Source: Robiginitomaculum sp.
GTDB taxonomy: Bacteria > Pseudomonadota > Alphaproteobacteria > Caulobacterales > Maricaulaceae
Reading direction: 5' to 3'
Assembly: GCA_021776565.1 (NCBI GenBank)
Contig: JAJFFQ010000002.1
Span: forward strand, 43,805 to 107,804
DNA: 64,000 nucleotides
The notes under the pieces are model-generated. The model worked only from the letters and a program-made list of their open reading frames with translations. It was not told the origin of the DNA and made no database searches. A program made the translations under genes and the position numbers. Shown here piece by piece: positions 1-64,000 of this stretch (the stretch's first letter is position 1; every line of letters starts with the position of its first letter).

Positions 1-171
1 GCCAAGCAAGTTATCATTGCTGATTTTGAGGAAGCTGGTGATGAAGATGTATTTCGCAAGCTCCGCGCTGATGCTGACGAGGCAGAATTAACACTTTCAG
101 ACAACCAGATTCGCACTAAAATGGCAGAACTTACAGAAATAGCCCGCGAGCAAGTGCGCAGCGAAGCCTGA
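1..171 (+). CDS. 3' end of a CDS truncated by window edge, unknown product
   Basis: Frame 1 is open from base 1 to TGA at 169-171 (AKQVIIADFEEAGDEDVFRKLRADADEAEL...REQVRSEA*). Confidence 0.5.
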   Translation, partial: AKQVIIADFEEAGDEDVFRKLRADADEAELTLSDNQIRTKMAELTEIAREQVRSEA

Positions 172-194
172 TCCAGAGCTTTGAGTTGTGGTTT

Positions 195-677
195 TTACCC
201 GGCGCTTGCCAGTTCAGCTGGTGACGGGCGATGCAGACTGCGTTCCAGCTTGGCGGCTATAGCCTCTTTGCTATCACGCAAGGTTATGATTTCCAGCACC
301 GTCTCGGTGGCCGGGTCGATTAACAACATAAACCCTGTACGGCCTTTATTTTTGGCGTAGATATTGGGGACACCTTTTTGCGCGGCCTGTTCTTTTAAGG
401 ATTTTCCACGAACCAGCGCATAAGAAAAATCAAACTTTACAAAATCTACAGAACGACCAGAGAAATCGGGTTTCACCGCCTCAATTCTCGGGTCAAGGAT
501 TTGGCAAGCACCGCACCAGTTTGAATAAAACATTGCCGCGATTACCGGCTGCTCCTGGGCTATCGCCATGGTGGACGCTAATGACCCCGCCTGCGCCTGG
601 CCAAAATGAGAGCGAAGAAATGGTGGCACTGATAGTGCGGCTATTATCGCTAAAATGAACAATAACTGTTTGAACAT
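195..677 (-). CDS. Secreted/membrane-anchored thioredoxin-like protein (WCGAC motif)
   Basis: N-terminal hydrophobic segment, thioredoxin-like FYSNWCGACQILDP motif. Confidence 0.75.
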   Translation of the reverse strand: MFKQLLFILAIIAALSVPPFLRSHFGQAQAGSLASTMAIAQEQPVIAAMFYSNWCGACQILDPRIEAVKPDFSGRSVDFVKFDFSYALVRGKSLKEQAAQKGVPNIYAKNKGRTGFMLLIDPATETVLEIITLRDSKEAIAAKLERSLHRPSPAELASAG

Positions 678-699
678 GAAATACTCCAGAAACTCTCTA

Positions 700-1218
700 T
701 TAAAGTGGTGCCCGCCCCTGTGGACAAGCTATGGAACCTGAATCACGTTGCCCACGCTGCCTGGATAAGGAAATAGACACAGCCTGTTTCATGGAGTGAA
801 CCATGGCAGGAGCGGAAAACGTCCGGTTAAAACAACTAATCCGTTCGCCGGTATCCGTTGCCGTTAATACCACAAGACCGGTCACCCCTGCATAGGCATT
901 ATAGACCTGCACAACATCATGATCCAAAGCGGTTTCTATGGAACGATCCCAACTCGCCGGGCTGGTAAAATCAAGAACAACCAGCTCAACAGGAACTTCT
1001 GTGACCTCGGCCATAGCCCGTTCCAGCACTGGCTCCAGAATATGGCAATTGGCGCACCAGTCTGCCCGAAACAGCACTGCGCGCACAACCGGTTGCGGTG
1101 AACCATTGGCTTTCACCTCACCGGCATCGGCATACAGGGGGGCAAACGCCCCAACCAGCAGCAATAAAGCAAATGTAAAAAGTCGGCTCAATGAAGTCTC
1201 CAAAACTATTTTCTTCAT
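700..1218 (-). CDS. Secreted thioredoxin-like protein (WCANC motif), paralogue of the adjacent gene
   Basis: Signal peptide-like N-terminus; FRADWCANCHILEPVLE. Confidence 0.7.
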   Translation of the reverse strand: MKKIVLETSLSRLFTFALLLLVGAFAPLYADAGEVKANGSPQPVVRAVLFRADWCANCHILEPVLERAMAEVTEVPVELVVLDFTSPASWDRSIETALDHDVVQVYNAYAGVTGLVVLTATDTGERISCFNRTFSAPAMVHSMKQAVSISLSRQRGQRDSGSIACPQGRAPL

Positions 1219-1267
1219 TCATCACAGAATTGATAGCCAAATGCCAATCACATTGAGGAGAGCAATA

Positions 1268-2581
1268 TTAAGCTTTCACAAAAACACGCTTGAAAATCGT
1301 GTCTACGTGTCGCAAATGATAGGCTGTATCAAACAGTGCAGACAGTGCGTCCACCCCCAGCAGCGAAGATACGTGTTCGTCTTCACGTAACAAATCTGCA
1401 AAATTGACATTATCTTCCCATGCCTTCATGGCATTTCTTTGCACCATGTTATAGGCATCCTCCCGGCTAGCGCCTTTTTGCGTCAGGGCCAGCAAGACCC
1501 GTTGCGAATTGTGCAGACCACCCAATTGCTCAAGGTTTTTCTGCATCTGATCCTGGTGAATCACCAGATTTTCCAGAACACCGGCGAGGCGGTGCAAGGC
1601 AAAATCCAGATGGATGGTTGCATCAGGCGCAATGCCGCGCTCCACACTGGAATGAGAAATGTCACGCTCGTGCCAAAGCGCCACATTTTCCAATGCCGGT
1701 GTAACGCAAGCGCGGATCAGACGTGCCAGACCAGTCAAGTTTTCTGTCAACACGGGATTACGCTTGTGCGGCATGGCTGAGGAGCCTTTTTGACCCTTGG
1801 CAAAAAACTCCTCTACCTCGGCAACTTCGGTGCGCTGCAGGTGGCGAATTTCTGTTGCCAGCCGTTCTATGGACGACGCAATAACGCCCAGCGTTGCGAA
1901 AAATGCCGCATGGCGGTCACGTGGAATGATCTGGGTTGAAACCGGTTCTACCGTTAATCCCAGTTTCTGGGCAACATGCGCCTCAACCCCTGGGTCGATA
2001 TTGGCAAACGTGCCCACTGCGCCTGATATTGCGCAAACCGCAATATCCTCTCGTGCAGCCTCCAACCGCTTTCGACAACGTGAGAACTCGGCATAGGCTT
2101 GTGCCATCTTCAAGCCAAAGGTTGTTGGCTCGGCATGAATTCCGTGACTACGACCAATGCAGATGGAATACTTGTGCGCCATGGCCTGTGTTTTGAGAGC
2201 AGCGAGCACCTTATCCATACCGGCTAACAACAATACAGAGGCCCGATCAAGTTGCACAGATAAACAGGTATCCAGAACATCCGATGACGTCAGACCCTGA
2301 TGAACAAACCGGGCTGGTTCTCCCACATGCTCGGCCAGATGCGTCAGAAAGGCGATAACATCGTGTTTGACTTTGCGCTCTATCTCATCAATACGCGCCA
2401 CATCAAATTCAACATCTTTGCCACGCGCCCATATTTGCTCCGCTGCCTCTTTGGGTATGACACCGGCAACAGCCATGGCATCACAGGCATAAGCTTCGAT
2501 TTCAAACCAAATCCGGTATTTTGATTGTGCAGACCACAGCGCGGCCATTTCCGGTCGTGAATATCGGGAAATCACAGCCAT
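1268..2581 (-). CDS. purB: Adenylosuccinate lyase
   Basis: MAVISRYSRPEMAALWS...; signature GSSAMPHKRNP. ATG at 2581 with upstream GGAGG chosen over the longer ORF start at 2944. Confidence 0.95.
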   Translation of the reverse strand: MAVISRYSRPEMAALWSAQSKYRIWFEIEAYACDAMAVAGVIPKEAAEQIWARGKDVEFDVARIDEIERKVKHDVIAFLTHLAEHVGEPARFVHQGLTSSDVLDTCLSVQLDRASVLLLAGMDKVLAALKTQAMAHKYSICIGRSHGIHAEPTTFGLKMAQAYAEFSRCRKRLEAAREDIAVCAISGAVGTFANIDPGVEAHVAQKLGLTVEPVSTQIIPRDRHAAFFATLGVIASSIERLATEIRHLQRTEVAEVEEFFAKGQKGSSAMPHKRNPVLTENLTGLARLIRACVTPALENVALWHERDISHSSVERGIAPDATIHLDFALHRLAGVLENLVIHQDQMQKNLEQLGGLHNSQRVLLALTQKGASREDAYNMVQRNAMKAWEDNVNFADLLREDEHVSSLLGVDALSALFDTAYHLRHVDTIFKRVFVKA

Positions 2582-3029
2582 ATCCTCCAAATGAAATACA
2601 TATAAAATAACAACGCCCACATATCCCATGGGAGGACAATTTCCAAACACCTTGAACAGACTGGCTGTATGGCGGCTTTGCCTAGGATCAGGCCTCACAA
2701 ATGGCTGAAGCACAAAAAAAGTAAAATTCTTCATAAATTTTTTGATCTTGAAAAAACAGGATAAGCAAGTAAGGTTACCAGTGTCGTCGAAATTTGGTGT
2801 TATTGTGCCAAAGTGGTGCAAATAGCAGCATTTGATCGCCAAACGGACAACTTTGGGGACACGCCACGCAACCATTTGGCGTAAACACTGGCGTAGTTCT
2901 AAAATGCTGATACATTGTATTGGTGTAGTCGTGGGGGAACCCACAATTTAACCGCGGTGTTAGCCGCCAGGCCGATGAGGGCTGACCGTAATTCTGTCAT
3001 TTTGGCAGTACGGGTAAAGGGGAAACAAA

Positions 3030-4205
3030 ATGATTTATAAACGCGTACTTATGGCTGCGGCGGGGACAAGCGCACTTTTGCTTGCTGCATGCGGAACAAC
3101 GCAAACAACGTCTGGTTACTCCGATAGTGAGTCGGCCCGGATTGCACAATTGCAAGCTGATCTAAATTCGGCCAATTCGCAAAATGCGTCTCTGTCTTCG
3201 CAGGTTTCATCCCTGCAATCGCAAGTGAGCAGTTCCAGTTCGTCTTCGGTTTCAGGTGATAGCATTGCCATTGCAGCCGGTTATCCGCCTAATGCGCTGC
3301 CCGGTCAGTGCTTTTCTCGCATTCTTATTCCTGAGCTGACGGAAACAATTGCTGAACAGGTTATTGATCTTCCAGCATCAACAGAGTTGCGGATTATCGC
3401 TGCTGAGTATGCGTTCGAGCAAGAGCAAATCCTTATCAAGGAAGCAACAACCAGGTACCATGTTATCCCGGCATCATATGAAACCATTACCGAGCAGGTT
3501 TTGGTTCAACCGGAAATGACAATTTCAAAAGTTATTGCTGCTGTTTATGAAGAATACGAAGAGCAAGTGCTGGTTCGCCCTGCCTTTACAACCTGGAAAC
3601 CAGGTGCAGGATTGATCGGCGATGGTGGTTATCGCCGAGGCAATGATGGCCGGATGTACGGGCCAGATGGTTCGCTGGTTCAAACCATCATTCAACCTAC
3701 AGGTGAAATTCTTTGTAAAGTTGAAGTGCCGCCAAAATACAAGACGGTGACACGCAAGCGTTTGGTTTCTGCTGAACACACAGAAGACACTATTGTCCAG
3801 GCTAAATACGAAACCGTGACCAAACAGGTTATTGCCATTCCTCCACGCGTCGAAGAAGAAGTGGTTGCAGCTGAATACACGACCATTCGTGTCCGTCGGC
3901 TGGTTTCACCTGCACGTACCGAGAGCATTACCATTCCGGCAACCTATAAAACGATCGAGAAAATCAGAATCGTTAGTGGTGGCAATCTGGAATGGCGCGA
4001 AGTCATTTGTGACACCAACTCAACGCCTGAACTGATTTCTCAGGTGCAGAGCGCACTTACCAGCCGTGGCTATAGCACCGGTCGGGTCGATGGCGTGTTC
4101 GGGATGTCAACTCTGCACGCAATGGAGAAATTCCAGCGTGATAATGGCTACATAGTTGGTCAGTTGACCATGCAAACCATGGACGCCCTTGGCGTAGCTC
4201 ACTAA
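3030..4205 (+). CDS. Lipoprotein with short coiled coil, tandem ~30-aa repeats and C-terminal peptidoglycan-binding (PG_binding_1-like) domain
   Basis: Lipobox LLLAACG; repeated 'xxIPAxYETITEQVLVxP' units; C-terminal LISQVQSALTSRGYSTGRVDGVFGMSTLHAMEKFQRDNG. Confidence 0.8.
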   Translation: MIYKRVLMAAAGTSALLLAACGTTQTTSGYSDSESARIAQLQADLNSANSQNASLSSQVSSLQSQVSSSSSSSVSGDSIAIAAGYPPNALPGQCFSRILIPELTETIAEQVIDLPASTELRIIAAEYAFEQEQILIKEATTRYHVIPASYETITEQVLVQPEMTISKVIAAVYEEYEEQVLVRPAFTTWKPGAGLIGDGGYRRGNDGRMYGPDGSLVQTIIQPTGEILCKVEVPPKYKTVTRKRLVSAEHTEDTIVQAKYETVTKQVIAIPPRVEEEVVAAEYTTIRVRRLVSPARTESITIPATYKTIEKIRIVSGGNLEWREVICDTNSTPELISQVQSALTSRGYSTGRVDGVFGMSTLHAMEKFQRDNGYIVGQLTMQTMDALGVAH

Positions 4206-4224
4206 CTTATACCTAAGTGAACAA

Positions 4225-4259
4225 CAAAGCCCTCGCCAATCGGCGGGGGCTTTTTTTGT
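4225..4259 (+). terminator. Rho-independent terminator after the lipoprotein gene
   Basis: AAGCCCtcgccaatcggcgGGGGCTTTTTTT stem followed by T-run. Confidence 0.8.
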
Positions 4260-4273
4260 TCAAAGACCAAAAT

Positions 4274-5023
4274 TTACTTTGAACCTTGCTTTCCTCTTCC
4301 TTTCGCCAGCGCCTTAACAATACCGCGAAATGTTCGCACTTCCTGTTCTGTTAGTCTGGCCTTTATCAAGGCATTACGGATGTTTTGCCGCATGACAGGG
4401 TTTTTTTCTGCTGGATAAAAAAAACCTGCCTTGTCCAGCGCCCCTTCAAGGTGTTCAAATAATCCTATCTGCGCCTTCTTGCTAGCGATTTCTGATAACG
4501 GTTGTATTTGATTTTGCCCTTGCCTGACCTTCCATTCATAGGCAAACACTGCGACCGCCTGTGCCAGATTGAGTGAACCGAATGATTTATCCACCGGATA
4601 AGTAACAAGGCTATCGCAAAGCGCGACATCTTCATTGTTGAGACCAGAAGATTCGGCACCAAATAGCAAAGCCGTTTGCGCGCCGTTTTGTGCGTGTTTT
4701 CTTAACTCTGCACAACCTTCCACCGGACCAAACACGTCCTTTTCCATATCACGCAATCGCGCAGATACAGCAAAAACCAAAGCACAATCTGCAATGGCTT
4801 TGCCAACATTTGAATACACACGTACTGGCCCGGTATCCTTGATGGCTCCGGCAGACATAACCTCTGCCTTGGGGTTAGGCCAGCCATCCCGTGGGGCGAC
4901 AAGGCGAAGGTCACGTAATCCAAAATTGGCCATGACCCGTGCCGCAGCGCCTATGTTTTCTCCCATTTGGGGGCGTACCAGCACAATGGCTGGCTGCGTA
5001 GAGTAAGGCTTTTGCACGTTCAC
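4274..5023 (-). CDS. trmJ: tRNA (cytidine/uridine-2'-O-)-methyltransferase TrmJ, SPOUT family
   Basis: IVLVRPQMGENIGAAARVMANFGL, LLFGAESSGLNNEDVALCD, SLNLAQAVAVFAYE. Confidence 0.88.
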   Translation of the reverse strand: MNVQKPYSTQPAIVLVRPQMGENIGAAARVMANFGLRDLRLVAPRDGWPNPKAEVMSAGAIKDTGPVRVYSNVGKAIADCALVFAVSARLRDMEKDVFGPVEGCAELRKHAQNGAQTALLFGAESSGLNNEDVALCDSLVTYPVDKSFGSLNLAQAVAVFAYEWKVRQGQNQIQPLSEIASKKAQIGLFEHLEGALDKAGFFYPAEKNPVMRQNIRNALIKARLTEQEVRTFRGIVKALAKGRGKQGSK

Positions 5024-5211
5024 TTCCTCGCATTTTTCTACTCACTGACAAGCAGAATAGTGTAATCCAGTTGAGTCCAGACCCTATAAGGCCTTTTCCC
5101 CAACCGATACCGGTGCTATCGCTTTAATAAAGGTTACTTGTAAATAGAACGCAGTGATCCGGGGCATCGGTGAATGCTCACTAGGCACGCGGCAAATTGG
5201 GAAACACAATC

Positions 5212-6432
5212 ATGTCAAAGATCAAAGTCAATAACCCTGTCGTAGAACTTGATGGGGATGAAATGACCCGCATCATGTGGGACATGATTAAAAAAACCCT
5301 TATTCTTCCCTATCTGGATATTGACCTGAAATATTTCGACCTGGGTATAGAATCTCGCGATGACACGGACGACCAGATCACCATCGATTCTGCTCATGCA
5401 ATTCGTAAATATGGTGTTGGTATTAAATGCGCAACGATCACTCCTGATGAGGCCCGCGTAGAAGAATTTGGCCTCAAAAAAATGTGGAAATCACCCAATG
5501 GAACGATTCGCAACATTTTGGGCGGTGTTATTTTTCGCGAACCGATTATCTGTCGCAATGTGCCTCGCCTTGTCCCGGGCTGGACTAAACCCATTGTGAT
5601 AGGCCGCCACGCCTATGGCGATCAGTATAAAGCCACCAACTTTCTTGTCCCCGGCAAGGGTAAATTGAGTATGAAATGGGAAAGTGAGGATGGGAACCAA
5701 TCTATTGAAGAAGAGGTTTTTGACTTTGAAAGTTCTGGCGTTGCCATGGGCATGTACAATATCGACCCGTCCATTCGCGACTTTGCGCGCTCCTCAATGA
5801 ATTTTGCCTTGCAAAGAAAATGGCCGCTATACCTTTCAACCAAGAATACTATTTTGAAGGCCTATGATGGCCGCTTCAAAGACCTGTTCATGGAAATTTA
5901 TGAGACTGAATTCAAAGACCAGTTTGAAGCCGCCGACATCTGGTATGAACACCGCCTGATTGACGACATGGTTGCCTGCGCCATGAAATGGGCCGGTGGA
6001 TTTGTCTGGGCCTGCAAGAACTATGATGGTGATGTGCAATCCGATACGGTTGCGCAAGGCTTTGGCTCACTTGGCCTGATGACCTCTGTGTTGTTATCCC
6101 CCGATGGTAAAACCATGGAGAGTGAGGCCGCACACGGCACCGTAACCCGCCATTATCGCGCGCATCAAAAAGGCGAAGCCACCTCGACCAATTCTATTGC
6201 TTCAATTTTTGCCTGGACACGCGGCATCGCCCACCGCGGGCGGTTAGACGGAACCCCTGCAGTTGTGGAGTTTGCCCAAAAGTTGGAAAATGTGGTGATA
6301 AATACTGTTGAAACGGGCCATATGACCAAGGATTTGGCCCTATTGGTTGGCGACAAACAAAGCTGGCTTACAACAACAGGGTTTTTAGAAAAAATTGCAG
6401 AAAACCTGGAAAATGAAATGGTGAAAACCTAG
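5212..6432 (+). CDS. icd: NADP-dependent isocitrate dehydrogenase
   Basis: [27 protein letters not shown]..., [35 protein letters not shown]. Confidence 0.95.
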
Positions 6433-6434
6433 AG

Positions 6435-7748
6435 TCAGGCAATTTTGCGCGCCTGAACCAGGTAACGCTGCACCTTGCCCTCAAGTGAATTTGCTTCCTC
6501 CAAAAGAGATGCTGAGGCTTCGCTCAAACCTTGGGCGGTACCTTGTGTGCTATCAATCGTAGTTGCGACATCACCGGTTTTGCTTGCAACGGACTTTGCA
6601 CTGTCGGCAGCACAGCCGATATTGCGGCAGATTTCCCTTGTAACGGCTTCCTGTTCCTCTACCGCAGCGGCAATAGCGCCGGCAACGCCGTCCATATCAT
6701 TGATGGCAGTAATAATGGTCTCTATGGCGCGCACGGCCTCTTCGGTTTGTTTTTGAATGGCTTCAATGTGTTGCGTAATCGTTGTTGTCGCATCTGTCGT
6801 CTGCGTAGCCAAGGCTTTTACTTCGGCAGCAACAACAGAAAACCCACGGCCTGCCTCACCAGCCCTGGCAGACTCAATGGTTGCATTCAAGGCCAGTAAG
6901 TTTGTTTGGCCCGCAATATCATGAATGAGATTGATAACCTCGCCAACGCTGGAAACAGATTTTCTCAAACCCTCGATGGTTTGCTGCGCCTCCCGGGTTT
7001 GGCTTATGACTACGGTATTGGAATCAGTAGCCACATTTGACTGCTGACCAATTTCGTTAATGGCACTGGATAATTCTCCGGCGGCTTGTGCGACGCTGGC
7101 AACATTTTCTGAAACACCATCAGCATTATCATTTATTTCATGCACGCTTTGGCGCGAAGATGAGACACTCTCAGCCATCGTTTGCGCAATCGTTTGTAAC
7201 GAACTTGAAGAAGCAATAACAGTAGTACTTACCGACTTCACCTGCGTCTCAAACGTATCTGTGAGTTTGTGGAATTCTGCAAATTTTCCCTTCATATATG
7301 AAATAGTGCTGTTGATGTCCTGCGCACCGAGTTTGAAGGAACCAAGCATACCACGTTCAACAACAACACGATGATAATACCCTTTTGAGACTGCCTGTAA
7401 TGATGCCCTGCTTTCTCTCACAAAGGCATCAGAAATATCCAGATTCTGATTGATGGCCCGGGCTATTGCCCCAACCGTTCCATGATCGTTAAGAAGCACT
7501 ATTCTTTGTTCCATATCGCCCTTTGCCGCTGCTTTCATCGCCGTATTTATGTGGATCAGATTTTTGTGTAATTTTATAGTTTGCCAAAATGAGTACATCA
7601 ACAATGCAAGAGCAATTACGATACCCGCAATTATCCATGACGGGGGCATAACCCGCCCTAGTCCCAACGTCACAACAAGGACAAATGCAGTCAAGGCTAA
7701 TGCCAGATAGATTTTAGAGAGAGAAGATAAATTCATCATAAGATACAT
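6435..7748 (-). CDS. Methyl-accepting chemotaxis protein (two TMs, cytoplasmic signalling domain)
   Basis: VINLIHDIAGQTNLLALNATIESARAGEAGRGFSVVAAEVKALA hairpin motif. Confidence 0.92.
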   Translation of the reverse strand: MYLMMNLSSLSKIYLALALTAFVLVVTLGLGRVMPPSWIIAGIVIALALLMYSFWQTIKLHKNLIHINTAMKAAAKGDMEQRIVLLNDHGTVGAIARAINQNLDISDAFVRESRASLQAVSKGYYHRVVVERGMLGSFKLGAQDINSTISYMKGKFAEFHKLTDTFETQVKSVSTTVIASSSSLQTIAQTMAESVSSSRQSVHEINDNADGVSENVASVAQAAGELSSAINEIGQQSNVATDSNTVVISQTREAQQTIEGLRKSVSSVGEVINLIHDIAGQTNLLALNATIESARAGEAGRGFSVVAAEVKALATQTTDATTTITQHIEAIQKQTEEAVRAIETIITAINDMDGVAGAIAAAVEEQEAVTREICRNIGCAADSAKSVASKTGDVATTIDSTQGTAQGLSEASASLLEEANSLEGKVQRYLVQARKIA

Positions 7749-8298
7749 TCAATTTTTCAAGAAGCGTCAAAAGATGGGCCTCTGAGTGAAGCAAGCCTTC
7801 TTTACGGTTGCTTGCCTTGTTTTCGATGTCCACTAATTCCTTATAAAGGGGTATGACCTTGTCTAACGCAGCCCTGTCTGCCACGCGACGATTAGAATGA
7901 TAGCCAATAACTCTACCTTCAGCATCCATGCTTGGCGTTACATGAGCAAAAACCCAGTAATGATCGCCATTGACCGCCATGTTTATGACATAAGCAAAAA
8001 TTTCTTTACCGCTCTCGATGGTTTTCCATAACAAATTGAACACGCAGCGAGGCATATCAGGGTGGCGAATGAGGGAATGTGGCGCGCCAATTACCTCAAA
8101 TTCCCGAAGTCCTGCAATTCGCAAAAAAACCTCATTGGCATATGTAATACGCCCTTTAAGATCAGTTTTTGAAACGATGATTTCATCTTCCACAAAGGTA
8201 CGTTCAAGCCCGGTTGGCTGAACCGAGGTCATGATTTTCCCGGTAAACGGATTTTTGGCTTTGGTTAGTGACCGCCAATTTTTCTCAAAAAAACTCAA
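7714..8298 (-). CDS. PAS-domain sensor (Aer-type PAS), overlapping the MCP gene
   Basis: ITYANEVFLRIAGLREFEVIGAPHSLIRHPDMPRCVFNLLWKTIESGKE. Confidence 0.88.
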   Translation of the reverse strand: MSFFEKNWRSLTKAKNPFTGKIMTSVQPTGLERTFVEDEIIVSKTDLKGRITYANEVFLRIAGLREFEVIGAPHSLIRHPDMPRCVFNLLWKTIESGKEIFAYVINMAVNGDHYWVFAHVTPSMDAEGRVIGYHSNRRVADRAALDKVIPLYKELVDIENKASNRKEGLLHSEAHLLTLLEKLNVSYDEFIFSL

Positions 8299-8411
8299 AC
8301 CATATACCCCTGGTTGTGAAGTGGTGGGGCCGTTTTATTCTATGATGTGTTAATAATAAGCTTATATGAAATAGTAAAATAAAATATTTTTGTGGTATAT
8401 CAGTACCATAC

Positions 8412-11072
8412 TCAACATAATGCCTTACATATGGCGTCTATAGCCTTTTGCGTTTTATCTCCATCCGGGCCGCCAGCCTGTGCGAAATCGGGTCTGCCGC
8501 CTCCCCCTTTACTACCCAAGGTAGCTGCACCTATACGCACCAGATCCACTGCATTTTGTGTAAGGATCAGATCAGCACTCACGCCAACGGCCAAGGCGGC
8601 CTTGCCGTCATTATTGGCCGCAAACACAACAATGCCTGAGCCTAATCGGGCTTTACTTTCGTCAACCAAAGCGCGTAAATCTCGCGGCGGCACGTCCTTG
8701 ACCGTTTTACCTATAAAGGCGATGCCATTGACTGTTTTTCTACCATCATCCGCTGCCCCGCTTTCGCCCATGGCAACTTGCTTGCGCAGGTCTGATACCT
8801 CACGTTCAAATTTACGTCGCTCATCCAGCAATTGCGCAAGCCGCCCTGGCAAATCCACTGGCAGAGATTTGAGAAGGTCAGCCGCCGTTTTTAGCGCCGT
8901 TTCTTCCTTGCGTACAAATTCCAGTGCCTTGGCACCCGTTACCGCCTCAATCCGGCGCACACCGGCGGCAACGCTGCTTTGTCCAATAATTTTGACAAGG
9001 CCAATATCTCCGGTGCGCTCTACATGAGTGCCACCGCACAGCTCTATGGAGTATGGCCGATTGTTATCAATTATCCCGCATCCCAAACTTAACACCCGGA
9101 CTTTATCGCCATATTTTTCGCCAAAGAGGGCCGTTGCGCCCGCCTCAATTGCCTCTTCCGGATTGGTTTCGCGCGTTATTGCCTTTGCGTTCTGGCGTAC
9201 AATCGCGTTGACCTCATTCTCTATGTTCACCATATCTGCCTCGCTCAATGGGCCAGAATGGGTGAAGTCAAAGCGCAAATAATCCGGGCCAACAAATGAG
9301 CCTTTTTGCGCCACATGCTCACCAAGCTGACCACGCAAGGCCGCATGTAACAAATGCGTAGCCGAATGGTTGGCGGCAATTGCGCGGCGACGGGCATGAT
9401 CCACTGTTAACACAGCCTTATCCTTCAAAGAAAACTCACCGCTCTTCACCTCGCCTTGATGGATAAAGTGCCCTTGGGGCAGTTTGGTTGTGCTTTCAAC
9501 CTGAACGATGGCACCACCTTCAAATTCGATTATTCCTGTATCCCCGGTCTGACCACCGGCTTCCGCATAAAATGGTGACTGGTCAAAGACGAGCATAATT
9601 TTATCACCTTTTTGGGCCGATTTTTGCATTGCGCCCTGACATATCAACGCCAGCAATTGTCCTTTTTCTTTTTCGCAGTCATAGCCAAGGAATTTTGTTG
9701 GGGGCAGATTTGCATTAACATCATCCCATATTTCTGATCTGACAGCATCACCAGAGCCTTTCCAGTTTGCCCGGCCCCCGGCCTTTTGCGCCGCCATTGC
9801 GGTATCGAAGCCCGCCCGATCAACCTCTATGCCTTTATCGCGAAGCGCATCCTCGGTTAAATCATAAGGAAAGCCGTAAGTGTCATAAAGCTTGAACGCC
9901 ACTTCACCTTTTAGCCTGTCACCCTTTTTAAGGTCAGAGCTAGCCTCGTTCAACAAGCCCATGCCCCGCCCCAGGGTTCGTAAGAAACGCTCTTCTTCCT
10001 GAAATATATTGGTCTCGATCATTGCCCTGGCCCGAACCAGCTCTGGGTAGGCCTCACCCATCTGTTCTATCAATGACGGAAGCATTTTATGAATAACGGG
10101 GGCTTTTGCACCCAACAGATGTGCATGGCGCATGGCCCGGCGCATGATCCGCCGCAAAACATAGCCGCGCCCCTCATTTGAAGGTGTCACCCCATCGGCC
10201 AGCAAAAATGAAATGGAGCGCAGATGATCCGTGATAACCCGGTGGCTGGCGCAAGCAGCACCCCTGGCACGAACCTTCAGAACATTTTCGCTTTCGGCAA
10301 TCAGGGCTTTAAACAGATCAATATCGTAATTGTCGTGGACACCCTGCATCACTGCGGCAATCCGCTCCAGCCCCATGCCTGTATCGATCGAGGGTTTAGG
10401 CAAAGCCAAGCGTTTGCCATTTTTCTCCTGGTCAAATTGCATAAAGACCAGGTTCCAAATCTCAACAAACCTGTCACCATCTTCGTTTGGCGACCCTGGA
10501 GGGCCACCCTCGATCGCTTCACCATGGTCATAAAATATTTCAGAACATGGCCCACATGGCCCGGTGTCACCCATTGACCAAAAGTTATCCGAGGTGGCGA
10601 TTTTAATCACCTTGCGTTCATCCAGCCCGGTAATTTTTTGCCACAAACTGCCCGCTTCCCTGTCTTCGGCATAAACCGTAACTAGTAGCTTGTCTTTGGA
10701 CAATGCAAACTCACGGGTTAGTAAATCCCAGGCAAGGTAAATGGCCTCTTCCTTGAAATAATCACCAAAGGAAAAATTGCCCAACATTTCAAAGAAGGTA
10801 TGGTGACGCGCCGTGTAGCCTACATTATCCAGATCATTATGTTTGCCGCCAGCGCGAATACATTTTTGCGAACTTACAGCCCGTTCATAAGTGCGCGTTT
10901 CCTGGCCAACGAATACATTCTTGAATTGCACCATACCTGCATTGGTAAACAACAGGCTGGGATCATTTTGCGGCACTACCGGACTTGATGCAACGACCTC
11001 ATGGTCAAGCTTGCCATTGCCACTTTCAAAATAGCTTAAAAAAGCTTTGCGAATGTCGTTCAGCGATTCCAT
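8412..11072 (-). CDS. alaS: Alanine--tRNA ligase
   Basis: [68 protein letters not shown]; full-length 886 aa. Confidence 0.97.
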
Positions 11073-11121
11073 AGTAAAATGTCCAGACTGATAAGTTCTA
11101 TATGCTCAAGACAAAGATATA

Positions 11122-11150
11122 GAAAGGGCGCCCGGCCAAGCCAAGCGCCC
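11122..11150 (-). terminator. Terminator-like hairpin between alaS and recA
   Basis: GGGCGC (11126-11131)/GCGCCC (11145-11150) stem followed on the minus strand by TTTCT; it lies between the recA stop and alaS start codon, downstream of recA on the minus strand reading toward alaS. Confidence 0.5.
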
Positions 11151-11178
11151 ATCGTGTTTGAACTGTGATATTCTTGAC

Positions 11179-12258
11179 TTATCCGTTTGCGGCATCGTCC
11201 ACTTCTGCTGATAAATTACCGCTGAGCATATCCTCAGCAATGATACCGGAATCTGCCCGTATCTGGACTTCAATTTTTGTATAAATTTCAGGGTTTTCTG
11301 CTAAAAAACGCCTGACATTTTCTCTGCCCTGGCCAATGCGCTCGGAATTATAGGAATACCAGGAACCGGATTTTTCAATAATGTCAGCTTTGACACCCAA
11401 ATCGATAATTTCACCAATTTTTGATATGCCTTCACCGTATAGAATATCAAATTCCACAACACGAAATGGCGGAGCAACCTTGTTCTTGACCACTTTGACC
11501 CGCGTGTGATTGCCGATCACTTCATCGCGGTGCTTGATGGCCCCTATCCGGCGGATATCCAGTCTTACCGTGGAATAGAACTTTAATGCATTGCCACCGG
11601 TGGTGGTTTCCGGGCTACCATACATGACACCGATTTTCATCCGTATCTGATTGGTGAAAATAACCAGAGTGCCGGTCTTGGCTATTGATCCGGTCAGCTT
11701 GCGCATGGCCTGGCTCATCAGGCGGGCGTGCAAGCCGGGCAGACTATCACCCATATCACCTTCCAGTTCTGCACGAGGGGTAAGCGCAGCAACAGAATCA
11801 ATCACGACAATATCAACAGCGCCAGAACGGATCAGTGTGTCGGCGATTTCCAGTGCCTCTTCACCGGTACTGGGCTGGGAAATCAGAAGCTCATTCACAT
11901 CTACACCCAGGTTAACCGCATAAGCCGGGTCAAGGGCGTGTTCTGTATCAATAAAGGCAGCGACACCGCCATTGCGCTGACATTCCGCCACCGTGTGTAG
12001 TGTCAGCGTGGTTTTACCTGAGGCTTCGGGGCCATAAATTTCGACCACCCTGCCCTTGGGCAATCCACCAACACCGAGCGCGATGTCCAGACCAAGCGAT
12101 CCGGTAGAAACGGATTTTATATCAAGTGATCCTTTTTGCCCCAGTTTCATTACCGCGCCTTTGCCAAAGGCCCGGTCAATCTGACTCAATGCTGCTTCGA
12201 GTGCTTTTTGCTTGTCCACGTTTTCTTTTTCCACAAGTTTAAGATTTGCCTTGGCCAT
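11179..12258 (-). CDS. recA: Recombinase A
   Basis: [45 protein letters not shown]. Confidence 0.98.
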
Positions 12259-12329
12259 ATTGTTATTCCTTCATCATGCGCCCCGATCGGGCCATTGCTG
12301 AGGAAGCGTTTGTACTATATTTGTTCCAG

Positions 12330-12344
12330 GAACACAATAGGAAC
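12330..12344 (-). promoter_or_regulatory. Alphaproteobacterial LexA/SOS box upstream of recA
   Basis: Minus strand GTTC-CTATTGT-GTTC matches GTTCN7GTTC; about 72 nt upstream of the recA start. Confidence 0.85.
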
Positions 12345-12368
12345 ATTTATTTTTGTTTTCCTTTATTA

Positions 12369-14972
12369 TCAAGAGCTAAGCTCTTCTTTGACTTTTTCTG
12401 CCAGTTGCTTTAGCGAAAACGGTTTTGGTAGAAAACTGATCTCGGCATCCTGGCTCAATGTATCGGAAAACTCTTCCTGCGCAAAGCCGGAGATAAACAC
12501 GATTCGCGCATCTTTCAGATAGGGGCGCGCTTCTTTGAGCAATCGTGGCCCATCCATTCCTGGCATCACCACGTCCGAGATCATCAGATCTATCTTGCCA
12601 GCATTTTCCCTGGCAAGTTCCAGCGCCTCTTCACCATCGGCGGCTTCCAGAACATCATAACCACGATTGGCCAGAATTTTGACAGCTATGGTGCGCACGG
12701 AATCCTCATCCTCGACGAATAAAATACGGCCACGCCCGGCAAGATCCTTGGGTTTTCTTTCTTTGGCTCTGCTTGCCTCTGCATCACTGGTATCGGTCTC
12801 CACCGGATCCAGACATTCCGGCAGCCAAATTTGAAATGTGGTGCCTTCACCTGGTACGCTTATCGGATGCAAAAAACCCCCTGACTGCTTGATAATACCA
12901 TGCACCGTAGCCAGCCCTAGCCCTGTCCCCTTGCCAACCTCTTTTGTGGTGAAAAATGGCTCGAATACTTTTTTTAATATCTTTTCGTCCATTCCGGTAC
13001 CCGTATCGATCACCTCGATCAATGCCCACGCCCCATCAGGCGGCGGTGTATCACCCAGCACCGGGGCAGGTATGGTATCCTGACGCGATGTACGAACTGT
13101 CAAGGTTCCACCGCCTTTTTCCAGCATGGCATCACGCGCATTGGTGGCCAAATTCATCACCGCCATTTCTATCTGGCCCTTATCGGCACGCACTATGGGA
13201 AGATCGCGGCCATGCACCACGTCCAAAGGAACACTTTCATGTAAAATACGCCGTAGCATATAGGAGAAGTCCGTCAGCATTGTGCTCAGGTTTAATGGCA
13301 CAAGCCGTACCGTTTTTTTGCGTGAAAAGGTCAGCAAATTATCCACCAGAGCGGCAGCGCGCAAACCATCTTCATTTATCTTTTGCAAGCCCGGATAAGA
13401 GGGGTCACCAACCATATGGTGAGACAGCAAGTTATCACAATTCATGCGTATGGCGGTTAAAACATTATTCAAATCATGAGCAACACCACCGGCCAACTGT
13501 CCAACGGCCTGCATTTTTTGCGCCTGAAACAGATCGGTTTCCATTTCTTTCCACGACGACATATCGATGACATAGGCGATGGATCGCCCGGCACGATCTG
13601 GCGCTATATAGGTATGCACCGCCTTGGCATCTTCACTGCCAAGTGACAGGTCAAATGGCCCGCCACCTGTATCATCAAGGGCCAGCAGCTTGTCACGCCC
13701 CACACTGTCATCAGCAAACAGGGCAAGAAATGATGAACCTGGCGTTGCCTTGCCTTGCGTCATTTCCAAAAACGCCGGGTTGGCATCTTCTATTATGGCA
13801 ATACCGGGATCGGCAACATCCAGCCTGGCAACGCCAAATGGTGCTGCAATAAACATTTCATCGAGCGTGTGACCAACACTGTGCACCATGGCAGAGCTGC
13901 ACTGGGCAACACCAATGGGTGCTTGCCCCCGCCCGCCACCAAAAACAACAGACCTTGAATGAGCATCCTTTTGTCCTTCTGGCCAACTGCTCACGATAAC
14001 CGAGGGGGTTTCAATACCATCGCGTGTTTTTAACTGCACATCCAGGCGTGTGGAACCATTGCCTTTACTGTTCAATAGACGCTTTGCGCTTTTTGGAGCA
14101 AACGTTTGCACCGAGGGCGGGGCCATATCACCATCAACACCTAACCAGCCCCGCAGTGTCTCGTTCATATAACTGACACGCCCCTTGCGATCAGCAGAGA
14201 AAAAACCAATCGGTGCCTCATCCAGTAATGTCAAACCACTTTGAAGGATGGGGGCAACCGCGTCTTTCGGGCCAGTATTTGCCCGGTCTACAATTCTCCA
14301 CAATGCACCACCTGCTGGTAAAGGGTGAACATGCACATCAAACTCACACATGCCCTTCTCGCCCTCATAGGCGGGCAAACGTTCAAAAGCTGGTTGACCG
14401 GATCGGGCAGCCCGTGCCAATCGAAAGGCGATCGCAGACAGGCCGGGATGCGCACCCACAAGCCGCTCGAAAGGTGCCGGGCGAGTGCTTTGACCCATTT
14501 CTCCAACTATTTGCGTTAGCGCCTGATAAGCTGGATTGGCAAATACCGGCTCTCCGTGCCGCCCGGTAACCAGTACCGGTTCTGGCATCACGTTCAGCGC
14601 ATCAGCCGCAAACAATGCCTTCGGCCCTGCCCGGCCAGGGCCAAATTGCCGCAAGGCCAAATGTCCCGCAGCCATGGCGTAAAGCACAACAAACAGAACC
14701 GCCGCAATTCCAAACGTCAGCACAAAAGCCGCCGGGCCGCTTTGCTCAGGCAAAGCCAGAGCAACGAAAACGGCAAAAACAGCCAAGCCAGCCGCACCCC
14801 ATAACAAAATTTGCGACAAGGACATGCGAGACACCCTGCGACCCAGTGAACGTAACACTCCTGTTTCTGACACGTCGGTCATTGCTTTGGTTTTTACGTC
14901 ACCGGGCATGTCCTGCTCCTTCAATGGGCGATCAGCTTGAACCAGCGAATCACAACTTTCCTTAGCTTTCAA
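12369..14972 (-). CDS. cckA: Hybrid sensor histidine kinase CckA (PAS, HisKA, HATPase, REC)
   Basis: QMQAVGQLAGGVAHDLNNVLTAIRMNCDNLL; GTGLGLATVHGIIKQSGG; C-terminal REC domain ILFVEDEDSVR...DLMISDVVMPGMDGP; located next to flhB. Confidence 0.9.
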   Translation of the reverse strand: MKAKESCDSLVQADRPLKEQDMPGDVKTKAMTDVSETGVLRSLGRRVSRMSLSQILLWGAAGLAVFAVFVALALPEQSGPAAFVLTFGIAAVLFVVLYAMAAGHLALRQFGPGRAGPKALFAADALNVMPEPVLVTGRHGEPVFANPAYQALTQIVGEMGQSTRPAPFERLVGAHPGLSAIAFRLARAARSGQPAFERLPAYEGEKGMCEFDVHVHPLPAGGALWRIVDRANTGPKDAVAPILQSGLTLLDEAPIGFFSADRKGRVSYMNETLRGWLGVDGDMAPPSVQTFAPKSAKRLLNSKGNGSTRLDVQLKTRDGIETPSVIVSSWPEGQKDAHSRSVVFGGGRGQAPIGVAQCSSAMVHSVGHTLDEMFIAAPFGVARLDVADPGIAIIEDANPAFLEMTQGKATPGSSFLALFADDSVGRDKLLALDDTGGGPFDLSLGSEDAKAVHTYIAPDRAGRSIAYVIDMSSWKEMETDLFQAQKMQAVGQLAGGVAHDLNNVLTAIRMNCDNLLSHHMVGDPSYPGLQKINEDGLRAAALVDNLLTFSRKKTVRLVPLNLSTMLTDFSYMLRRILHESVPLDVVHGRDLPIVRADKGQIEMAVMNLATNARDAMLEKGGGTLTVRTSRQDTIPAPVLGDTPPPDGAWALIEVIDTGTGMDEKILKKVFEPFFTTKEVGKGTGLGLATVHGIIKQSGGFLHPISVPGEGTTFQIWLPECLDPVETDTSDAEASRAKERKPKDLAGRGRILFVEDEDSVRTIAVKILANRGYDVLEAADGEEALELARENAGKIDLMISDVVMPGMDGPRLLKEARPYLKDARIVFISGFAQEEFSDTLSQDAEISFLPKPFSLKQLAEKVKEELSS

Positions 14973-14978
14973 GATTTA

Positions 14979-16049
14979 TTATCTTCTGCGTTCGGCCAAG
15001 CCCATAACGTAACCTATAATCTTGGCAACAGCCTTGAAGTGCTCGGTCTTGATCTCATGGTCTATTTCTGTTGTGGCATATAATGCACGGGCCAGAGGCG
15101 GATCGACCACCACGGGAACGTCCGAATTTTCTGCAACATCCCTGATCCGCAAGGCCAGATCATCAACCCCCTTGGCAATACAAACCGGCGCGGCGCTTTC
15201 GCCTTGTTCATAATGCAAGGCCACCGCAAAGTGGGTCGGGTTCATAATCACAACACTGGCATCGGGCACAGCCTGCATCATGCGCTGGCGGGAACGCTCG
15301 GATCGTATCTGGCGCAAACGGGCACGCACATGCGGATCCCCTTCAGAATTTTTCAGCTCATCCTTCACATCCTTGTGCGACATTTTCATACGCTTCAAAA
15401 AGCTGTGACGTTGAAAGGCATAGTCCGCCGCCGCCACCAGCGCGAACACCGATAGCGCCGCCATAAGCAGAACAATTGATGCCTCCCGAACCACGGGAAG
15501 CAAGGCCTCCAGCTCCAGATAAGGAAGGCTTATCAACGTATCCCGTCTCGGCCACACCACTGCAAAAGCCGCCAGGCCGACCAGTCCCATTTTGGCCAGG
15601 CCTTTGAAAAAGTTGGCCAGTGCCTGCATCCCGAATATCCTTTTGGCACCTTCAATAGGTGACAGCTTGGATAGTTTTGGAGATATTTTTTCAGGTGCCC
15701 ATAGAAATCCGACCTGCATCACATGCCCGAAAAACCCGGCCACCATTAACATGGCTAAAATCAGACCCAGCCCCGTCATCGCATGCACCGTGGCATCGGT
15801 CGCCAACGCCTGTACACTGGCAGCATCCACAGTGAACTGGGCCGACATTTCAAAATAACTGCGCAGCCAGTTGCTAAAATAGCGGGCCGCAGGGCCAGCA
15901 AAAACCGCCAGAGTTAATGTAATAGCTGCCAGTAAAAGCCAGGACGGAATTTCCTGTGATTTGGCGACATCGCCTTTTTTGCGCGCATCAAGTAATTTTT
16001 GCGGGGTGGCGTCTTCTGTTTTTTGACTGTTGTCCTGATCGTCTGCCAT
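14979..16049 (-). CDS. flhB: Flagellar export apparatus protein FlhB
   Basis: DATPQKLLDARKKGDVAKSQEI...; VVIMNPTHFAVALHYE autocleavage NPTH motif. Confidence 0.95.
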   Translation of the reverse strand: MADDQDNSQKTEDATPQKLLDARKKGDVAKSQEIPSWLLLAAITLTLAVFAGPAARYFSNWLRSYFEMSAQFTVDAASVQALATDATVHAMTGLGLILAMLMVAGFFGHVMQVGFLWAPEKISPKLSKLSPIEGAKRIFGMQALANFFKGLAKMGLVGLAAFAVVWPRRDTLISLPYLELEALLPVVREASIVLLMAALSVFALVAAADYAFQRHSFLKRMKMSHKDVKDELKNSEGDPHVRARLRQIRSERSRQRMMQAVPDASVVIMNPTHFAVALHYEQGESAAPVCIAKGVDDLALRIRDVAENSDVPVVVDPPLARALYATTEIDHEIKTEHFKAVAKIIGYVMGLAERRR

Positions 16050-16303
16050 CAGGTCACAGCCTCACGAACAGCATTGAAATGGGATGAGGCAATATGCACA
16101 TTGGACAGGCGTATGTTTGCAGGAAGACTTGAGTCTTTCAAAAACATACAACACATCCAAAGGGTATATTGACCATCAAAACCTCGCAGAATTCGACCCG
16201 AAAAATCTGCTTCACACTGCCGCGTCAAAGGACTTAACCGGGCCATAAGCCCGCTTGTCATCCTTTTCCTAACATTGTTTTGCATATTCTTCGCCATTTT
16301 CAA
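16049..16303 (-). CDS. Small hypothetical protein between fliR and flhB
   Basis: 84-aa ORF filling the fliR-flhB gap; stop/start coupling TGATG with flhB. Confidence 0.35.
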   Translation of the reverse strand: MKMAKNMQNNVRKRMTSGLMARLSPLTRQCEADFSGRILRGFDGQYTLWMCCMFLKDSSLPANIRLSNVHIASSHFNAVREAVT

Positions 16304-16324
16304 TTCTGTTCGTGAAGCTGCGAC

Positions 16325-17080
16325 CTAGTTCAGACTCTGCACATAGGTTTCCATGTGTTCAAACCATACACTCAATATGGCCCCCAGGCTGATGGCAAAA
16401 ATCGCCAACCCGGCATAGACATTAAGCGGCATGGCAACAAAAAATATCTGCACTTGCGGCATTAGTCTTGAGAGCACCCCAAGCGCCAGATAAAACACCA
16501 GGCCAAAAGCAATCAATGGAGCGGCCATTTGCAACCCCACCCGAAATGATTGCGCTACCACATGGGTGCCCATCTGGGCCACATCACCAACCGCCGGAAT
16601 ACTGCCCGCCGGAATGATGGCATAGGTACCCACAATACCGGTGAGGAACAAATGATGCAGCCCGGTAGCAAAAATCAGGGTTACAGCAGTCAGGTTCAAG
16701 AATGACGCCAGAATAGCCCCTTGCTGACCTTGTGTGGGGTCAAAAGTCTGGGCAAAGGCCAGCCCCGTTTGCATACCGGCAACCTGACCGGCGACCACCA
16801 GGGCGCTCATCATCAACCGTGCCAGCGCCCCAAAAAACAGACCGATCAAGACCTCCTGAATAATCAACCCTGCAAAGACATAAGGTTGTTCCGGCATTGG
16901 TGGCATTTGCCCGCCAACTATACCGCCAACAATCAGGGCAACGATAATCGCCAGTCCCAGCCGCACCCGCGTCGGCACACCAATCTCGCCAATGCCGGGT
17001 AGCAACATCATGATGGCTCCGCTACGGGCAAACACCAGGGCAATAGCAAAAATAGAAGAGGGGAGACTTAGGTCTGGCAC
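16325..17080 (-). CDS. fliR: Flagellar biosynthetic protein FliR
   Basis: IFAIALVFARSGAIMMLLPGIGEIGVPTRVRLGLA; multi-TM; downstream of fliQ. Confidence 0.93.
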   Translation of the reverse strand: MPDLSLPSSIFAIALVFARSGAIMMLLPGIGEIGVPTRVRLGLAIIVALIVGGIVGGQMPPMPEQPYVFAGLIIQEVLIGLFFGALARLMMSALVVAGQVAGMQTGLAFAQTFDPTQGQQGAILASFLNLTAVTLIFATGLHHLFLTGIVGTYAIIPAGSIPAVGDVAQMGTHVVAQSFRVGLQMAAPLIAFGLVFYLALGVLSRLMPQVQIFFVAMPLNVYAGLAIFAISLGAILSVWFEHMETYVQSLN

Positions 17081-17082
17081 GG

Positions 17083-17346
17083 CTACATAGCCGAAACACG
17101 ATCTGCCACATGGGTCATAAAACCGCCAAGGAGTGCGCCCATAAGGGGCATAAAAACCAGTATGGCTATGAAAATAGCCACAATTTTGGGAACAAACACC
17201 AGCGTCATTTCCTGCACCTGGGTCAACGCTTGCAAGAGTGCAATCCCCAGACCAACGGATAGCCCAACCAGCATGATCGGGCCTGACATTTGCAGCACCA
17301 GCCAGATGGCTTCACGGGCAATATCCAGCACTTCTGCGCCGTTCAT
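17083..17346 (-). CDS. fliQ: Flagellar biosynthetic protein FliQ
   Basis: MNGAEVLDIAREAIWLVLQMSGPIMLVGLSVGLGIALLQALTQVQEMTLVFVPKI; ATG at 17346. Confidence 0.93.
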   Translation of the reverse strand: MNGAEVLDIAREAIWLVLQMSGPIMLVGLSVGLGIALLQALTQVQEMTLVFVPKIVAIFIAILVFMPLMGALLGGFMTHVADRVSAM

Positions 17347-17475
17347 GGGTTTCTCCCTGACCTGAACCGTAACTCGACACATTAGAGTGCGCTGGTTATG
17401 GTTAATAAAACCTCACCGGGCGTGGTGTCCGGCGAGAGGAATAATAACGCCATCACACATTTGGGGAGCCATTTT

Positions 17476-19347
17476 ATGTACCTTCGATCCTTAGCCGCCA
17501 GCACCGCACTGGGTGCCCTTCTTGCCGCCTGTAATGCACCGTCAGAATCTGGAAACTCCCAGATTGAAACCACCTCAATAAAATCACAACCTATTGAAAA
17601 TATTGATAATTCTGAACAAACCGAGTCGATGCGCTTGAACGCCTGGTTTCAGGTAAAGTTTGAGGAAAGTCTCGCCCGCTCACCCATGTTCAAGGCGTTT
17701 TTGGGTATCAAAGACGATGATTATGGCAAGTGGGATGACCCCTCGCCAGAGCGCGCGCTGGAGGATCACGAGATTGAACTGGCCAATCTTGCGCACATGC
17801 GCGCCGAATTTGACTATGACAAGCTGGATAACAATGCCCGACTGTCCTGGCGTCTGGCCGAGTATAACGGCAAGCGCGAGGAGGCCTCATGGCGTTTTCA
17901 TGACTATGGCTACATTTTTAACCAGATGTTTGGCACACACTCCTCCATACCTGCCTTTCTCATCAACCAGCACCAGATCAAATCACAAGATCATGCCGAA
18001 GCATATATCAACCGCCTGAGCGGCGTGCGCGACTACCTTGGCGGTCAGGTGCAAAATGCCGCAAACCGTTTTGAAAAAGGCATTAACCCGCCAAAGTTTG
18101 TTTATACCCGGGTTCTTGATGCCTCCCGCAACATTCTCAAGGGTGCGCCCTTTGAAGATGGTTCTGATAGCGCCATTCTAGCCGACTTCAAGGGCAAGGT
18201 GGACAAGCTCGAACTTACCCTCGAGGACAAAGCAGACCTTATCACCAGAGCCGAGACCGCGATGCTGGCCTCTGTCGCCCCGGCCTATGCAGAGCTGATT
18301 GGCGAAATGCAGCGCCAGCGCGACCTGGCCACCGAGCAGGACGGTGCCTGGAAATTGCCCGACGGCCAAGCCTATTACACTGACCGTCTGGCGGCCATGA
18401 CCACCACAGACATGAGCGCAAAAGACATCCATGATCTGGGCCTTTCCGAAGTTGCCCGCATCCATGACGAAATGCGCGAAATTATGAAAACCGTGAGCTT
18501 TGATGGTGATTTACAAGGCTTTTTCACCTTCATGCGCGACGATCCACAGTTTTATTATCCCGATGATGATGAGGGCCGCGCCGCTTACCTGAAAGAGGCG
18601 GTCAACATCATCGACACCATGCGCGCACGCCTTGACGAGATATTCATTTCCAAGCCTGAAGCCGAAATTATTGTCAAGGCGGTAGAGCCGTTTCGCGAGG
18701 CCACAGCGGGCAAGGCATTTTACCAACGCCCGGCACTGGATGGCTCCCGCCCCGGCACCTATTATGCCAACCTTTATCGTATGGAGAGCATGCCCACTTA
18801 TCAGATGGAGGCTTTGGCCTATCATGAAGGTATTCCGGGTCACCATATGCAAGGCTCAGTCGCGCAAGAGCTTGAAAACGTTCCAATGTTTCGCAAAATG
18901 GGCGGCTATACTGCCTATAGTGAAGGCTGGGGACTTTATTCAGAATTTGTTCCCAAGGAAATGGGGTTTTACGCTGACCCCTATTCTGACTTTGGCAGAC
19001 TTGCCATGGAGTTATGGCGCGCCGCCCGTCTGGTAGTCGATACCGGCCTGCATGACAAACACTGGACACGCCAACAGGCCATAGATTATCTCTCTGAAAA
19101 CACACCCAATTCCCTGTCCGATGCCACCAATGCCATCGAGCGATATATCGTTATGCCGGGTCAGGCCACGGCTTATAAAATCGGTATGCTGGAGATTATT
19201 CGCTTGCGCGAAAACGCCAAATCTGAACTCGGCAACAAATTTGATCTGCGCGAATATCATGACGTGGTGCTGGCCAATGGCGCGGTTCCGCTCTCTGTCC
19301 TTGGCGATTTGGTCAATGATTGGATTGCTAGCAAAACCGAGGGGTAA
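17476..19347 (+). CDS. DUF885 family lipoprotein
   Basis: Lipobox LLAAC; YHEGIPGHHMQGSVAQE (zinc-binding HExxxGHH-like), AYSEGWGLYSE typical of DUF885. Confidence 0.85.
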   Translation: MYLRSLAASTALGALLAACNAPSESGNSQIETTSIKSQPIENIDNSEQTESMRLNAWFQVKFEESLARSPMFKAFLGIKDDDYGKWDDPSPERALEDHEIELANLAHMRAEFDYDKLDNNARLSWRLAEYNGKREEASWRFHDYGYIFNQMFGTHSSIPAFLINQHQIKSQDHAEAYINRLSGVRDYLGGQVQNAANRFEKGINPPKFVYTRVLDASRNILKGAPFEDGSDSAILADFKGKVDKLELTLEDKADLITRAETAMLASVAPAYAELIGEMQRQRDLATEQDGAWKLPDGQAYYTDRLAAMTTTDMSAKDIHDLGLSEVARIHDEMREIMKTVSFDGDLQGFFTFMRDDPQFYYPDDDEGRAAYLKEAVNIIDTMRARLDEIFISKPEAEIIVKAVEPFREATAGKAFYQRPALDGSRPGTYYANLYRMESMPTYQMEALAYHEGIPGHHMQGSVAQELENVPMFRKMGGYTAYSEGWGLYSEFVPKEMGFYADPYSDFGRLAMELWRAARLVVDTGLHDKHWTRQQAIDYLSENTPNSLSDATNAIERYIVMPGQATAYKIGMLEIIRLRENAKSELGNKFDLREYHDVVLANGAVPLSVLGDLVNDWIASKTEG

Positions 19348-19373
19348 TCAGGGTCAATAAGGGGTAAACGAGG

Positions 19374-19591
19374 GTCACTTATGGGGCGTTATGCGTCCCA
19401 TAAGTGACATTCAAGGGACAGTTGTGGGATGCCAAGGGTCAGGCCGTGACCCTTGGGAGGGACTATGGGGATAAATGGTAGGTTATCCCCTTTTCCTTCC
19501 CTTCGTCGCCCGACCGCTTGACCGGAGGGGCCATACCAAATTGCTATTTTATAGAGAACTTTCTTATGGATTCTCCGGTCAAACCGGAGAA
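19374..19591. repeat. Cluster of four perfect stem-loops in a convergent intergenic region
   Basis: GTCACTTATGGG(19374)/CCCATAAGTGAC(19397); CCAAGGGTCA(19432)/TGACCCTTGG(19447); GGGGATAA(19467)/TTATCCCC(19483)+TTTTCC; TTCTCCGGT(19571)/ACCGGAGAA(19583). Confidence 0.9.
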
Positions 19592-19627
19592 CGACGAAGA
19601 TAATGAAATTACGACAAGACTGCAGCA

Positions 19628-20527
19628 CTATACAAGTTCAGTCCAGCGCCATTTTTTGCGGTCACGCGCCATAGCCTGTAGCAAAGCATTATTCAGTGCA
19701 TGACCAGCGCAATCAGAAATAAAGCGACCAAGAATGGGCGCACCCGCCAAGGCAAGGTCACCAAGAATATCAAGGATTTTATGACGAACAAATTCGTCCT
19801 TGAAACGCAATTCAGTTTTGTTTTGCAGTGTCATGCCATCCACGACTATGCAGTTATCCAGTGATCCACCCAGGGCCAGGTCAGCTTCACGCAAGGCCGA
19901 AATTTCCTGCGCCAATACAAACGTCCTGGCAGAGGCAATTTCGCGCATAAAACCTTTCGGGTTGACTTCAATCTGATACATCTGATCGCCGATCAGGGTT
20001 TTTGGATAATTTATTCTGGCCTCGATTTGCAGGCCTCCAAAGGGTTCAAGGCGCACAGACTTTGCGTCATCCAAGACCTCCACCGGTTCAATAATTTCCA
20101 TGAAACGGCGCGGCGATGATTGTTGCTGAACCCCTACGCGGACAATTGATCGGGCGAAATCAAGGGCGCTACCGTCCATTGCCGGTATTTCCGGCCCATG
20201 CAGGTCAATGCAGGCATTATCCACCCCACATGCGTAAAGGGCCGCCAGTAAATGCTCGGCAGTGGCAATGGTAACACCATCCACATTACCAATACTGGTG
20301 CCACGCCGGGTTTGGCAAACAGCCCCCGGGTACAGGGTAATGAGCGGATTTTTGTCCTGCACATCGGTGCGCCTGAAAACCAGACCTGTATTTGCTGCGG
20401 TGCCCGATAGGGACAATCGGGCCGGCACACCCAGATGCAACCCCACCCCCTCAAATGACAGGGGGCCAGCCAGCGTATGCTGCCAGACTGGCAGAGTAGA
20501 AAATGGGTATTGATCGTTCACAACCAA
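19628..20527 (-). CDS. lpxC: UDP-3-O-acyl-N-acetylglucosamine deacetylase
   Basis: GVGLHLGVPARLSL, TAEHLLAALYACGVDNACIDLHGPEIPAMDGSA; HKILDILGDLALAG. Confidence 0.95.
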   Translation of the reverse strand: MVVNDQYPFSTLPVWQHTLAGPLSFEGVGLHLGVPARLSLSGTAANTGLVFRRTDVQDKNPLITLYPGAVCQTRRGTSIGNVDGVTIATAEHLLAALYACGVDNACIDLHGPEIPAMDGSALDFARSIVRVGVQQQSSPRRFMEIIEPVEVLDDAKSVRLEPFGGLQIEARINYPKTLIGDQMYQIEVNPKGFMREIASARTFVLAQEISALREADLALGGSLDNCIVVDGMTLQNKTELRFKDEFVRHKILDILGDLALAGAPILGRFISDCAGHALNNALLQAMARDRKKWRWTELV

Positions 20528-20596
20528 ACCAGCCTAAAGCGATACAGACCGCGCACAAGAAACTTTCTCATTCTGTCATTGACGGATTCATTCCGG

Positions 20597-20635
20597 CAAT
20601 CCAGTGCGGCATTAAAACAAGACTGGATTACCCGA
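20597..20635. repeat. Dispersed palindromic intergenic repeat (copy)
   Basis: AATCCAGTgcggcattaaaacaagACTGGATTACCCGAA resembles 49918-49956. Confidence 0.6.
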
Positions 20636-20750
20636 ACCAGTAGCCCTCAAATAGCGAAGTGATAGGGCAAACAAAAAACCTTATCCGGGAACCATAGTGA
20701 AGGTGCAATGCTCCATCGGGTAATGACAGTTTGAGGTAAAGGCAAAAGCC

Positions 20751-22244
20751 TTAATTGGCCTGACGGCGCAAAAAGGCAGGAATTTCCAGTTCTTCGTCGA
20801 TATGGCCACCAAAAAGATCCGCTGTCGGGGTTTCTGTTTCAACCACAGGAGCGTCACGATATGCGTCCGGGCGGTGGTTCATCTTTGGCACTTCATCGGC
20901 AATAATGGCCGGGGGCGGCCCAGAGGGTTTGCGCCGAATACCCAAAAAGCCCAAGCCAAAACGCCCAGATCGTGGCTGGGCCTCCTCCTGGTCATCGGCT
21001 TTTTGTTGTGCATCACTCATAAGTTTGTCAATCGGGTGCGGATCAAGCGTTGTATCATCAGCCATACTTTGGCTGGTTGCATCAAGGCCATTGTCTGTAT
21101 CTATTTGCACGTCATTCACCTTATCGGACACCTCAGCGGTAGCAGGGCTTGCCACGCTGTCCTGCGGTTCTGGAATGAACGGAGGAACCGGAGAATCGGT
21201 AGAGAGAATAGCAGATTTTGCCTCACGTGCAATTAAAGGCGTCTCAAGGGTTGCCGGACGCATTGCCTTTGCACCCTCGGCCATGTCAATGCCCGTCGCA
21301 ACAACAGAAACACGCATGACGCCATCCAGACTTTCATCAAAAGTGGAACCAACAATAATGTTGGCACCATCATCAACTTCGCCGCGGATCAGTTCAGCGG
21401 CTTCATCCATCTCATGCAGGGTTAAATCCTTGCCCCCCGAAATGTTGATAAGAACCCCTTGCGCCCCGCGAATGGCAACATCATCAAGCAGCGGATTGGC
21501 AATGGCTGCACGGGCCGCATTGATAGCCCTGTCCTCTCCACTGGCTTCACCAGTACCCATCAGGGCCTTGCCCATTTCATCCATGACCGTGCGCACATCA
21601 GCAAAATCAAGGTTTATCAGACCTGGCTGCACCATCAGGCTGGTCAAGCCACGCACGCCAGAGTGCAAAACTTCATCGGCCATGGAAAAAGCATCGGTGA
21701 CTGTGGTCTTTTCATTAGTGACCCGGAAAAGATTCTGGTTTGGTATGACGATCAGGGTATCCACTGCACTTTGCAGGTCTTCTATACCCAGTTCAGCAAT
21801 TTTCATCCGCCGATCGCCTTCAAAACGAAACGGCTTGGTGACAACACCCACGGTGAGAATATCACGTTCTCGCGCCATGCGGGCGATCACTGGCGCAGCA
21901 CCGGTACCGGTACCCCCGCCCATGCCCGCGGTGATGAAAACCATGTGGGCGCCTTCAAGCTGGGCACATATTTCGTCCAAAGAATCCTCTGCCGATTGCG
22001 CCCCTTTTTGTGGGTCAGCACCAGCACCCAAACCGCCGGTGATCCCTGGCCCCATCTGTATGGTGCTTTCGGCTTTGGAAAAATGCAGGGCTTGCGCGTC
22101 GGTATTGGCGACAACGAACTCAACCCCCTGCAGCTCGGCCTCGATCATGTTGTTGACGGCATTGCCGCCCGCACCACCAACACCGAAGACGACAATACGC
22201 GGTTTAAGTTCTAATACTTTGGGTGCAGTCAGGGAAATAGTCAT
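20751..22244 (-). CDS. ftsZ: Cell division protein FtsZ
   Basis: [34 protein letters not shown]; start MTISLTAP at 22244. Confidence 0.97.
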
Positions 22245-22301
22245 GCCAGCGGGCCTCTGAATGTGAAAACAGATAGTCTGACGATTTTGGCCCACTGACC
22301 T

Positions 22302-22316
22302 TTAACACCCGGTTAA
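22302..22316. promoter_or_regulatory. Candidate CtrA-binding box upstream of ftsZ
   Basis: TTAA-CACCCGG-TTAA matches TTAA-N7-TTAA; 58 nt upstream of the ftsZ start. Confidence 0.65.
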
Positions 22317-22356
22317 GCTTAAAAAAGCATTGACGGCAAAATGTGACTAGGTTGTC

Positions 22357-23685
22357 TTAGAAATTTTCGCGAAGCCAGTGCCATAACTGGCCAACAGGAT
22401 GTTCAGAATTTTCTGCCCGGCGTTTGCGGTTTTCATTAACCAAAGTTGGCGCGCCAAAAATGGCCTCACGCGGGCCTGAAATAACATGGTGCAGCGTCCC
22501 GGCAGTGGCAGCAAAACCTGCACCATTAACCGCATCGCCAAGACCAGTAAGGCGCAAAGGGCGACCCAGCCGAACCTGTTTGTTCAAAATTCGCCCGGCC
22601 AGTTCCCTGACCCCGCCCATCTGGCTGGCACCGCCAACCAGAACAACCCGCTCGCCAGCATCCCGGTAAACACCACCCTTTTCCATCTGCGCGCGCACCA
22701 TCTCCAGTATTTCCTCAAGTCGCGGACGGATGACACCGGTTAGAACAGCACGCGGTGCCTGATCGGTACGCATGCCCGGATCATCGCACATACCGGGGCA
22801 ATCAATCATTTCAAAATCATCATCAGGGCCATCAAGAACAGTGCCATACATGGTTTTGATACGCTCTGCTGCAACCATCGGGGTGGAAAGGCCACGGGCA
22901 ATATCATTTGTAACGTGTTGCCCGCCATAGGGCACCACACCCAAATGGTTCAGAACGCCATCGCAAAATACGGCAAACGAGGTCGCACCGGCACCCATAT
23001 CAATCACGGTTGCCCCAAGGTGAATTTCATCATCCACCAGCGCCGAGAGACCCGCAGCATAGGGCGTCGCCACGATTGACCGCAGATCAAGCCGGCACCG
23101 ATCAACAACAAGGGCAAGATTGCGCAACGGGCCACGAGCAGCACTGACAATGCACAACTCCACGCCAAGGCGGGTTGCAAACATGCCGCGTGGGTCACGC
23201 ACATCAACGTTGTCATCAACGCTATAGCGTTGCGGAATTGCATGAATGACAACCCGCTCATCATCCTGCCAGGATGCCAGAGCCGTTTTCAGGGCGCGCT
23301 TTACATCCCGATCGGTAATTTCTCGTCCGTTAATTGCAATAACACCGCGCATTTTTTGCGCCCGTAAAGATGGCCCGCAATAATTCAGCGTTACCGCATT
23401 GATCGAGGTTCCCGCCATACTTTCGGCCTGCTCTATTGCCTGACGCACTGCCGCTTCGGTAGCGTCAAGATCAACGATGCTGCCACCACGCAAACCCTTT
23501 GAAGATTGATGACCAACCCCGGCGACACGAATGGCGGCTCGTGGCACATCGCCCGGATGGGCTATAAAACAGGCAGTTTTTGAAGTACCAATATCAAGCA
23601 CCCCAATGGCACCCGGCCTGGCCGACTGCCCGGATTGCCTGGGTTTGGCAGAATTATTGATCGCCCGGGCGGCACCTTTGCTCAT
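22357..23685 (-). CDS. ftsA: Cell division protein FtsA
   Basis: GVLDIGTSKTACFIA, VIDMGAGATSFAVF, VLVGGASQMGGVRELAGRIL. Confidence 0.95.
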   Translation of the reverse strand: MSKGAARAINNSAKPRQSGQSARPGAIGVLDIGTSKTACFIAHPGDVPRAAIRVAGVGHQSSKGLRGGSIVDLDATEAAVRQAIEQAESMAGTSINAVTLNYCGPSLRAQKMRGVIAINGREITDRDVKRALKTALASWQDDERVVIHAIPQRYSVDDNVDVRDPRGMFATRLGVELCIVSAARGPLRNLALVVDRCRLDLRSIVATPYAAGLSALVDDEIHLGATVIDMGAGATSFAVFCDGVLNHLGVVPYGGQHVTNDIARGLSTPMVAAERIKTMYGTVLDGPDDDFEMIDCPGMCDDPGMRTDQAPRAVLTGVIRPRLEEILEMVRAQMEKGGVYRDAGERVVLVGGASQMGGVRELAGRILNKQVRLGRPLRLTGLGDAVNGAGFAATAGTLHHVISGPREAIFGAPTLVNENRKRRAENSEHPVGQLWHWLRENF

Positions 23686-24620
23686 GACACTTGCCCCGGG
23701 GTATTCTCAGATGAGGCCTGGGCAGGTGCTTCTTGCCGTATTATCAGTTGCCCCGGATGCCGGGCATCAATCCTCTCAAGGGATAGTGTCAGCAGGTGAA
23801 TAATTTTTGAATTGCGCTCAATCTGAGCAAGCACACGCGCCGTATTTTGCGTTGGCAACATCAGGTCTGCACCATTTTCCATTCGCAAGTTCCAGCGCCG
23901 TTCAGATACGCGGACATACGCATGAACCCGAGCGGCAATGCGGGGGTATGCGCGCATTTGCACCAACAGATCTGGCAGTGCCTCGGGCGCACCCTTGCCC
24001 ACGACCAGAGGCAATGATGAAAAATTAGCCGGTTTTGCCGATGCGATAATTTTCCCATTTTCGCCAATGACCCGCCATTGCCCGGATGATTGCCAAAGCG
24101 CAAATGGTTCCCGCGCCATAACGATGATGGTCAAACGGTTGGGAAGCTGGCGCATAATTCTTGCTTCTTTTACCCATCCGATATTTTCAACACGGCGCAA
24201 GGCCTGTTCAAGATTGACCGAAAATACCAGTTCGCCCTCTTCCACGGCTAGCGCCCGGCGAACAGCAATTTTGTCCTGGGCGCTAACGTCTTTACCCGCT
24301 GATCCAACGACTTCGATGTAGTCAACCCCAAACCCTGCCGCCAACAGGGCGCGCTCCACTCCTGCCTGACTGGCCCGAAAAGCATCACCCATGCCACCAG
24401 ACAACCACAGAGCCAACACCAGGGTTGCAGAAAATCCACCGAACAGGCCCAGCATGGTTCCACGAACATTCTGACCACGTTTTACATCACGCGCACGGGC
24501 GTGAAGCCAGTTGGTTGCCTTGCGGGGAACCGGGTTAATTTTACGCGTAACTGTGCGTCGGCGTGTCGGTGCTTTACGGGCCTTGGCCTTCGATTTTGCC
24601 CGTTGTGTCACACGGGACAT
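23682..24620 (-). CDS. ftsQ: Cell division protein FtsQ (POTRA)
   Basis: Single TM and POTRA-like domain between ddl and ftsA; start [11 protein letters not shown] at about 24620. Confidence 0.88.
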
Positions 24621-25518
24621 GGGCATTCTCCGCCATCCATTCCACGAGATCATCAAACGTGATTCCCGCATAGATCGCCTGTTCTGGTGCAAGCGAGGTG
24701 TTAGTCATGCCCGGCTGGGTGTTAATTTCGAGTAACCTTAATAAATTATTTTTCTCATCATAACGAAAATCAGAGCGCGTCAGACCACGACAATCAAGCG
24801 CATTATGGGCAATCAAAGCCTGTTCCAAGGCCATTTTTTCTATATTTTTTGGAATACCTGCTGGAATATCGTGTACCGACCCGCCCGTCGCATACTTGGC
24901 TTCATAATCATAAAAAGCAGTGCGCGGCGATATTTCTGTCACTGCCAAGGCGCGTGCCCCCAAAACGGCAACGGTGAGTTCCCGCCCCGGTATATATTCC
25001 TCGACCAGTATTTCATCGCCATAAGGCCAGTTTTGACTGCCCAAAATCTCAGGCGGCCGATTGGCGTTTTTTGCAACAATCACCACCCCAACACTTGACC
25101 CTTGCGCATTGGGTTTAGCCACATAGGGCGGTGGCAAAATGTGTGCTTTGGCCGCTTCAAAGCGATTAACAAGCACGCTTTTTGGGCATGTAACGCCAGC
25201 TGCTTCCAGCACTGCCTTGGCCCGGTGTTTGTCCATGGCCAGTGCCGAGGCGGCAACCCCGGAATGGGTATAGGGCGCACCAAAGGTATCCAGTATACCC
25301 TGCACCCGGCCATCTTCGCCCCATTGACCATGCAAGGCATTAAAAATTACATCTGGATTGATCTCTGCCAGCCTTGCCGCCAGATCGCGCCCGGCATCAA
25401 TTTCGCTAACCTGCCAACCTTTGCGGCGCAGGGCATCGGCGCAAGCCTTGCCAGAATTTAGCGAAACTTCACGCTCCGGGCTTAACCCGCCAAGCAATAC
25501 GGCAATATGACGGCTCAT
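24574..25518 (-). CDS. ddl: D-alanine--D-alanine ligase
   Basis: [48 protein letters not shown]. Confidence 0.96.
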
Positions 25519-26420
25519 GCCTTTTTCCCCACCCTTTTTATTTCCCAGCGTAAATCAACACCGCGCTGTTCGTGAACATCCTTGCGTATACTGATCCCAA
25601 GGTTTTCAAGGTCAGCGGCACTGGCATCACCGGTGTTTATCATAAAATTGCAATGCTTTTCTGACATTTGTGCGCCGCCAACACGGCGCCCCCGGCCACC
25701 AATAGCATCAATCAACTCCCAGGATTTTGCGTCCTGTGGATTGGCAAAGGTGGAGCCACCGGTTTTAGCGCGAATGGGCTGGCTGGCTTCGCGTTTTTTG
25801 GTAATTTCATCCATGCGCGCCTGCACCAAAGTCGGATCATCCGGTGTTCCCTCAAATACGGCCTGGGTAAATATCCAGTCCATTGGTGCATCGCAATGGC
25901 GATAGGAAAAACTGATTTCATCTGCACTTTTAATAACCCGACGGCCCAGCCGGTCGATGGCAACAATTTCACGCAAATAATCTATCGTTTCATGACCATA
26001 ACACCCTGCGTTCATGCGCAATGCACCGCCAATGGTGCCCGGAATTCCCGCATAAAACGCCAACCCGCTCAACCCCGCTTTGGCGGCTGCTTTGGCAACA
26101 GATTTATCCAGTGCGGCGGCACCCGCACGCACCATATTGTTATCTACAGAAATTTTTGCAAAGACAGGACCAAGGCGCACAACAACACCGCGTATACCAC
26201 CATCGCGCACCAGTAAATTGGATGCAGCCCCCATGGTAAATACCGGAATATCATCTGGACAGGCCGCCAGAAACAGCGCCAGATCAGCCTCATCAGCCGG
26301 TAGAAACAGGGCATCGGCTACCCCGCCCACACGCAACCAGGTATACGGGGCCAGGGATATGCCAAACAGTAGTTTACCCCGAACTTCTGGCAATCGTGAT
26401 GCAAGGCTTTTTGCGCTCAA
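25515..26420 (-). CDS. murB: UDP-N-acetylmuramate dehydrogenase; probable TTG start overlapping the murC stop
   Basis: [46 protein letters not shown]; the ORF track starts at 26459. Confidence 0.94.
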
Positions 26421-27823
26421 CTTGTGGCCTCCAGCTCCGTCGGCAATTCCTGCGCCCATTGCGTTATATCACCAGCGCCAAGGCACAAAACAATATCGCC
26501 GTCGCTGGCACATTCTGCGATCTGCGCAGCCAGGGTTTCACGCTGGGTCAGGGCCGCCTGGCGATGACCATGGGTGCGTAACCCTTCGACCAAAGCCGTG
26601 GCATCAATGCCTGCAATGGGCGTTTCACCAGCACGAAAAACCGGTGTCACAAAGACCGCATCGGCATCATTAAAACAGGTGCAAAATTCTTCAAAAAGAT
26701 CATTAAGGCGCGAGTAACGGTGCGGTTGCACGACAGCAACAACCGTGCCCGTAGTCACACTGCGCGCGGCCTTTAACACCGCAGCAATCTCTACCGGATG
26801 ATGCGCGTAATCATCAATAATTTTTACACCCTGCCAGGTGCCAACATGGGTAAAGCGGCGCTTGACCCCGGCAAAACTTTGCAGCGCCTCACGCACGGTT
26901 TTCTCATCGGCACCAAGCGCCCGTGCGACAGTAATCGCCGCCATGGCGTTTTGAATGTTATGATCGCCAGCCATTGGCAAGCTTAAGGCATCCCAGCGTT
27001 CGCTGGCCTTGCCATCTGTTTCTTCAAACACAGCATCAAAAACCGCATTGCCATCCATTGTCCGAGCGTTTTCAATACGCGCACCGGCTTGCGGGGTAAA
27101 TCCGTATGTGAGTACCTTGCGATCCCGCACACGCGACACCAGTGCCTGCACCTCGGGATGATCCAGACACAAAACCGCAAAGCCATAAAACGGGATGGCT
27201 TCGACAAACTGATCGAAGGCCGCGCGCAAGGCATCGAACGAGCCATAATGTTCCATATGTTCCGGGTCTATATTGGTAACTACAGCCACCGCGCCGCGCA
27301 ATTTAAGAAACGAACCATCGGATTCGTCGGCCTCGACCACCATCCAGTCCCCGCCGCCCAGTTTTGCATTGGATCCATAGGCCGAAATAACCCCACCATT
27401 GATAACTGTCGGATCCAGTCCCGCACCATCCAGCAAAGCAGCAATCAATGAGGTTGTGGTGGTTTTACCGTGGGTGCCGGCAATGGCCACAGACCATTTA
27501 AGCCGCATCAGTTCAGCCAGCATTTCGGCACGGCGGACAATGGGAATTCCCTGGGTGCGTGCGGCACTGACTTCGGGATTATCATCCGCAATGGCAGTTG
27601 AGATAACAATTGTGCCTACGCCTTCAACATTTTCGCCCCTTTGACCAATACGAATATCTGCGCCAATTTTACGCAAACGTTTCACATTGGCGTTGTCAGA
27701 AATATCAGAACCGCGCACCGGATAGCCCAGATTCAACATCACTTCGGCAATACCACTCATGCCAATGCCGCCAATGCCAACAAAATGCACAACACCAATA
27801 TCGAAGGGTAAGTCTTTACGCAT
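26417..27823 (-). CDS. murC: UDP-N-acetylmuramate--L-alanine ligase
   Basis: [51 protein letters not shown]. Confidence 0.97.
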
Positions 27824-27826
27824 TCA

Positions 27827-28912
27827 TCACTCCCCAAGGCCTTCAATAACATCAGCCAGTTTTTGCGCAGCACCTGGCCGAGCCAATGCCCGCGCTGCTA
27901 CGCCGCGTCTGGCCAGTTCTTCCTTGTCACCTAGCCGGGCCGCAACAAGAGCGCCCAGGCGTTCCGGTGTCAGCTTTTCTTCGGCAATCATATCAGCAGC
28001 GCCGTGCAGCGCCAGGGTTTGAGCATTACGCGTCTGGTGGTCATCCATAGCGATAGCCAAAGGCACCAGAATAGAGGCTTTGCCCATGGCGGCAATTTCG
28101 CAAACACTGGAGGCACCGGCGCGGGCAATCACCAGATCAGCCTTGGCAAGACGATCTGCCACGTCGTCAAAAAAAGGAGCCAGCACAACGTTCATTTTGG
28201 CCTTCTCATATATTTTTCTGGTTGTTTCCAACTGCTCTTCGCGGGTTTGTTGGACGACATCAAGGCGACTTTGCAGCGATTTTGGGATCAGCGCCAACGC
28301 CGCAGGAACCGTATCCCCCAGTATACGCGCACCCAAAGAGCCGCCCAGTACCAGTAAATTCAGACGCTCGCTTGTGGGTTCACGCTCCTGTCCCACCTGC
28401 GCCACGATGCTGGCACGTAGAGGGTTGCCGGTGACAATATGCCGGGATGCAACCGATAAGGGCAGTTTGTCCAGTTCTTCAAACCCACTGGCGATAATTG
28501 TTGCACGCCGTGCAAACAAGCGATTGGTGCGGCCCAGAACGCAGTTCTGCTCGTGCAAGACAATCGGCCTGAAACTCAGCCATGCAGCCCCCAGGGCTGG
28601 AAAAGAAGGATAGCCCCCAAAACCGGCCACCACTGTTGGGCGATAGCGCGCAATCAGCCACAGACTTTTCATGACACCCGCCAGCACGCTAAACACGGCC
28701 ATAATCTGGCGCAACGGATTACGCCCGCCAAGCCCCGCCGCAGGGATTATGTTTCGTTCCTGCACAGCAAATCCATCACTAAGAACTTCGCCGCGCCTGT
28801 CAGTGATAAGGACAATTGTCCAGCCGCGATTGCGCAACACTTCGGCAAGCGCGCGCGCCGGGAACATATGCCCACCCGTGCCGCCTGCGGCCAGAATAAT
28901 GGTCTTGCTCAT
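27827..28912 (-). CDS. murG: UDP-GlcNAc:lipid II precursor transferase MurG
   Basis: ILAAGGTGGHMFPARALAE, VVAGFGGYPSFPALGAA. Confidence 0.97.
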   Translation of the reverse strand: MSKTIILAAGGTGGHMFPARALAEVLRNRGWTIVLITDRRGEVLSDGFAVQERNIIPAAGLGGRNPLRQIMAVFSVLAGVMKSLWLIARYRPTVVAGFGGYPSFPALGAAWLSFRPIVLHEQNCVLGRTNRLFARRATIIASGFEELDKLPLSVASRHIVTGNPLRASIVAQVGQEREPTSERLNLLVLGGSLGARILGDTVPAALALIPKSLQSRLDVVQQTREEQLETTRKIYEKAKMNVVLAPFFDDVADRLAKADLVIARAGASSVCEIAAMGKASILVPLAIAMDDHQTRNAQTLALHGAADMIAEEKLTPERLGALVAARLGDKEELARRGVAARALARPGAAQKLADVIEGLGE

Positions 28913-28922
28913 TCAAACGCAC

Positions 28923-30050
28923 TCACTCAAAAGCGCCGGGGCGACGCCGGGTAAAGGCCAGCAATAGCCCCGCCGTCAGACACATGGCCAACATGGACGA
29001 TCCCCCATAGGACAGGAAAGGCAAGGTCATGCCCTCTGGCGGGGAGATGTGCAAATTTACAGAAATGTTGATGGCCGCCTGTAGACCAATCAGCACAGTT
29101 AAACCAGCTGCGGTCAGTTGCTCGGTCTGATTGGTCAGGTGCAATGCCCCTGAAAACCCCCGCAACAAAACCGTGGCAAAAAGACCAATGATAAGAAGTG
29201 CCGCCAGTGTGCCAAATTCTTCGGCAGCGACCGAAAAAATATAGTCTGTATGCGCTTCTGGCAAAATACGCTTGATAACGCCTTCGCCGGGGCCACGGCC
29301 AAAAATACCGCCGCCAGTCAAGGCTTCCATGGCCCGGTCAGTTTGTGAATTACCATCACCGGTGGGTGACAAAAACCGGTTCACCCTTGCAGCAACATAG
29401 GGAAAAAACCGGTAGGCCGAATACAACCCCGCAATGGAAAACACGCCAAGCCCGGCAATCCATATCCAGGACATGCCAGAGAGAAAAAACACCAGGCCAA
29501 AACTTGCCGTTATCAAAATGCTTTGGCCCAGATCAGGCTGCTGCATCAAAAGAAAGATAGATACGCCATAGATCACAAAGGCAAACAACATTGTTGATGA
29601 ACCTTTGGATTTCGCCCGGGAGAAAAGCCAGGCAACGGTCACAATCAACCCCGGTTTAAGAAACTCCGACGGTTGCAGGGAAAAAGGCCCGAGCCGCACC
29701 CATCGTTGTGCGCCCTTGGCTTCATGACCCGCAAAAATGATATACACCATAACCAGCAACGCAACGATAAGGGCAAGATTGGCAATGCGGCGGGCATTAA
29801 GCGGGTCAGCCAGCGACACCATAACCATGACCATTAACCCGGCGGCAGCAAAGATACTGTGGCGAAAGAAAAAGAAAAACGGCTCAGAAATATGATTACT
29901 GGCCGCTGCCCCCGGGCTGGCCGCCAGTGACAAAAGCAGTCCAATGGCAATCAGACCGCAAAACGTAAAGACCAGCACCCGGTCAACGCTCCACCACCAG
30001 TCACGCAAAGCACCCGGAATTTCCTGTGCGAACCTGTAAACGATATTCAC
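28923..30050 (-). CDS. ftsW: Lipid II glycan polymerase FtsW
   Basis: SEDS family; SFGLVFFLSGM, FSVAAEEFGTLAALL, PFLSYGGSSMLAMCLTAGLLLAF. Confidence 0.95.
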   Translation of the reverse strand: MNIVYRFAQEIPGALRDWWWSVDRVLVFTFCGLIAIGLLLSLAASPGAAASNHISEPFFFFFRHSIFAAAGLMVMVMVSLADPLNARRIANLALIVALLVMVYIIFAGHEAKGAQRWVRLGPFSLQPSEFLKPGLIVTVAWLFSRAKSKGSSTMLFAFVIYGVSIFLLMQQPDLGQSILITASFGLVFFLSGMSWIWIAGLGVFSIAGLYSAYRFFPYVAARVNRFLSPTGDGNSQTDRAMEALTGGGIFGRGPGEGVIKRILPEAHTDYIFSVAAEEFGTLAALLIIGLFATVLLRGFSGALHLTNQTEQLTAAGLTVLIGLQAAINISVNLHISPPEGMTLPFLSYGGSSMLAMCLTAGLLLAFTRRRPGAFE

Positions 30051-31465
30051 GCTGGTCTCTTTTTTTTCTGGGCACCAGCGATGTCTGAAACAGCCCTACG
30101 AAACGCCTCTCCGCGCGCCTCAAAATCCTTGAACTGGTCAAACGAGGCACACGCGGGCGACAACAGCACCACCGGATCAGGTGCATCTGTGTCAAGTGCT
30201 GCCGCAAAGGCTTTGGTCACGGCAATCTCAAGCGTATCACAGAGTGCCGTATCCAGCTTGCCACCCAGTTGTCTGGCAAAGGCATTTTGTGCCTCGCCTA
30301 TAAGAAATGCCTTTTGTACAGCGCCAAGGTACGGCTCCAGCCCGGCAATCCCGTCGGCCTTGGCCTGCCCGCCAGCAATCCAGTAAATGTTATCAAACGC
30401 ACCCAGAGCCTGACGGACGGCATCGGCATTGGTGGCCTTTGAATCATTGATGAATTGCGCCCCCTGCACCGTATCAACGACCTCCATACGGTGGGCGAGG
30501 CCAGGAAATGTCTTCATGGCGGCGGCAATACTATCTCCCGCAATCCCGACATGGCGTGCGGCGGCAAAGGCAGCGGCGGCGTTCAAGCCATTATGTTGTC
30601 CGCGCAAGGCAGGAACTGTCGCAATATCCGCAAGATATTTTGTCTCAATAGCACAGGACGTATAAAGCTTGCCCGCAGCGCAGGAGATACCCTGGCTAAG
30701 AGTACTGTTGGCCGAAACCGGGATAACACTGGCCTTTCCCAACACGCGGGCAGACATGCAAAGGCTCTGCGAATGGGGATCATCCATAGAGATGATGGCA
30801 ACATCTTCCTGGCGCTGACCCGTGAAAATTCTGCGCTTCGCCGCAACATAACCTTCAAAACCATCATGGCGATCCAGATGATCCGGCGACAGGTTCAGCA
30901 GTATTGCGCCATTACAGCGCAGATTTTGGGTCAATTCCAGCTGGTAGGATGACAGTTCCAGCACATAAATCATCCCCGCATGGGGTTCTGGCAGATCAAG
31001 ACAGGCCGTACCGATATTCCCGCCAGCATGAGCATCACGGCCACAGTCACGCAAAATGTGTGTAAGCAAAGCCGTAGTGGTGGATTTTCCATTGGTGCCG
31101 GTTATACCGATAACCAGCGGGCGGTGCTTTTCAGGTAGTGCATTGATTGTTTGGGCAAAAAGTTCGGTATCGCCCACTATAGGCACGCCAACGGCGCGGG
31201 CCAGTTTGACCACATGGTGTGGTTCGGGATGGGTATGCGGGATGCCCGGTGAGAGGATCAGGGCAGCAATATCCGTCCAGTCCCGCCTGGCCAGATCCTG
31301 ACATTCTATTCCTGCTGCCCGGGCTGTTTTACGGTTCGCCTGGTTGTCATCCCAGGCAATAATTCTGGCTCCGCCTTTTTGCAAAGCCCTTATTGCGCTT
31401 AAGCCCGTTCGGCCAAGCCCCAGAACGGCAACGGTTTTTTGCTCAAAGCCAATGGCGGCAATCAC
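30047..31465 (-). CDS. murD: UDP-N-acetylmuramoylalanine--D-glutamate ligase
   Basis: VAVLGLGRTGLSAIRALQKGG, GITGTNGKSTTTALLTHI, LSPACASFDQFKDFEARGEAF. Confidence 0.97.
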   Translation of the reverse strand: MIAAIGFEQKTVAVLGLGRTGLSAIRALQKGGARIIAWDDNQANRKTARAAGIECQDLARRDWTDIAALILSPGIPHTHPEPHHVVKLARAVGVPIVGDTELFAQTINALPEKHRPLVIGITGTNGKSTTTALLTHILRDCGRDAHAGGNIGTACLDLPEPHAGMIYVLELSSYQLELTQNLRCNGAILLNLSPDHLDRHDGFEGYVAAKRRIFTGQRQEDVAIISMDDPHSQSLCMSARVLGKASVIPVSANSTLSQGISCAAGKLYTSCAIETKYLADIATVPALRGQHNGLNAAAAFAAARHVGIAGDSIAAAMKTFPGLAHRMEVVDTVQGAQFINDSKATNADAVRQALGAFDNIYWIAGGQAKADGIAGLEPYLGAVQKAFLIGEAQNAFARQLGGKLDTALCDTLEIAVTKAFAAALDTDAPDPVVLLSPACASFDQFKDFEARGEAFRRAVSDIAGAQKKKRPA

Positions 31466-31475
31466 AATTCAGTTC

Positions 31476-32582
31476 CTATCTTAATTTCAGGGTTGCAAGA
31501 CCAATAAGTGCCAGCACGACGGCAATAATCCAAAACCGGATGACTATAGTTGGCTCGGCCCAGCCCAGCTTCTCAAAATGATGGTGTATGGGTGCCATTT
31601 TGAACACCCGCTTGCCGGTTAATTTGAACGAGACCACTTGCACAATGACCGAGACAGCCTCCAGCACAAACAGACCACCAATAATCGCCAATACAATTTC
31701 ATGCTTGACCGAAACCGCGATGGCCCCGATAGCCGCTCCCAGGGACAACGAGCCGGTATCGCCCATAAAAATCATTGCGGGGGGGGCATTCCACCACAAA
31801 AACCCAAGCCCACCACCCAAAAGGGCGGCAACAAGAACCGCAAGTTCTGACGTACCCGGCACATAAGGTATTTGCAAATACTCGGTATAATCCACCCGAC
31901 CAACAAGATAGGCAATCAGGCCCAGACTACCCGCCGCAATCATCACCGGCACAATGGCCAGGCCATCAAGTCCGTCAGTCAGATTGACTGCATTGGACGC
32001 ACCAACAATGACAAACGCACCAAAGAGCAGATAAAACGGGCCAAGGTTGATAAGAACATCCTTGAAAAACGGGATGGCTACAGATGTGGAAAATCCGGCG
32101 GGGGCGGATAATGATCCGGCACTTAATTTTGCCAACAAATATACGGCAAACCCGGCAACAATAAATTCAATAACCAGCCGCAAACGCCCGGAAACGCCCG
32201 CATGGGTTCGTTTGGTGACCTTGGCAAAATCGTCGGCAAACCCCACCAGACCAAAGAAAATCAGAACCCCAAGGATAATCCAGACATAGGCATTGCCCGG
32301 ATTTGCCCATAGCAGCGTACTTAATACCGCAGGAAACAGGATCAACACCCCGCCCATGGTTGGCGTACCCGCCTTTTCAACAATGTGGCGTTCTGGCCCA
32401 TCTTCACGAATTGGCTGACCATGTTTTTGCTTGATTCGCAGCCAGTCTATGATTGGTTTTCCGAACATAAAGGCCAAAATCATTGATGTTATCATCGCAC
32501 CGCCAGAGCGAAACGTAATATATTTCAACACATTAAAGAGTTGAAACTCATCGGCGAGCGGGAAAAGAAAGTAATAGAGCAT
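31476..32582 (-). CDS. mraY: Phospho-N-acetylmuramoyl-pentapeptide transferase
   Basis: [45 protein letters not shown]. Confidence 0.97.
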
Positions 32583-32591
32583 GAATACCTC

Positions 32592-33983
32592 TTAACTGGT
32601 GCTGGTGGCCTGATTAGCCTTCAGTGCCATGGCAATCTGATGAATACATGAACCATTTGATCCCTTGAGCAAAACCACATCGCCGGGCTGCATGGCCTGT
32701 CGCAGAGATTGTGTAACCTGCTCTATGCTATCAAACCAGCCACCCTGACGTTTAGCGGGCAAACTTTGATGTAGATACTGCATAAGCGGGCCAGTGCAAA
32801 ACACCTTGTCGATCCCGCTTTGCTGAATATCCCATGACAGCGCCTCATGAAACCGTCGGGCCTCTAAGCCAAGTTCCAGCATATCGCCCAACACAGCAAT
32901 TTTGCGCTTTGCCGGCCAGTTTCCAAGTGTATCCAGGGCTGCGGCCATGGAAACCGGGTTGGCATTATAGGCATCATCAAGAAGTGTCGCATGACCATCA
33001 GCCAATTCAATTTGCATGGCCCCGCCTCGTCCGGGCAAGGGCGGCATATGCGCCAATGCCCGGGCCGCATCACCGGCATCCACACCGCAAAAAAGCGAAG
33101 CGGCAATTGCGGCGGCAGCATTACCGGCCCAATGGGTTCCACTGACTTGCAAGGTAAAGTCAAAAATTTCACCAAATACATTCATTTGCCCACGTGAACC
33201 ATCCGGCCCGGTCTCAAACTGTGTGACCTGCACATCGGCGCGGTTCTTATGACCAAAAGTGACAATACGTGAAACATTATGAGCTTTGGCCATGGTCACA
33301 AGTATCTCGCAAAGCGGATCATCTACCGGAAGAACGGCAACGCCATTATGCGTCATTGTTGACCAGATTTCCGCCTTTTCACGGGCAATCGCCTCCAGCG
33401 ATCCCAAAGCCTCAATATGCGCCGGGGCCAGACGAGTGATAACCCCTACATGAGGGCGCACCAGAGCAGTCAGAGGCGCAATTTCACCGGCATGGTTCAT
33501 ACCAACTTCAAAAACAGCGCGTGAAGTGTTTGCCGGCATTCTTGCCAGTGATAACGGCACACCCCAATGATTATTATAGGATTTTTCAGAACAGTGCGCC
33601 GGGCCGACAGTGCGAAAAATTGTTGCAATAGCCTCTTTGACACTTGATTTTCCAACCGAACCGGTCACCGCAACACGATAAGCGTTTGATCGTTTGCGCG
33701 CATGGGTCGCCATTAGTCCCAACCCACTTAAAGTATCATCAACCAGGGCCTGGGGGCCATCACCAACGCGACGATCAACCAGCGCCGCCGTCGCACCGGC
33801 TGCACAGGCATTGGCAACAAACTCATGGCCATCACGATCCGCATGCAAGGCAACGAATAGATCACCGGGCGTCAGCGTGCGCGTATCAATGGAAATGCCA
33901 CTGGCCTGCCAGTCATCACCGCCGACCAGCACCGCATTGGTTGCCGCCGCAATTTCCCTGGCCGTCCACAAGATTTCAGTCAT
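32592..33983 (-). CDS. murF: UDP-N-acetylmuramoyl-tripeptide--D-Ala-D-Ala ligase
   Basis: GSVGKSSVKEAIATIF, LLDDAYNANPVSMAAALDTL. Confidence 0.96.
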   Translation of the reverse strand: MTEILWTAREIAAATNAVLVGGDDWQASGISIDTRTLTPGDLFVALHADRDGHEFVANACAAGATAALVDRRVGDGPQALVDDTLSGLGLMATHARKRSNAYRVAVTGSVGKSSVKEAIATIFRTVGPAHCSEKSYNNHWGVPLSLARMPANTSRAVFEVGMNHAGEIAPLTALVRPHVGVITRLAPAHIEALGSLEAIAREKAEIWSTMTHNGVAVLPVDDPLCEILVTMAKAHNVSRIVTFGHKNRADVQVTQFETGPDGSRGQMNVFGEIFDFTLQVSGTHWAGNAAAAIAASLFCGVDAGDAARALAHMPPLPGRGGAMQIELADGHATLLDDAYNANPVSMAAALDTLGNWPAKRKIAVLGDMLELGLEARRFHEALSWDIQQSGIDKVFCTGPLMQYLHQSLPAKRQGGWFDSIEQVTQSLRQAMQPGDVVLLKGSNGSCIHQIAMALKANQATSTS

Positions 33984-35422
33984 GACCGCACCCCCGTTTT
34001 CAGATATGTGCGCGCAATCTCTGCATCATCAAAGGGAATACGTTCATCACCAACAATCTGGCCACTTTCATGCCCCTTACCTGCCAGCACCAGCGAATCC
34101 CCCGCCTTTAATGCCATAATAGCCATAGCGATGGCGTTTTCCCGATCAGCAATTTCTGTTGCACCCGGGCAGGAGCGTAAGATAGCTTTGCGAATATTCA
34201 CCGGATTTTCATGACGAGGGTTATCATCCGTAACAATAACATGATCGGCAAGATCAGCCGCGATTTTGCCCATTTGAGGGCGTTTTAACGGATCGCGGTC
34301 GCCGCCGCAGCCAAACACCAGATGTATGTCGCCAATGGTATGAGGACGAAGCGCACGAAGCAGCTTATCCAGGCCATCCGGCGTATGGGCGAAGTCAACA
34401 AACACTGGCGCGCCATCGATAGTGCCCCCCACTGGCTCCATACGGCCACGCACACCACGCAAGGACTTTAATGCCTCCAGAGCAACCTCTACAGAAACGC
34501 CGCTCTGCATGGCAAGCGCCAGTGCCAGAATGGCGTTAAGAGCCTGAAATTCTCCGGCAAGTGGCAATTCCACGGCGTAAAGCGTTCCCTTGATTTTGAG
34601 GGTCAGATTTTGGCTTTTGGCCAGCGGGTGTAACTCCTCCAGGCGAATATCCTCGCCTTCCCAGCCAATGCTTGACACCTCAAGACCATGCGCCCGGCAC
34701 AGTTTTGCCATGCGTTGCCCCCATGAGCCATCAACCACAATGGCCACCGCAGAGCCGGATGGTGCCAGTTCTTCAAAAAGCCGGGCTTTGGCGGCAAAAT
34801 AATCTTCAAATCCGTCATGATAATCAAAATGATCCTGGCTTAAATTTGTAAACCCCGTGCTGCTAATTTTCACGCCATCAAGCCGCTTTTGCAACAATCC
34901 GTGACTTGAAGCCTCAAGCGCCAGATACTGCACGCCATCATGGGCCAGAGCATGGATTTCCCGGTGCAGAGCGACCGGATCCGGCGTGGTGTGATGCAGG
35001 AGGCGAAGGCCGGTATCTGTTGTCACGCCAAGGGTGCCAAGACATGCTGATTTGCGCCCGGCAAAGGCCCATATCTGGCGTAAAAACTCAACCGTGGAAC
35101 TTTTGCCGTTAGTGCCGGTCACCGCGACAATGGTTTGGGGTTGCTTTGGGTAGAAACGGGCCGCCATCAGCGCCAGATCATGTCGTGGATCATCGCTTGC
35201 CACCAATGGAATTCCTGGCTCAGGCGTGCCATGTGGAGCCAGTATAGCGGTCGCGCCTTTGGCAATGGCGGCATCAATAAAAGTGCGACCATCCATCCGG
35301 GTTCCGGGTAAAGCAGCAAACAAAAATCCCGGTTTAATTTCCCGGCTGTCTGCGCTCAGACCGGTAATATCAATATCCTTAGCATGGCTATCTGACAGAC
35401 CGGTGAGCTGGGCAAGTTTCAC
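33980..35422 (-). CDS. murE: UDP-N-acetylmuramoyl-L-alanyl-D-glutamate ligase MurE
   Basis: VTGTNGKSSTVEFLRQIW, DDNPRHENPVNIRK (DNPR type). GTG start at 35422 gives a 4-nt GTGA overlap with the ftsI stop; ORF track starts at 35545. Confidence 0.95.
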   Translation of the reverse strand: MKLAQLTGLSDSHAKDIDITGLSADSREIKPGFLFAALPGTRMDGRTFIDAAIAKGATAILAPHGTPEPGIPLVASDDPRHDLALMAARFYPKQPQTIVAVTGTNGKSSTVEFLRQIWAFAGRKSACLGTLGVTTDTGLRLLHHTTPDPVALHREIHALAHDGVQYLALEASSHGLLQKRLDGVKISSTGFTNLSQDHFDYHDGFEDYFAAKARLFEELAPSGSAVAIVVDGSWGQRMAKLCRAHGLEVSSIGWEGEDIRLEELHPLAKSQNLTLKIKGTLYAVELPLAGEFQALNAILALALAMQSGVSVEVALEALKSLRGVRGRMEPVGGTIDGAPVFVDFAHTPDGLDKLLRALRPHTIGDIHLVFGCGGDRDPLKRPQMGKIAADLADHVIVTDDNPRHENPVNIRKAILRSCPGATEIADRENAIAMAIMALKAGDSLVLAGKGHESGQIVGDERIPFDDAEIARTYLKTGVRS

Positions 35423-37131
35423 CGGCTTTCCCCGACCACACTTGCCAATTGGGTTGTGCGCCCACGCTGGGGCAAAAGCACCGGCCCGATACGCTTTATC
35501 ACCCGCCCTGTAACCGGTGCCGCATTCCAGCCAGCCGTTTCCCAACCAGAAGTACGCACATCACCTTCTGGCTCATCCAGCAAAATAAAGACGAGGTATT
35601 GCGGGTCATGGGCAGGAAAAACCGCCACAAAAGAGGATATATTACGATCCTTGACATAACGCCCGGTATCTCTGTTCAGCTTTTCTGCTGAGCCTGTTTT
35701 ACCAGCAACATCATAGCCTTTAATATCGGCACGTTTGCCTGTGCCTTTGGTGACAACCTCTCGCATTAGGCCAATGACCGTCCTGGCAGCTTGCGGCGTG
35801 ACAACATCTTTACTTTCCGGTTTGTAGCCTTGGACACGGGCTTGCAAAGTCAGGGGCACCAGCGCCCCGCCGTTGGCCAAAGCACCCATAGCCTGGACAA
35901 ACGCCAGCGGCGTAACGGTAATGCCATGACCGTAGCCAATGGTTGCGGTTTTAACATCGCGCCATTTGGTAGATGACATATAGGGCCGGGCGCTTTCGCG
36001 AAGTTCTATGTTGGCAGCATCCAAAAGACCAAACGTCGCCAGATACTCGCGCTGCACCGCTCCGCCAACCTTCAAGGCGATAAGGGCAGCCCCTTTATTA
36101 GAGGATTCAATCAGTATGTCCCGTGCGCTCATTTTATGCCAATTGCGGTGCATGTCATTGATTTGTTTGCTATTAACCACCAGGGGGCTGACCACATCAA
36201 ACATATCTTCGGGGGCAACCACCCCCTGATCGAAGGCCATGGTCAGTGTGATCGGCTTGAAGACTGAACCCAGTTCATAACGATCAGTTGCGGCACGATT
36301 GCGGCGCTCATTGGGCGAAGCCTTGCCGGGTGCATTGGGGTTAAAAAGCGGCCTGCCCGCCATGGCCAGCACTTCACCGGTTTTGACATTCGTGACAATG
36401 CCAAGGGCCGCCTTGGGATTAAATTCAACCATGGCGGCCTGTAATTCATCCTCAACGGCAAACTGCACTCTTGTGTTTATTGACAGGGCAAAAGGTTTTC
36501 CATTGTTCTCAAGCAATTGGGCTTCAAAGGCGCGCTCAACACCGGTAGCACCTTCCCCGTCTGCATTGACCCACCCCAGAAGGTGTGCCGCAAAGCTGCC
36601 CCGTGGGTAATAGCGGGTATGCTCAATAATAAACTCTGTTCCGGGCAAACCGAGCGCGAAAATTGCATCGCGGATTGCAGGTGTGAGCCGTCGCCCCAAC
36701 CGTGCGCGCCCCTTAGTACCGGCAAGACGTTTGCGTAACACACCTTCACTGGTCAGCCCTTTGATCGTTGATAATTGTGCGGCAAGCGCATCTGCATCGC
36801 GTATATTGGCACGCGTGATATATGCCGAATATGTCTCAATGCTGGAGGCCAGAATTGCACCATCACGATCCGTCAACCTGGCACGGTGCGCAAAGGGCTG
36901 TGCGGCAATTTGAGTTCTTGTTGATACCGGATTGTGGTCAAAAATTGTCAAGCCGACTGAACGCGCCATCAGGGCAAAATAACCAATGGCAAAAACAAGC
37001 GCCAGTACCATTATCCTTGGACGGGCTGACCGAACGGCTTCTCTTTGCGCGCCTGAGATAGAAAAAAGATCAACAGCATCAATGCGCTCTACATCCGCAA
37101 GCGGTATTGTATAACGCCCGTTTTGGGCCAT
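35419..37131 (-). CDS. ftsI: Peptidoglycan transpeptidase FtsI/PBP3
   Basis: Transpeptidase motifs IESSNKGA, AGKTGSAEK; position in dcw cluster. Confidence 0.95.
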   Translation of the reverse strand: MAQNGRYTIPLADVERIDAVDLFSISGAQREAVRSARPRIMVLALVFAIGYFALMARSVGLTIFDHNPVSTRTQIAAQPFAHRARLTDRDGAILASSIETYSAYITRANIRDADALAAQLSTIKGLTSEGVLRKRLAGTKGRARLGRRLTPAIRDAIFALGLPGTEFIIEHTRYYPRGSFAAHLLGWVNADGEGATGVERAFEAQLLENNGKPFALSINTRVQFAVEDELQAAMVEFNPKAALGIVTNVKTGEVLAMAGRPLFNPNAPGKASPNERRNRAATDRYELGSVFKPITLTMAFDQGVVAPEDMFDVVSPLVVNSKQINDMHRNWHKMSARDILIESSNKGAALIALKVGGAVQREYLATFGLLDAANIELRESARPYMSSTKWRDVKTATIGYGHGITVTPLAFVQAMGALANGGALVPLTLQARVQGYKPESKDVVTPQAARTVIGLMREVVTKGTGKRADIKGYDVAGKTGSAEKLNRDTGRYVKDRNISSFVAVFPAHDPQYLVFILLDEPEGDVRTSGWETAGWNAAPVTGRVIKRIGPVLLPQRGRTTQLASVVGESR

Positions 37132-37436
37132 TAGCGTTGTGCCTCTTCAGCGCCGCGCACGCTCTCATTTTCCAATGACGCAAAGGTCGCATCCTGCTCT
37201 GGCGTTAACGGCTGCAATCTCAGATGCACCCGCGCCAGGGCTTCCAGTCGTTCGGGACGCTCCAGAAAGGCCAGCTCATTCTCCAGTTGCGCAATCTGGG
37301 CCAGCTCGCTGATAATCCCGCGCTCCATCAGGGCAATACGCTGCTGCGCGCTTTGTGCCTCGGTTTTGGCCACATAAAGCGCCAGTGCCAAAATACTGGT
37401 TACGACTAGGGCAAGCAAATAAAGAGCACGGATCAT
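37131..37436 (-). CDS. ftsL: FtsL-like cell division protein
   Basis: Small bitopic coiled-coil protein between rsmH and ftsI. Confidence 0.8.
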   Translation of the reverse strand: MIRALYLLALVVTSILALALYVAKTEAQSAQQRIALMERGIISELAQIAQLENELAFLERPERLEALARVHLRLQPLTPEQDATFASLENESVRGAEEAQR

Positions 37437-38428
37437 GTTAACGCCTCCAAAGCGTGAAGATCAGGGATACCGGGAAAAACTAAAGGGGCAGCAACAAATA
37501 CAGGTGCGTCCAGACGCTCACCGGCACGCAATCTGGCCGAGCGCGCACGTGGATTGGTCTTAACCTCGTCCATTGTAGGCTTCACCGCTTTACGGGTCAG
37601 CAGCGAAAATGACGGCGAAAATGGCGCAGCTTCACCTTGCGGCAAATGACGTGAACCTTGTGCTGGCATTTCAGAGCGTACCCGAAAAAAGCGCTTGACA
37701 ATCCGGTCTTCGAGCGAGTGAAAAGCCACCACCACCAACCGTCCGGCCGGAGCCAACATACGTTCCGCAGAGGCGAGGGCGCGGGCCAGCTCGCCCAGTT
37801 CATCATTGATATAAATACGCAAGGCCTGAAAGACCCGTGTTGCCGGGTGAATTTTCTGCCAGCCGGAACCCAAGACCCGGGCCATCAAGTCAGCAAGCGC
37901 ACCGGTTCTGGTAATCGGCGTTTCCGCCCGGGTGCGGACAATGGCTGCGGCAGCACGACGGGCGCCGCGTTCCTCGCCAAAAGTGCGAAAAATCATGCTT
38001 AGTTCATCTGCGCCAAGCAAATTTACGGCATCTGCCGCCGTCGGGCCAGTATTGCCCATACGCATATCCAGTGGCCCGTCGCGCATGAAAGAAAACCCGC
38101 GCTCAGGCTGATCGATCTGCATGGAGGACACACCAATATCAAGTACAATGCCCTGTACGTCGCCCCATCCATGTTGGGCAATAGCATCTTCAAGTTTTGA
38201 AAATGGCGTTTGCACAAATCCAAAACGATCACCAAACCGGGCGTCCAGGGCTTTTGCGTGGGGTTTTACATTGGCGTCCCTGTCCAGCGCCAACAAGGAT
38301 GTGCCTTCGCATCCCAAAATGGCCTGCGCATACCCGCCAGCGCCAAAAGTACAATCAACATAATGACCGCCAGCGCGCAAATTAAGGGCGCTGCAAACTT
38401 CATCAAGCATGACCGGGGAATGGGTCAC
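37433..38428 (-). CDS. rsmH: 16S rRNA (cytosine1402-N4)-methyltransferase
   Basis: HSPVMLDEVCSALNLRAGGHYVDCTFGAGGYAQAIL, VVAFHSLEDRIVKRFF. Confidence 0.97.
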   Translation of the reverse strand: MTHSPVMLDEVCSALNLRAGGHYVDCTFGAGGYAQAILGCEGTSLLALDRDANVKPHAKALDARFGDRFGFVQTPFSKLEDAIAQHGWGDVQGIVLDIGVSSMQIDQPERGFSFMRDGPLDMRMGNTGPTAADAVNLLGADELSMIFRTFGEERGARRAAAAIVRTRAETPITRTGALADLMARVLGSGWQKIHPATRVFQALRIYINDELGELARALASAERMLAPAGRLVVVAFHSLEDRIVKRFFRVRSEMPAQGSRHLPQGEAAPFSPSFSLLTRKAVKPTMDEVKTNPRARSARLRAGERLDAPVFVAAPLVFPGIPDLHALEALT

Positions 38429-38949
38429 AGCTTCTCCCCCTTCAGCAGAGCCTGTAATGACTCGCTGTTGCGCATGAGAGCGCCGAGGTCTGCGCCGCCG
38501 CCCATACGTATCGCCTCTGCCGGGTCGGCAAGGCGTTCGGCCAGGCGGGTGCGAACATCACGAAGCCTTGCTGCCTGGGTTTCTGAATTCCATATTTGAA
38601 AATGACTATCGCAACCCACAAAAGCGCAGCGCCCGTCTATGCCCGCATGGGCAACAAACTCTTTGGGCAAGGTAACCCGGCCTGTACTATCAAAGTCGAG
38701 GCGCCGAATGGAGCCAAGAATGGCAATTTCCAAGTCTTTTCTAAGCTGGTCGTATCGCGGCAAATTGGCAATATCCATCCGGTATTGCTGGATGAACTGC
38801 TCACCGCCACCCTCAAGGTACGGGCCATCAAAATGCGGCAGAACATAGATGGCATCATGAGGATCATTACGCAGCGCCTCGCGATAGCCCGCAGGAACCG
38901 AAACCCGGTTTTTCGTATCTGCGCCATGCTCTGAGGTTGATAAAAACAC
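38425..38949 (-). CDS. mraZ: Transcriptional regulator MraZ (GTG start)
   Basis: FLSTSEHGADTKNRVSVPAGYRE; second AbrB-like repeat; first gene of dcw cluster. Confidence 0.94.
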   Translation of the reverse strand: MFLSTSEHGADTKNRVSVPAGYREALRNDPHDAIYVLPHFDGPYLEGGGEQFIQQYRMDIANLPRYDQLRKDLEIAILGSIRRLDFDSTGRVTLPKEFVAHAGIDGRCAFVGCDSHFQIWNSETQAARLRDVRTRLAERLADPAEAIRMGGGADLGALMRNSESLQALLKGEKL

Positions 38950-39010
38950 GTCTGCCCTGCTCCCGGTTTCGAGGCCAGAACAGCTCCCCGTTCATACCGC
39001 CTCCCCTTTT

Positions 39011-39050
39011 TGGTAAGAAATGGGATAACATGGGAATTTATGGGAAACAA
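39011..39050 (+). promoter_or_regulatory. Candidate MraZ operator: decamer-spaced TGGGN repeats upstream of mraZ
   Basis: TGGTAAGAAA TGGGATAACA TGGGAATTTA TGGGAAACAA, exact 10-nt period. Confidence 0.8.
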
Positions 39051-39319
39051 TGACGATCAAGAGAATTTACAAGCTTTTTAGTCGTATTTTTGCAATTTCT
39101 TAACACTATTTCAGAACGTTACATGAACATTGCCGTGCGCGGGTGTGCCGAGATGTGAAAACGGGTCACACGCCATATCCACACACCAATTAGGATCATG
39201 AGTGCCACACGGTTAAAAAATGGTATCCATACAAACGCACATCCAGCACGATTTGCGTTTTGTTGTCCTCAGACCTTACCCGCCCGCGTCACCCGACAGC
39301 CCGTATCATTTCGGTAAAA

Positions 39320-39507
39320 CCCACTACTGTCCGGTTTAGATTTAACTTGGGTCAAAAAGAATAATAGACACAATCTGTTATGATGAAAAAGGCTCTTCAG
39401 GACAGAATTTTTGCACCGCCAACTTTTTCCTCCCCCGCTCCTTCGACAAGCTCAGGATGAGGGCAGGGGAGGAAAACAAAATAATCGCTAAACCGGACAG
39501 CAGTGGG
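39320..39507. mobile_element. MITE-like element with 20-bp terminal inverted repeats
   Basis: CCCACTACTGTCCGGTTTAG (39320-39339) versus the reverse complement of 39488-39507, CCCACTGCTGTCCGGTTTAG (1 mismatch); no ORF typical of a transposase inside. Confidence 0.65.
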
Positions 39508-39750
39508 ACAAGCCCGGCATGACACCAGGATGGATTTCCCTATCCAGTGACAGAGGGTTGGGATGGGGGCTTGTAAACCGGAAACCGTAAACAAGTGCAT
39601 TGAGTAAACTGTGCCGTAATTCCTTGATCGTATGGCATATCAATGTAAATTGGAACTCACATACTAACTGCAAAAAATGCCGGGTCATGAACTCATAACC
39701 AGGATCAATATGGTATGATATTCGGTAGCCTCTCTGGTAAGGGAAACATC

Positions 39751-40254
39751 ATGGCCAATCACACATTCGATCAATATATCCGCAAAGAAATGATTATCAA
39801 TGTAGCGATCAATGTGCTTATCAATTGCGCAATAATCTGGTTTGTCAAAAAGGACGCAGGCCCCATTTCTGCCGGTGGTGAAGCGGGGTTTCAGGTTGAT
39901 ATCCTTGCCACCTCATTCCTTTTGTTCTTTATTATGAGCCTTGTGGTCATCAGCATTCATCGGGTTCGGTTCAGGGCAGGGAAACTTCCAGAGTTTCATC
40001 ACAATGCGAAAAACTGGCGTCACAAATTGTTTGGCCGATTGCCCTATTCTGTGTGGTTATTGGCCTTGGGTTTTGCCCTGTTTGCTCTTCTTGTTTTTGC
40101 GCCAATAACGCTCGGATTATTAGTGGTATTTGGTATTTCAGAATTCTCACCTGTGACATACACGGTCTTCAAAGGGGTTTGGGTTGCCGTATTGGTAGCG
40201 ATAATGAACAGGACAATCATTGAAGCAGCCATAATAAGGATACTGCCAGACTAA
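39751..40254 (+). CDS. Hypothetical integral membrane protein
   Basis: Three to four hydrophobic segments; ATG at 39751 (MANHTFDQYIRKEM). Confidence 0.65.
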   Translation: MANHTFDQYIRKEMIINVAINVLINCAIIWFVKKDAGPISAGGEAGFQVDILATSFLLFFIMSLVVISIHRVRFRAGKLPEFHHNAKNWRHKLFGRLPYSVWLLALGFALFALLVFAPITLGLLVVFGISEFSPVTYTVFKGVWVAVLVAIMNRTIIEAAIIRILPD

Positions 40255-40264
40255 AGCCCGAAGT

Positions 40265-43200
40265 TCAGGGTTTACTACCCAAACCACCGCCGCCGGGGGT
40301 TAGGATTTCCAGGATATCACCCGTATTGACATTTGCCTGAAAACACCCGGCCTGCGGCTCCACCGTTCCATCGGCGTGGATCAGATTTTGCTGACCGGAT
40401 GCACCAGAGCCACCACCATCCAGGCCGGGCGGGCGGGTTTGTCTTCGCGTGGATAACAAGGCAACGCTCATGGGGGCCAAGAATTTCAATCGCCGTATGC
40501 TGCCCTCACCGCCCGGCCATTGCCCTTTTCCGCCTGAGTTTTTGCGCACACCATGATGTTCAACGCGCACAGGAAAGCGGCTTTCCAGAACTTCCGGGTC
40601 GGTCAGGCGTGAATTGGTCATGTGGGTATGAATGGCGCTTTCACCGGCAAAACCCTCTCCTCCCTTGATCCCGGCACCGGCACCACCGCAAATGGTCTCA
40701 TAATACTGGTGTGCAGCATCACCAAAAGTCAGATTATTCATGGTTCCTTGCGCAGCAGCCATTTTTCCCGTCGCCAGAAACAAGGCGTCAACAATATGCT
40801 GGCTGGTTTCCACATTGCCCGCCACAACCGCACCCGGGTGTTGCGGATCGAGCATTGATCCCTTGGGGATGATAATCTTGAGCGGCTTGAGACATCCCTC
40901 GTTCAAAGGAATATCCGCATCCGCAAGAGTGCGAAATACATACAGCACCGCCGCCCGGGCAACCGATGACGGGGCATTGAAATTATTGGACATTTGTGCA
41001 GATGTGTCGGTAAAATCCACCAAGGCACTGCGGCGTTTATGATCTACATCAATGCGCACATTTATCATTGCACCACAATCCATCGGCACACGGGCAGAGC
41101 CGGATTGCAACCGGTCAATAACCCCGCGTACTGCCGCCTCAGCGTTTTTGCGCACATGCCCCATATAGGCCTGCACGCCCTTTTTGCCATGCTCAGCCAC
41201 CATGCGGGACAGCTCATTGGCTCCGCAGGTACAGGCCGCGATCTGGGCCTGCAAATCGGCAACATTTTGCGCCGGGTTGCGGGCCGGCCAGCGTGTTGAG
41301 CTTAAAATATCACGCACCACATCTTCCTGAAAGACGCCCGTGCGCAAGATCGGCACGCAATCAAAAATAACACCTTCTTCTTCGATACTTGTCGAGAACG
41401 GCGGCATGGAGCCGGGCCGCGCCCCGCCCACATCCGCATGATGCCCGCGCGCCGCCACCCAAAATAATCGCTTGCCTGTTTTATCATCCATGACTGGCAT
41501 AACCACAGTAATATCAGGCACATGAGTGCCACCGGCATAGGGAGAATTAAGCGCCACCGCTTCGCCGCCTTTCAGGTCTGGCACCCGCTCCAGCACTTCA
41601 CGCACACTGGCTGCCATAGAGCCAAGATGAACCGGCATGTGCGGCGCATTGGCGACCAAAGCCCCATCGGCTTCAAATACGGCGCATGAGAAATCCAGCC
41701 GTTCCTTCATGTTAACGGAAAGGGCTGTGCGTTCCAGCACCTGACCCATTTGCACCGCCACGCCCATAAACCGCCGGTTGAACAGCTCCAGCTGAACCGG
41801 GTCGCATTTTTGTATATTTGCATGTGCAGATTTACTGGCTTTGCCGGTCATGACCAGCATCCCATCTCCACGCATCAACGCCCGCCAGCCAGGTTCAACC
41901 AAAACCTGCGAATGGGCATCAACAAGCAGCGCCGGGCCATGAACTTCCTGCCCTGCCCCCAGATCAGAAAGGTGATAAACCGGCAGGGCAATTTCACCCT
42001 CTGTAGTCGATAAAACACCAACAGAAAGCGGTGCAAGTTTCCCGCTTTTTCTTTCGCGCTTCAAACTCATGCTCGCCATTTCCGGCGGTATGACCTCCAG
42101 AGCCAAAGCAAGAGAATCCATTATTATGGGCGCCCCATCGCGCATAAATCCATAAAGTTTCTTATGATTTTGTTCAAATTGAGCACGCATATCCTTTACT
42201 GCTCCCATGGGTACAGGAAGTACAGAATCCGAGCCGGCATATTTTAGATAAATGGTCTGGCTACGCTGGATGGCAGAGACATTTATGTTATGACCTTGAA
42301 AATCCTCCACAGCAGACTGATAAAGTTCATCTGCGCACGCACGGGCAACTTTCAACCCCGCCGCATCCAACGGCAGCAACAAGGATTGGTGCCGCTCTGC
42401 GCGCAAATCTGCCAGGCCAATACCAAAGGCTGACAACAATCCTGCAAAGGGATGAACCAGCACAGTAGTCATGCCCAGCGCACTGGCCAATGCACAGGCC
42501 ATTTGCCCCCCCGCCCCACCAAAGGACGCCAGCGCATACCCAGCCGGGTCAATACCCTTGGCCAATGAGATGGCCTTGACCGCCTGCGCCATATTTTCAA
42601 TGGCAATGGCCACAAAACCCAGCGCCGCTTCACTTGCGGACTTTGCCCCCATTTGCAGTGCCAAATGCGAGAGCGCGGTGCGGGCGGCCATCACATCAGG
42701 TGCTGATGAGCTGTTTGGGCCAAAGGTTTTGGGAAAAAACTCAGGCGACAGCCGCCCCAGCACCAGATTGGCATCGGTCAGGGTGGCCGGGCCGCCACGC
42801 CCATAACTGGCTGGCCCTGGCACTGCCCCGGCGCTATGGGGGCCGACCTGTGCGCGCAAGCCTTCATAGCCAAGAATGGAGCCACCGCCAGCGGCCAATG
42901 TATGCACCGCCACCATGGAAGCACGTAAGTGTACGCCCTCCAGCGCCATGCCACTCATGCGTTCCACCTTGCCATCTTCGGCGCGAGACACATCCGTAGA
43001 CGTACCGCCCATGTCAAAGCCGATGACCTTGGCAAAACCTGCTGCCAGTGAGGTTTTTGCCATACCCATTACACCGCCTGCCGGGCCGGAAAGCACCGCT
43101 TCTCTGGCACGAAAACTGTCGGCCAACGCCAGGCCGCCCGAGGATTTCATAAAATAAAGCGGGGTAACACCCAACGCGCCTTGCACCCGTTCCACATAGT

Positions 43201-43870
43201 CATCCAGCACCGGTGACAGATACGCATCCGCCAGTATTGTCGAGGCGCGAAGAGCCAGCTTCTGCAAAGGATTAACCGAACTGGTGCTAATCGCCCTAAA
43301 CCCACATTCATGGGCCATTTTGGCGATGCGTTGCTCATGCACCGGATTATCATAGCCAAACATGAGACAGATTGCGACGGAGCGGCATCCGTTCCCATAG
43401 GCGGCTTTTAAGCCGACCATAACCGCAGCCTCGTCCAAAGGCTTTACTATTTCACCATTGGCCCCGACCCGCTCATCCACTTGCAGAACTTCGGCATAAA
43501 GCGGTAATGGGCGTGTCAGATCCAGCGCGAAAATATCGCTTCGTGTCTGATCGCCAATCACCAGAGTATCGGCAAATCCTTTGGTGGTAACAAATAACGT
43601 TTTTGCCCCCTTGCGTTCAAGAAGTGCATTTGTGGCCACCGTCGTGCCCATTTTGACCATGGCAATGCGTGCTGAGGGCAAGTCTTCACCCTTGCTCACC
43701 CCCAAAATACGCCTGATGCCTTCTATGGCAGCATCCGGATAGACATTCGGGTTTTCTGACAGGACTTTGATCGCTTGAAAGTTACCATTGTCAGACAAGC
43801 CGATCACATCAGTAAACGTGCCACCCCGGTCTATCCAGAAAGACCATTTGGCTGTTTCAGCCATCGCCAT
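40265..43870 (-). CDS. 5-oxoprolinase / hydantoinase, fused HyuA-HyuB subunits
   Basis: [27 protein letters not shown]-terminal HyuB part [38 protein letters not shown]. Confidence 0.92.
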
Positions 43871-43991
43871 AATTATGCCTTCCTCAAGTTCAGATTGTAA
43901 ACATTGCGCACTGGTTACACCTTGTCACTTCCATTTATCATTGCCACAGGCCCAACCATTTGCTCAAACCAGATTAGGAGTAGCCGATAAG

Positions 43992-44690
43992 ATGGGCATT
44001 TGGCGTAGATTTACCGAAATTGCAGCTGGCGCCGCCGGATTTTTTGTTGAATCTGATGATGAGCAACAACCTGGCCGACGTGTTGATAATGCGGGCTATG
44101 CCACCGCACTTATTGCCCTTGGGGCTAAGCTGGCAAAGGCTGATGGCCTGGTGACCGCCGAAGAAATTACCGCCTTTCGTGAAGTGTTTTCGGCGCCGCC
44201 CAGCGCCCAGAACGATGTCGCCCGCCTGTTTAACCTGTTTCGCCAGACTACATTGGGATTTGAGTCCTATGCCAAGCGGGTGGCGCGCAGATTTCGCTGT
44301 TGCCCGGCCATACTGGAAGATATTCTGGATGGCCTGTTCCATATTGCCCGCGCCGATGGCCGGGTTACCGATGACGAGGAAGTATTTCTGAAACAGGTTT
44401 CAGACATTTTCGGGTTTTCGGATCGTGAATACAGACGAATTCGTGCCAGCCGCCTGGGGCGGGAACCCGACGATCCGTATTTAATTTTGGGTATTGACGA
44501 GAGTATTCGTGATTGTGACATCAAGAAAGCCTATCGGCGTATGGCTTCGGCCAACCACCCGGATCGCATTATTGCACGAGGGCTGCCGGCAGAAATGCAG
44601 GGGCTTGCCAGCAGAAAAATGGCAATGATTAACCTGGCTTATGAGAAAATTCTCACTGAACGCGGCCTGGCTCGCGATACTGTGCATTGA
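43992..44690 (+). CDS. DjlA-like protein: TerB domain plus C-terminal J domain
   Basis: TerB-like ALIALGAKLAKADGLVTAEEI; J domain DPYLILGIDESIRDCDIKKAYRRMASANHPDR. Confidence 0.85.
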   Translation: MGIWRRFTEIAAGAAGFFVESDDEQQPGRRVDNAGYATALIALGAKLAKADGLVTAEEITAFREVFSAPPSAQNDVARLFNLFRQTTLGFESYAKRVARRFRCCPAILEDILDGLFHIARADGRVTDDEEVFLKQVSDIFGFSDREYRRIRASRLGREPDDPYLILGIDESIRDCDIKKAYRRMASANHPDRIIARGLPAEMQGLASRKMAMINLAYEKILTERGLARDTVH

Positions 44691-44759
44691 CCTTGGCGCG
44701 TTTCATGCCAAGATAGGGTTATCGCTTTGCCTTGGGGGCAATGACCAGCGGAGAACGCC

Positions 44760-45068
44760 ATGACGACGGCAAAAATTGACCATAACGAGCCTGGCGGGTT
44801 TGCCGCCCGCCTGTTAAAGACAGTGCGCAGCAGTGCGCTTTGGCTGGGAACCGTTGTTTTTGCGGCCCTGGCCGCTTTGGCCGCGTTTTTCTTTGCCCTG
44901 GCTGCCTTGGCCGGAACCTTTATCATTGTTGGCACACTGGCCCTTGTCTGGCTCATTTTTCGTATTGCCGGGTCGCGCCGCCCCAAAGAAACAGGCAATA
45001 CCCTTAATGCGCGTCGTGGGCCTCATGGCTGGACAGTGGACGGTATTGGGCCATTTGGCTCGCGCTAA
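44760..45068 (+). CDS. Small hydrophobic membrane protein, unknown
   Basis: ORF upstream of ampD on the same strand with two hydrophobic helices. Confidence 0.55.
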   Translation: MTTAKIDHNEPGGFAARLLKTVRSSALWLGTVVFAALAALAAFFFALAALAGTFIIVGTLALVWLIFRIAGSRRPKETGNTLNARRGPHGWTVDGIGPFGSR

Positions 45069-45084
45069 TCCACTATAAACGGCT

Positions 45085-45774
45085 ATGATTCTCACAGCCC
45101 CCTCGCCCAATTTTAACCACCGCACCCTGCCCATTTCCATGCTGGTGCTGCATTATACCGGCATGAAAACCGGCGTAGAGGCGCTGGCCAGATTGCGCGA
45201 CCCGACTGCTAAAGTGTCTGCCCATTACCTGATCGAGGAAGATGGGCACATATTTGCAATGGTTGCCGAGCACCAGCGCGCTTGGCACGCGGGCCTTGGC
45301 TGCTGGCGGGGTATTACTGACGTTAACTCAGCCTCTATTGGCATAGAGATCGTCAATGGTGGCCACGATTTTGGCTTGCCCTCCTTTGCAGAACCACAAA
45401 TCAAAGCCGTTATTACACTGGGCCTTGAGATCGTGAAGCGCCACAATATCGCAGCTCATAATATTGTTGGCCATTCTGACATTGCGCCGGGGCGTAAAAC
45501 TGATCCCGGCGAGCACTTCCCCTGGCAACATCTGGCTAAAACCGGTTTGGGCCAATGGCCAAAACATTCCGATTTACCCGTGGATAATGCCAAATTGTAC
45601 AATGACCTTGCCCATATTGGGTATGGGTTTGATAATGCCAATGCAGCCGACATCATCACCGCCTTTCAGCGCCATTTTCTGCCCGAGGCTATTTCCGGGC
45701 AGCCCTGCGCGCAAACGTGCGCACTGGCCCACACTCTGGCCAGACTGACCCCGGGTCTTGACGACGCGCCGTAA
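45085..45774 (+). CDS. ampD: N-acetylmuramoyl-L-alanine amidase, AmpD-like
   Basis: LVLHYTGMKTGVEAL, RAWHAGLGCWRGITDVNSASIGIEIVN, VGHSDIAPGRKTDPGEHFPW. Confidence 0.93.
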   Translation: MILTAPSPNFNHRTLPISMLVLHYTGMKTGVEALARLRDPTAKVSAHYLIEEDGHIFAMVAEHQRAWHAGLGCWRGITDVNSASIGIEIVNGGHDFGLPSFAEPQIKAVITLGLEIVKRHNIAAHNIVGHSDIAPGRKTDPGEHFPWQHLAKTGLGQWPKHSDLPVDNAKLYNDLAHIGYGFDNANAADIITAFQRHFLPEAISGQPCAQTCALAHTLARLTPGLDDAP

Positions 45775-45791
45775 ATCGCCTTGTTAGCAAC

Positions 45792-46172
<381 letters not shown>

Positions 46173-46359
46173 TTTTCTTTGTGCTATCGCCTCACCAGTA
46201 ACGCGTACTGGTGGGGCAATATGAGCACGGGTTTCTTGTGCTTAACATAACTCAGCCTCATGCTGAGCTTATCGAAGGAGAGGTGTCATACCAGTACCCT
46301 GTGCTGGTATAACAAATAAAATTGTATGATTTAGTGTAACCTGACCCTAAACTGGTTTT

Positions 46360-46950
46360 ATGAAAACAACAAAAACGCCGGACGAATATTATCAGACCAA
46401 CAGGGACTGGCAGGATGAGGTCAATTCTTTACGCGCAATACTGTTGGATACAGAACTGGTCGAGGAGATAAAATGGGGGGCGCCTTGCTACACATTTCAG
46501 GGCAAAAACGTCGTGGGCCTTGGGGCGTTCAAAAAGTACTACGGCCTCTGGTTTCATCAGGGCGTGTTACTGGCCGATAATTCCGGGGTGCTCATCAATG
46601 CCCAGGAAGGCAAGACAAACGCCCTGCGCCAATGGCGCATGACCTCTATTGACGACATTAACCCGTCCATGATTACCGCCTATGTAGACGAAGCCATTGC
46701 CTTGGCTAAAGCAGGAAAATCTGTAAAGCCAGCGCGCAATCAACCCCTGACGATACCAGATGAACTTGCGCGGGTTTTAGAAGAAAATCCGAAGGTGAAA
46801 ACGGCCTTTATTAACCTGAAACCCGGATTACAACGCGAATATGCAGACTATATTATCGAGGCCAAACGAGCACCAACAAAGCAGCGACGCATTGAAAAAA
46901 TGCTGCCCATGATCCTGGCTGGCAAGGGCTTGAACGATAAATACCGCTAG
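46360..46950 (+). CDS. YdeI/OmdA-DUF1801 family protein
   Basis: DWQDEVNSLRAILLDTELVEEIKWGAPCYTFQGKNVVGLGAFKKYYGLWFHQG; C-terminal YdeI-like YADYIIEAKRAPTKQRRIEKML. Confidence 0.85.
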   Translation: MKTTKTPDEYYQTNRDWQDEVNSLRAILLDTELVEEIKWGAPCYTFQGKNVVGLGAFKKYYGLWFHQGVLLADNSGVLINAQEGKTNALRQWRMTSIDDINPSMITAYVDEAIALAKAGKSVKPARNQPLTIPDELARVLEENPKVKTAFINLKPGLQREYADYIIEAKRAPTKQRRIEKMLPMILAGKGLNDKYR

Positions 46951-46962
46951 GCGCGCACTCCC

Positions 46963-49809
46963 CTAATGCGCGATATCCCAGTTAAGCCCGGCACCGCTAT
47001 CGACCACCAAAGGCACGGATAGTTCCAGTGCCGGTGCGCAGGCGGTTTCCATAATTTTACCTGCCAGAGCGGCCAGATCATCGGCCTGATCCTCACGCAC
47101 TTCAAATACCAGTTCATCATGCACCTGCAACAACATGCGCGCATCCAGCCCCGAAGCGGCCAATGCGTCCGGCATACGGATCATGGCCCGGCGCATAATA
47201 TCGGCGGCGGAACCCTGTATGGGTGCATTGATGGCCTGACGCTCGGAAAACGCCCGGCGCGCCGGGTTTTTATCGGCAATACCAGGCACCGTACAACGTC
47301 GCCCGAACAGGGTTTCCACATAACCCTGCTGGTGGGCAATGGCCTTTGTTTGCTCCATATATTCAGCAATACCGGGGAATTTTTCAAAATAGGCCTTGAT
47401 ATAATCCGCAGCCTCACCGCGCCCGATGCCCAATTGATTGGCTAATCCAAAGGCGGAAATACCATAGATAATGCCAAAATTGATTGCCTTGGCCTGACGA
47501 CGGATCATCGGATCCATGCCCTCTACCGGCACCCCGAATATCTCGGATGCGGTCATGGCATGGATGTCCAGCCCGGCGGCAAAGGCGTCTTGCAGCGCAT
47601 CAACCCGGGCGATGTGTGCCAGTACCCGCAACTCGATCTGCGAGTAATCGGCGCTCAGCAAAAGATATCCCGGTTCGGCAATAAAGGCCGAGCGGATTTT
47701 GCGCCCTTCTTCGGTGCGGATCGGGATATTCATTAAATTGGGGTCTGAGGAGGACAAGCGCCCGGTCGAGGTTGAGGCCAGCATAAACGAGGTGTGTACG
47801 CGGCCCGTTGCCGGATCAATGGCCCTGGCCAGCGCATCGGTATAGGTGGATTTAAGCTTTTGCAATTGCCGCCATTTCAGTAATACCTGCGGCAGCTCAT
47901 GCCCCGCCGCCGCCAGCTCGTCCAGCACTTTTGCATCGGTTTTCCACGCCCCGGTTTTGGTTTTTTTACCCTTGGGTAGGGCCATTTCATCAAATAAAAT
48001 CTCACCCAGTTGTTTGGGCGATGACAGATTGAACGAACGCCCGGCAAGGCCATAGGCCTGGGTTTCATAAGCCCCCATGCGCGTGGCAAAATCACCCGAT
48101 AATGTGGCAAGAGCCGTTCGATCCACCTTGACGCCGGCCAGTTCCATGGTGCTAAGCACTTGCGGCATGGGCCGTTCCAGCGTCTCGTACACCGTGTGCA
48201 TGGCATTGTCGGCAAGTTTTGGTTTTAAGCATTGCCACAGGCGTAAAGTTACATCTGCATCTTCGGCGGCATATTCTGTGGCCGGTTTCAGATCAATCTG
48301 GTCGAAGCTGATTTGCGCCTTGCCAATGCCGGCAACCTCCTTGAACGGTACAGGTGCGTGGCCCAGATGCAGTTTTGATAACTCATCCATGCCATGGCCA
48401 TGCAGGGTGCCATCCTCGACGTAAGACAGCAGCATGGTGTCATCAAATGGTGCAATATCAATGCCATAGCGGTGCAACACCCCCAGGTCATATTTGATAT
48501 TCTGACCGATTTTGAGAACAGACGGGCTTTCCAGCAAAGGCTTTAATGCTGCCATTGCGCTCTGCATGGGTATCTGGTCTGGCACTGTGGTCAGCAAGTC
48601 ACCCGCAGCACCATGGCGAAGTGGAATGTAGCACGCCTGGCCCGGCGCTATGGCCAGCGAGACCCCGACCAGATTGGCAGAGGTAGACGAGAGGGCGTCG
48701 GTTTCTGTATCCACCGCCACCACCCGCGCCGCAAAGCTACGCGCCACCCAATCCTTCAGCGTGGCCAGATCCTGCACACACACATAGATAGATCGGTCGA
48801 TACTCCCCTGGGGATTTTTGGCTTGTGCAAGTTTACCCGTATCATTGGCATTGCCCGGGTTTGGGCCAGCAATGGGATATTCAGTATAGGTATCATCGCC
48901 AGTATCATCCACCTGAAGGCTCTGGCGCACCCGGCGGCTGAACGCGGTGAATTCCATCTCTTCCAAGAATGACAAGAGCCGACCGACCTGGGGTTCCTCG
49001 GCACCAAAATCCTGCACAGGTTCTGGCAAGGGTGCATCGGTGCGCAAGGTCACCAGCTCGCGGCTGATACGCGCAAGATCAGCAAATTCGATCAGGTTCT
49101 CCCGACGTTTGTTTTGCTTGATCTCGCCGGCCCGCGCCAGCAATTCATCAAGCGAGCCATATTCATTGATAAGCAGGGCTGCGGTTTTGATGCCAATGCC
49201 CGGCACGCCCGGAACATTATCGGCACTATCCCCGGCCAGTGCCTGTACCTCGATGACTTTTTCCGGCCCGACGCCAAATTTTTCCACCACTTCGCCAGGG
49301 CCGATACGGCGCGATTTCATGGTGTCATACATGCTGATGCGTGTCCCAACCAATTGCATCAAGTCCTTGTCCGATGAAATTATGGTGGTGTTGGCGCCAA
49401 CACGTTCGGCATGGCGGGCATAACTGGCGATCAGGTCATCAGCCTCCAGCCCCTGCACTTCGATTGAGGGCAGACCAAAGGCACGGGTGGCGTCGCGGAC
49501 AAGCGCAAATTGCGGCACCAGATCCTCGGGTGCAGGAGGGCGGTGAGCCTTGTACTCAGGGTAAATATCGCTACGAAAAGTTTTGCCCTTGGCATCAAAA
49601 ATCACCGCCAGATGGGTGGCTTTTTCACCGTGCAACATATCCTCAACAAGCTTCCACAGCATGTTGCAATACCCCGAGACCGCACCCACGGGCATACCGT
49701 CTGATTTACGCGTAAGGGGCGGCAAGGCATGATAAGCCCTAAATATATAACCCGAACCATCCACTAAAACCAAATGGCTATCGTCGGTTAAGGATCGAAG
49801 GACTGCCAT
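46963..49809 (-). CDS. polA: DNA polymerase I (5'-3' exo, 3'-5' exo, polymerase)
   Basis: LVDGSGYIFRAYHALPPLTRKSDGMPVGAV; VAVDTETDALSS; SADYSQIELRVLAHIA, RRQAKAINFGIIYGISAFGLA. Confidence 0.97.
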   Translation of the reverse strand: MAVLRSLTDDSHLVLVDGSGYIFRAYHALPPLTRKSDGMPVGAVSGYCNMLWKLVEDMLHGEKATHLAVIFDAKGKTFRSDIYPEYKAHRPPAPEDLVPQFALVRDATRAFGLPSIEVQGLEADDLIASYARHAERVGANTTIISSDKDLMQLVGTRISMYDTMKSRRIGPGEVVEKFGVGPEKVIEVQALAGDSADNVPGVPGIGIKTAALLINEYGSLDELLARAGEIKQNKRRENLIEFADLARISRELVTLRTDAPLPEPVQDFGAEEPQVGRLLSFLEEMEFTAFSRRVRQSLQVDDTGDDTYTEYPIAGPNPGNANDTGKLAQAKNPQGSIDRSIYVCVQDLATLKDWVARSFAARVVAVDTETDALSSTSANLVGVSLAIAPGQACYIPLRHGAAGDLLTTVPDQIPMQSAMAALKPLLESPSVLKIGQNIKYDLGVLHRYGIDIAPFDDTMLLSYVEDGTLHGHGMDELSKLHLGHAPVPFKEVAGIGKAQISFDQIDLKPATEYAAEDADVTLRLWQCLKPKLADNAMHTVYETLERPMPQVLSTMELAGVKVDRTALATLSGDFATRMGAYETQAYGLAGRSFNLSSPKQLGEILFDEMALPKGKKTKTGAWKTDAKVLDELAAAGHELPQVLLKWRQLQKLKSTYTDALARAIDPATGRVHTSFMLASTSTGRLSSSDPNLMNIPIRTEEGRKIRSAFIAEPGYLLLSADYSQIELRVLAHIARVDALQDAFAAGLDIHAMTASEIFGVPVEGMDPMIRRQAKAINFGIIYGISAFGLANQLGIGRGEAADYIKAYFEKFPGIAEYMEQTKAIAHQQGYVETLFGRRCTVPGIADKNPARRAFSERQAINAPIQGSAADIMRRAMIRMPDALAASGLDARMLLQVHDELVFEVREDQADDLAALAGKIMETACAPALELSVPLVVDSGAGLNWDIAH

Positions 49810-49895
49810 ATATTTTATCTTCCCTGATGCGCTTCAATCATGCGGGCGCAGACGCGCGGATGCAATGGTCTTTGTTGGAAACTTGCGGTTTTGAT

Positions 49896-49975
49896 TGTCA
49901 TTACCGGGCTTGTCCCGATAATCCAGAGTGGCATGGAAACCTGACTGGATTACCCGAATAAACCGGGTAATGACA
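49896..49975. repeat. Nested palindromic intergenic repeat
   Basis: Outer arms TGTCATTACC (49896-49905)/GGTAATGACA (49966-49975); inner TAATCCAG (49919-49926)/CTGGATTA (49945-49952). Confidence 0.85.
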
Positions 49976-50048
49976 GAATGCGTTGATGAGGGTTAGGGAC
50001 AGGCTCGGGCAATCAAGCAATGTACATAAACGAAAACACTGCACAGTA

Positions 50049-50076
50049 TTGACATTCATTTATTTCGTTGTATATA
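50049..50076 (+). promoter_or_regulatory. Sigma70-like promoter of the Xre operon
   Basis: TTGACA (50049-50054), 16-nt spacer, TATATA (50071-50076). Confidence 0.6.
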
Positions 50077-50112
50077 TATAACAATTGATATTGATAGTAA
50101 GGCGTATTGCCA

Positions 50113-50364
50113 ATGGTACACAATCGAATAAAGTTGTTACGCACCGAGCGAAATTTCAGCCGACAAGACCTGGCCGACGCTGTTGGCGTGAACTTTCAAA
50201 CCATAGGTTATCTGGAACGTGGTGATTATAACGCCTCGCTGGAACTGGCATTAAAACTGAGCGCTCTGTTCAGACTACCATTGGAGGAGGTTTTTTCGCT
50301 GACCGAATTTGTACCCCTCTCGCAACAATTACGTCAAAACCTGAAGCAGGAAAAGGAGGGCTGA
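50113..50364 (+). CDS. Small Xre-family HTH regulator
   Basis: NRIKLLRTERNFSRQDLADAVGVNFQTIGYLERGDYNASLELALKLSALF. Confidence 0.88.
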   Translation: MVHNRIKLLRTERNFSRQDLADAVGVNFQTIGYLERGDYNASLELALKLSALFRLPLEEVFSLTEFVPLSQQLRQNLKQEKEG

Positions 50365-50365
50365 T

Positions 50366-50821
50366 ATGTCCACCCATCAAAACACTTCCCCAATCTGGAA
50401 TGTCACTTATGCCCGCAGTCTCTCACTCATTGCCCTTATGCTGCCCATTATTGGTGGTGTTGTTTATCATGAATATGGGCAGCATTTTATCGGACGGGCA
50501 TTGCATGCGTTCAGTGTCATAACCCTGTTTCTTATGCCTGTTATGTTCAGAGAGACCCTTAATTTGGTTTTCAAAAGCAGGGGCTTGAAAGATGAATTAC
50601 AACAAAGCTGGCACGACCAGGCGGTGCGAAAATCCTATCGCGTTGTTATCGGGATCGCCTGGGTTTTGTTTTTAATTGCTGCATTTGCAACAAAATGGGC
50701 GATAAGCACTGAAGAATTAAGCGACCTCATGATGACGTTTTCCATGATAACCATCGCCTATGCCTTTATCGTTCCGTTTAGTTTCCTCGTCTGGTCAGTC
50801 AAACCATTGAGCGATGAGTAA
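50366..50821 (+). CDS. Four-TM membrane protein, paralogue of next gene
   Basis: Starts 1 nt after the HTH stop; ARSLSLIALMLPIIGGVVYHEYG ... SFLVWSVKPLSDE. Confidence 0.7.
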   Translation: MSTHQNTSPIWNVTYARSLSLIALMLPIIGGVVYHEYGQHFIGRALHAFSVITLFLMPVMFRETLNLVFKSRGLKDELQQSWHDQAVRKSYRVVIGIAWVLFLIAAFATKWAISTEELSDLMMTFSMITIAYAFIVPFSFLVWSVKPLSDE

Positions 50822-50866
50822 TGCGCCATGTTGGCGCAATTCCAACCTTATCGAAGGAGAGTAGAA

Positions 50867-51343
50867 ATGAACTCTAGCGACACACAAAACTTGCCTGTTT
50901 CATGGAATCCCGGCGCTGCGCGCACTCTTGGCGCTATCGCATTTATCATGCCGATAATCGGAGCATTACTATACCATGTAGATAGTGTTTCTGAAATCGG
51001 TCAGGCACGTTTTTTCATGAGTGTGCGCGGTGCCCTTATCGTCGGAGGTCTGGCCTCCATGATGTTTATGCCAAGGGCGTTCCGGCGCATTCTTGACAGC
51101 AAGGGCATTGCCGACGAACATGAATTATACCGACGCGCCCGCACGTTTCATACCTCATATAAACTGACCATGCTGGTCACCCTCATCTTGATTGTGATTG
51201 CCGGTTTCGCGGCTAATGAGGGGCTTGGCGGAAGGGATATGCGCAATTTACTTGTCACGGTCGGCATGTTGGTTGTGGTATATTCGATGGTTATTCCATT
51301 CAATATTCTTGCCTGGACCATGATCCCGCCCGACGAAGAATAA
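50867..51343 (+). CDS. Four-TM membrane protein, paralogue of preceding gene
   Basis: ATG 50867; ARTLGAIAFIMPIIGALLYHVDS ... NILAWTMIPPDEE. Confidence 0.7.
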   Translation: MNSSDTQNLPVSWNPGAARTLGAIAFIMPIIGALLYHVDSVSEIGQARFFMSVRGALIVGGLASMMFMPRAFRRILDSKGIADEHELYRRARTFHTSYKLTMLVTLILIVIAGFAANEGLGGRDMRNLLVTVGMLVVVYSMVIPFNILAWTMIPPDEE

Positions 51344-51430
51344 CCGCCCCGCAGCTTACCATTCAATGACCTGCCCAAAGCAGGCCACGGGGAAGCTGTG
51401 CCTAAACCATCTAAATCAAGGAGAAAAAAC

Positions 51431-52657
51431 ATGTTTAATTTCAACAAGAAAAAACTGAAGCCAGGTCATATGCTTTTGCTGGTACTGGCTGTCATTATAC
51501 CAACCACAATACAGTCAAATCATGCAAGAGCCGAACAAACCCTGGGACCGCAAAACACCGCCCGCACAATCACCCACACCATACAGTCACAATTCCCCGA
51601 ACAGCAACGCCATATCAGCGTGCATCTGCCCAAGGGTTATGCAGACAATGCCGATACACGCTATCCAGTGCTTTATATCCTCGATGCTGAAACCAATATG
51701 GATTTTACCATCGCCGTCGTCGATTTCTTGAGTGAAGGCGGGCAAATACCGGCAATGATAATTGTTGGCATTCATGCAGACGGCACCCGTGACGTGGATT
51801 ATCTGCCTAAACTTACCGACCCAGAATCACTAAAAACCGGTCTTTCCGGAGAGGCAAACCATTTTTTAACCTCTATTGAAAATGAGGTTATCCCGTTAGT
51901 GCAAAAAACCTATCGCACCACGGATTTTCGCCTGATCTCCGGTCATTCCTATGGCGGGTTGTTTGTAACCTATGCCTTGACGCAAAACCCAAAACTGTTT
52001 GCCGGTTATTTCGCCCAAAGCCCGTATTTCATGGAAGCCATAACCAGATTTTCCCTAACCAGGCTGGATGTCATGCTGCAAAATAACCCTGACATGCAGG
52101 GCGCCTATTTCATGACCCTTGGTAATGAACCGCTCCTGGCCAAGGGCTTTGCGCAGGTCGGTAACCTTTTGAAAGATAAAGCCCCCAAATCCATGCTGTA
52201 TGCCAGCACACATCAGAGCGGCAGAGATCATATGCAAACCCGCATGATAGGCATTTATGAGGCGCTGGAGCAGTATTTTGCCAAAGACTGGCCCATAATA
52301 GCGGCCATAGAGAGCGGTAACATAACCGCGCATTTTGATGGCCTTGCCAGCAAATACGGCACCAGGCCGCGCTATGAACTCAATGCCTTCGTCCAAGCCA
52401 TACAAGGGCTGTTGCAAACGGGTAAAGTTGGGCCCGGAACAGAACTTTCACAAGAATTTGTCAACCAGCACCCGGACTCGCCATTCTCTCACTTCTTGTT
52501 GTTCAACGCCTATGCCATGGGTGGAAACCGCGATAATGCTTTACGGGAAGTCAATGCGGCGATAAAAATCATTGATGAGACACCGGAGCCGAGCATGGAA
52601 ATGAAACAGCTCTACCCGCAATTAAAGCAGGTTCAAAAACAATTAGGCGGGGAATAG
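51431..52657 (+). CDS. Secreted alpha/beta hydrolase, Fes/IroE-like esterase (esterase D superfamily)
   Basis: QRHISVHLPKGYADNADTRYPVLYILDAETN; nucleophile elbow ISGHSYGGLFVTYAL. Confidence 0.85.
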   Translation: MFNFNKKKLKPGHMLLLVLAVIIPTTIQSNHARAEQTLGPQNTARTITHTIQSQFPEQQRHISVHLPKGYADNADTRYPVLYILDAETNMDFTIAVVDFLSEGGQIPAMIIVGIHADGTRDVDYLPKLTDPESLKTGLSGEANHFLTSIENEVIPLVQKTYRTTDFRLISGHSYGGLFVTYALTQNPKLFAGYFAQSPYFMEAITRFSLTRLDVMLQNNPDMQGAYFMTLGNEPLLAKGFAQVGNLLKDKAPKSMLYASTHQSGRDHMQTRMIGIYEALEQYFAKDWPIIAAIESGNITAHFDGLASKYGTRPRYELNAFVQAIQGLLQTGKVGPGTELSQEFVNQHPDSPFSHFLLFNAYAMGGNRDNALREVNAAIKIIDETPEPSMEMKQLYPQLKQVQKQLGGE

Positions 52658-52713
52658 CAAAATAAATGGCCGGGGTCTCTGTGTCTCGGTCACCCAGCAG
52701 GAGGAGAATTATT

Positions 52714-53094
52714 ATGCCCAACAAGCTAGTCCATTTTGCTATTGAGGCCGACGATGTGGATCGCGCCCGCGATTTCTATCAAAGCGTGTTTAACTGGCAG
52801 TTTGAACCCTGGGGGCCACCTGAATTTTACCTCATCCATGAAGCCGGTATTCATGGCGCTTTGCAAAAACGCAGCACGCCCCTTGCCCATGGTTGCAAGG
52901 GGTTTGAATGTTCCATCGCCGTGGATGACCTGCGCGCCAGCATGAAAGCGATTGAGGCGGCGGGCGGACAGCTTATAGGCGAGCCACACACCATACCCAC
53001 GGTGGGAGAACTGATCCAGTTCACCGATACCGAGGGCAATCAGGCCATCATCGTGCAGTATGAACCCGAGGCGCAAAAACAATTGGGGCTTTAG
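52714..53094 (+). CDS. VOC family (glyoxalase-like) protein
   Basis: MPNKLVHFAIEADDVDRARDFYQSVFNWQFEPWG; RBS AGGAGGAG upstream. Confidence 0.9.
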   Translation: MPNKLVHFAIEADDVDRARDFYQSVFNWQFEPWGPPEFYLIHEAGIHGALQKRSTPLAHGCKGFECSIAVDDLRASMKAIEAAGGQLIGEPHTIPTVGELIQFTDTEGNQAIIVQYEPEAQKQLGL

Positions 53095-53133
53095 GTTGTG
53101 GCCCCATAAACAGGATCACAATTGTATACAAAG

Positions 53134-53164
53134 AAAAAAGGGGCAAACCAGACTGGCTTGCCCC
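53134..53164 (-). terminator. Rho-independent terminator of the TonB/TPR operon
   Basis: GGGGCAA/TTGCCCC stem with a T-run downstream on the minus strand. Confidence 0.75.
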
Positions 53165-53199
53165 CTACGATCTGTTTAACCTGAAAGGGCTAACTCATT

Positions 53200-54669
53200 T
53201 TATGCCTTGGCTTTACGTGCTGCCTTTTTGGCTTTCTTGTCCTCAATTTCCTGGGCCAGAATGGTTTGACATTCCTGGGATATTTCACCAACGCCTTCAA
53301 GAAATTCCGCGCCCATCCGTTTTTTACGGTCAGCCTGGTTTTTACACTCATCCAGTTTCACCTGGGCTTTGAAGGCTTTTTGTTTGCGGTTTACTTCAAA
53401 CTCACCATTAATGAACTTGACCCAGCCATTGGCAGTTTTTCTGGCATATGGATATTGCGCAGCCTTCCTGAATTCTACTATGGCGTCACGTGGCCTGTCC
53501 CGCTCATAGAGCGAGTTGGCGATCAGCACATAGGCGTTTCCGGGTTTTTTAATGCCTTTGGACAGGGCCTTGCGAAATGCCGTTTCGGCCTTGTCATATT
53601 GCTCTTCAGAATAATAGGCTTCGCCCAATTTTTCAAAAAGACCACCATCTGGAGAAATATCAGCCGCAGCGGTCAGCACCGGAATGGCGCGATCATATTC
53701 GCGTGCTTGACGCCACATATTGGCCAGTAATTCCAGGTTTTTCTTGGCCCGCGTGACCCGGCCGGCATTCATTTCACGTTCTAAAATTGAGGCACCGCGA
53801 TAGGGAACTTCGTAATAGCTGTAATACTGCGCCAGTGCCAGCAGCTCACGTTCCTTTTCCAGCATGCCATTCAAATACATGATTTTGTTGACTTCAAAGG
53901 CTTCGCGAGACTTGTTGGCCTGTTGTTTTAGCGATGCAATCGCTTTCCATATTTTTTTATCATCCGGCCAGATTGAAACTTCCTGCTCAAGAAGCGCCGC
54001 CTGTTTGGCAGGCATTTTCAGTTCGTGATAGATATAGTTCAAAATATCAAAATGTTTCTTTTTCTTAGGATTAGACATACGAAAGGCGCTTTGCCCATGG
54101 GGCAATGCCTTGCGATAATTATCCGCCTGCAACCATGATTGTGCGATCATCAAATGGATTTTGTCATTGGCCTTGCCGCCACTGGCCAACCATTTTTCCA
54201 AAATGGTCGCCCCTTTGACGTATTGCTCTTCGGCAATATAAAGCTGTCCAATATTGGGGGTCAGGGTGTCTATTTCGCCCTGATTGAAGGCACCGGTAGC
54301 AATCGCGGCTTCCCAGTCCCGAATGGTTCCCATATTATTGCCTAGTCCATAATTGGCACCACCGCGAATTTGGTAACTGATGGCGCGTTCATAGGGCGAC
54401 AGTTTTTCTTTTCCCAACAATTTGGTCAGCACAGAAATTGTTGTGGCATAGTCTGCCGGTTCGGCGGAGAGGGCTTCCTGTGCTGTTATAATGGCCTCAC
54501 CAGCTTCTGTGCTCAAAACCCGGCCTTCGGTTTTTTGTGTATCATCCCTGTTGCGGCGCTGCGCATCTGCTGGCCCGGTGACAAAAATCACAGCGAGCAA
54601 AGCCGTAAATGCCATCAGGCCCAATTGTTTTACCAGACCATCCTTGCGAAGCAATTGTGTAGCAATCAT
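53200..54669 (-). CDS. TPR-repeat protein associated with the TonB system
   Basis: Signal-like N-terminus; GGLFEKLGEAYYSEEQYDKAETAFRKALSKG TPR units; downstream of tonB. Confidence 0.85.
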   Translation of the reverse strand: MIATQLLRKDGLVKQLGLMAFTALLAVIFVTGPADAQRRNRDDTQKTEGRVLSTEAGEAIITAQEALSAEPADYATTISVLTKLLGKEKLSPYERAISYQIRGGANYGLGNNMGTIRDWEAAIATGAFNQGEIDTLTPNIGQLYIAEEQYVKGATILEKWLASGGKANDKIHLMIAQSWLQADNYRKALPHGQSAFRMSNPKKKKHFDILNYIYHELKMPAKQAALLEQEVSIWPDDKKIWKAIASLKQQANKSREAFEVNKIMYLNGMLEKERELLALAQYYSYYEVPYRGASILEREMNAGRVTRAKKNLELLANMWRQAREYDRAIPVLTAAADISPDGGLFEKLGEAYYSEEQYDKAETAFRKALSKGIKKPGNAYVLIANSLYERDRPRDAIVEFRKAAQYPYARKTANGWVKFINGEFEVNRKQKAFKAQVKLDECKNQADRKKRMGAEFLEGVGEISQECQTILAQEIEDKKAKKAARKAKA

Positions 54670-54697
54670 GAGTAAATCTCCATAGATACTTTAAGCG

Positions 54698-55297
54698 TTA
54701 GTCAGCCAGTTGAAACTTGAACGGTGTTATTACACCACGTCTGGCAACAGGCTTGCCATCGACAATTTTGGGGTTGTATTTCCATTTCTCGATGGCCCGT
54801 GTTGCCGCCCGGACAAACATGGATGATGAGCAGGTAACGCGAACATTATACGGTTTGCCGGTTGCGCTCACATCAAACATGCCTTCGCAGGTGCCTTCCC
54901 GGCCCTGCTCGGCGGCGCGCGGCGGATAAATCGGTTCAATACGCACCAAAGGCTGGGCATCACGATCACTGACCTGAAAATTGATATTGCCGCGATTAAG
55001 CTGCGGTGGTTCAAAATCAGGGATTGAGCCGGAAACCGAAGCAATACCCTCATTGGGCTGCACGGCTTTTTGTTTTTCAATTGCCGGCGGTGGGGGTGGG
55101 GGTTTAACGTCCTTGGTACGTTCGGGTTTGACATCGCGCTGGCGAACCTCAAGCTCCTGAACCTTGGGGTTGATGTCAAAGCGAACGGATTCTTCCTTGT
55201 CCGCCAGTTTGAAATCACCGGATATGAAAAACCGCATCAGCAGAAAAAGGCCGATTGTAATGATCGCTGCAATTGGCAATCCCATTATAAAACGCAT
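54698..55297 (-). CDS. Energy transducer TonB, copy 1
   Basis: N-terminal TM, KPPPPPP stretch, C-terminal RIEPIYPPRAAEQGREGTCEGMFDVSATG...AIEKWKYNPKIVDGKPV; start chosen at MRFIMG. Confidence 0.9.
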   Translation of the reverse strand: MRFIMGLPIAAIITIGLFLLMRFFISGDFKLADKEESVRFDINPKVQELEVRQRDVKPERTKDVKPPPPPPAIEKQKAVQPNEGIASVSGSIPDFEPPQLNRGNINFQVSDRDAQPLVRIEPIYPPRAAEQGREGTCEGMFDVSATGKPYNVRVTCSSSMFVRAATRAIEKWKYNPKIVDGKPVARRGVITPFKFQLAD

Positions 55298-55568
55298 CAA
55301 CAACTCCTGTTGCTTATCACCGCACCCTGGCTCCCGTGGTGATTCAATTTTGCGGGCGTTTACGCCTCTTCCCTGAATCACCGATATTATATTCGGCGGT
55401 TATGACATCCTACCGGCTAGAATCCAATGCGAATAGTCTTTTTTTGCCTGTATTATGCAAATCATAGACAAACTCACACCTTGTCTGGTTCTCACACAAC
55501 AATGAGGCGACTTTTGGGCCAGCACCACAACCTGCCGGTTTGTTTATGGCTCTGGCGATTCAATACAT

Positions 55569-56207
55569 TTAATTTGCAAGGGTAAACTTGAACGGCGTCA
55601 CAAGCCCACGCCGAATTACGGCCTTGCCATCGACAATTTTGGGGTTGTATTTCCATTTCTCGATGGCTCGTGTCGCCGCCCGAACAAACAGGGGCGATGA
55701 ACAGGTAACGCGAACATTGTACGGTTTGCCGATGGCACTCACATCAAACAGGCCTTCGCAAACACCCTCCTTGCCCTGATCTATCGCGCGCGGCGGATAG
55801 ACCGGCTCTATACGCACCAATGGCCGGGCATCACGATCAGTAACAACCATAGACAGCTTGCCCGGCTGGATAGCTGGCGGGTTCAAATCCGGAATGGTGT
55901 ATTTAGCAATCGCTTCATCTGGCCGCTTTGCTGTTTGATTGCTAATCCTGGGTGGTGGCGGTGGCGGCGTAACGTCCTTTATCCGCTCGGGTATGGCCTT
56001 GCGCGTGTTTGGCGGTATGGGTTTAACAATTGGGTTAATATCATACGTCTCGCGCTCTTCGGCTTCAGATAAAACAATTGGCATGGAAACCATCCATCGC
56101 ATCAGCAAAAACAGGGCCAGTGTAATGGCCCCGGCCAATGGCAAAACGGCCATAAGTCGTGCGTTTTTCTGCTCGCCTGCTGTTCCCTTCATAACCAATG
56201 TTGTCAT
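55569..56207 (-). CDS. Energy transducer TonB, copy 2 (paralogue)
   Basis: VTPPPPPPR; RIEPVYPPRAIDQGKEGVCEGLFDVSAIG...AIEKWKYNPKIVDGKAV. Confidence 0.9.
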   Translation of the reverse strand: MTTLVMKGTAGEQKNARLMAVLPLAGAITLALFLLMRWMVSMPIVLSEAEERETYDINPIVKPIPPNTRKAIPERIKDVTPPPPPPRISNQTAKRPDEAIAKYTIPDLNPPAIQPGKLSMVVTDRDARPLVRIEPVYPPRAIDQGKEGVCEGLFDVSAIGKPYNVRVTCSSPLFVRAATRAIEKWKYNPKIVDGKAVIRRGLVTPFKFTLAN

Positions 56208-56299
56208 AACGATCTCCCCTGCTCGGTGTGCAAAACGGATGTTGCACGCATTACGTTTTCGCAATACTGGGGCAAAATATGGGCTGAACTTTGGTTAAA

Positions 56300-57253
56300 T
56301 TATGCCGATCCGTCGTGTTCACGCTGTATTGACCAGGCACCGCCGGCCCCTTCAACCTGCTCAACAATACCCACAATCACGCCATGGCTGGCATCATCAT
56401 CGGGCGAGATCAACACACCGGATCGGGTGTGCTCTGCCCGCAGGCTGGAAACCCTGGCACCAACCAGTGCCAGATCGGTAAGCTGCTGATTTATATACAC
56501 CTGGTCGCGATCTGTGATTTGAACCAGGATGAGCGGATCCGGGTTCAGGATTACTGTGTCGTCGGTACGTGGCGGCGGAACCAGGTTTATGGTTTTTTCC
56601 TGCACAAAAACCGACGTGACAATGAAGAAGATCAACATAATGAAAACAATGTCGAGCATGGGCGTCATATCAACCTCGGTGTTGTCATTGCCCATTTTTC
56701 TGCCCATTTTGCGGCTGTCCGCACTGCCCGGTTCCAGTGATGTTTTCAGTCTGGCTACGACTTTGCGTGACCGACGTTCCAGCCGCCGGGCAACAATAAG
56801 TCCGGAAATTGCCGCAACCATTCCCGCCATAGTGGTCACCGTGGCATTGGAAACACCCGCCGACATGGCCCGCACATCAGATGCACCCGTTGAAGCCATA
56901 ACATCAAAAACGGTTATCATGCCGGTGACCGTGCCCAACAGCCCGAGCAAGGGCGATATGGCAACAAGGGTAAGAATGAGCGCGATATTGTGCTCGGCAT
57001 TTTGCTGTAATCTTGAAATCAGCAGCGCCCGGTTTTTCTGTGCATACCAGGATTTATGCTCAGCTCGTCTATGCCAGATAGCTTGCGCCCTTTTGGCCTC
57101 TTTTGGTTCGGCAAAGCTAAAATAGGCCAAACGTTCGACAATCAACGCCCACATCAAAAATGTTGTGACCATAATAAGCGACAAAACCGGGCCACCGATC
57201 TCAAGAAAGCCTTGCAAACTTTCAACCGCCCGTAATATATCCCAAGACCCCAA
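56300..57253 (-). CDS. Fused ExbB-ExbD protein in one ORF
   Basis: Residues 1 to ~180 ExbB (SPLLGLLGTVTGMITVFDVMASTGASDVRAMSAGVSNATVTTMAGMVAAISGL), then ExbD (EVDMTPMLDIVFIMLIFFIVTSVFVQEKTINLVPPP); no stop between. Confidence 0.9.
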   Translation of the reverse strand: MGSWDILRAVESLQGFLEIGGPVLSLIMVTTFLMWALIVERLAYFSFAEPKEAKRAQAIWHRRAEHKSWYAQKNRALLISRLQQNAEHNIALILTLVAISPLLGLLGTVTGMITVFDVMASTGASDVRAMSAGVSNATVTTMAGMVAAISGLIVARRLERRSRKVVARLKTSLEPGSADSRKMGRKMGNDNTEVDMTPMLDIVFIMLIFFIVTSVFVQEKTINLVPPPRTDDTVILNPDPLILVQITDRDQVYINQQLTDLALVGARVSSLRAEHTRSGVLISPDDDASHGVIVGIVEQVEGAGGAWSIQREHDGSA

Positions 57254-57382
57254 ACGACGCCCCTCCCATTTTCACCACGCTCTATGCGGTGTTTGGTCAG
57301 GAGAGTTTACTGTAATTGAGCACGCACAGGGAAAGCTGCGACTATAGGTCGCCCGTCTGGTCTCATGTGCTTGCTATATATA

Positions 57383-57418
57383 AAAACCGACCTCGTCTGA
57401 AAAGATGAGGTCGGTTTT
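57383..57418 (-). terminator. Strong terminator separating the Ton operon from the exbB-exbD fusion gene
   Basis: AAAACCGACCTC (57383-57394)/GAGGTCGGTTTT (57407-57418). Confidence 0.85.
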
Positions 57419-57446
57419 CAAACCAGGAACAGAAACAGAAATAAAA

Positions 57447-57848
57447 TTACTGGTCGATAGAAACTTTCACAGGAATACCAATAGAGAGAAATATATCCTG
57501 AACATCCAGAACTGTGCCGATTTTTGCCAGTTGATCCCCCTGGATTACGCCTTCGGCCTTGGGGTTCTCGGCCTTCATTTTTTCAAGAACCGTGCTGACA
57601 CCAGCCAGGGGAACAATCTTCTTGTTGATCCATATCTGGTTATCATTGGCCACGGCCACCATGATGGATGGTTTTTCGGCATTCAGATCCTGTGTCCACA
57701 ATGGTTTGTTAATATCAACACCTGGTTCTTTAACAAAAACGGCGGTGACGATAAAGAAAATCAACAAAATGAAAACAACGTCCAACATGGGCGTCATGTC
57801 CATTTCTACATCTTCTGCCTTGCTTGCCTGGCGTGATCTTGCCATCAC
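57447..57848 (-). CDS. ExbD/TolR family protein, second ExbD of the operon
   Basis: VEMDMTPMLDVVFILLIFFIVTAVFVKEPGVDI. Confidence 0.92.
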   Translation of the reverse strand: MMARSRQASKAEDVEMDMTPMLDVVFILLIFFIVTAVFVKEPGVDINKPLWTQDLNAEKPSIMVAVANDNQIWINKKIVPLAGVSTVLEKMKAENPKAEGVIQGDQLAKIGTVLDVQDIFLSIGIPVKVSIDQ

Positions 57849-57890
57849 TTTACTCCGCTTGTTATCTTGACCGGGTGCATCAAAAACAGG

Positions 57891-58301
57891 TTATGAACCA
57901 CCAGCCGCCCGTTGTATCATCGTTGGTGCGCCGGTATTCCTGGCCGCCTCAAACACGGTAATAATAACACCGTGACTGGCCTCGTCATCTGGCACAATCA
58001 GGATCGCACTATCACCCTTGTCAGCCCGGAACCGTTCAATCGCAGGGCCAACCCGGCGCAGATCCGTCAGTTGATCGTTGACGAAAATGACATCCCGGTC
58101 ATTGACCTGAATCAGGATCACAGGATTGGATTTTTCCGGCTCATTATCCGACGGCGGCGGCGGCACCAGAGAAATTGACCGTTCCTGAACAAAAACGGCG
58201 GTAACAATAAAGAAAATCAGCAGGATAAAAACAATGTCCAGCATCGGTGTCATATCGACATCGACTTCTTCCTGCTCACGACGGCGTCCACCTCTACGCA
58301 T
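57891..58301 (-). CDS. exbD: ExbD/TolR family protein
   Basis: VDVDMTPMLDIVFILLIFFIVTAVFVQERSISLVPPP. Confidence 0.93.
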   Translation of the reverse strand: MRRGGRRREQEEVDVDMTPMLDIVFILLIFFIVTAVFVQERSISLVPPPPSDNEPEKSNPVILIQVNDRDVIFVNDQLTDLRRVGPAIERFRADKGDSAILIVPDDEASHGVIITVFEAARNTGAPTMIQRAAGGS

Positions 58302-58310
58302 AGTGACGAC

Positions 58311-58844
58311 CTACCCTAGTTCCATGGCATCAGCGACGGATTGTGTGGCCCGTAAGCCCCGCCGCTCAAGCCGGTTAGTGAAAATCAGCCCCGAAAGTGC
58401 CGCAACCATGCCCGCCATTGTCGGAATGGTGGCCTTGGACACACCGGCCGACATGGCCCGCACATTGGATGATCCGGTCGCCGCCATAACGTCGAATACC
58501 TCAATCATGCCCGTCACCGTACCAAGCAGACCAAGAAGCGGTGCAATAGCAACCAGGGTCTTGATAAACTTGATGTTCTGTTCGGTTTTCTGACGCACTT
58601 CGGAAATCAGCTTGTCCCGAATTGCGTGGGCATACCAGGACTTGTGGTCATCCCGCGACGCCCATTTGTTGACCGCCTTTTTGACGATACTCCGATGGGC
58701 AAACTGATAGTAAGCCATCCGTTCCAGGATAAAAGCCCACATAAAAAATGTGGCGACCATAATCAGCAGGAGAACATTCCCACCCATCTCCAGAAACTGC
58801 TGGAGATTGCTTAAGGCCGTCATTGGGTTGAGCCAAATGGGCAT
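58311..58844 (-). CDS. exbB: ExbB (MotA/TolQ/ExbB family)
   Basis: APLLGLLGTVTGMIEVFDVMAATGSSNVRAMSAGVSKATIPTMAGMVAALSGL. Confidence 0.93.
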   Translation of the reverse strand: MPIWLNPMTALSNLQQFLEMGGNVLLLIMVATFFMWAFILERMAYYQFAHRSIVKKAVNKWASRDDHKSWYAHAIRDKLISEVRQKTEQNIKFIKTLVAIAPLLGLLGTVTGMIEVFDVMAATGSSNVRAMSAGVSKATIPTMAGMVAALSGLIFTNRLERRGLRATQSVADAMELG

Positions 58845-58875
58845 GGTGCCCTCCTTGCTTGCCTAAGGCCTAAGA

Positions 58876-60276
58876 CTATTTACTGCTGGTACGGGCTTCG
58901 GCATTCGCCGCAACCAGACCGGCGGCCTGCTCTTCCAGCACTTGCTGCAAAGAACGGCTCGCAGAGGAGCAGAAGCTGTGCAACAGCAGCAGAGGAATAG
59001 CCGACAGAAGGCCCAGAACCGTAGTCACCAGAGCGAAAGAGATACCATCAGCCATAAGCTGTGGATCGCCAGCACCAAACAGGGTAATCGCCTGGAAGGT
59101 CTGGATCATCCCGATAACCGTACCCAGAAGTCCCATTAGTGGTGAGACAGCGGCCAGCACCTTGATAAGGCTCAGACCAAAGTCCAGCTTGCCGCTTTCT
59201 TTGAGGATTGCATCATCAAGTTTAAGTTCGATGGTTTCAATATCCTTGTCCTTGGCACTTTCATAGGCAGCCATGATGCGGCCCAAAGGATTACCCTTGC
59301 CAGGTTTCGAGCGGCGCATTTGTGCCCGAACAGCCATTGAGGTGGTGAACAGGGCGAACAGGCGCCAGATACCAATGAATACACCAATGGCAGCCATAAT
59401 ACTCACCGCATAGCCGATATTCCCACCAGCGTGGTAACGTTCAGCCAGGGTTGGCGTACGCACAACAAGGCCCAAAAGCACGCCGCGTGTGGGGTCAACA
59501 GGGCCTTTGACAACCTTGTCCGGGCTGCCATTGCTGACATTACGGGCAAGACCGCGCAAACGACCAGAAGGCTGACGTGACAGCAAACCAAGCTCACCGT
59601 CTTCAACTTTCAAAAAGCTGGCGTCTTTGGCCACCCATGAAGTAAACGGGCCAACACGGGTAATATCTACCGGCGCCCCATCATCCACATCAGCAATGGA
59701 GCCGGAATAGGTAATAATCTGTCCCTGGGCTGCTGCTTCCTGCAATATGGTTTTGTAGATATTTTCAAGCTCATAGACTTCCGGCAGCTTGGAACTGTTG
59801 GCAACTTCGCCAAGTTCTTCACCACGCCCCGGGAACTGACCGGAGATAAAGGAAATATCAACAACGGCCTTGATTTCACCAGCAGCCTGACGGGCGGCAC
59901 CAAACAACTCACCGAAAGAGCCTTGCGCAACGCGCAACTCTTCATCCAGTTTCAAAACCAGCGCCTTGTTGGCATCCAGCTTGTTGTTATTGGAGGATTC
60001 CTGCCCCCGAAGTGCTCTCAATTGTGACTTGGCCGTATTCAGCAAACGTTGCTGCTGGGCCTTTTTTTGTGTGAATTCCTGCACACGTCGCTGTGCTTCG
60101 GCATTGGCTTCGCGACTGTCGCGACCAACGCGGGCAATCAACTCGTCAATGGACTGAACCGGCGTTGCCTGTGCAAAGGCTGGCCCGGCAGGAACGATCA
60201 GGGTAGCGGCGCTTAACGCAGCGGCACCCAGAAGCGATTTCATATTATATATCATAGCTTTTCTCGCCTCTTTCAC
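58876..60276 (-). CDS. TtpC-like long ExbB/TolQ protein with N-terminal signal peptide and coiled-coil
   Basis: Signal peptide, coiled-coil, C-terminal SPLMGLLGTVIGMIQTFQAITLFGAGDPQLMADGISFALVTTVLGLLSAIPLLL; ORF stop/start coupled to DUF3450 gene. Start may be 60255 or 60243. Confidence 0.9.
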   Translation of the reverse strand: MKEARKAMIYNMKSLLGAAALSAATLIVPAGPAFAQATPVQSIDELIARVGRDSREANAEAQRRVQEFTQKKAQQQRLLNTAKSQLRALRGQESSNNNKLDANKALVLKLDEELRVAQGSFGELFGAARQAAGEIKAVVDISFISGQFPGRGEELGEVANSSKLPEVYELENIYKTILQEAAAQGQIITYSGSIADVDDGAPVDITRVGPFTSWVAKDASFLKVEDGELGLLSRQPSGRLRGLARNVSNGSPDKVVKGPVDPTRGVLLGLVVRTPTLAERYHAGGNIGYAVSIMAAIGVFIGIWRLFALFTTSMAVRAQMRRSKPGKGNPLGRIMAAYESAKDKDIETIELKLDDAILKESGKLDFGLSLIKVLAAVSPLMGLLGTVIGMIQTFQAITLFGAGDPQLMADGISFALVTTVLGLLSAIPLLLLHSFCSSASRSLQQVLEEQAAGLVAANAEARTSSK

Positions 60277-61046
60277 TATTGTGCTTTCGTTGCGCCAGGC
60301 AACGGTGCGGGGAAGACTTCAGGGGTTTTTTGCTCTAGTGCAATACGGATTGCAGACTGAACATCCAGCTTGTAGCTGTCTGGCAGATCATCATACGCGC
60401 CAGTTGTCTTGTTAAAAATATGAACTTTCTGGTTGCTGTCCGTGTAGAGCAGAGCGACCCGGCCAATGCGCAGAAACTCGACCTTGCGAGGTTCGCCGCT
60501 AATCAGCACATTTTCAGTATATGACGTTGTCTGGTTGCCGTAGGAAAGCTCGATCTGATACGCATTCATGATTTGCCGATAAAGTTCAGCAGGAGACTGA
60601 TTGGGATCACCGGCCAGTTCCTTAAGCTTGGTAATGCGTCCGTCGCGCTCTTCCATCTGGAAGGGCATATCCGAAGCAACGAAAGCTTCCAGTGCGCCAA
60701 TCATGCGTAGCATCATCGGCAGCAGTTGAGCCTGGATATCACCCACGCGATCAATCTGTCCGCGTATCGAATCGATTTCATTTTCCTGGGATTTCAGAAA
60801 AATCTTTTGCTGATCGACATTCAGAGCCACAGTATCTTTTTCCTGCAATGCGGCGCGAAACTCGCGCACAACATCGCCAACCTGATCGTCAATACGGTCA
60901 ATACGCGCTTGCGCTGTTGCACCGGCAGACGTTGAACGCTCTGCTGTATTTATCGCAGAAGAAAGCTGCGCCTGTGCCGCGCCACCAAATGCGGCAACTG
61001 CAAGCGCCGCAACACTAATGCGCGTCATTAATTTGAACTTCGTCAT
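60276..61046 (-). CDS. DUF3450 family periplasmic protein of the TonB system
   Basis: Signal peptide MTKFKLMTRISVAALAVAAFGGAAQAQ; coiled coil; MMLRMIGALEAFVASDMPFQMEERDGRI; position ahead of ttpC-exbB. Confidence 0.88.
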   Translation of the reverse strand: MTKFKLMTRISVAALAVAAFGGAAQAQLSSAINTAERSTSAGATAQARIDRIDDQVGDVVREFRAALQEKDTVALNVDQQKIFLKSQENEIDSIRGQIDRVGDIQAQLLPMMLRMIGALEAFVASDMPFQMEERDGRITKLKELAGDPNQSPAELYRQIMNAYQIELSYGNQTTSYTENVLISGEPRKVEFLRIGRVALLYTDSNQKVHIFNKTTGAYDDLPDSYKLDVQSAIRIALEQKTPEVFPAPLPGATKAQ

Positions 61047-61144
61047 GCCATGCTCCAAAAAAGAACCCCACGCGACCAGACGAAAAGGCCACGCCACAAA
61101 TTCTAAAAAAGGTTTGACAGAAATCTGCCTACCACCCTGCAAAT

Positions 61145-61305
61145 GATGCAAAGCTGCATCCCGCCACCAACAGCGGTCAAGTTGGAAGAGATTCTAGTTG
61201 CGCGTGCAACTGCTTCCCCTTCTGGCCGCAGCGGTTAATCCGCTGTCTTCTGAACTGCGGCGGTTGACTCGCCGTCACTCAGTGCCCGGTGACGAACCTC
61301 GTCAC
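61145..61305 (-). promoter_or_regulatory. Structured region: six consecutive perfect stem-loops upstream of the Ton operon
   Basis: GTGACGA/TCGTCAC (61289-61305), CGGCG/CGCCG (61258-61274), CAGCGG/CCGCTG (61229-61245), AGTTGC/GCAACT (61196-61211), CCAAC/GTTGG (61167-61185), GATGCA/TGCATC (61145-61160). Confidence 0.75.
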
Positions 61306-61421
61306 ATGCACCCCTTGGCAGAACGCTAACACTGATCTGCGCCAGCAATCAATACACTGAATGAAAGAAATCCACATGACAGGCAATCAAAATGTAAAAA
61401 CTCGCTCATAACGGGAAAAAA

Positions 61422-61496
<75 letters not shown>

Positions 61497-61667
61497 TCAT
61501 TTTGCTCCGGGATAGCCCGGCGGAGGCAGGTCATACCGCCCCGCAACGGCAATGGCAACGCCCCCGTATGCGCTCTCCTCTGCACTCTGTTGTTTAGCTT
61601 AGGTCAGATCAAAGACAAGGTTATGCAGACAGGCTATATATAATGTGTCTCTGCAAACCTTTATTGT

Positions 61668-62849
61668 TCAAAGCGCATTGCCCGCAGCAATACCACTGGC
61701 CCAGGCCCATTGAAAATTATGGCCACCCAAATGCCCGGTGACATCGACCACCTCACCAATAAAATAAAGTCCGGGTATATGTACTGCCTGCATTGTTTTT
61801 GAGGAAAGGTTGTTAGTATTAACGCCGCCCCGGGTAACTTCGGCCGTGCGAAATCCTTCGCACCCGGCCGGTTTTACTGTCCAGGCATTCACCTGTTCAG
61901 CAAAAGTCTGTAGAGCCATATCACTCATATCTGCTAACCGTATTGCGGTATTTCCTCCGGCAATAAACTGGGCCAGTCTTTGGGGCATAAAGCCCGACAA
62001 AAACCCCGCCGGGCTTTGCCTGGGATTTTCCTTACGCGCTGTCTTCACGGTTATCAGTATATCCGTTCCCGGCACCAGATTGATGGTGATGCTGTCCCCT
62101 TGTGACCAATATGAAGAAATTTGCAAAATGGACGGGCCGGACAAACCCCGATGGGTGAACAGCAGGGCTTCGGCAAATACTGTTTTATTGCAACTGACCC
62201 GGGCTTGCACGCTAACCCCGGCCAGTTTTTGCATTTCCACTTTAAGGGTATCGGCAAAGGTAAGCGGCACCAGAGCCGCATGCGGGGTGATAATATTCAG
62301 GCCAAAATGTTCTGCGATTCGGTAACCATAACTGCTGGCTCCCATCTTGGGGATCGACGGGCCACCACAGGCCACGACCAGCGCCCCGGCGGTAAAGCGT
62401 CCTTTTGATGTAGCGACAACAAAATCCTCGCCGCTTTTTTCAATCTCATGAATATCCGTCTCAAGGCGAATCACATTGCCCCCCTTTTCACACTCATCCA
62501 GCAGCATCTGGATCACTTGTCCGGCACGACCATCGCAGAACAATTGCCCTTTGGTTTTTTCATGCCAGGCAATGCCGTAAGCCTCCACCAGATCAATAAA
62601 ATCTTGCGGCGAAAACCCGGCCAGTGCTGATTTACAAAAATGCGGGTTTTGGGAAATAAAGTTCTCAGGCCCGCAATGCACATTGGTGAAATTACAACGC
62701 CCGCCACCGGAAATACGAATTTTCTCACCGGCGGCCCTGGCATGGTCAAGAATAAGAACGCGGTGCCCGCGCTGCCCGGCCCGTGCGCCGCACATCATCC
62801 CGGCAGCCCCGGCGCCCACTATTATTACGTCATATATATGCTGGCTCAT
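61668..62849 (-). CDS. NAD(P)/FAD-dependent oxidoreductase, BaiN/YhiN (HI0933) family
   Basis: YDVIIVGAGAAGMMCGARAGQRGHRVLILDHARAAGEKIRISGGGRCNFTN; GEVVDVTGHLGGHNFQWAWASG. Confidence 0.93.
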   Translation of the reverse strand: MSQHIYDVIIVGAGAAGMMCGARAGQRGHRVLILDHARAAGEKIRISGGGRCNFTNVHCGPENFISQNPHFCKSALAGFSPQDFIDLVEAYGIAWHEKTKGQLFCDGRAGQVIQMLLDECEKGGNVIRLETDIHEIEKSGEDFVVATSKGRFTAGALVVACGGPSIPKMGASSYGYRIAEHFGLNIITPHAALVPLTFADTLKVEMQKLAGVSVQARVSCNKTVFAEALLFTHRGLSGPSILQISSYWSQGDSITINLVPGTDILITVKTARKENPRQSPAGFLSGFMPQRLAQFIAGGNTAIRLADMSDMALQTFAEQVNAWTVKPAGCEGFRTAEVTRGGVNTNNLSSKTMQAVHIPGLYFIGEVVDVTGHLGGHNFQWAWASGIAAGNAL

Positions 62850-62931
62850 CTGGCTGGCATACAATGTGCAGCGACAAAATGAAAAGCCTGCTTGCAACAA
62901 AGCCAGGCAGCAGATAAAGCTGCTGCCTTGT

Positions 62932-63009
62932 CGGAGTATAGCTCAGCCTGGTTAGAGTACCGTCTTCGGAAGGCGGGGGTCGCAAGTTCAAATCTTGCTA
63001 CTCCGACCA
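62932..63009 (+). tRNA. tRNA-Pro(CGG)
   Basis: CGGAGTATAGCTCAGCCTGGTTAGAGTACCGTCTTCGGAAGGCGGGGGTCGCAAGTTCAAATCTTGCTACTCCGACCA. Confidence 0.96.
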
Positions 63010-63098
63010 TTTTTGCAATACGTTAGCATGATTGGTAAATGTAGGATTGGGCTTTGTGACGTGATATATCAGCTTAAATGCTTGACATTAGGTCGTAT

Positions 63099-63800
63099 TC
63101 AGATCGGAATTTTTTCATTTTTTGCGTTTTTCCATCGACTTTTATCCAAGTTGGCTGTTTTAGTTTCGTTTCCAGCCTCCGCCCACCTTATGGCAAGCCA
63201 CGCCGCTTCGGTAAATATATCAGGGTTCATCGCCACTTCGCGCAACTTTTTGATCGCCTTTTCCGAACATGTTACGTTTCGTACAAATGCGCCACGTGAC
63301 ATTTTTTTCAACGTAGCCTCCTGATAACATCCGGTACGAATACCGACGGCTGTCATTTCCAAGGTGTTTAGATACCGCACTATCATCCGGTATGCATTTT
63401 CAACGGTGATCTCATCAAACAGTATCTCTTGGTGCTTATTGTCGAACTGCTGCGTAAATATTTTTAGAAATTCATCTGCACCGCCATTGTCTCTGATACG
63501 CCCAAACATAGCCCTAGCTTCTAGGGTTTCTTTGTCTGTTTCAATTTTTACAATAAATTCGTGCGAGGCCATCAAACGCTGGCCTGCAGTTATTTTTTGA
63601 TTGCTATCAATCGCCGCTTTCAACTGCGCAGCAACCAATTCATTATTTTTTATCGCTTCAATGAGTTGTTTTTGCGATAAAAGTACACTTAACGCTGTAA
63701 AAAATGCCGCAAAAGCAGTTAGACCCATGGTAATAATAACAACCCATAACTGAGCATTTGTAATCATACCGTTTGCTGCGTCTACAGTACCAATGTTCAT
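63099..63800 (-). CDS. Membrane-anchored hypothetical protein, DUF4760-like
   Basis: N-terminal TM then helical domain (AYRMIVRYLNTLEMTAVGIRTGCY); ATG at 63800 preceded by GGAG. Confidence 0.6.
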   Translation of the reverse strand: MNIGTVDAANGMITNAQLWVVIITMGLTAFAAFFTALSVLLSQKQLIEAIKNNELVAAQLKAAIDSNQKITAGQRLMASHEFIVKIETDKETLEARAMFGRIRDNGGADEFLKIFTQQFDNKHQEILFDEITVENAYRMIVRYLNTLEMTAVGIRTGCYQEATLKKMSRGAFVRNVTCSEKAIKKLREVAMNPDIFTEAAWLAIRWAEAGNETKTANLDKSRWKNAKNEKIPI

Positions 63801-63821
63801 AATTTTCACAATCTCCACAAC

Positions 63822-63856
63822 AACAAAGCCCCGGTACTCAGTACCGAGGCTTTGTT
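63822..63856. terminator. Bidirectional terminator-like hairpin
   Basis: AACAAAGCC-cc-GGTAC-tca-GTACC-ga-GGCTTTGTT. Confidence 0.75.
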
Positions 63857-63876
63857 AACACTAGAGCATTTCCGGT

Positions 63877-64000
63877 TTAGTTTGATCCATATCCGCTTGC
63901 GGCAAAGAAGTTTGCACATTCCTGTTTTGAGAACAGTTCAAGGACTTTTCCGGCACTCTTCCAAACGGCATCCACAGTTCTGGGGGCCAGTCGTTTCATG
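63877..64000 (-). mobile_element. 3' end of an IS630-family transposase (truncated by window edge)
   Basis: Reverse frame MKRLAPRTVDAVWKSAGKVLELFSKQECANFFAASGYGSN* resembles the IS630 transposase C-terminus. Confidence 0.75.

Follow-up and report, generated by a model that had tools for sequence, protein, structure and literature searches.

The window, a 64,000-nucleotide stretch of Robiginitomaculum sp. DNA, contains a gene in which an ExbB-type proton-channel subunit and an ExbD-type subunit are joined in one continuous reading frame, beside the unfused genes of a Ton motor. Orthologous fusions occur in three other members of the genus. We put at roughly even odds the full explanation that this is a natural, selected fusion which arose by stop codon loss, assembles with the unfused ExbB2 into a mixed ring at the 5:2 ratio, and mainly energizes the extra TonB encoded next to it (TonB_a). 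We place somewhat more trust in a broader statement, that the gene contributes to a tethered Ton motor in which ring or axle does not consist of identical separate subunits, whether as a mixed ring or as a ring of five fusions, and that this motor is dedicated to its own TonB.

The original prediction of one 317-amino-acid open reading frame uniting two complete subunits was borne out by the domain content. Across its 317 codons the frame has no internal stop, and the same chain matches PF01618 (MotA_ExbB) over residues 71 to 169 at 80.1 bits (Pfam cutoff, 22.9) and PF02472 (ExbD) over residues 190 to 305 at 83.9 bits (Pfam cutoff, 25.4). Scores against the NCBI equivalogs for ExbB, ExbD, TolQ, and TolR all fall below the curated cutoffs, as do those of the unfused ExbB2 and ExbD1. 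The TTG start codon is preceded by a strong Shine-Dalgarno sequence, GGGAGGGG, with a duplex energy of −10.7 kcal/mol, compared to a mean of −2.2 for random 20-mers. A promoter and terminator scan returned promoter matches no more often than chance. An AlphaFold2 monomer model of moderate confidence (pLDDT 68, pTM 0.42) matches E. coli ExbB and the periplasmic domain of ExbD in fold, and residues 177 to 199, with pLDDT below 50, are predicted to form a disordered linker between the folded halves. The product would be a membrane protein of full length, in which three ExbB helices are connected through a flexible linker in the cytoplasm to an ExbD pore helix and then a periplasmic domain. The coordinates of the fusion, its parts, and its neighbors are given in Table 1.

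Table 1. The ExbB-ExbD fusion gene and surrounding Ton operon, in window coordinates
Feature	Position	Strand	Description
DUF3450 protein	60276..61151	minus	TtpB-like position
Long ExbB	58876..60276	minus	N-terminal extension; TtpC-like
ExbB2	58311..58844	minus	Unfused; paralogue of fusion ExbB half
ExbD1	57891..58301	minus	Unfused; paralogue of fusion ExbD half
ExbD2	57447..57848	minus	Unfused
Shine-Dalgarno GGGAGGGG	57260..57267	minus	For the TTG start of the fusion
ExbB-ExbD fusion gene	56300..57253	minus	317 aa; TTG start; stop included
ExbB-type half	56726..57253	minus	Residues 1-176; pore threonines T108 and T141
Junction/linker	56675..56725	minus	Residues 177-193; would correspond to the lost stop, spacer, and ExbD N-terminal tail of the unfused pair
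ExbD-type half	56303..56674	minus	Residues 194-317; pore TM with D201, and periplasmic domain
TonB_a	55569..56264	minus	Extra TonB travelling with the fusion
TonB_b	54698..55381	minus	Conserved TonB of the operon
TPR protein	53200..54669	minus	At operon end; position and type of TtpD

The same unbroken fusion frame was found in three separately assembled congeneric genomes (G003, G001, and G009, with 70, 69, and 64% identity to the window fusion, respectively), in a search of 61 related genomes and then 137 genomes of the family. In all three the linker sequence has diverged and is still open. A sequencing error hiding a stop or frameshift, which had been named as the result that would overturn the prediction, is excluded by these independent orthologues, since the same error cannot have arisen in four assemblies made separately, with different codons around it each time. 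No further ExbB-ExbD fusion was seen beyond the four in the 137 family genomes, sampling of 385 alphaproteobacterial, 369 gammaproteobacterial, and 399 genomes from across the phylum gave none, and among 581 related genome-contig loci the 80 best held none besides one of the four. Reading 16 loci, most of them chosen for oddly long frames, likewise revealed no ExbB-ExbD fusion, and plasmid records among the matches listed have two annotated genes wherever the match carries annotation. No solved chain in the PDB matches both halves, and no natural ExbB-ExbD, TolQ-TolR, or MotA-MotB fusion was found in the literature searched, which included few subscription journals. We claim rarity of the fusion among relatives, not uniqueness. 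A gammaproteobacterial genome (G916, L141:738-3158, minus strand) encodes an 807-amino-acid frame with ExbB matches at residues 552 to 606 and 644 to 796, which looks like a long ExbB joined to a second ExbB domain, that is, an ExbB-ExbB fusion, in an operon of the same kind.

Thirteen congeneric loci share the operon order DUF3450, long ExbB, ExbB2, ExbD1, ExbD2, TonB_b, and TPR. In all four fusion species, the fusion and one extra TonB gene form a cassette between ExbD2 and TonB_b, and the unfused ExbB2-ExbD1 pair is present at each of these loci. In Vibrio TonB2 systems, TtpC, TtpB, and the TPR protein TtpD accompany ExbB, ExbD, and TonB, and iron transport by the TonB2 system of Vibrio vulnificus depends on TtpB2 and TtpD2 (PMC6957404). 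Like Ton systems of the Vibrio TonB2/TonB3 type, the operon in the window combines a long, TtpC-like ExbB, a short ExbB2, ExbD, a short TonB, and a TtpD-like TPR protein, but it differs in having two separate ExbDs and, in four species, the added cassette of an ExbB-ExbD fusion and a second TonB. At either end of the operon, the genes for the DUF3450 and TPR proteins are likened to TtpB and TtpD by position and domain type.

The TonBs that accompany the fusions differ between species (39 to 55% mutual identity), and the one linked to the G009 fusion is 78% like TonB_b; judging from these sequences, the fusion-linked TonBs may not be one orthologous partner across species. Besides ExbD1, ExbD2, and the fusion, the genome of the window encodes a single further ExbD-type protein, on another contig, which is taken to be TolR; the genome also has four TonB C-terminal domains and 19 matches to the TonB-dependent receptor barrel. 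Several other features of these loci were observed. In G017, which the operon tree places as the sister species to the window genome, a TonB_a-like gene (64%; L044:6697-7437, plus strand) occupies the cassette position but there is no fusion, possibly a case of partial cassette loss. G013 and G008 (L042:1964-2644 and L047:3712-4419) also have no fusion and carry an extra TonB on the downstream side of the TPR gene. In G012 (L040:2880-4356), the TPR gene is split into two overlapping frames, which suggests a frameshift. On the plus strand of the window, two neighboring and apparently related membrane proteins of 151 and 171 amino acids, the former with no Pfam match, are encoded after a small HTH regulator (50107..51343), and a putative esterase (PF00756) with a C-terminal extension (51398..52657) points toward the end of the Ton operon from the opposite strand.

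We attribute the fusion to the ExbB2-ExbD1 pair of the same genus. When ExbB and ExbD sequences are concatenated, the resulting tree unites the four fusions in a single clade (support 100/100), nested within a 21-row group that contains the ExbB2-ExbD1 pairs of the genus (99/97). This topology indicates that the four known copies had one origin and that they descend from a copy of that pair; acquisition from outside the genus is unsupported, with the fusions falling inside the genus group. In the window, exbB2 and exbD1 share a reading frame, with one TAG and three codons between them, and in many unfused relatives the two genes are similarly in one frame with a single stop between them. Reading through this stop gives a sequence that aligns to the fusion with a junction gap of only 1 or 2 residues. 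Since the unfused genes are in frame and this close, duplication plus one stop loss suffices to explain the origin, and the simplest history would be that the pair was duplicated and the single stop between the two in-frame genes was then lost, leaving a linker made of the old ExbB end, the spacer, and the ExbD N-terminal tail. The neighboring ExbB2-ExbD1 pair is accordingly a paralogue with identical order and frame, which differs from the fusion in its retained stop codon and slower evolution; the two are 60% identical over ExbB2 and 51 to 53% over ExbD1. The cassette is patchy within the genus, with a presence pattern that requires four changes on the 13-genome operon tree, which means that it has been lost or transferred within the genus and is dispensable over evolutionary time. 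No fusion remnants were detected by tblastn in congeners that lack it.

Comparison of the four fusions indicates that both halves are maintained by purifying selection, with synonymous divergence near saturation (pS of 0.60 to 0.78) against 0.13 to 0.29 nonsynonymous differences per site in both halves. The fusion evolves faster than the unfused ExbB2-ExbD1. Identity among the fusions is 81 to 90% over the pore helices TM2-TM3 and 83 to 100% over the ExbD helix but only 6 to 24% over the linker, whose length from the LEP to the VDMTP motif is held at 17 to 18 residues while its sequence is free. The essential residues T108, T141, and D201 are invariant in all four fusions and align to E. coli ExbB/TolQ and TolR; we take them to be the equivalents of ExbB T148 and T181 and ExbD D25, respectively. 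By sequence, then, both halves and the residues of the proton path have been kept. The fusion resembles the ExbB-ExbD and TolQ-TolR 5:2 motors in having both Pfam families and the pore Thr and Asp residues, and differs in that the subunits of those motors are separate whereas here they form one chain. Separate ExbB-type and ExbD-type chains are a trait of the ExbBD/TolQR/MotAB family that the adjoining unfused pair shares and the fusion lacks.

Most solved motors of this kind have two ExbD or TolR helices inside a ring of five ExbB or TolQ subunits (PMC12905483), a ratio at odds with a 1:1 chain. Of the three ways out offered by the original prediction, mixed complexes with the upstream unfused subunits fit best, the unfused pair being present in every genome with a fusion. 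We favor mixed pentamers of three ExbB2 and two fusion chains, because of that constant association and because the pore-forming parts stay alike: in the window, fusion and ExbB2-ExbD1 are 81% identical over TM2-TM3 and 91% over the ExbD helix, compared to 47% for the periplasmic domain and 41% for the cytoplasmic loop. Conservation at the pore interface together with divergence of the outer parts fits co-assembly with a separate output, but conservation of pore helices between paralogues is expected anyway from their shared chemistry and only permits mixing. In such an assembly, both ExbD helices of the pore and two of the ring's five ExbB positions would come from a pair of fusion chains, with unfused ExbB2 in the other three positions, and the 5:2 ratio would be kept. 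The tether would guarantee this motor the divergent ExbD domain that the fusion itself carries, in place of ExbD1 or ExbD2, and the fusion would act as a proton-driven Ton motor subunit that mainly energizes TonB_a.

In decreasing order of probability, the remaining alternatives are rings of five fusions, proteolysis of the linker, and internal initiation. An unlikely arrangement, if one worth weighing, is a ring of five fusion chains with two ExbD helices in the pore and three outside it, which together with TonB_a would make a self-contained second motor. The compact cassette of fusion and extra TonB would suit such a motor, as would rapid divergence from ExbB2-ExbD1, which fits an insulated complex, and a disordered linker of about 23 residues would allow surplus ExbD helices a place beyond the ring. 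However, this would depart from the two-helix pattern of most solved motors, three unpaired helices with a buried Asp would presumably be costly, and we found no genome that has the fusion and lacks the unfused pair.

We regard as less probable still that a membrane-associated protease cuts the linker to release ordinary ExbB and ExbD, in which case the fusion would be a neutral means of co-expressing a second pair. A disordered linker that is free to vary in sequence would tolerate a cut, yet no conserved cleavage motif is visible in it, its length is nevertheless constant, and four diverging lineages have regained no stop. Internal translation initiation, by which free ExbD would also be made and added to the complex, seems improbable. 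The in-frame ATGs predicted at 56707 and 56695 are present and, as predicted, have no obvious Shine-Dalgarno sequence, their upstream pairing being weak (−3.2 and −3.5); they are absent from the other three species, so that no linker start codon is conserved across the fusions and initiation within the linker is disfavored. The ATG of the VDMTP motif is found in all four fusions, with upstream pairing of −3.7 to −6.6 kcal/mol, but VDMTP also occurs in unfused ExbD, such that conservation of this codon needs no translational reason, and a start there would remove the cytoplasmic N terminus. Least credible is a functionless duplicate in decay, or an assembly or sequencing artifact, since the faster divergence and patchy distribution that might suggest decay are countered by purifying selection on both halves and by intact frames and invariant catalytic residues in four separately assembled copies.

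In current rotary models, the 5:2 ratio of ExbB-type motors holds a central place. A tether between a ring subunit and the axle should limit full rotation unless the linker can wind or swivel, and this naturally occurring, selected single-chain ExbB-ExbD is a ready-made means of asking whether free turning of ExbD relative to each ExbB is necessary. The gene would also be a clear case of fusion through loss of a single stop between in-frame neighbors after duplication. Altogether, four related bacteria with a fused second copy beside their normal motor genes represent an unusual natural test of how a 5:2 motor can be built.
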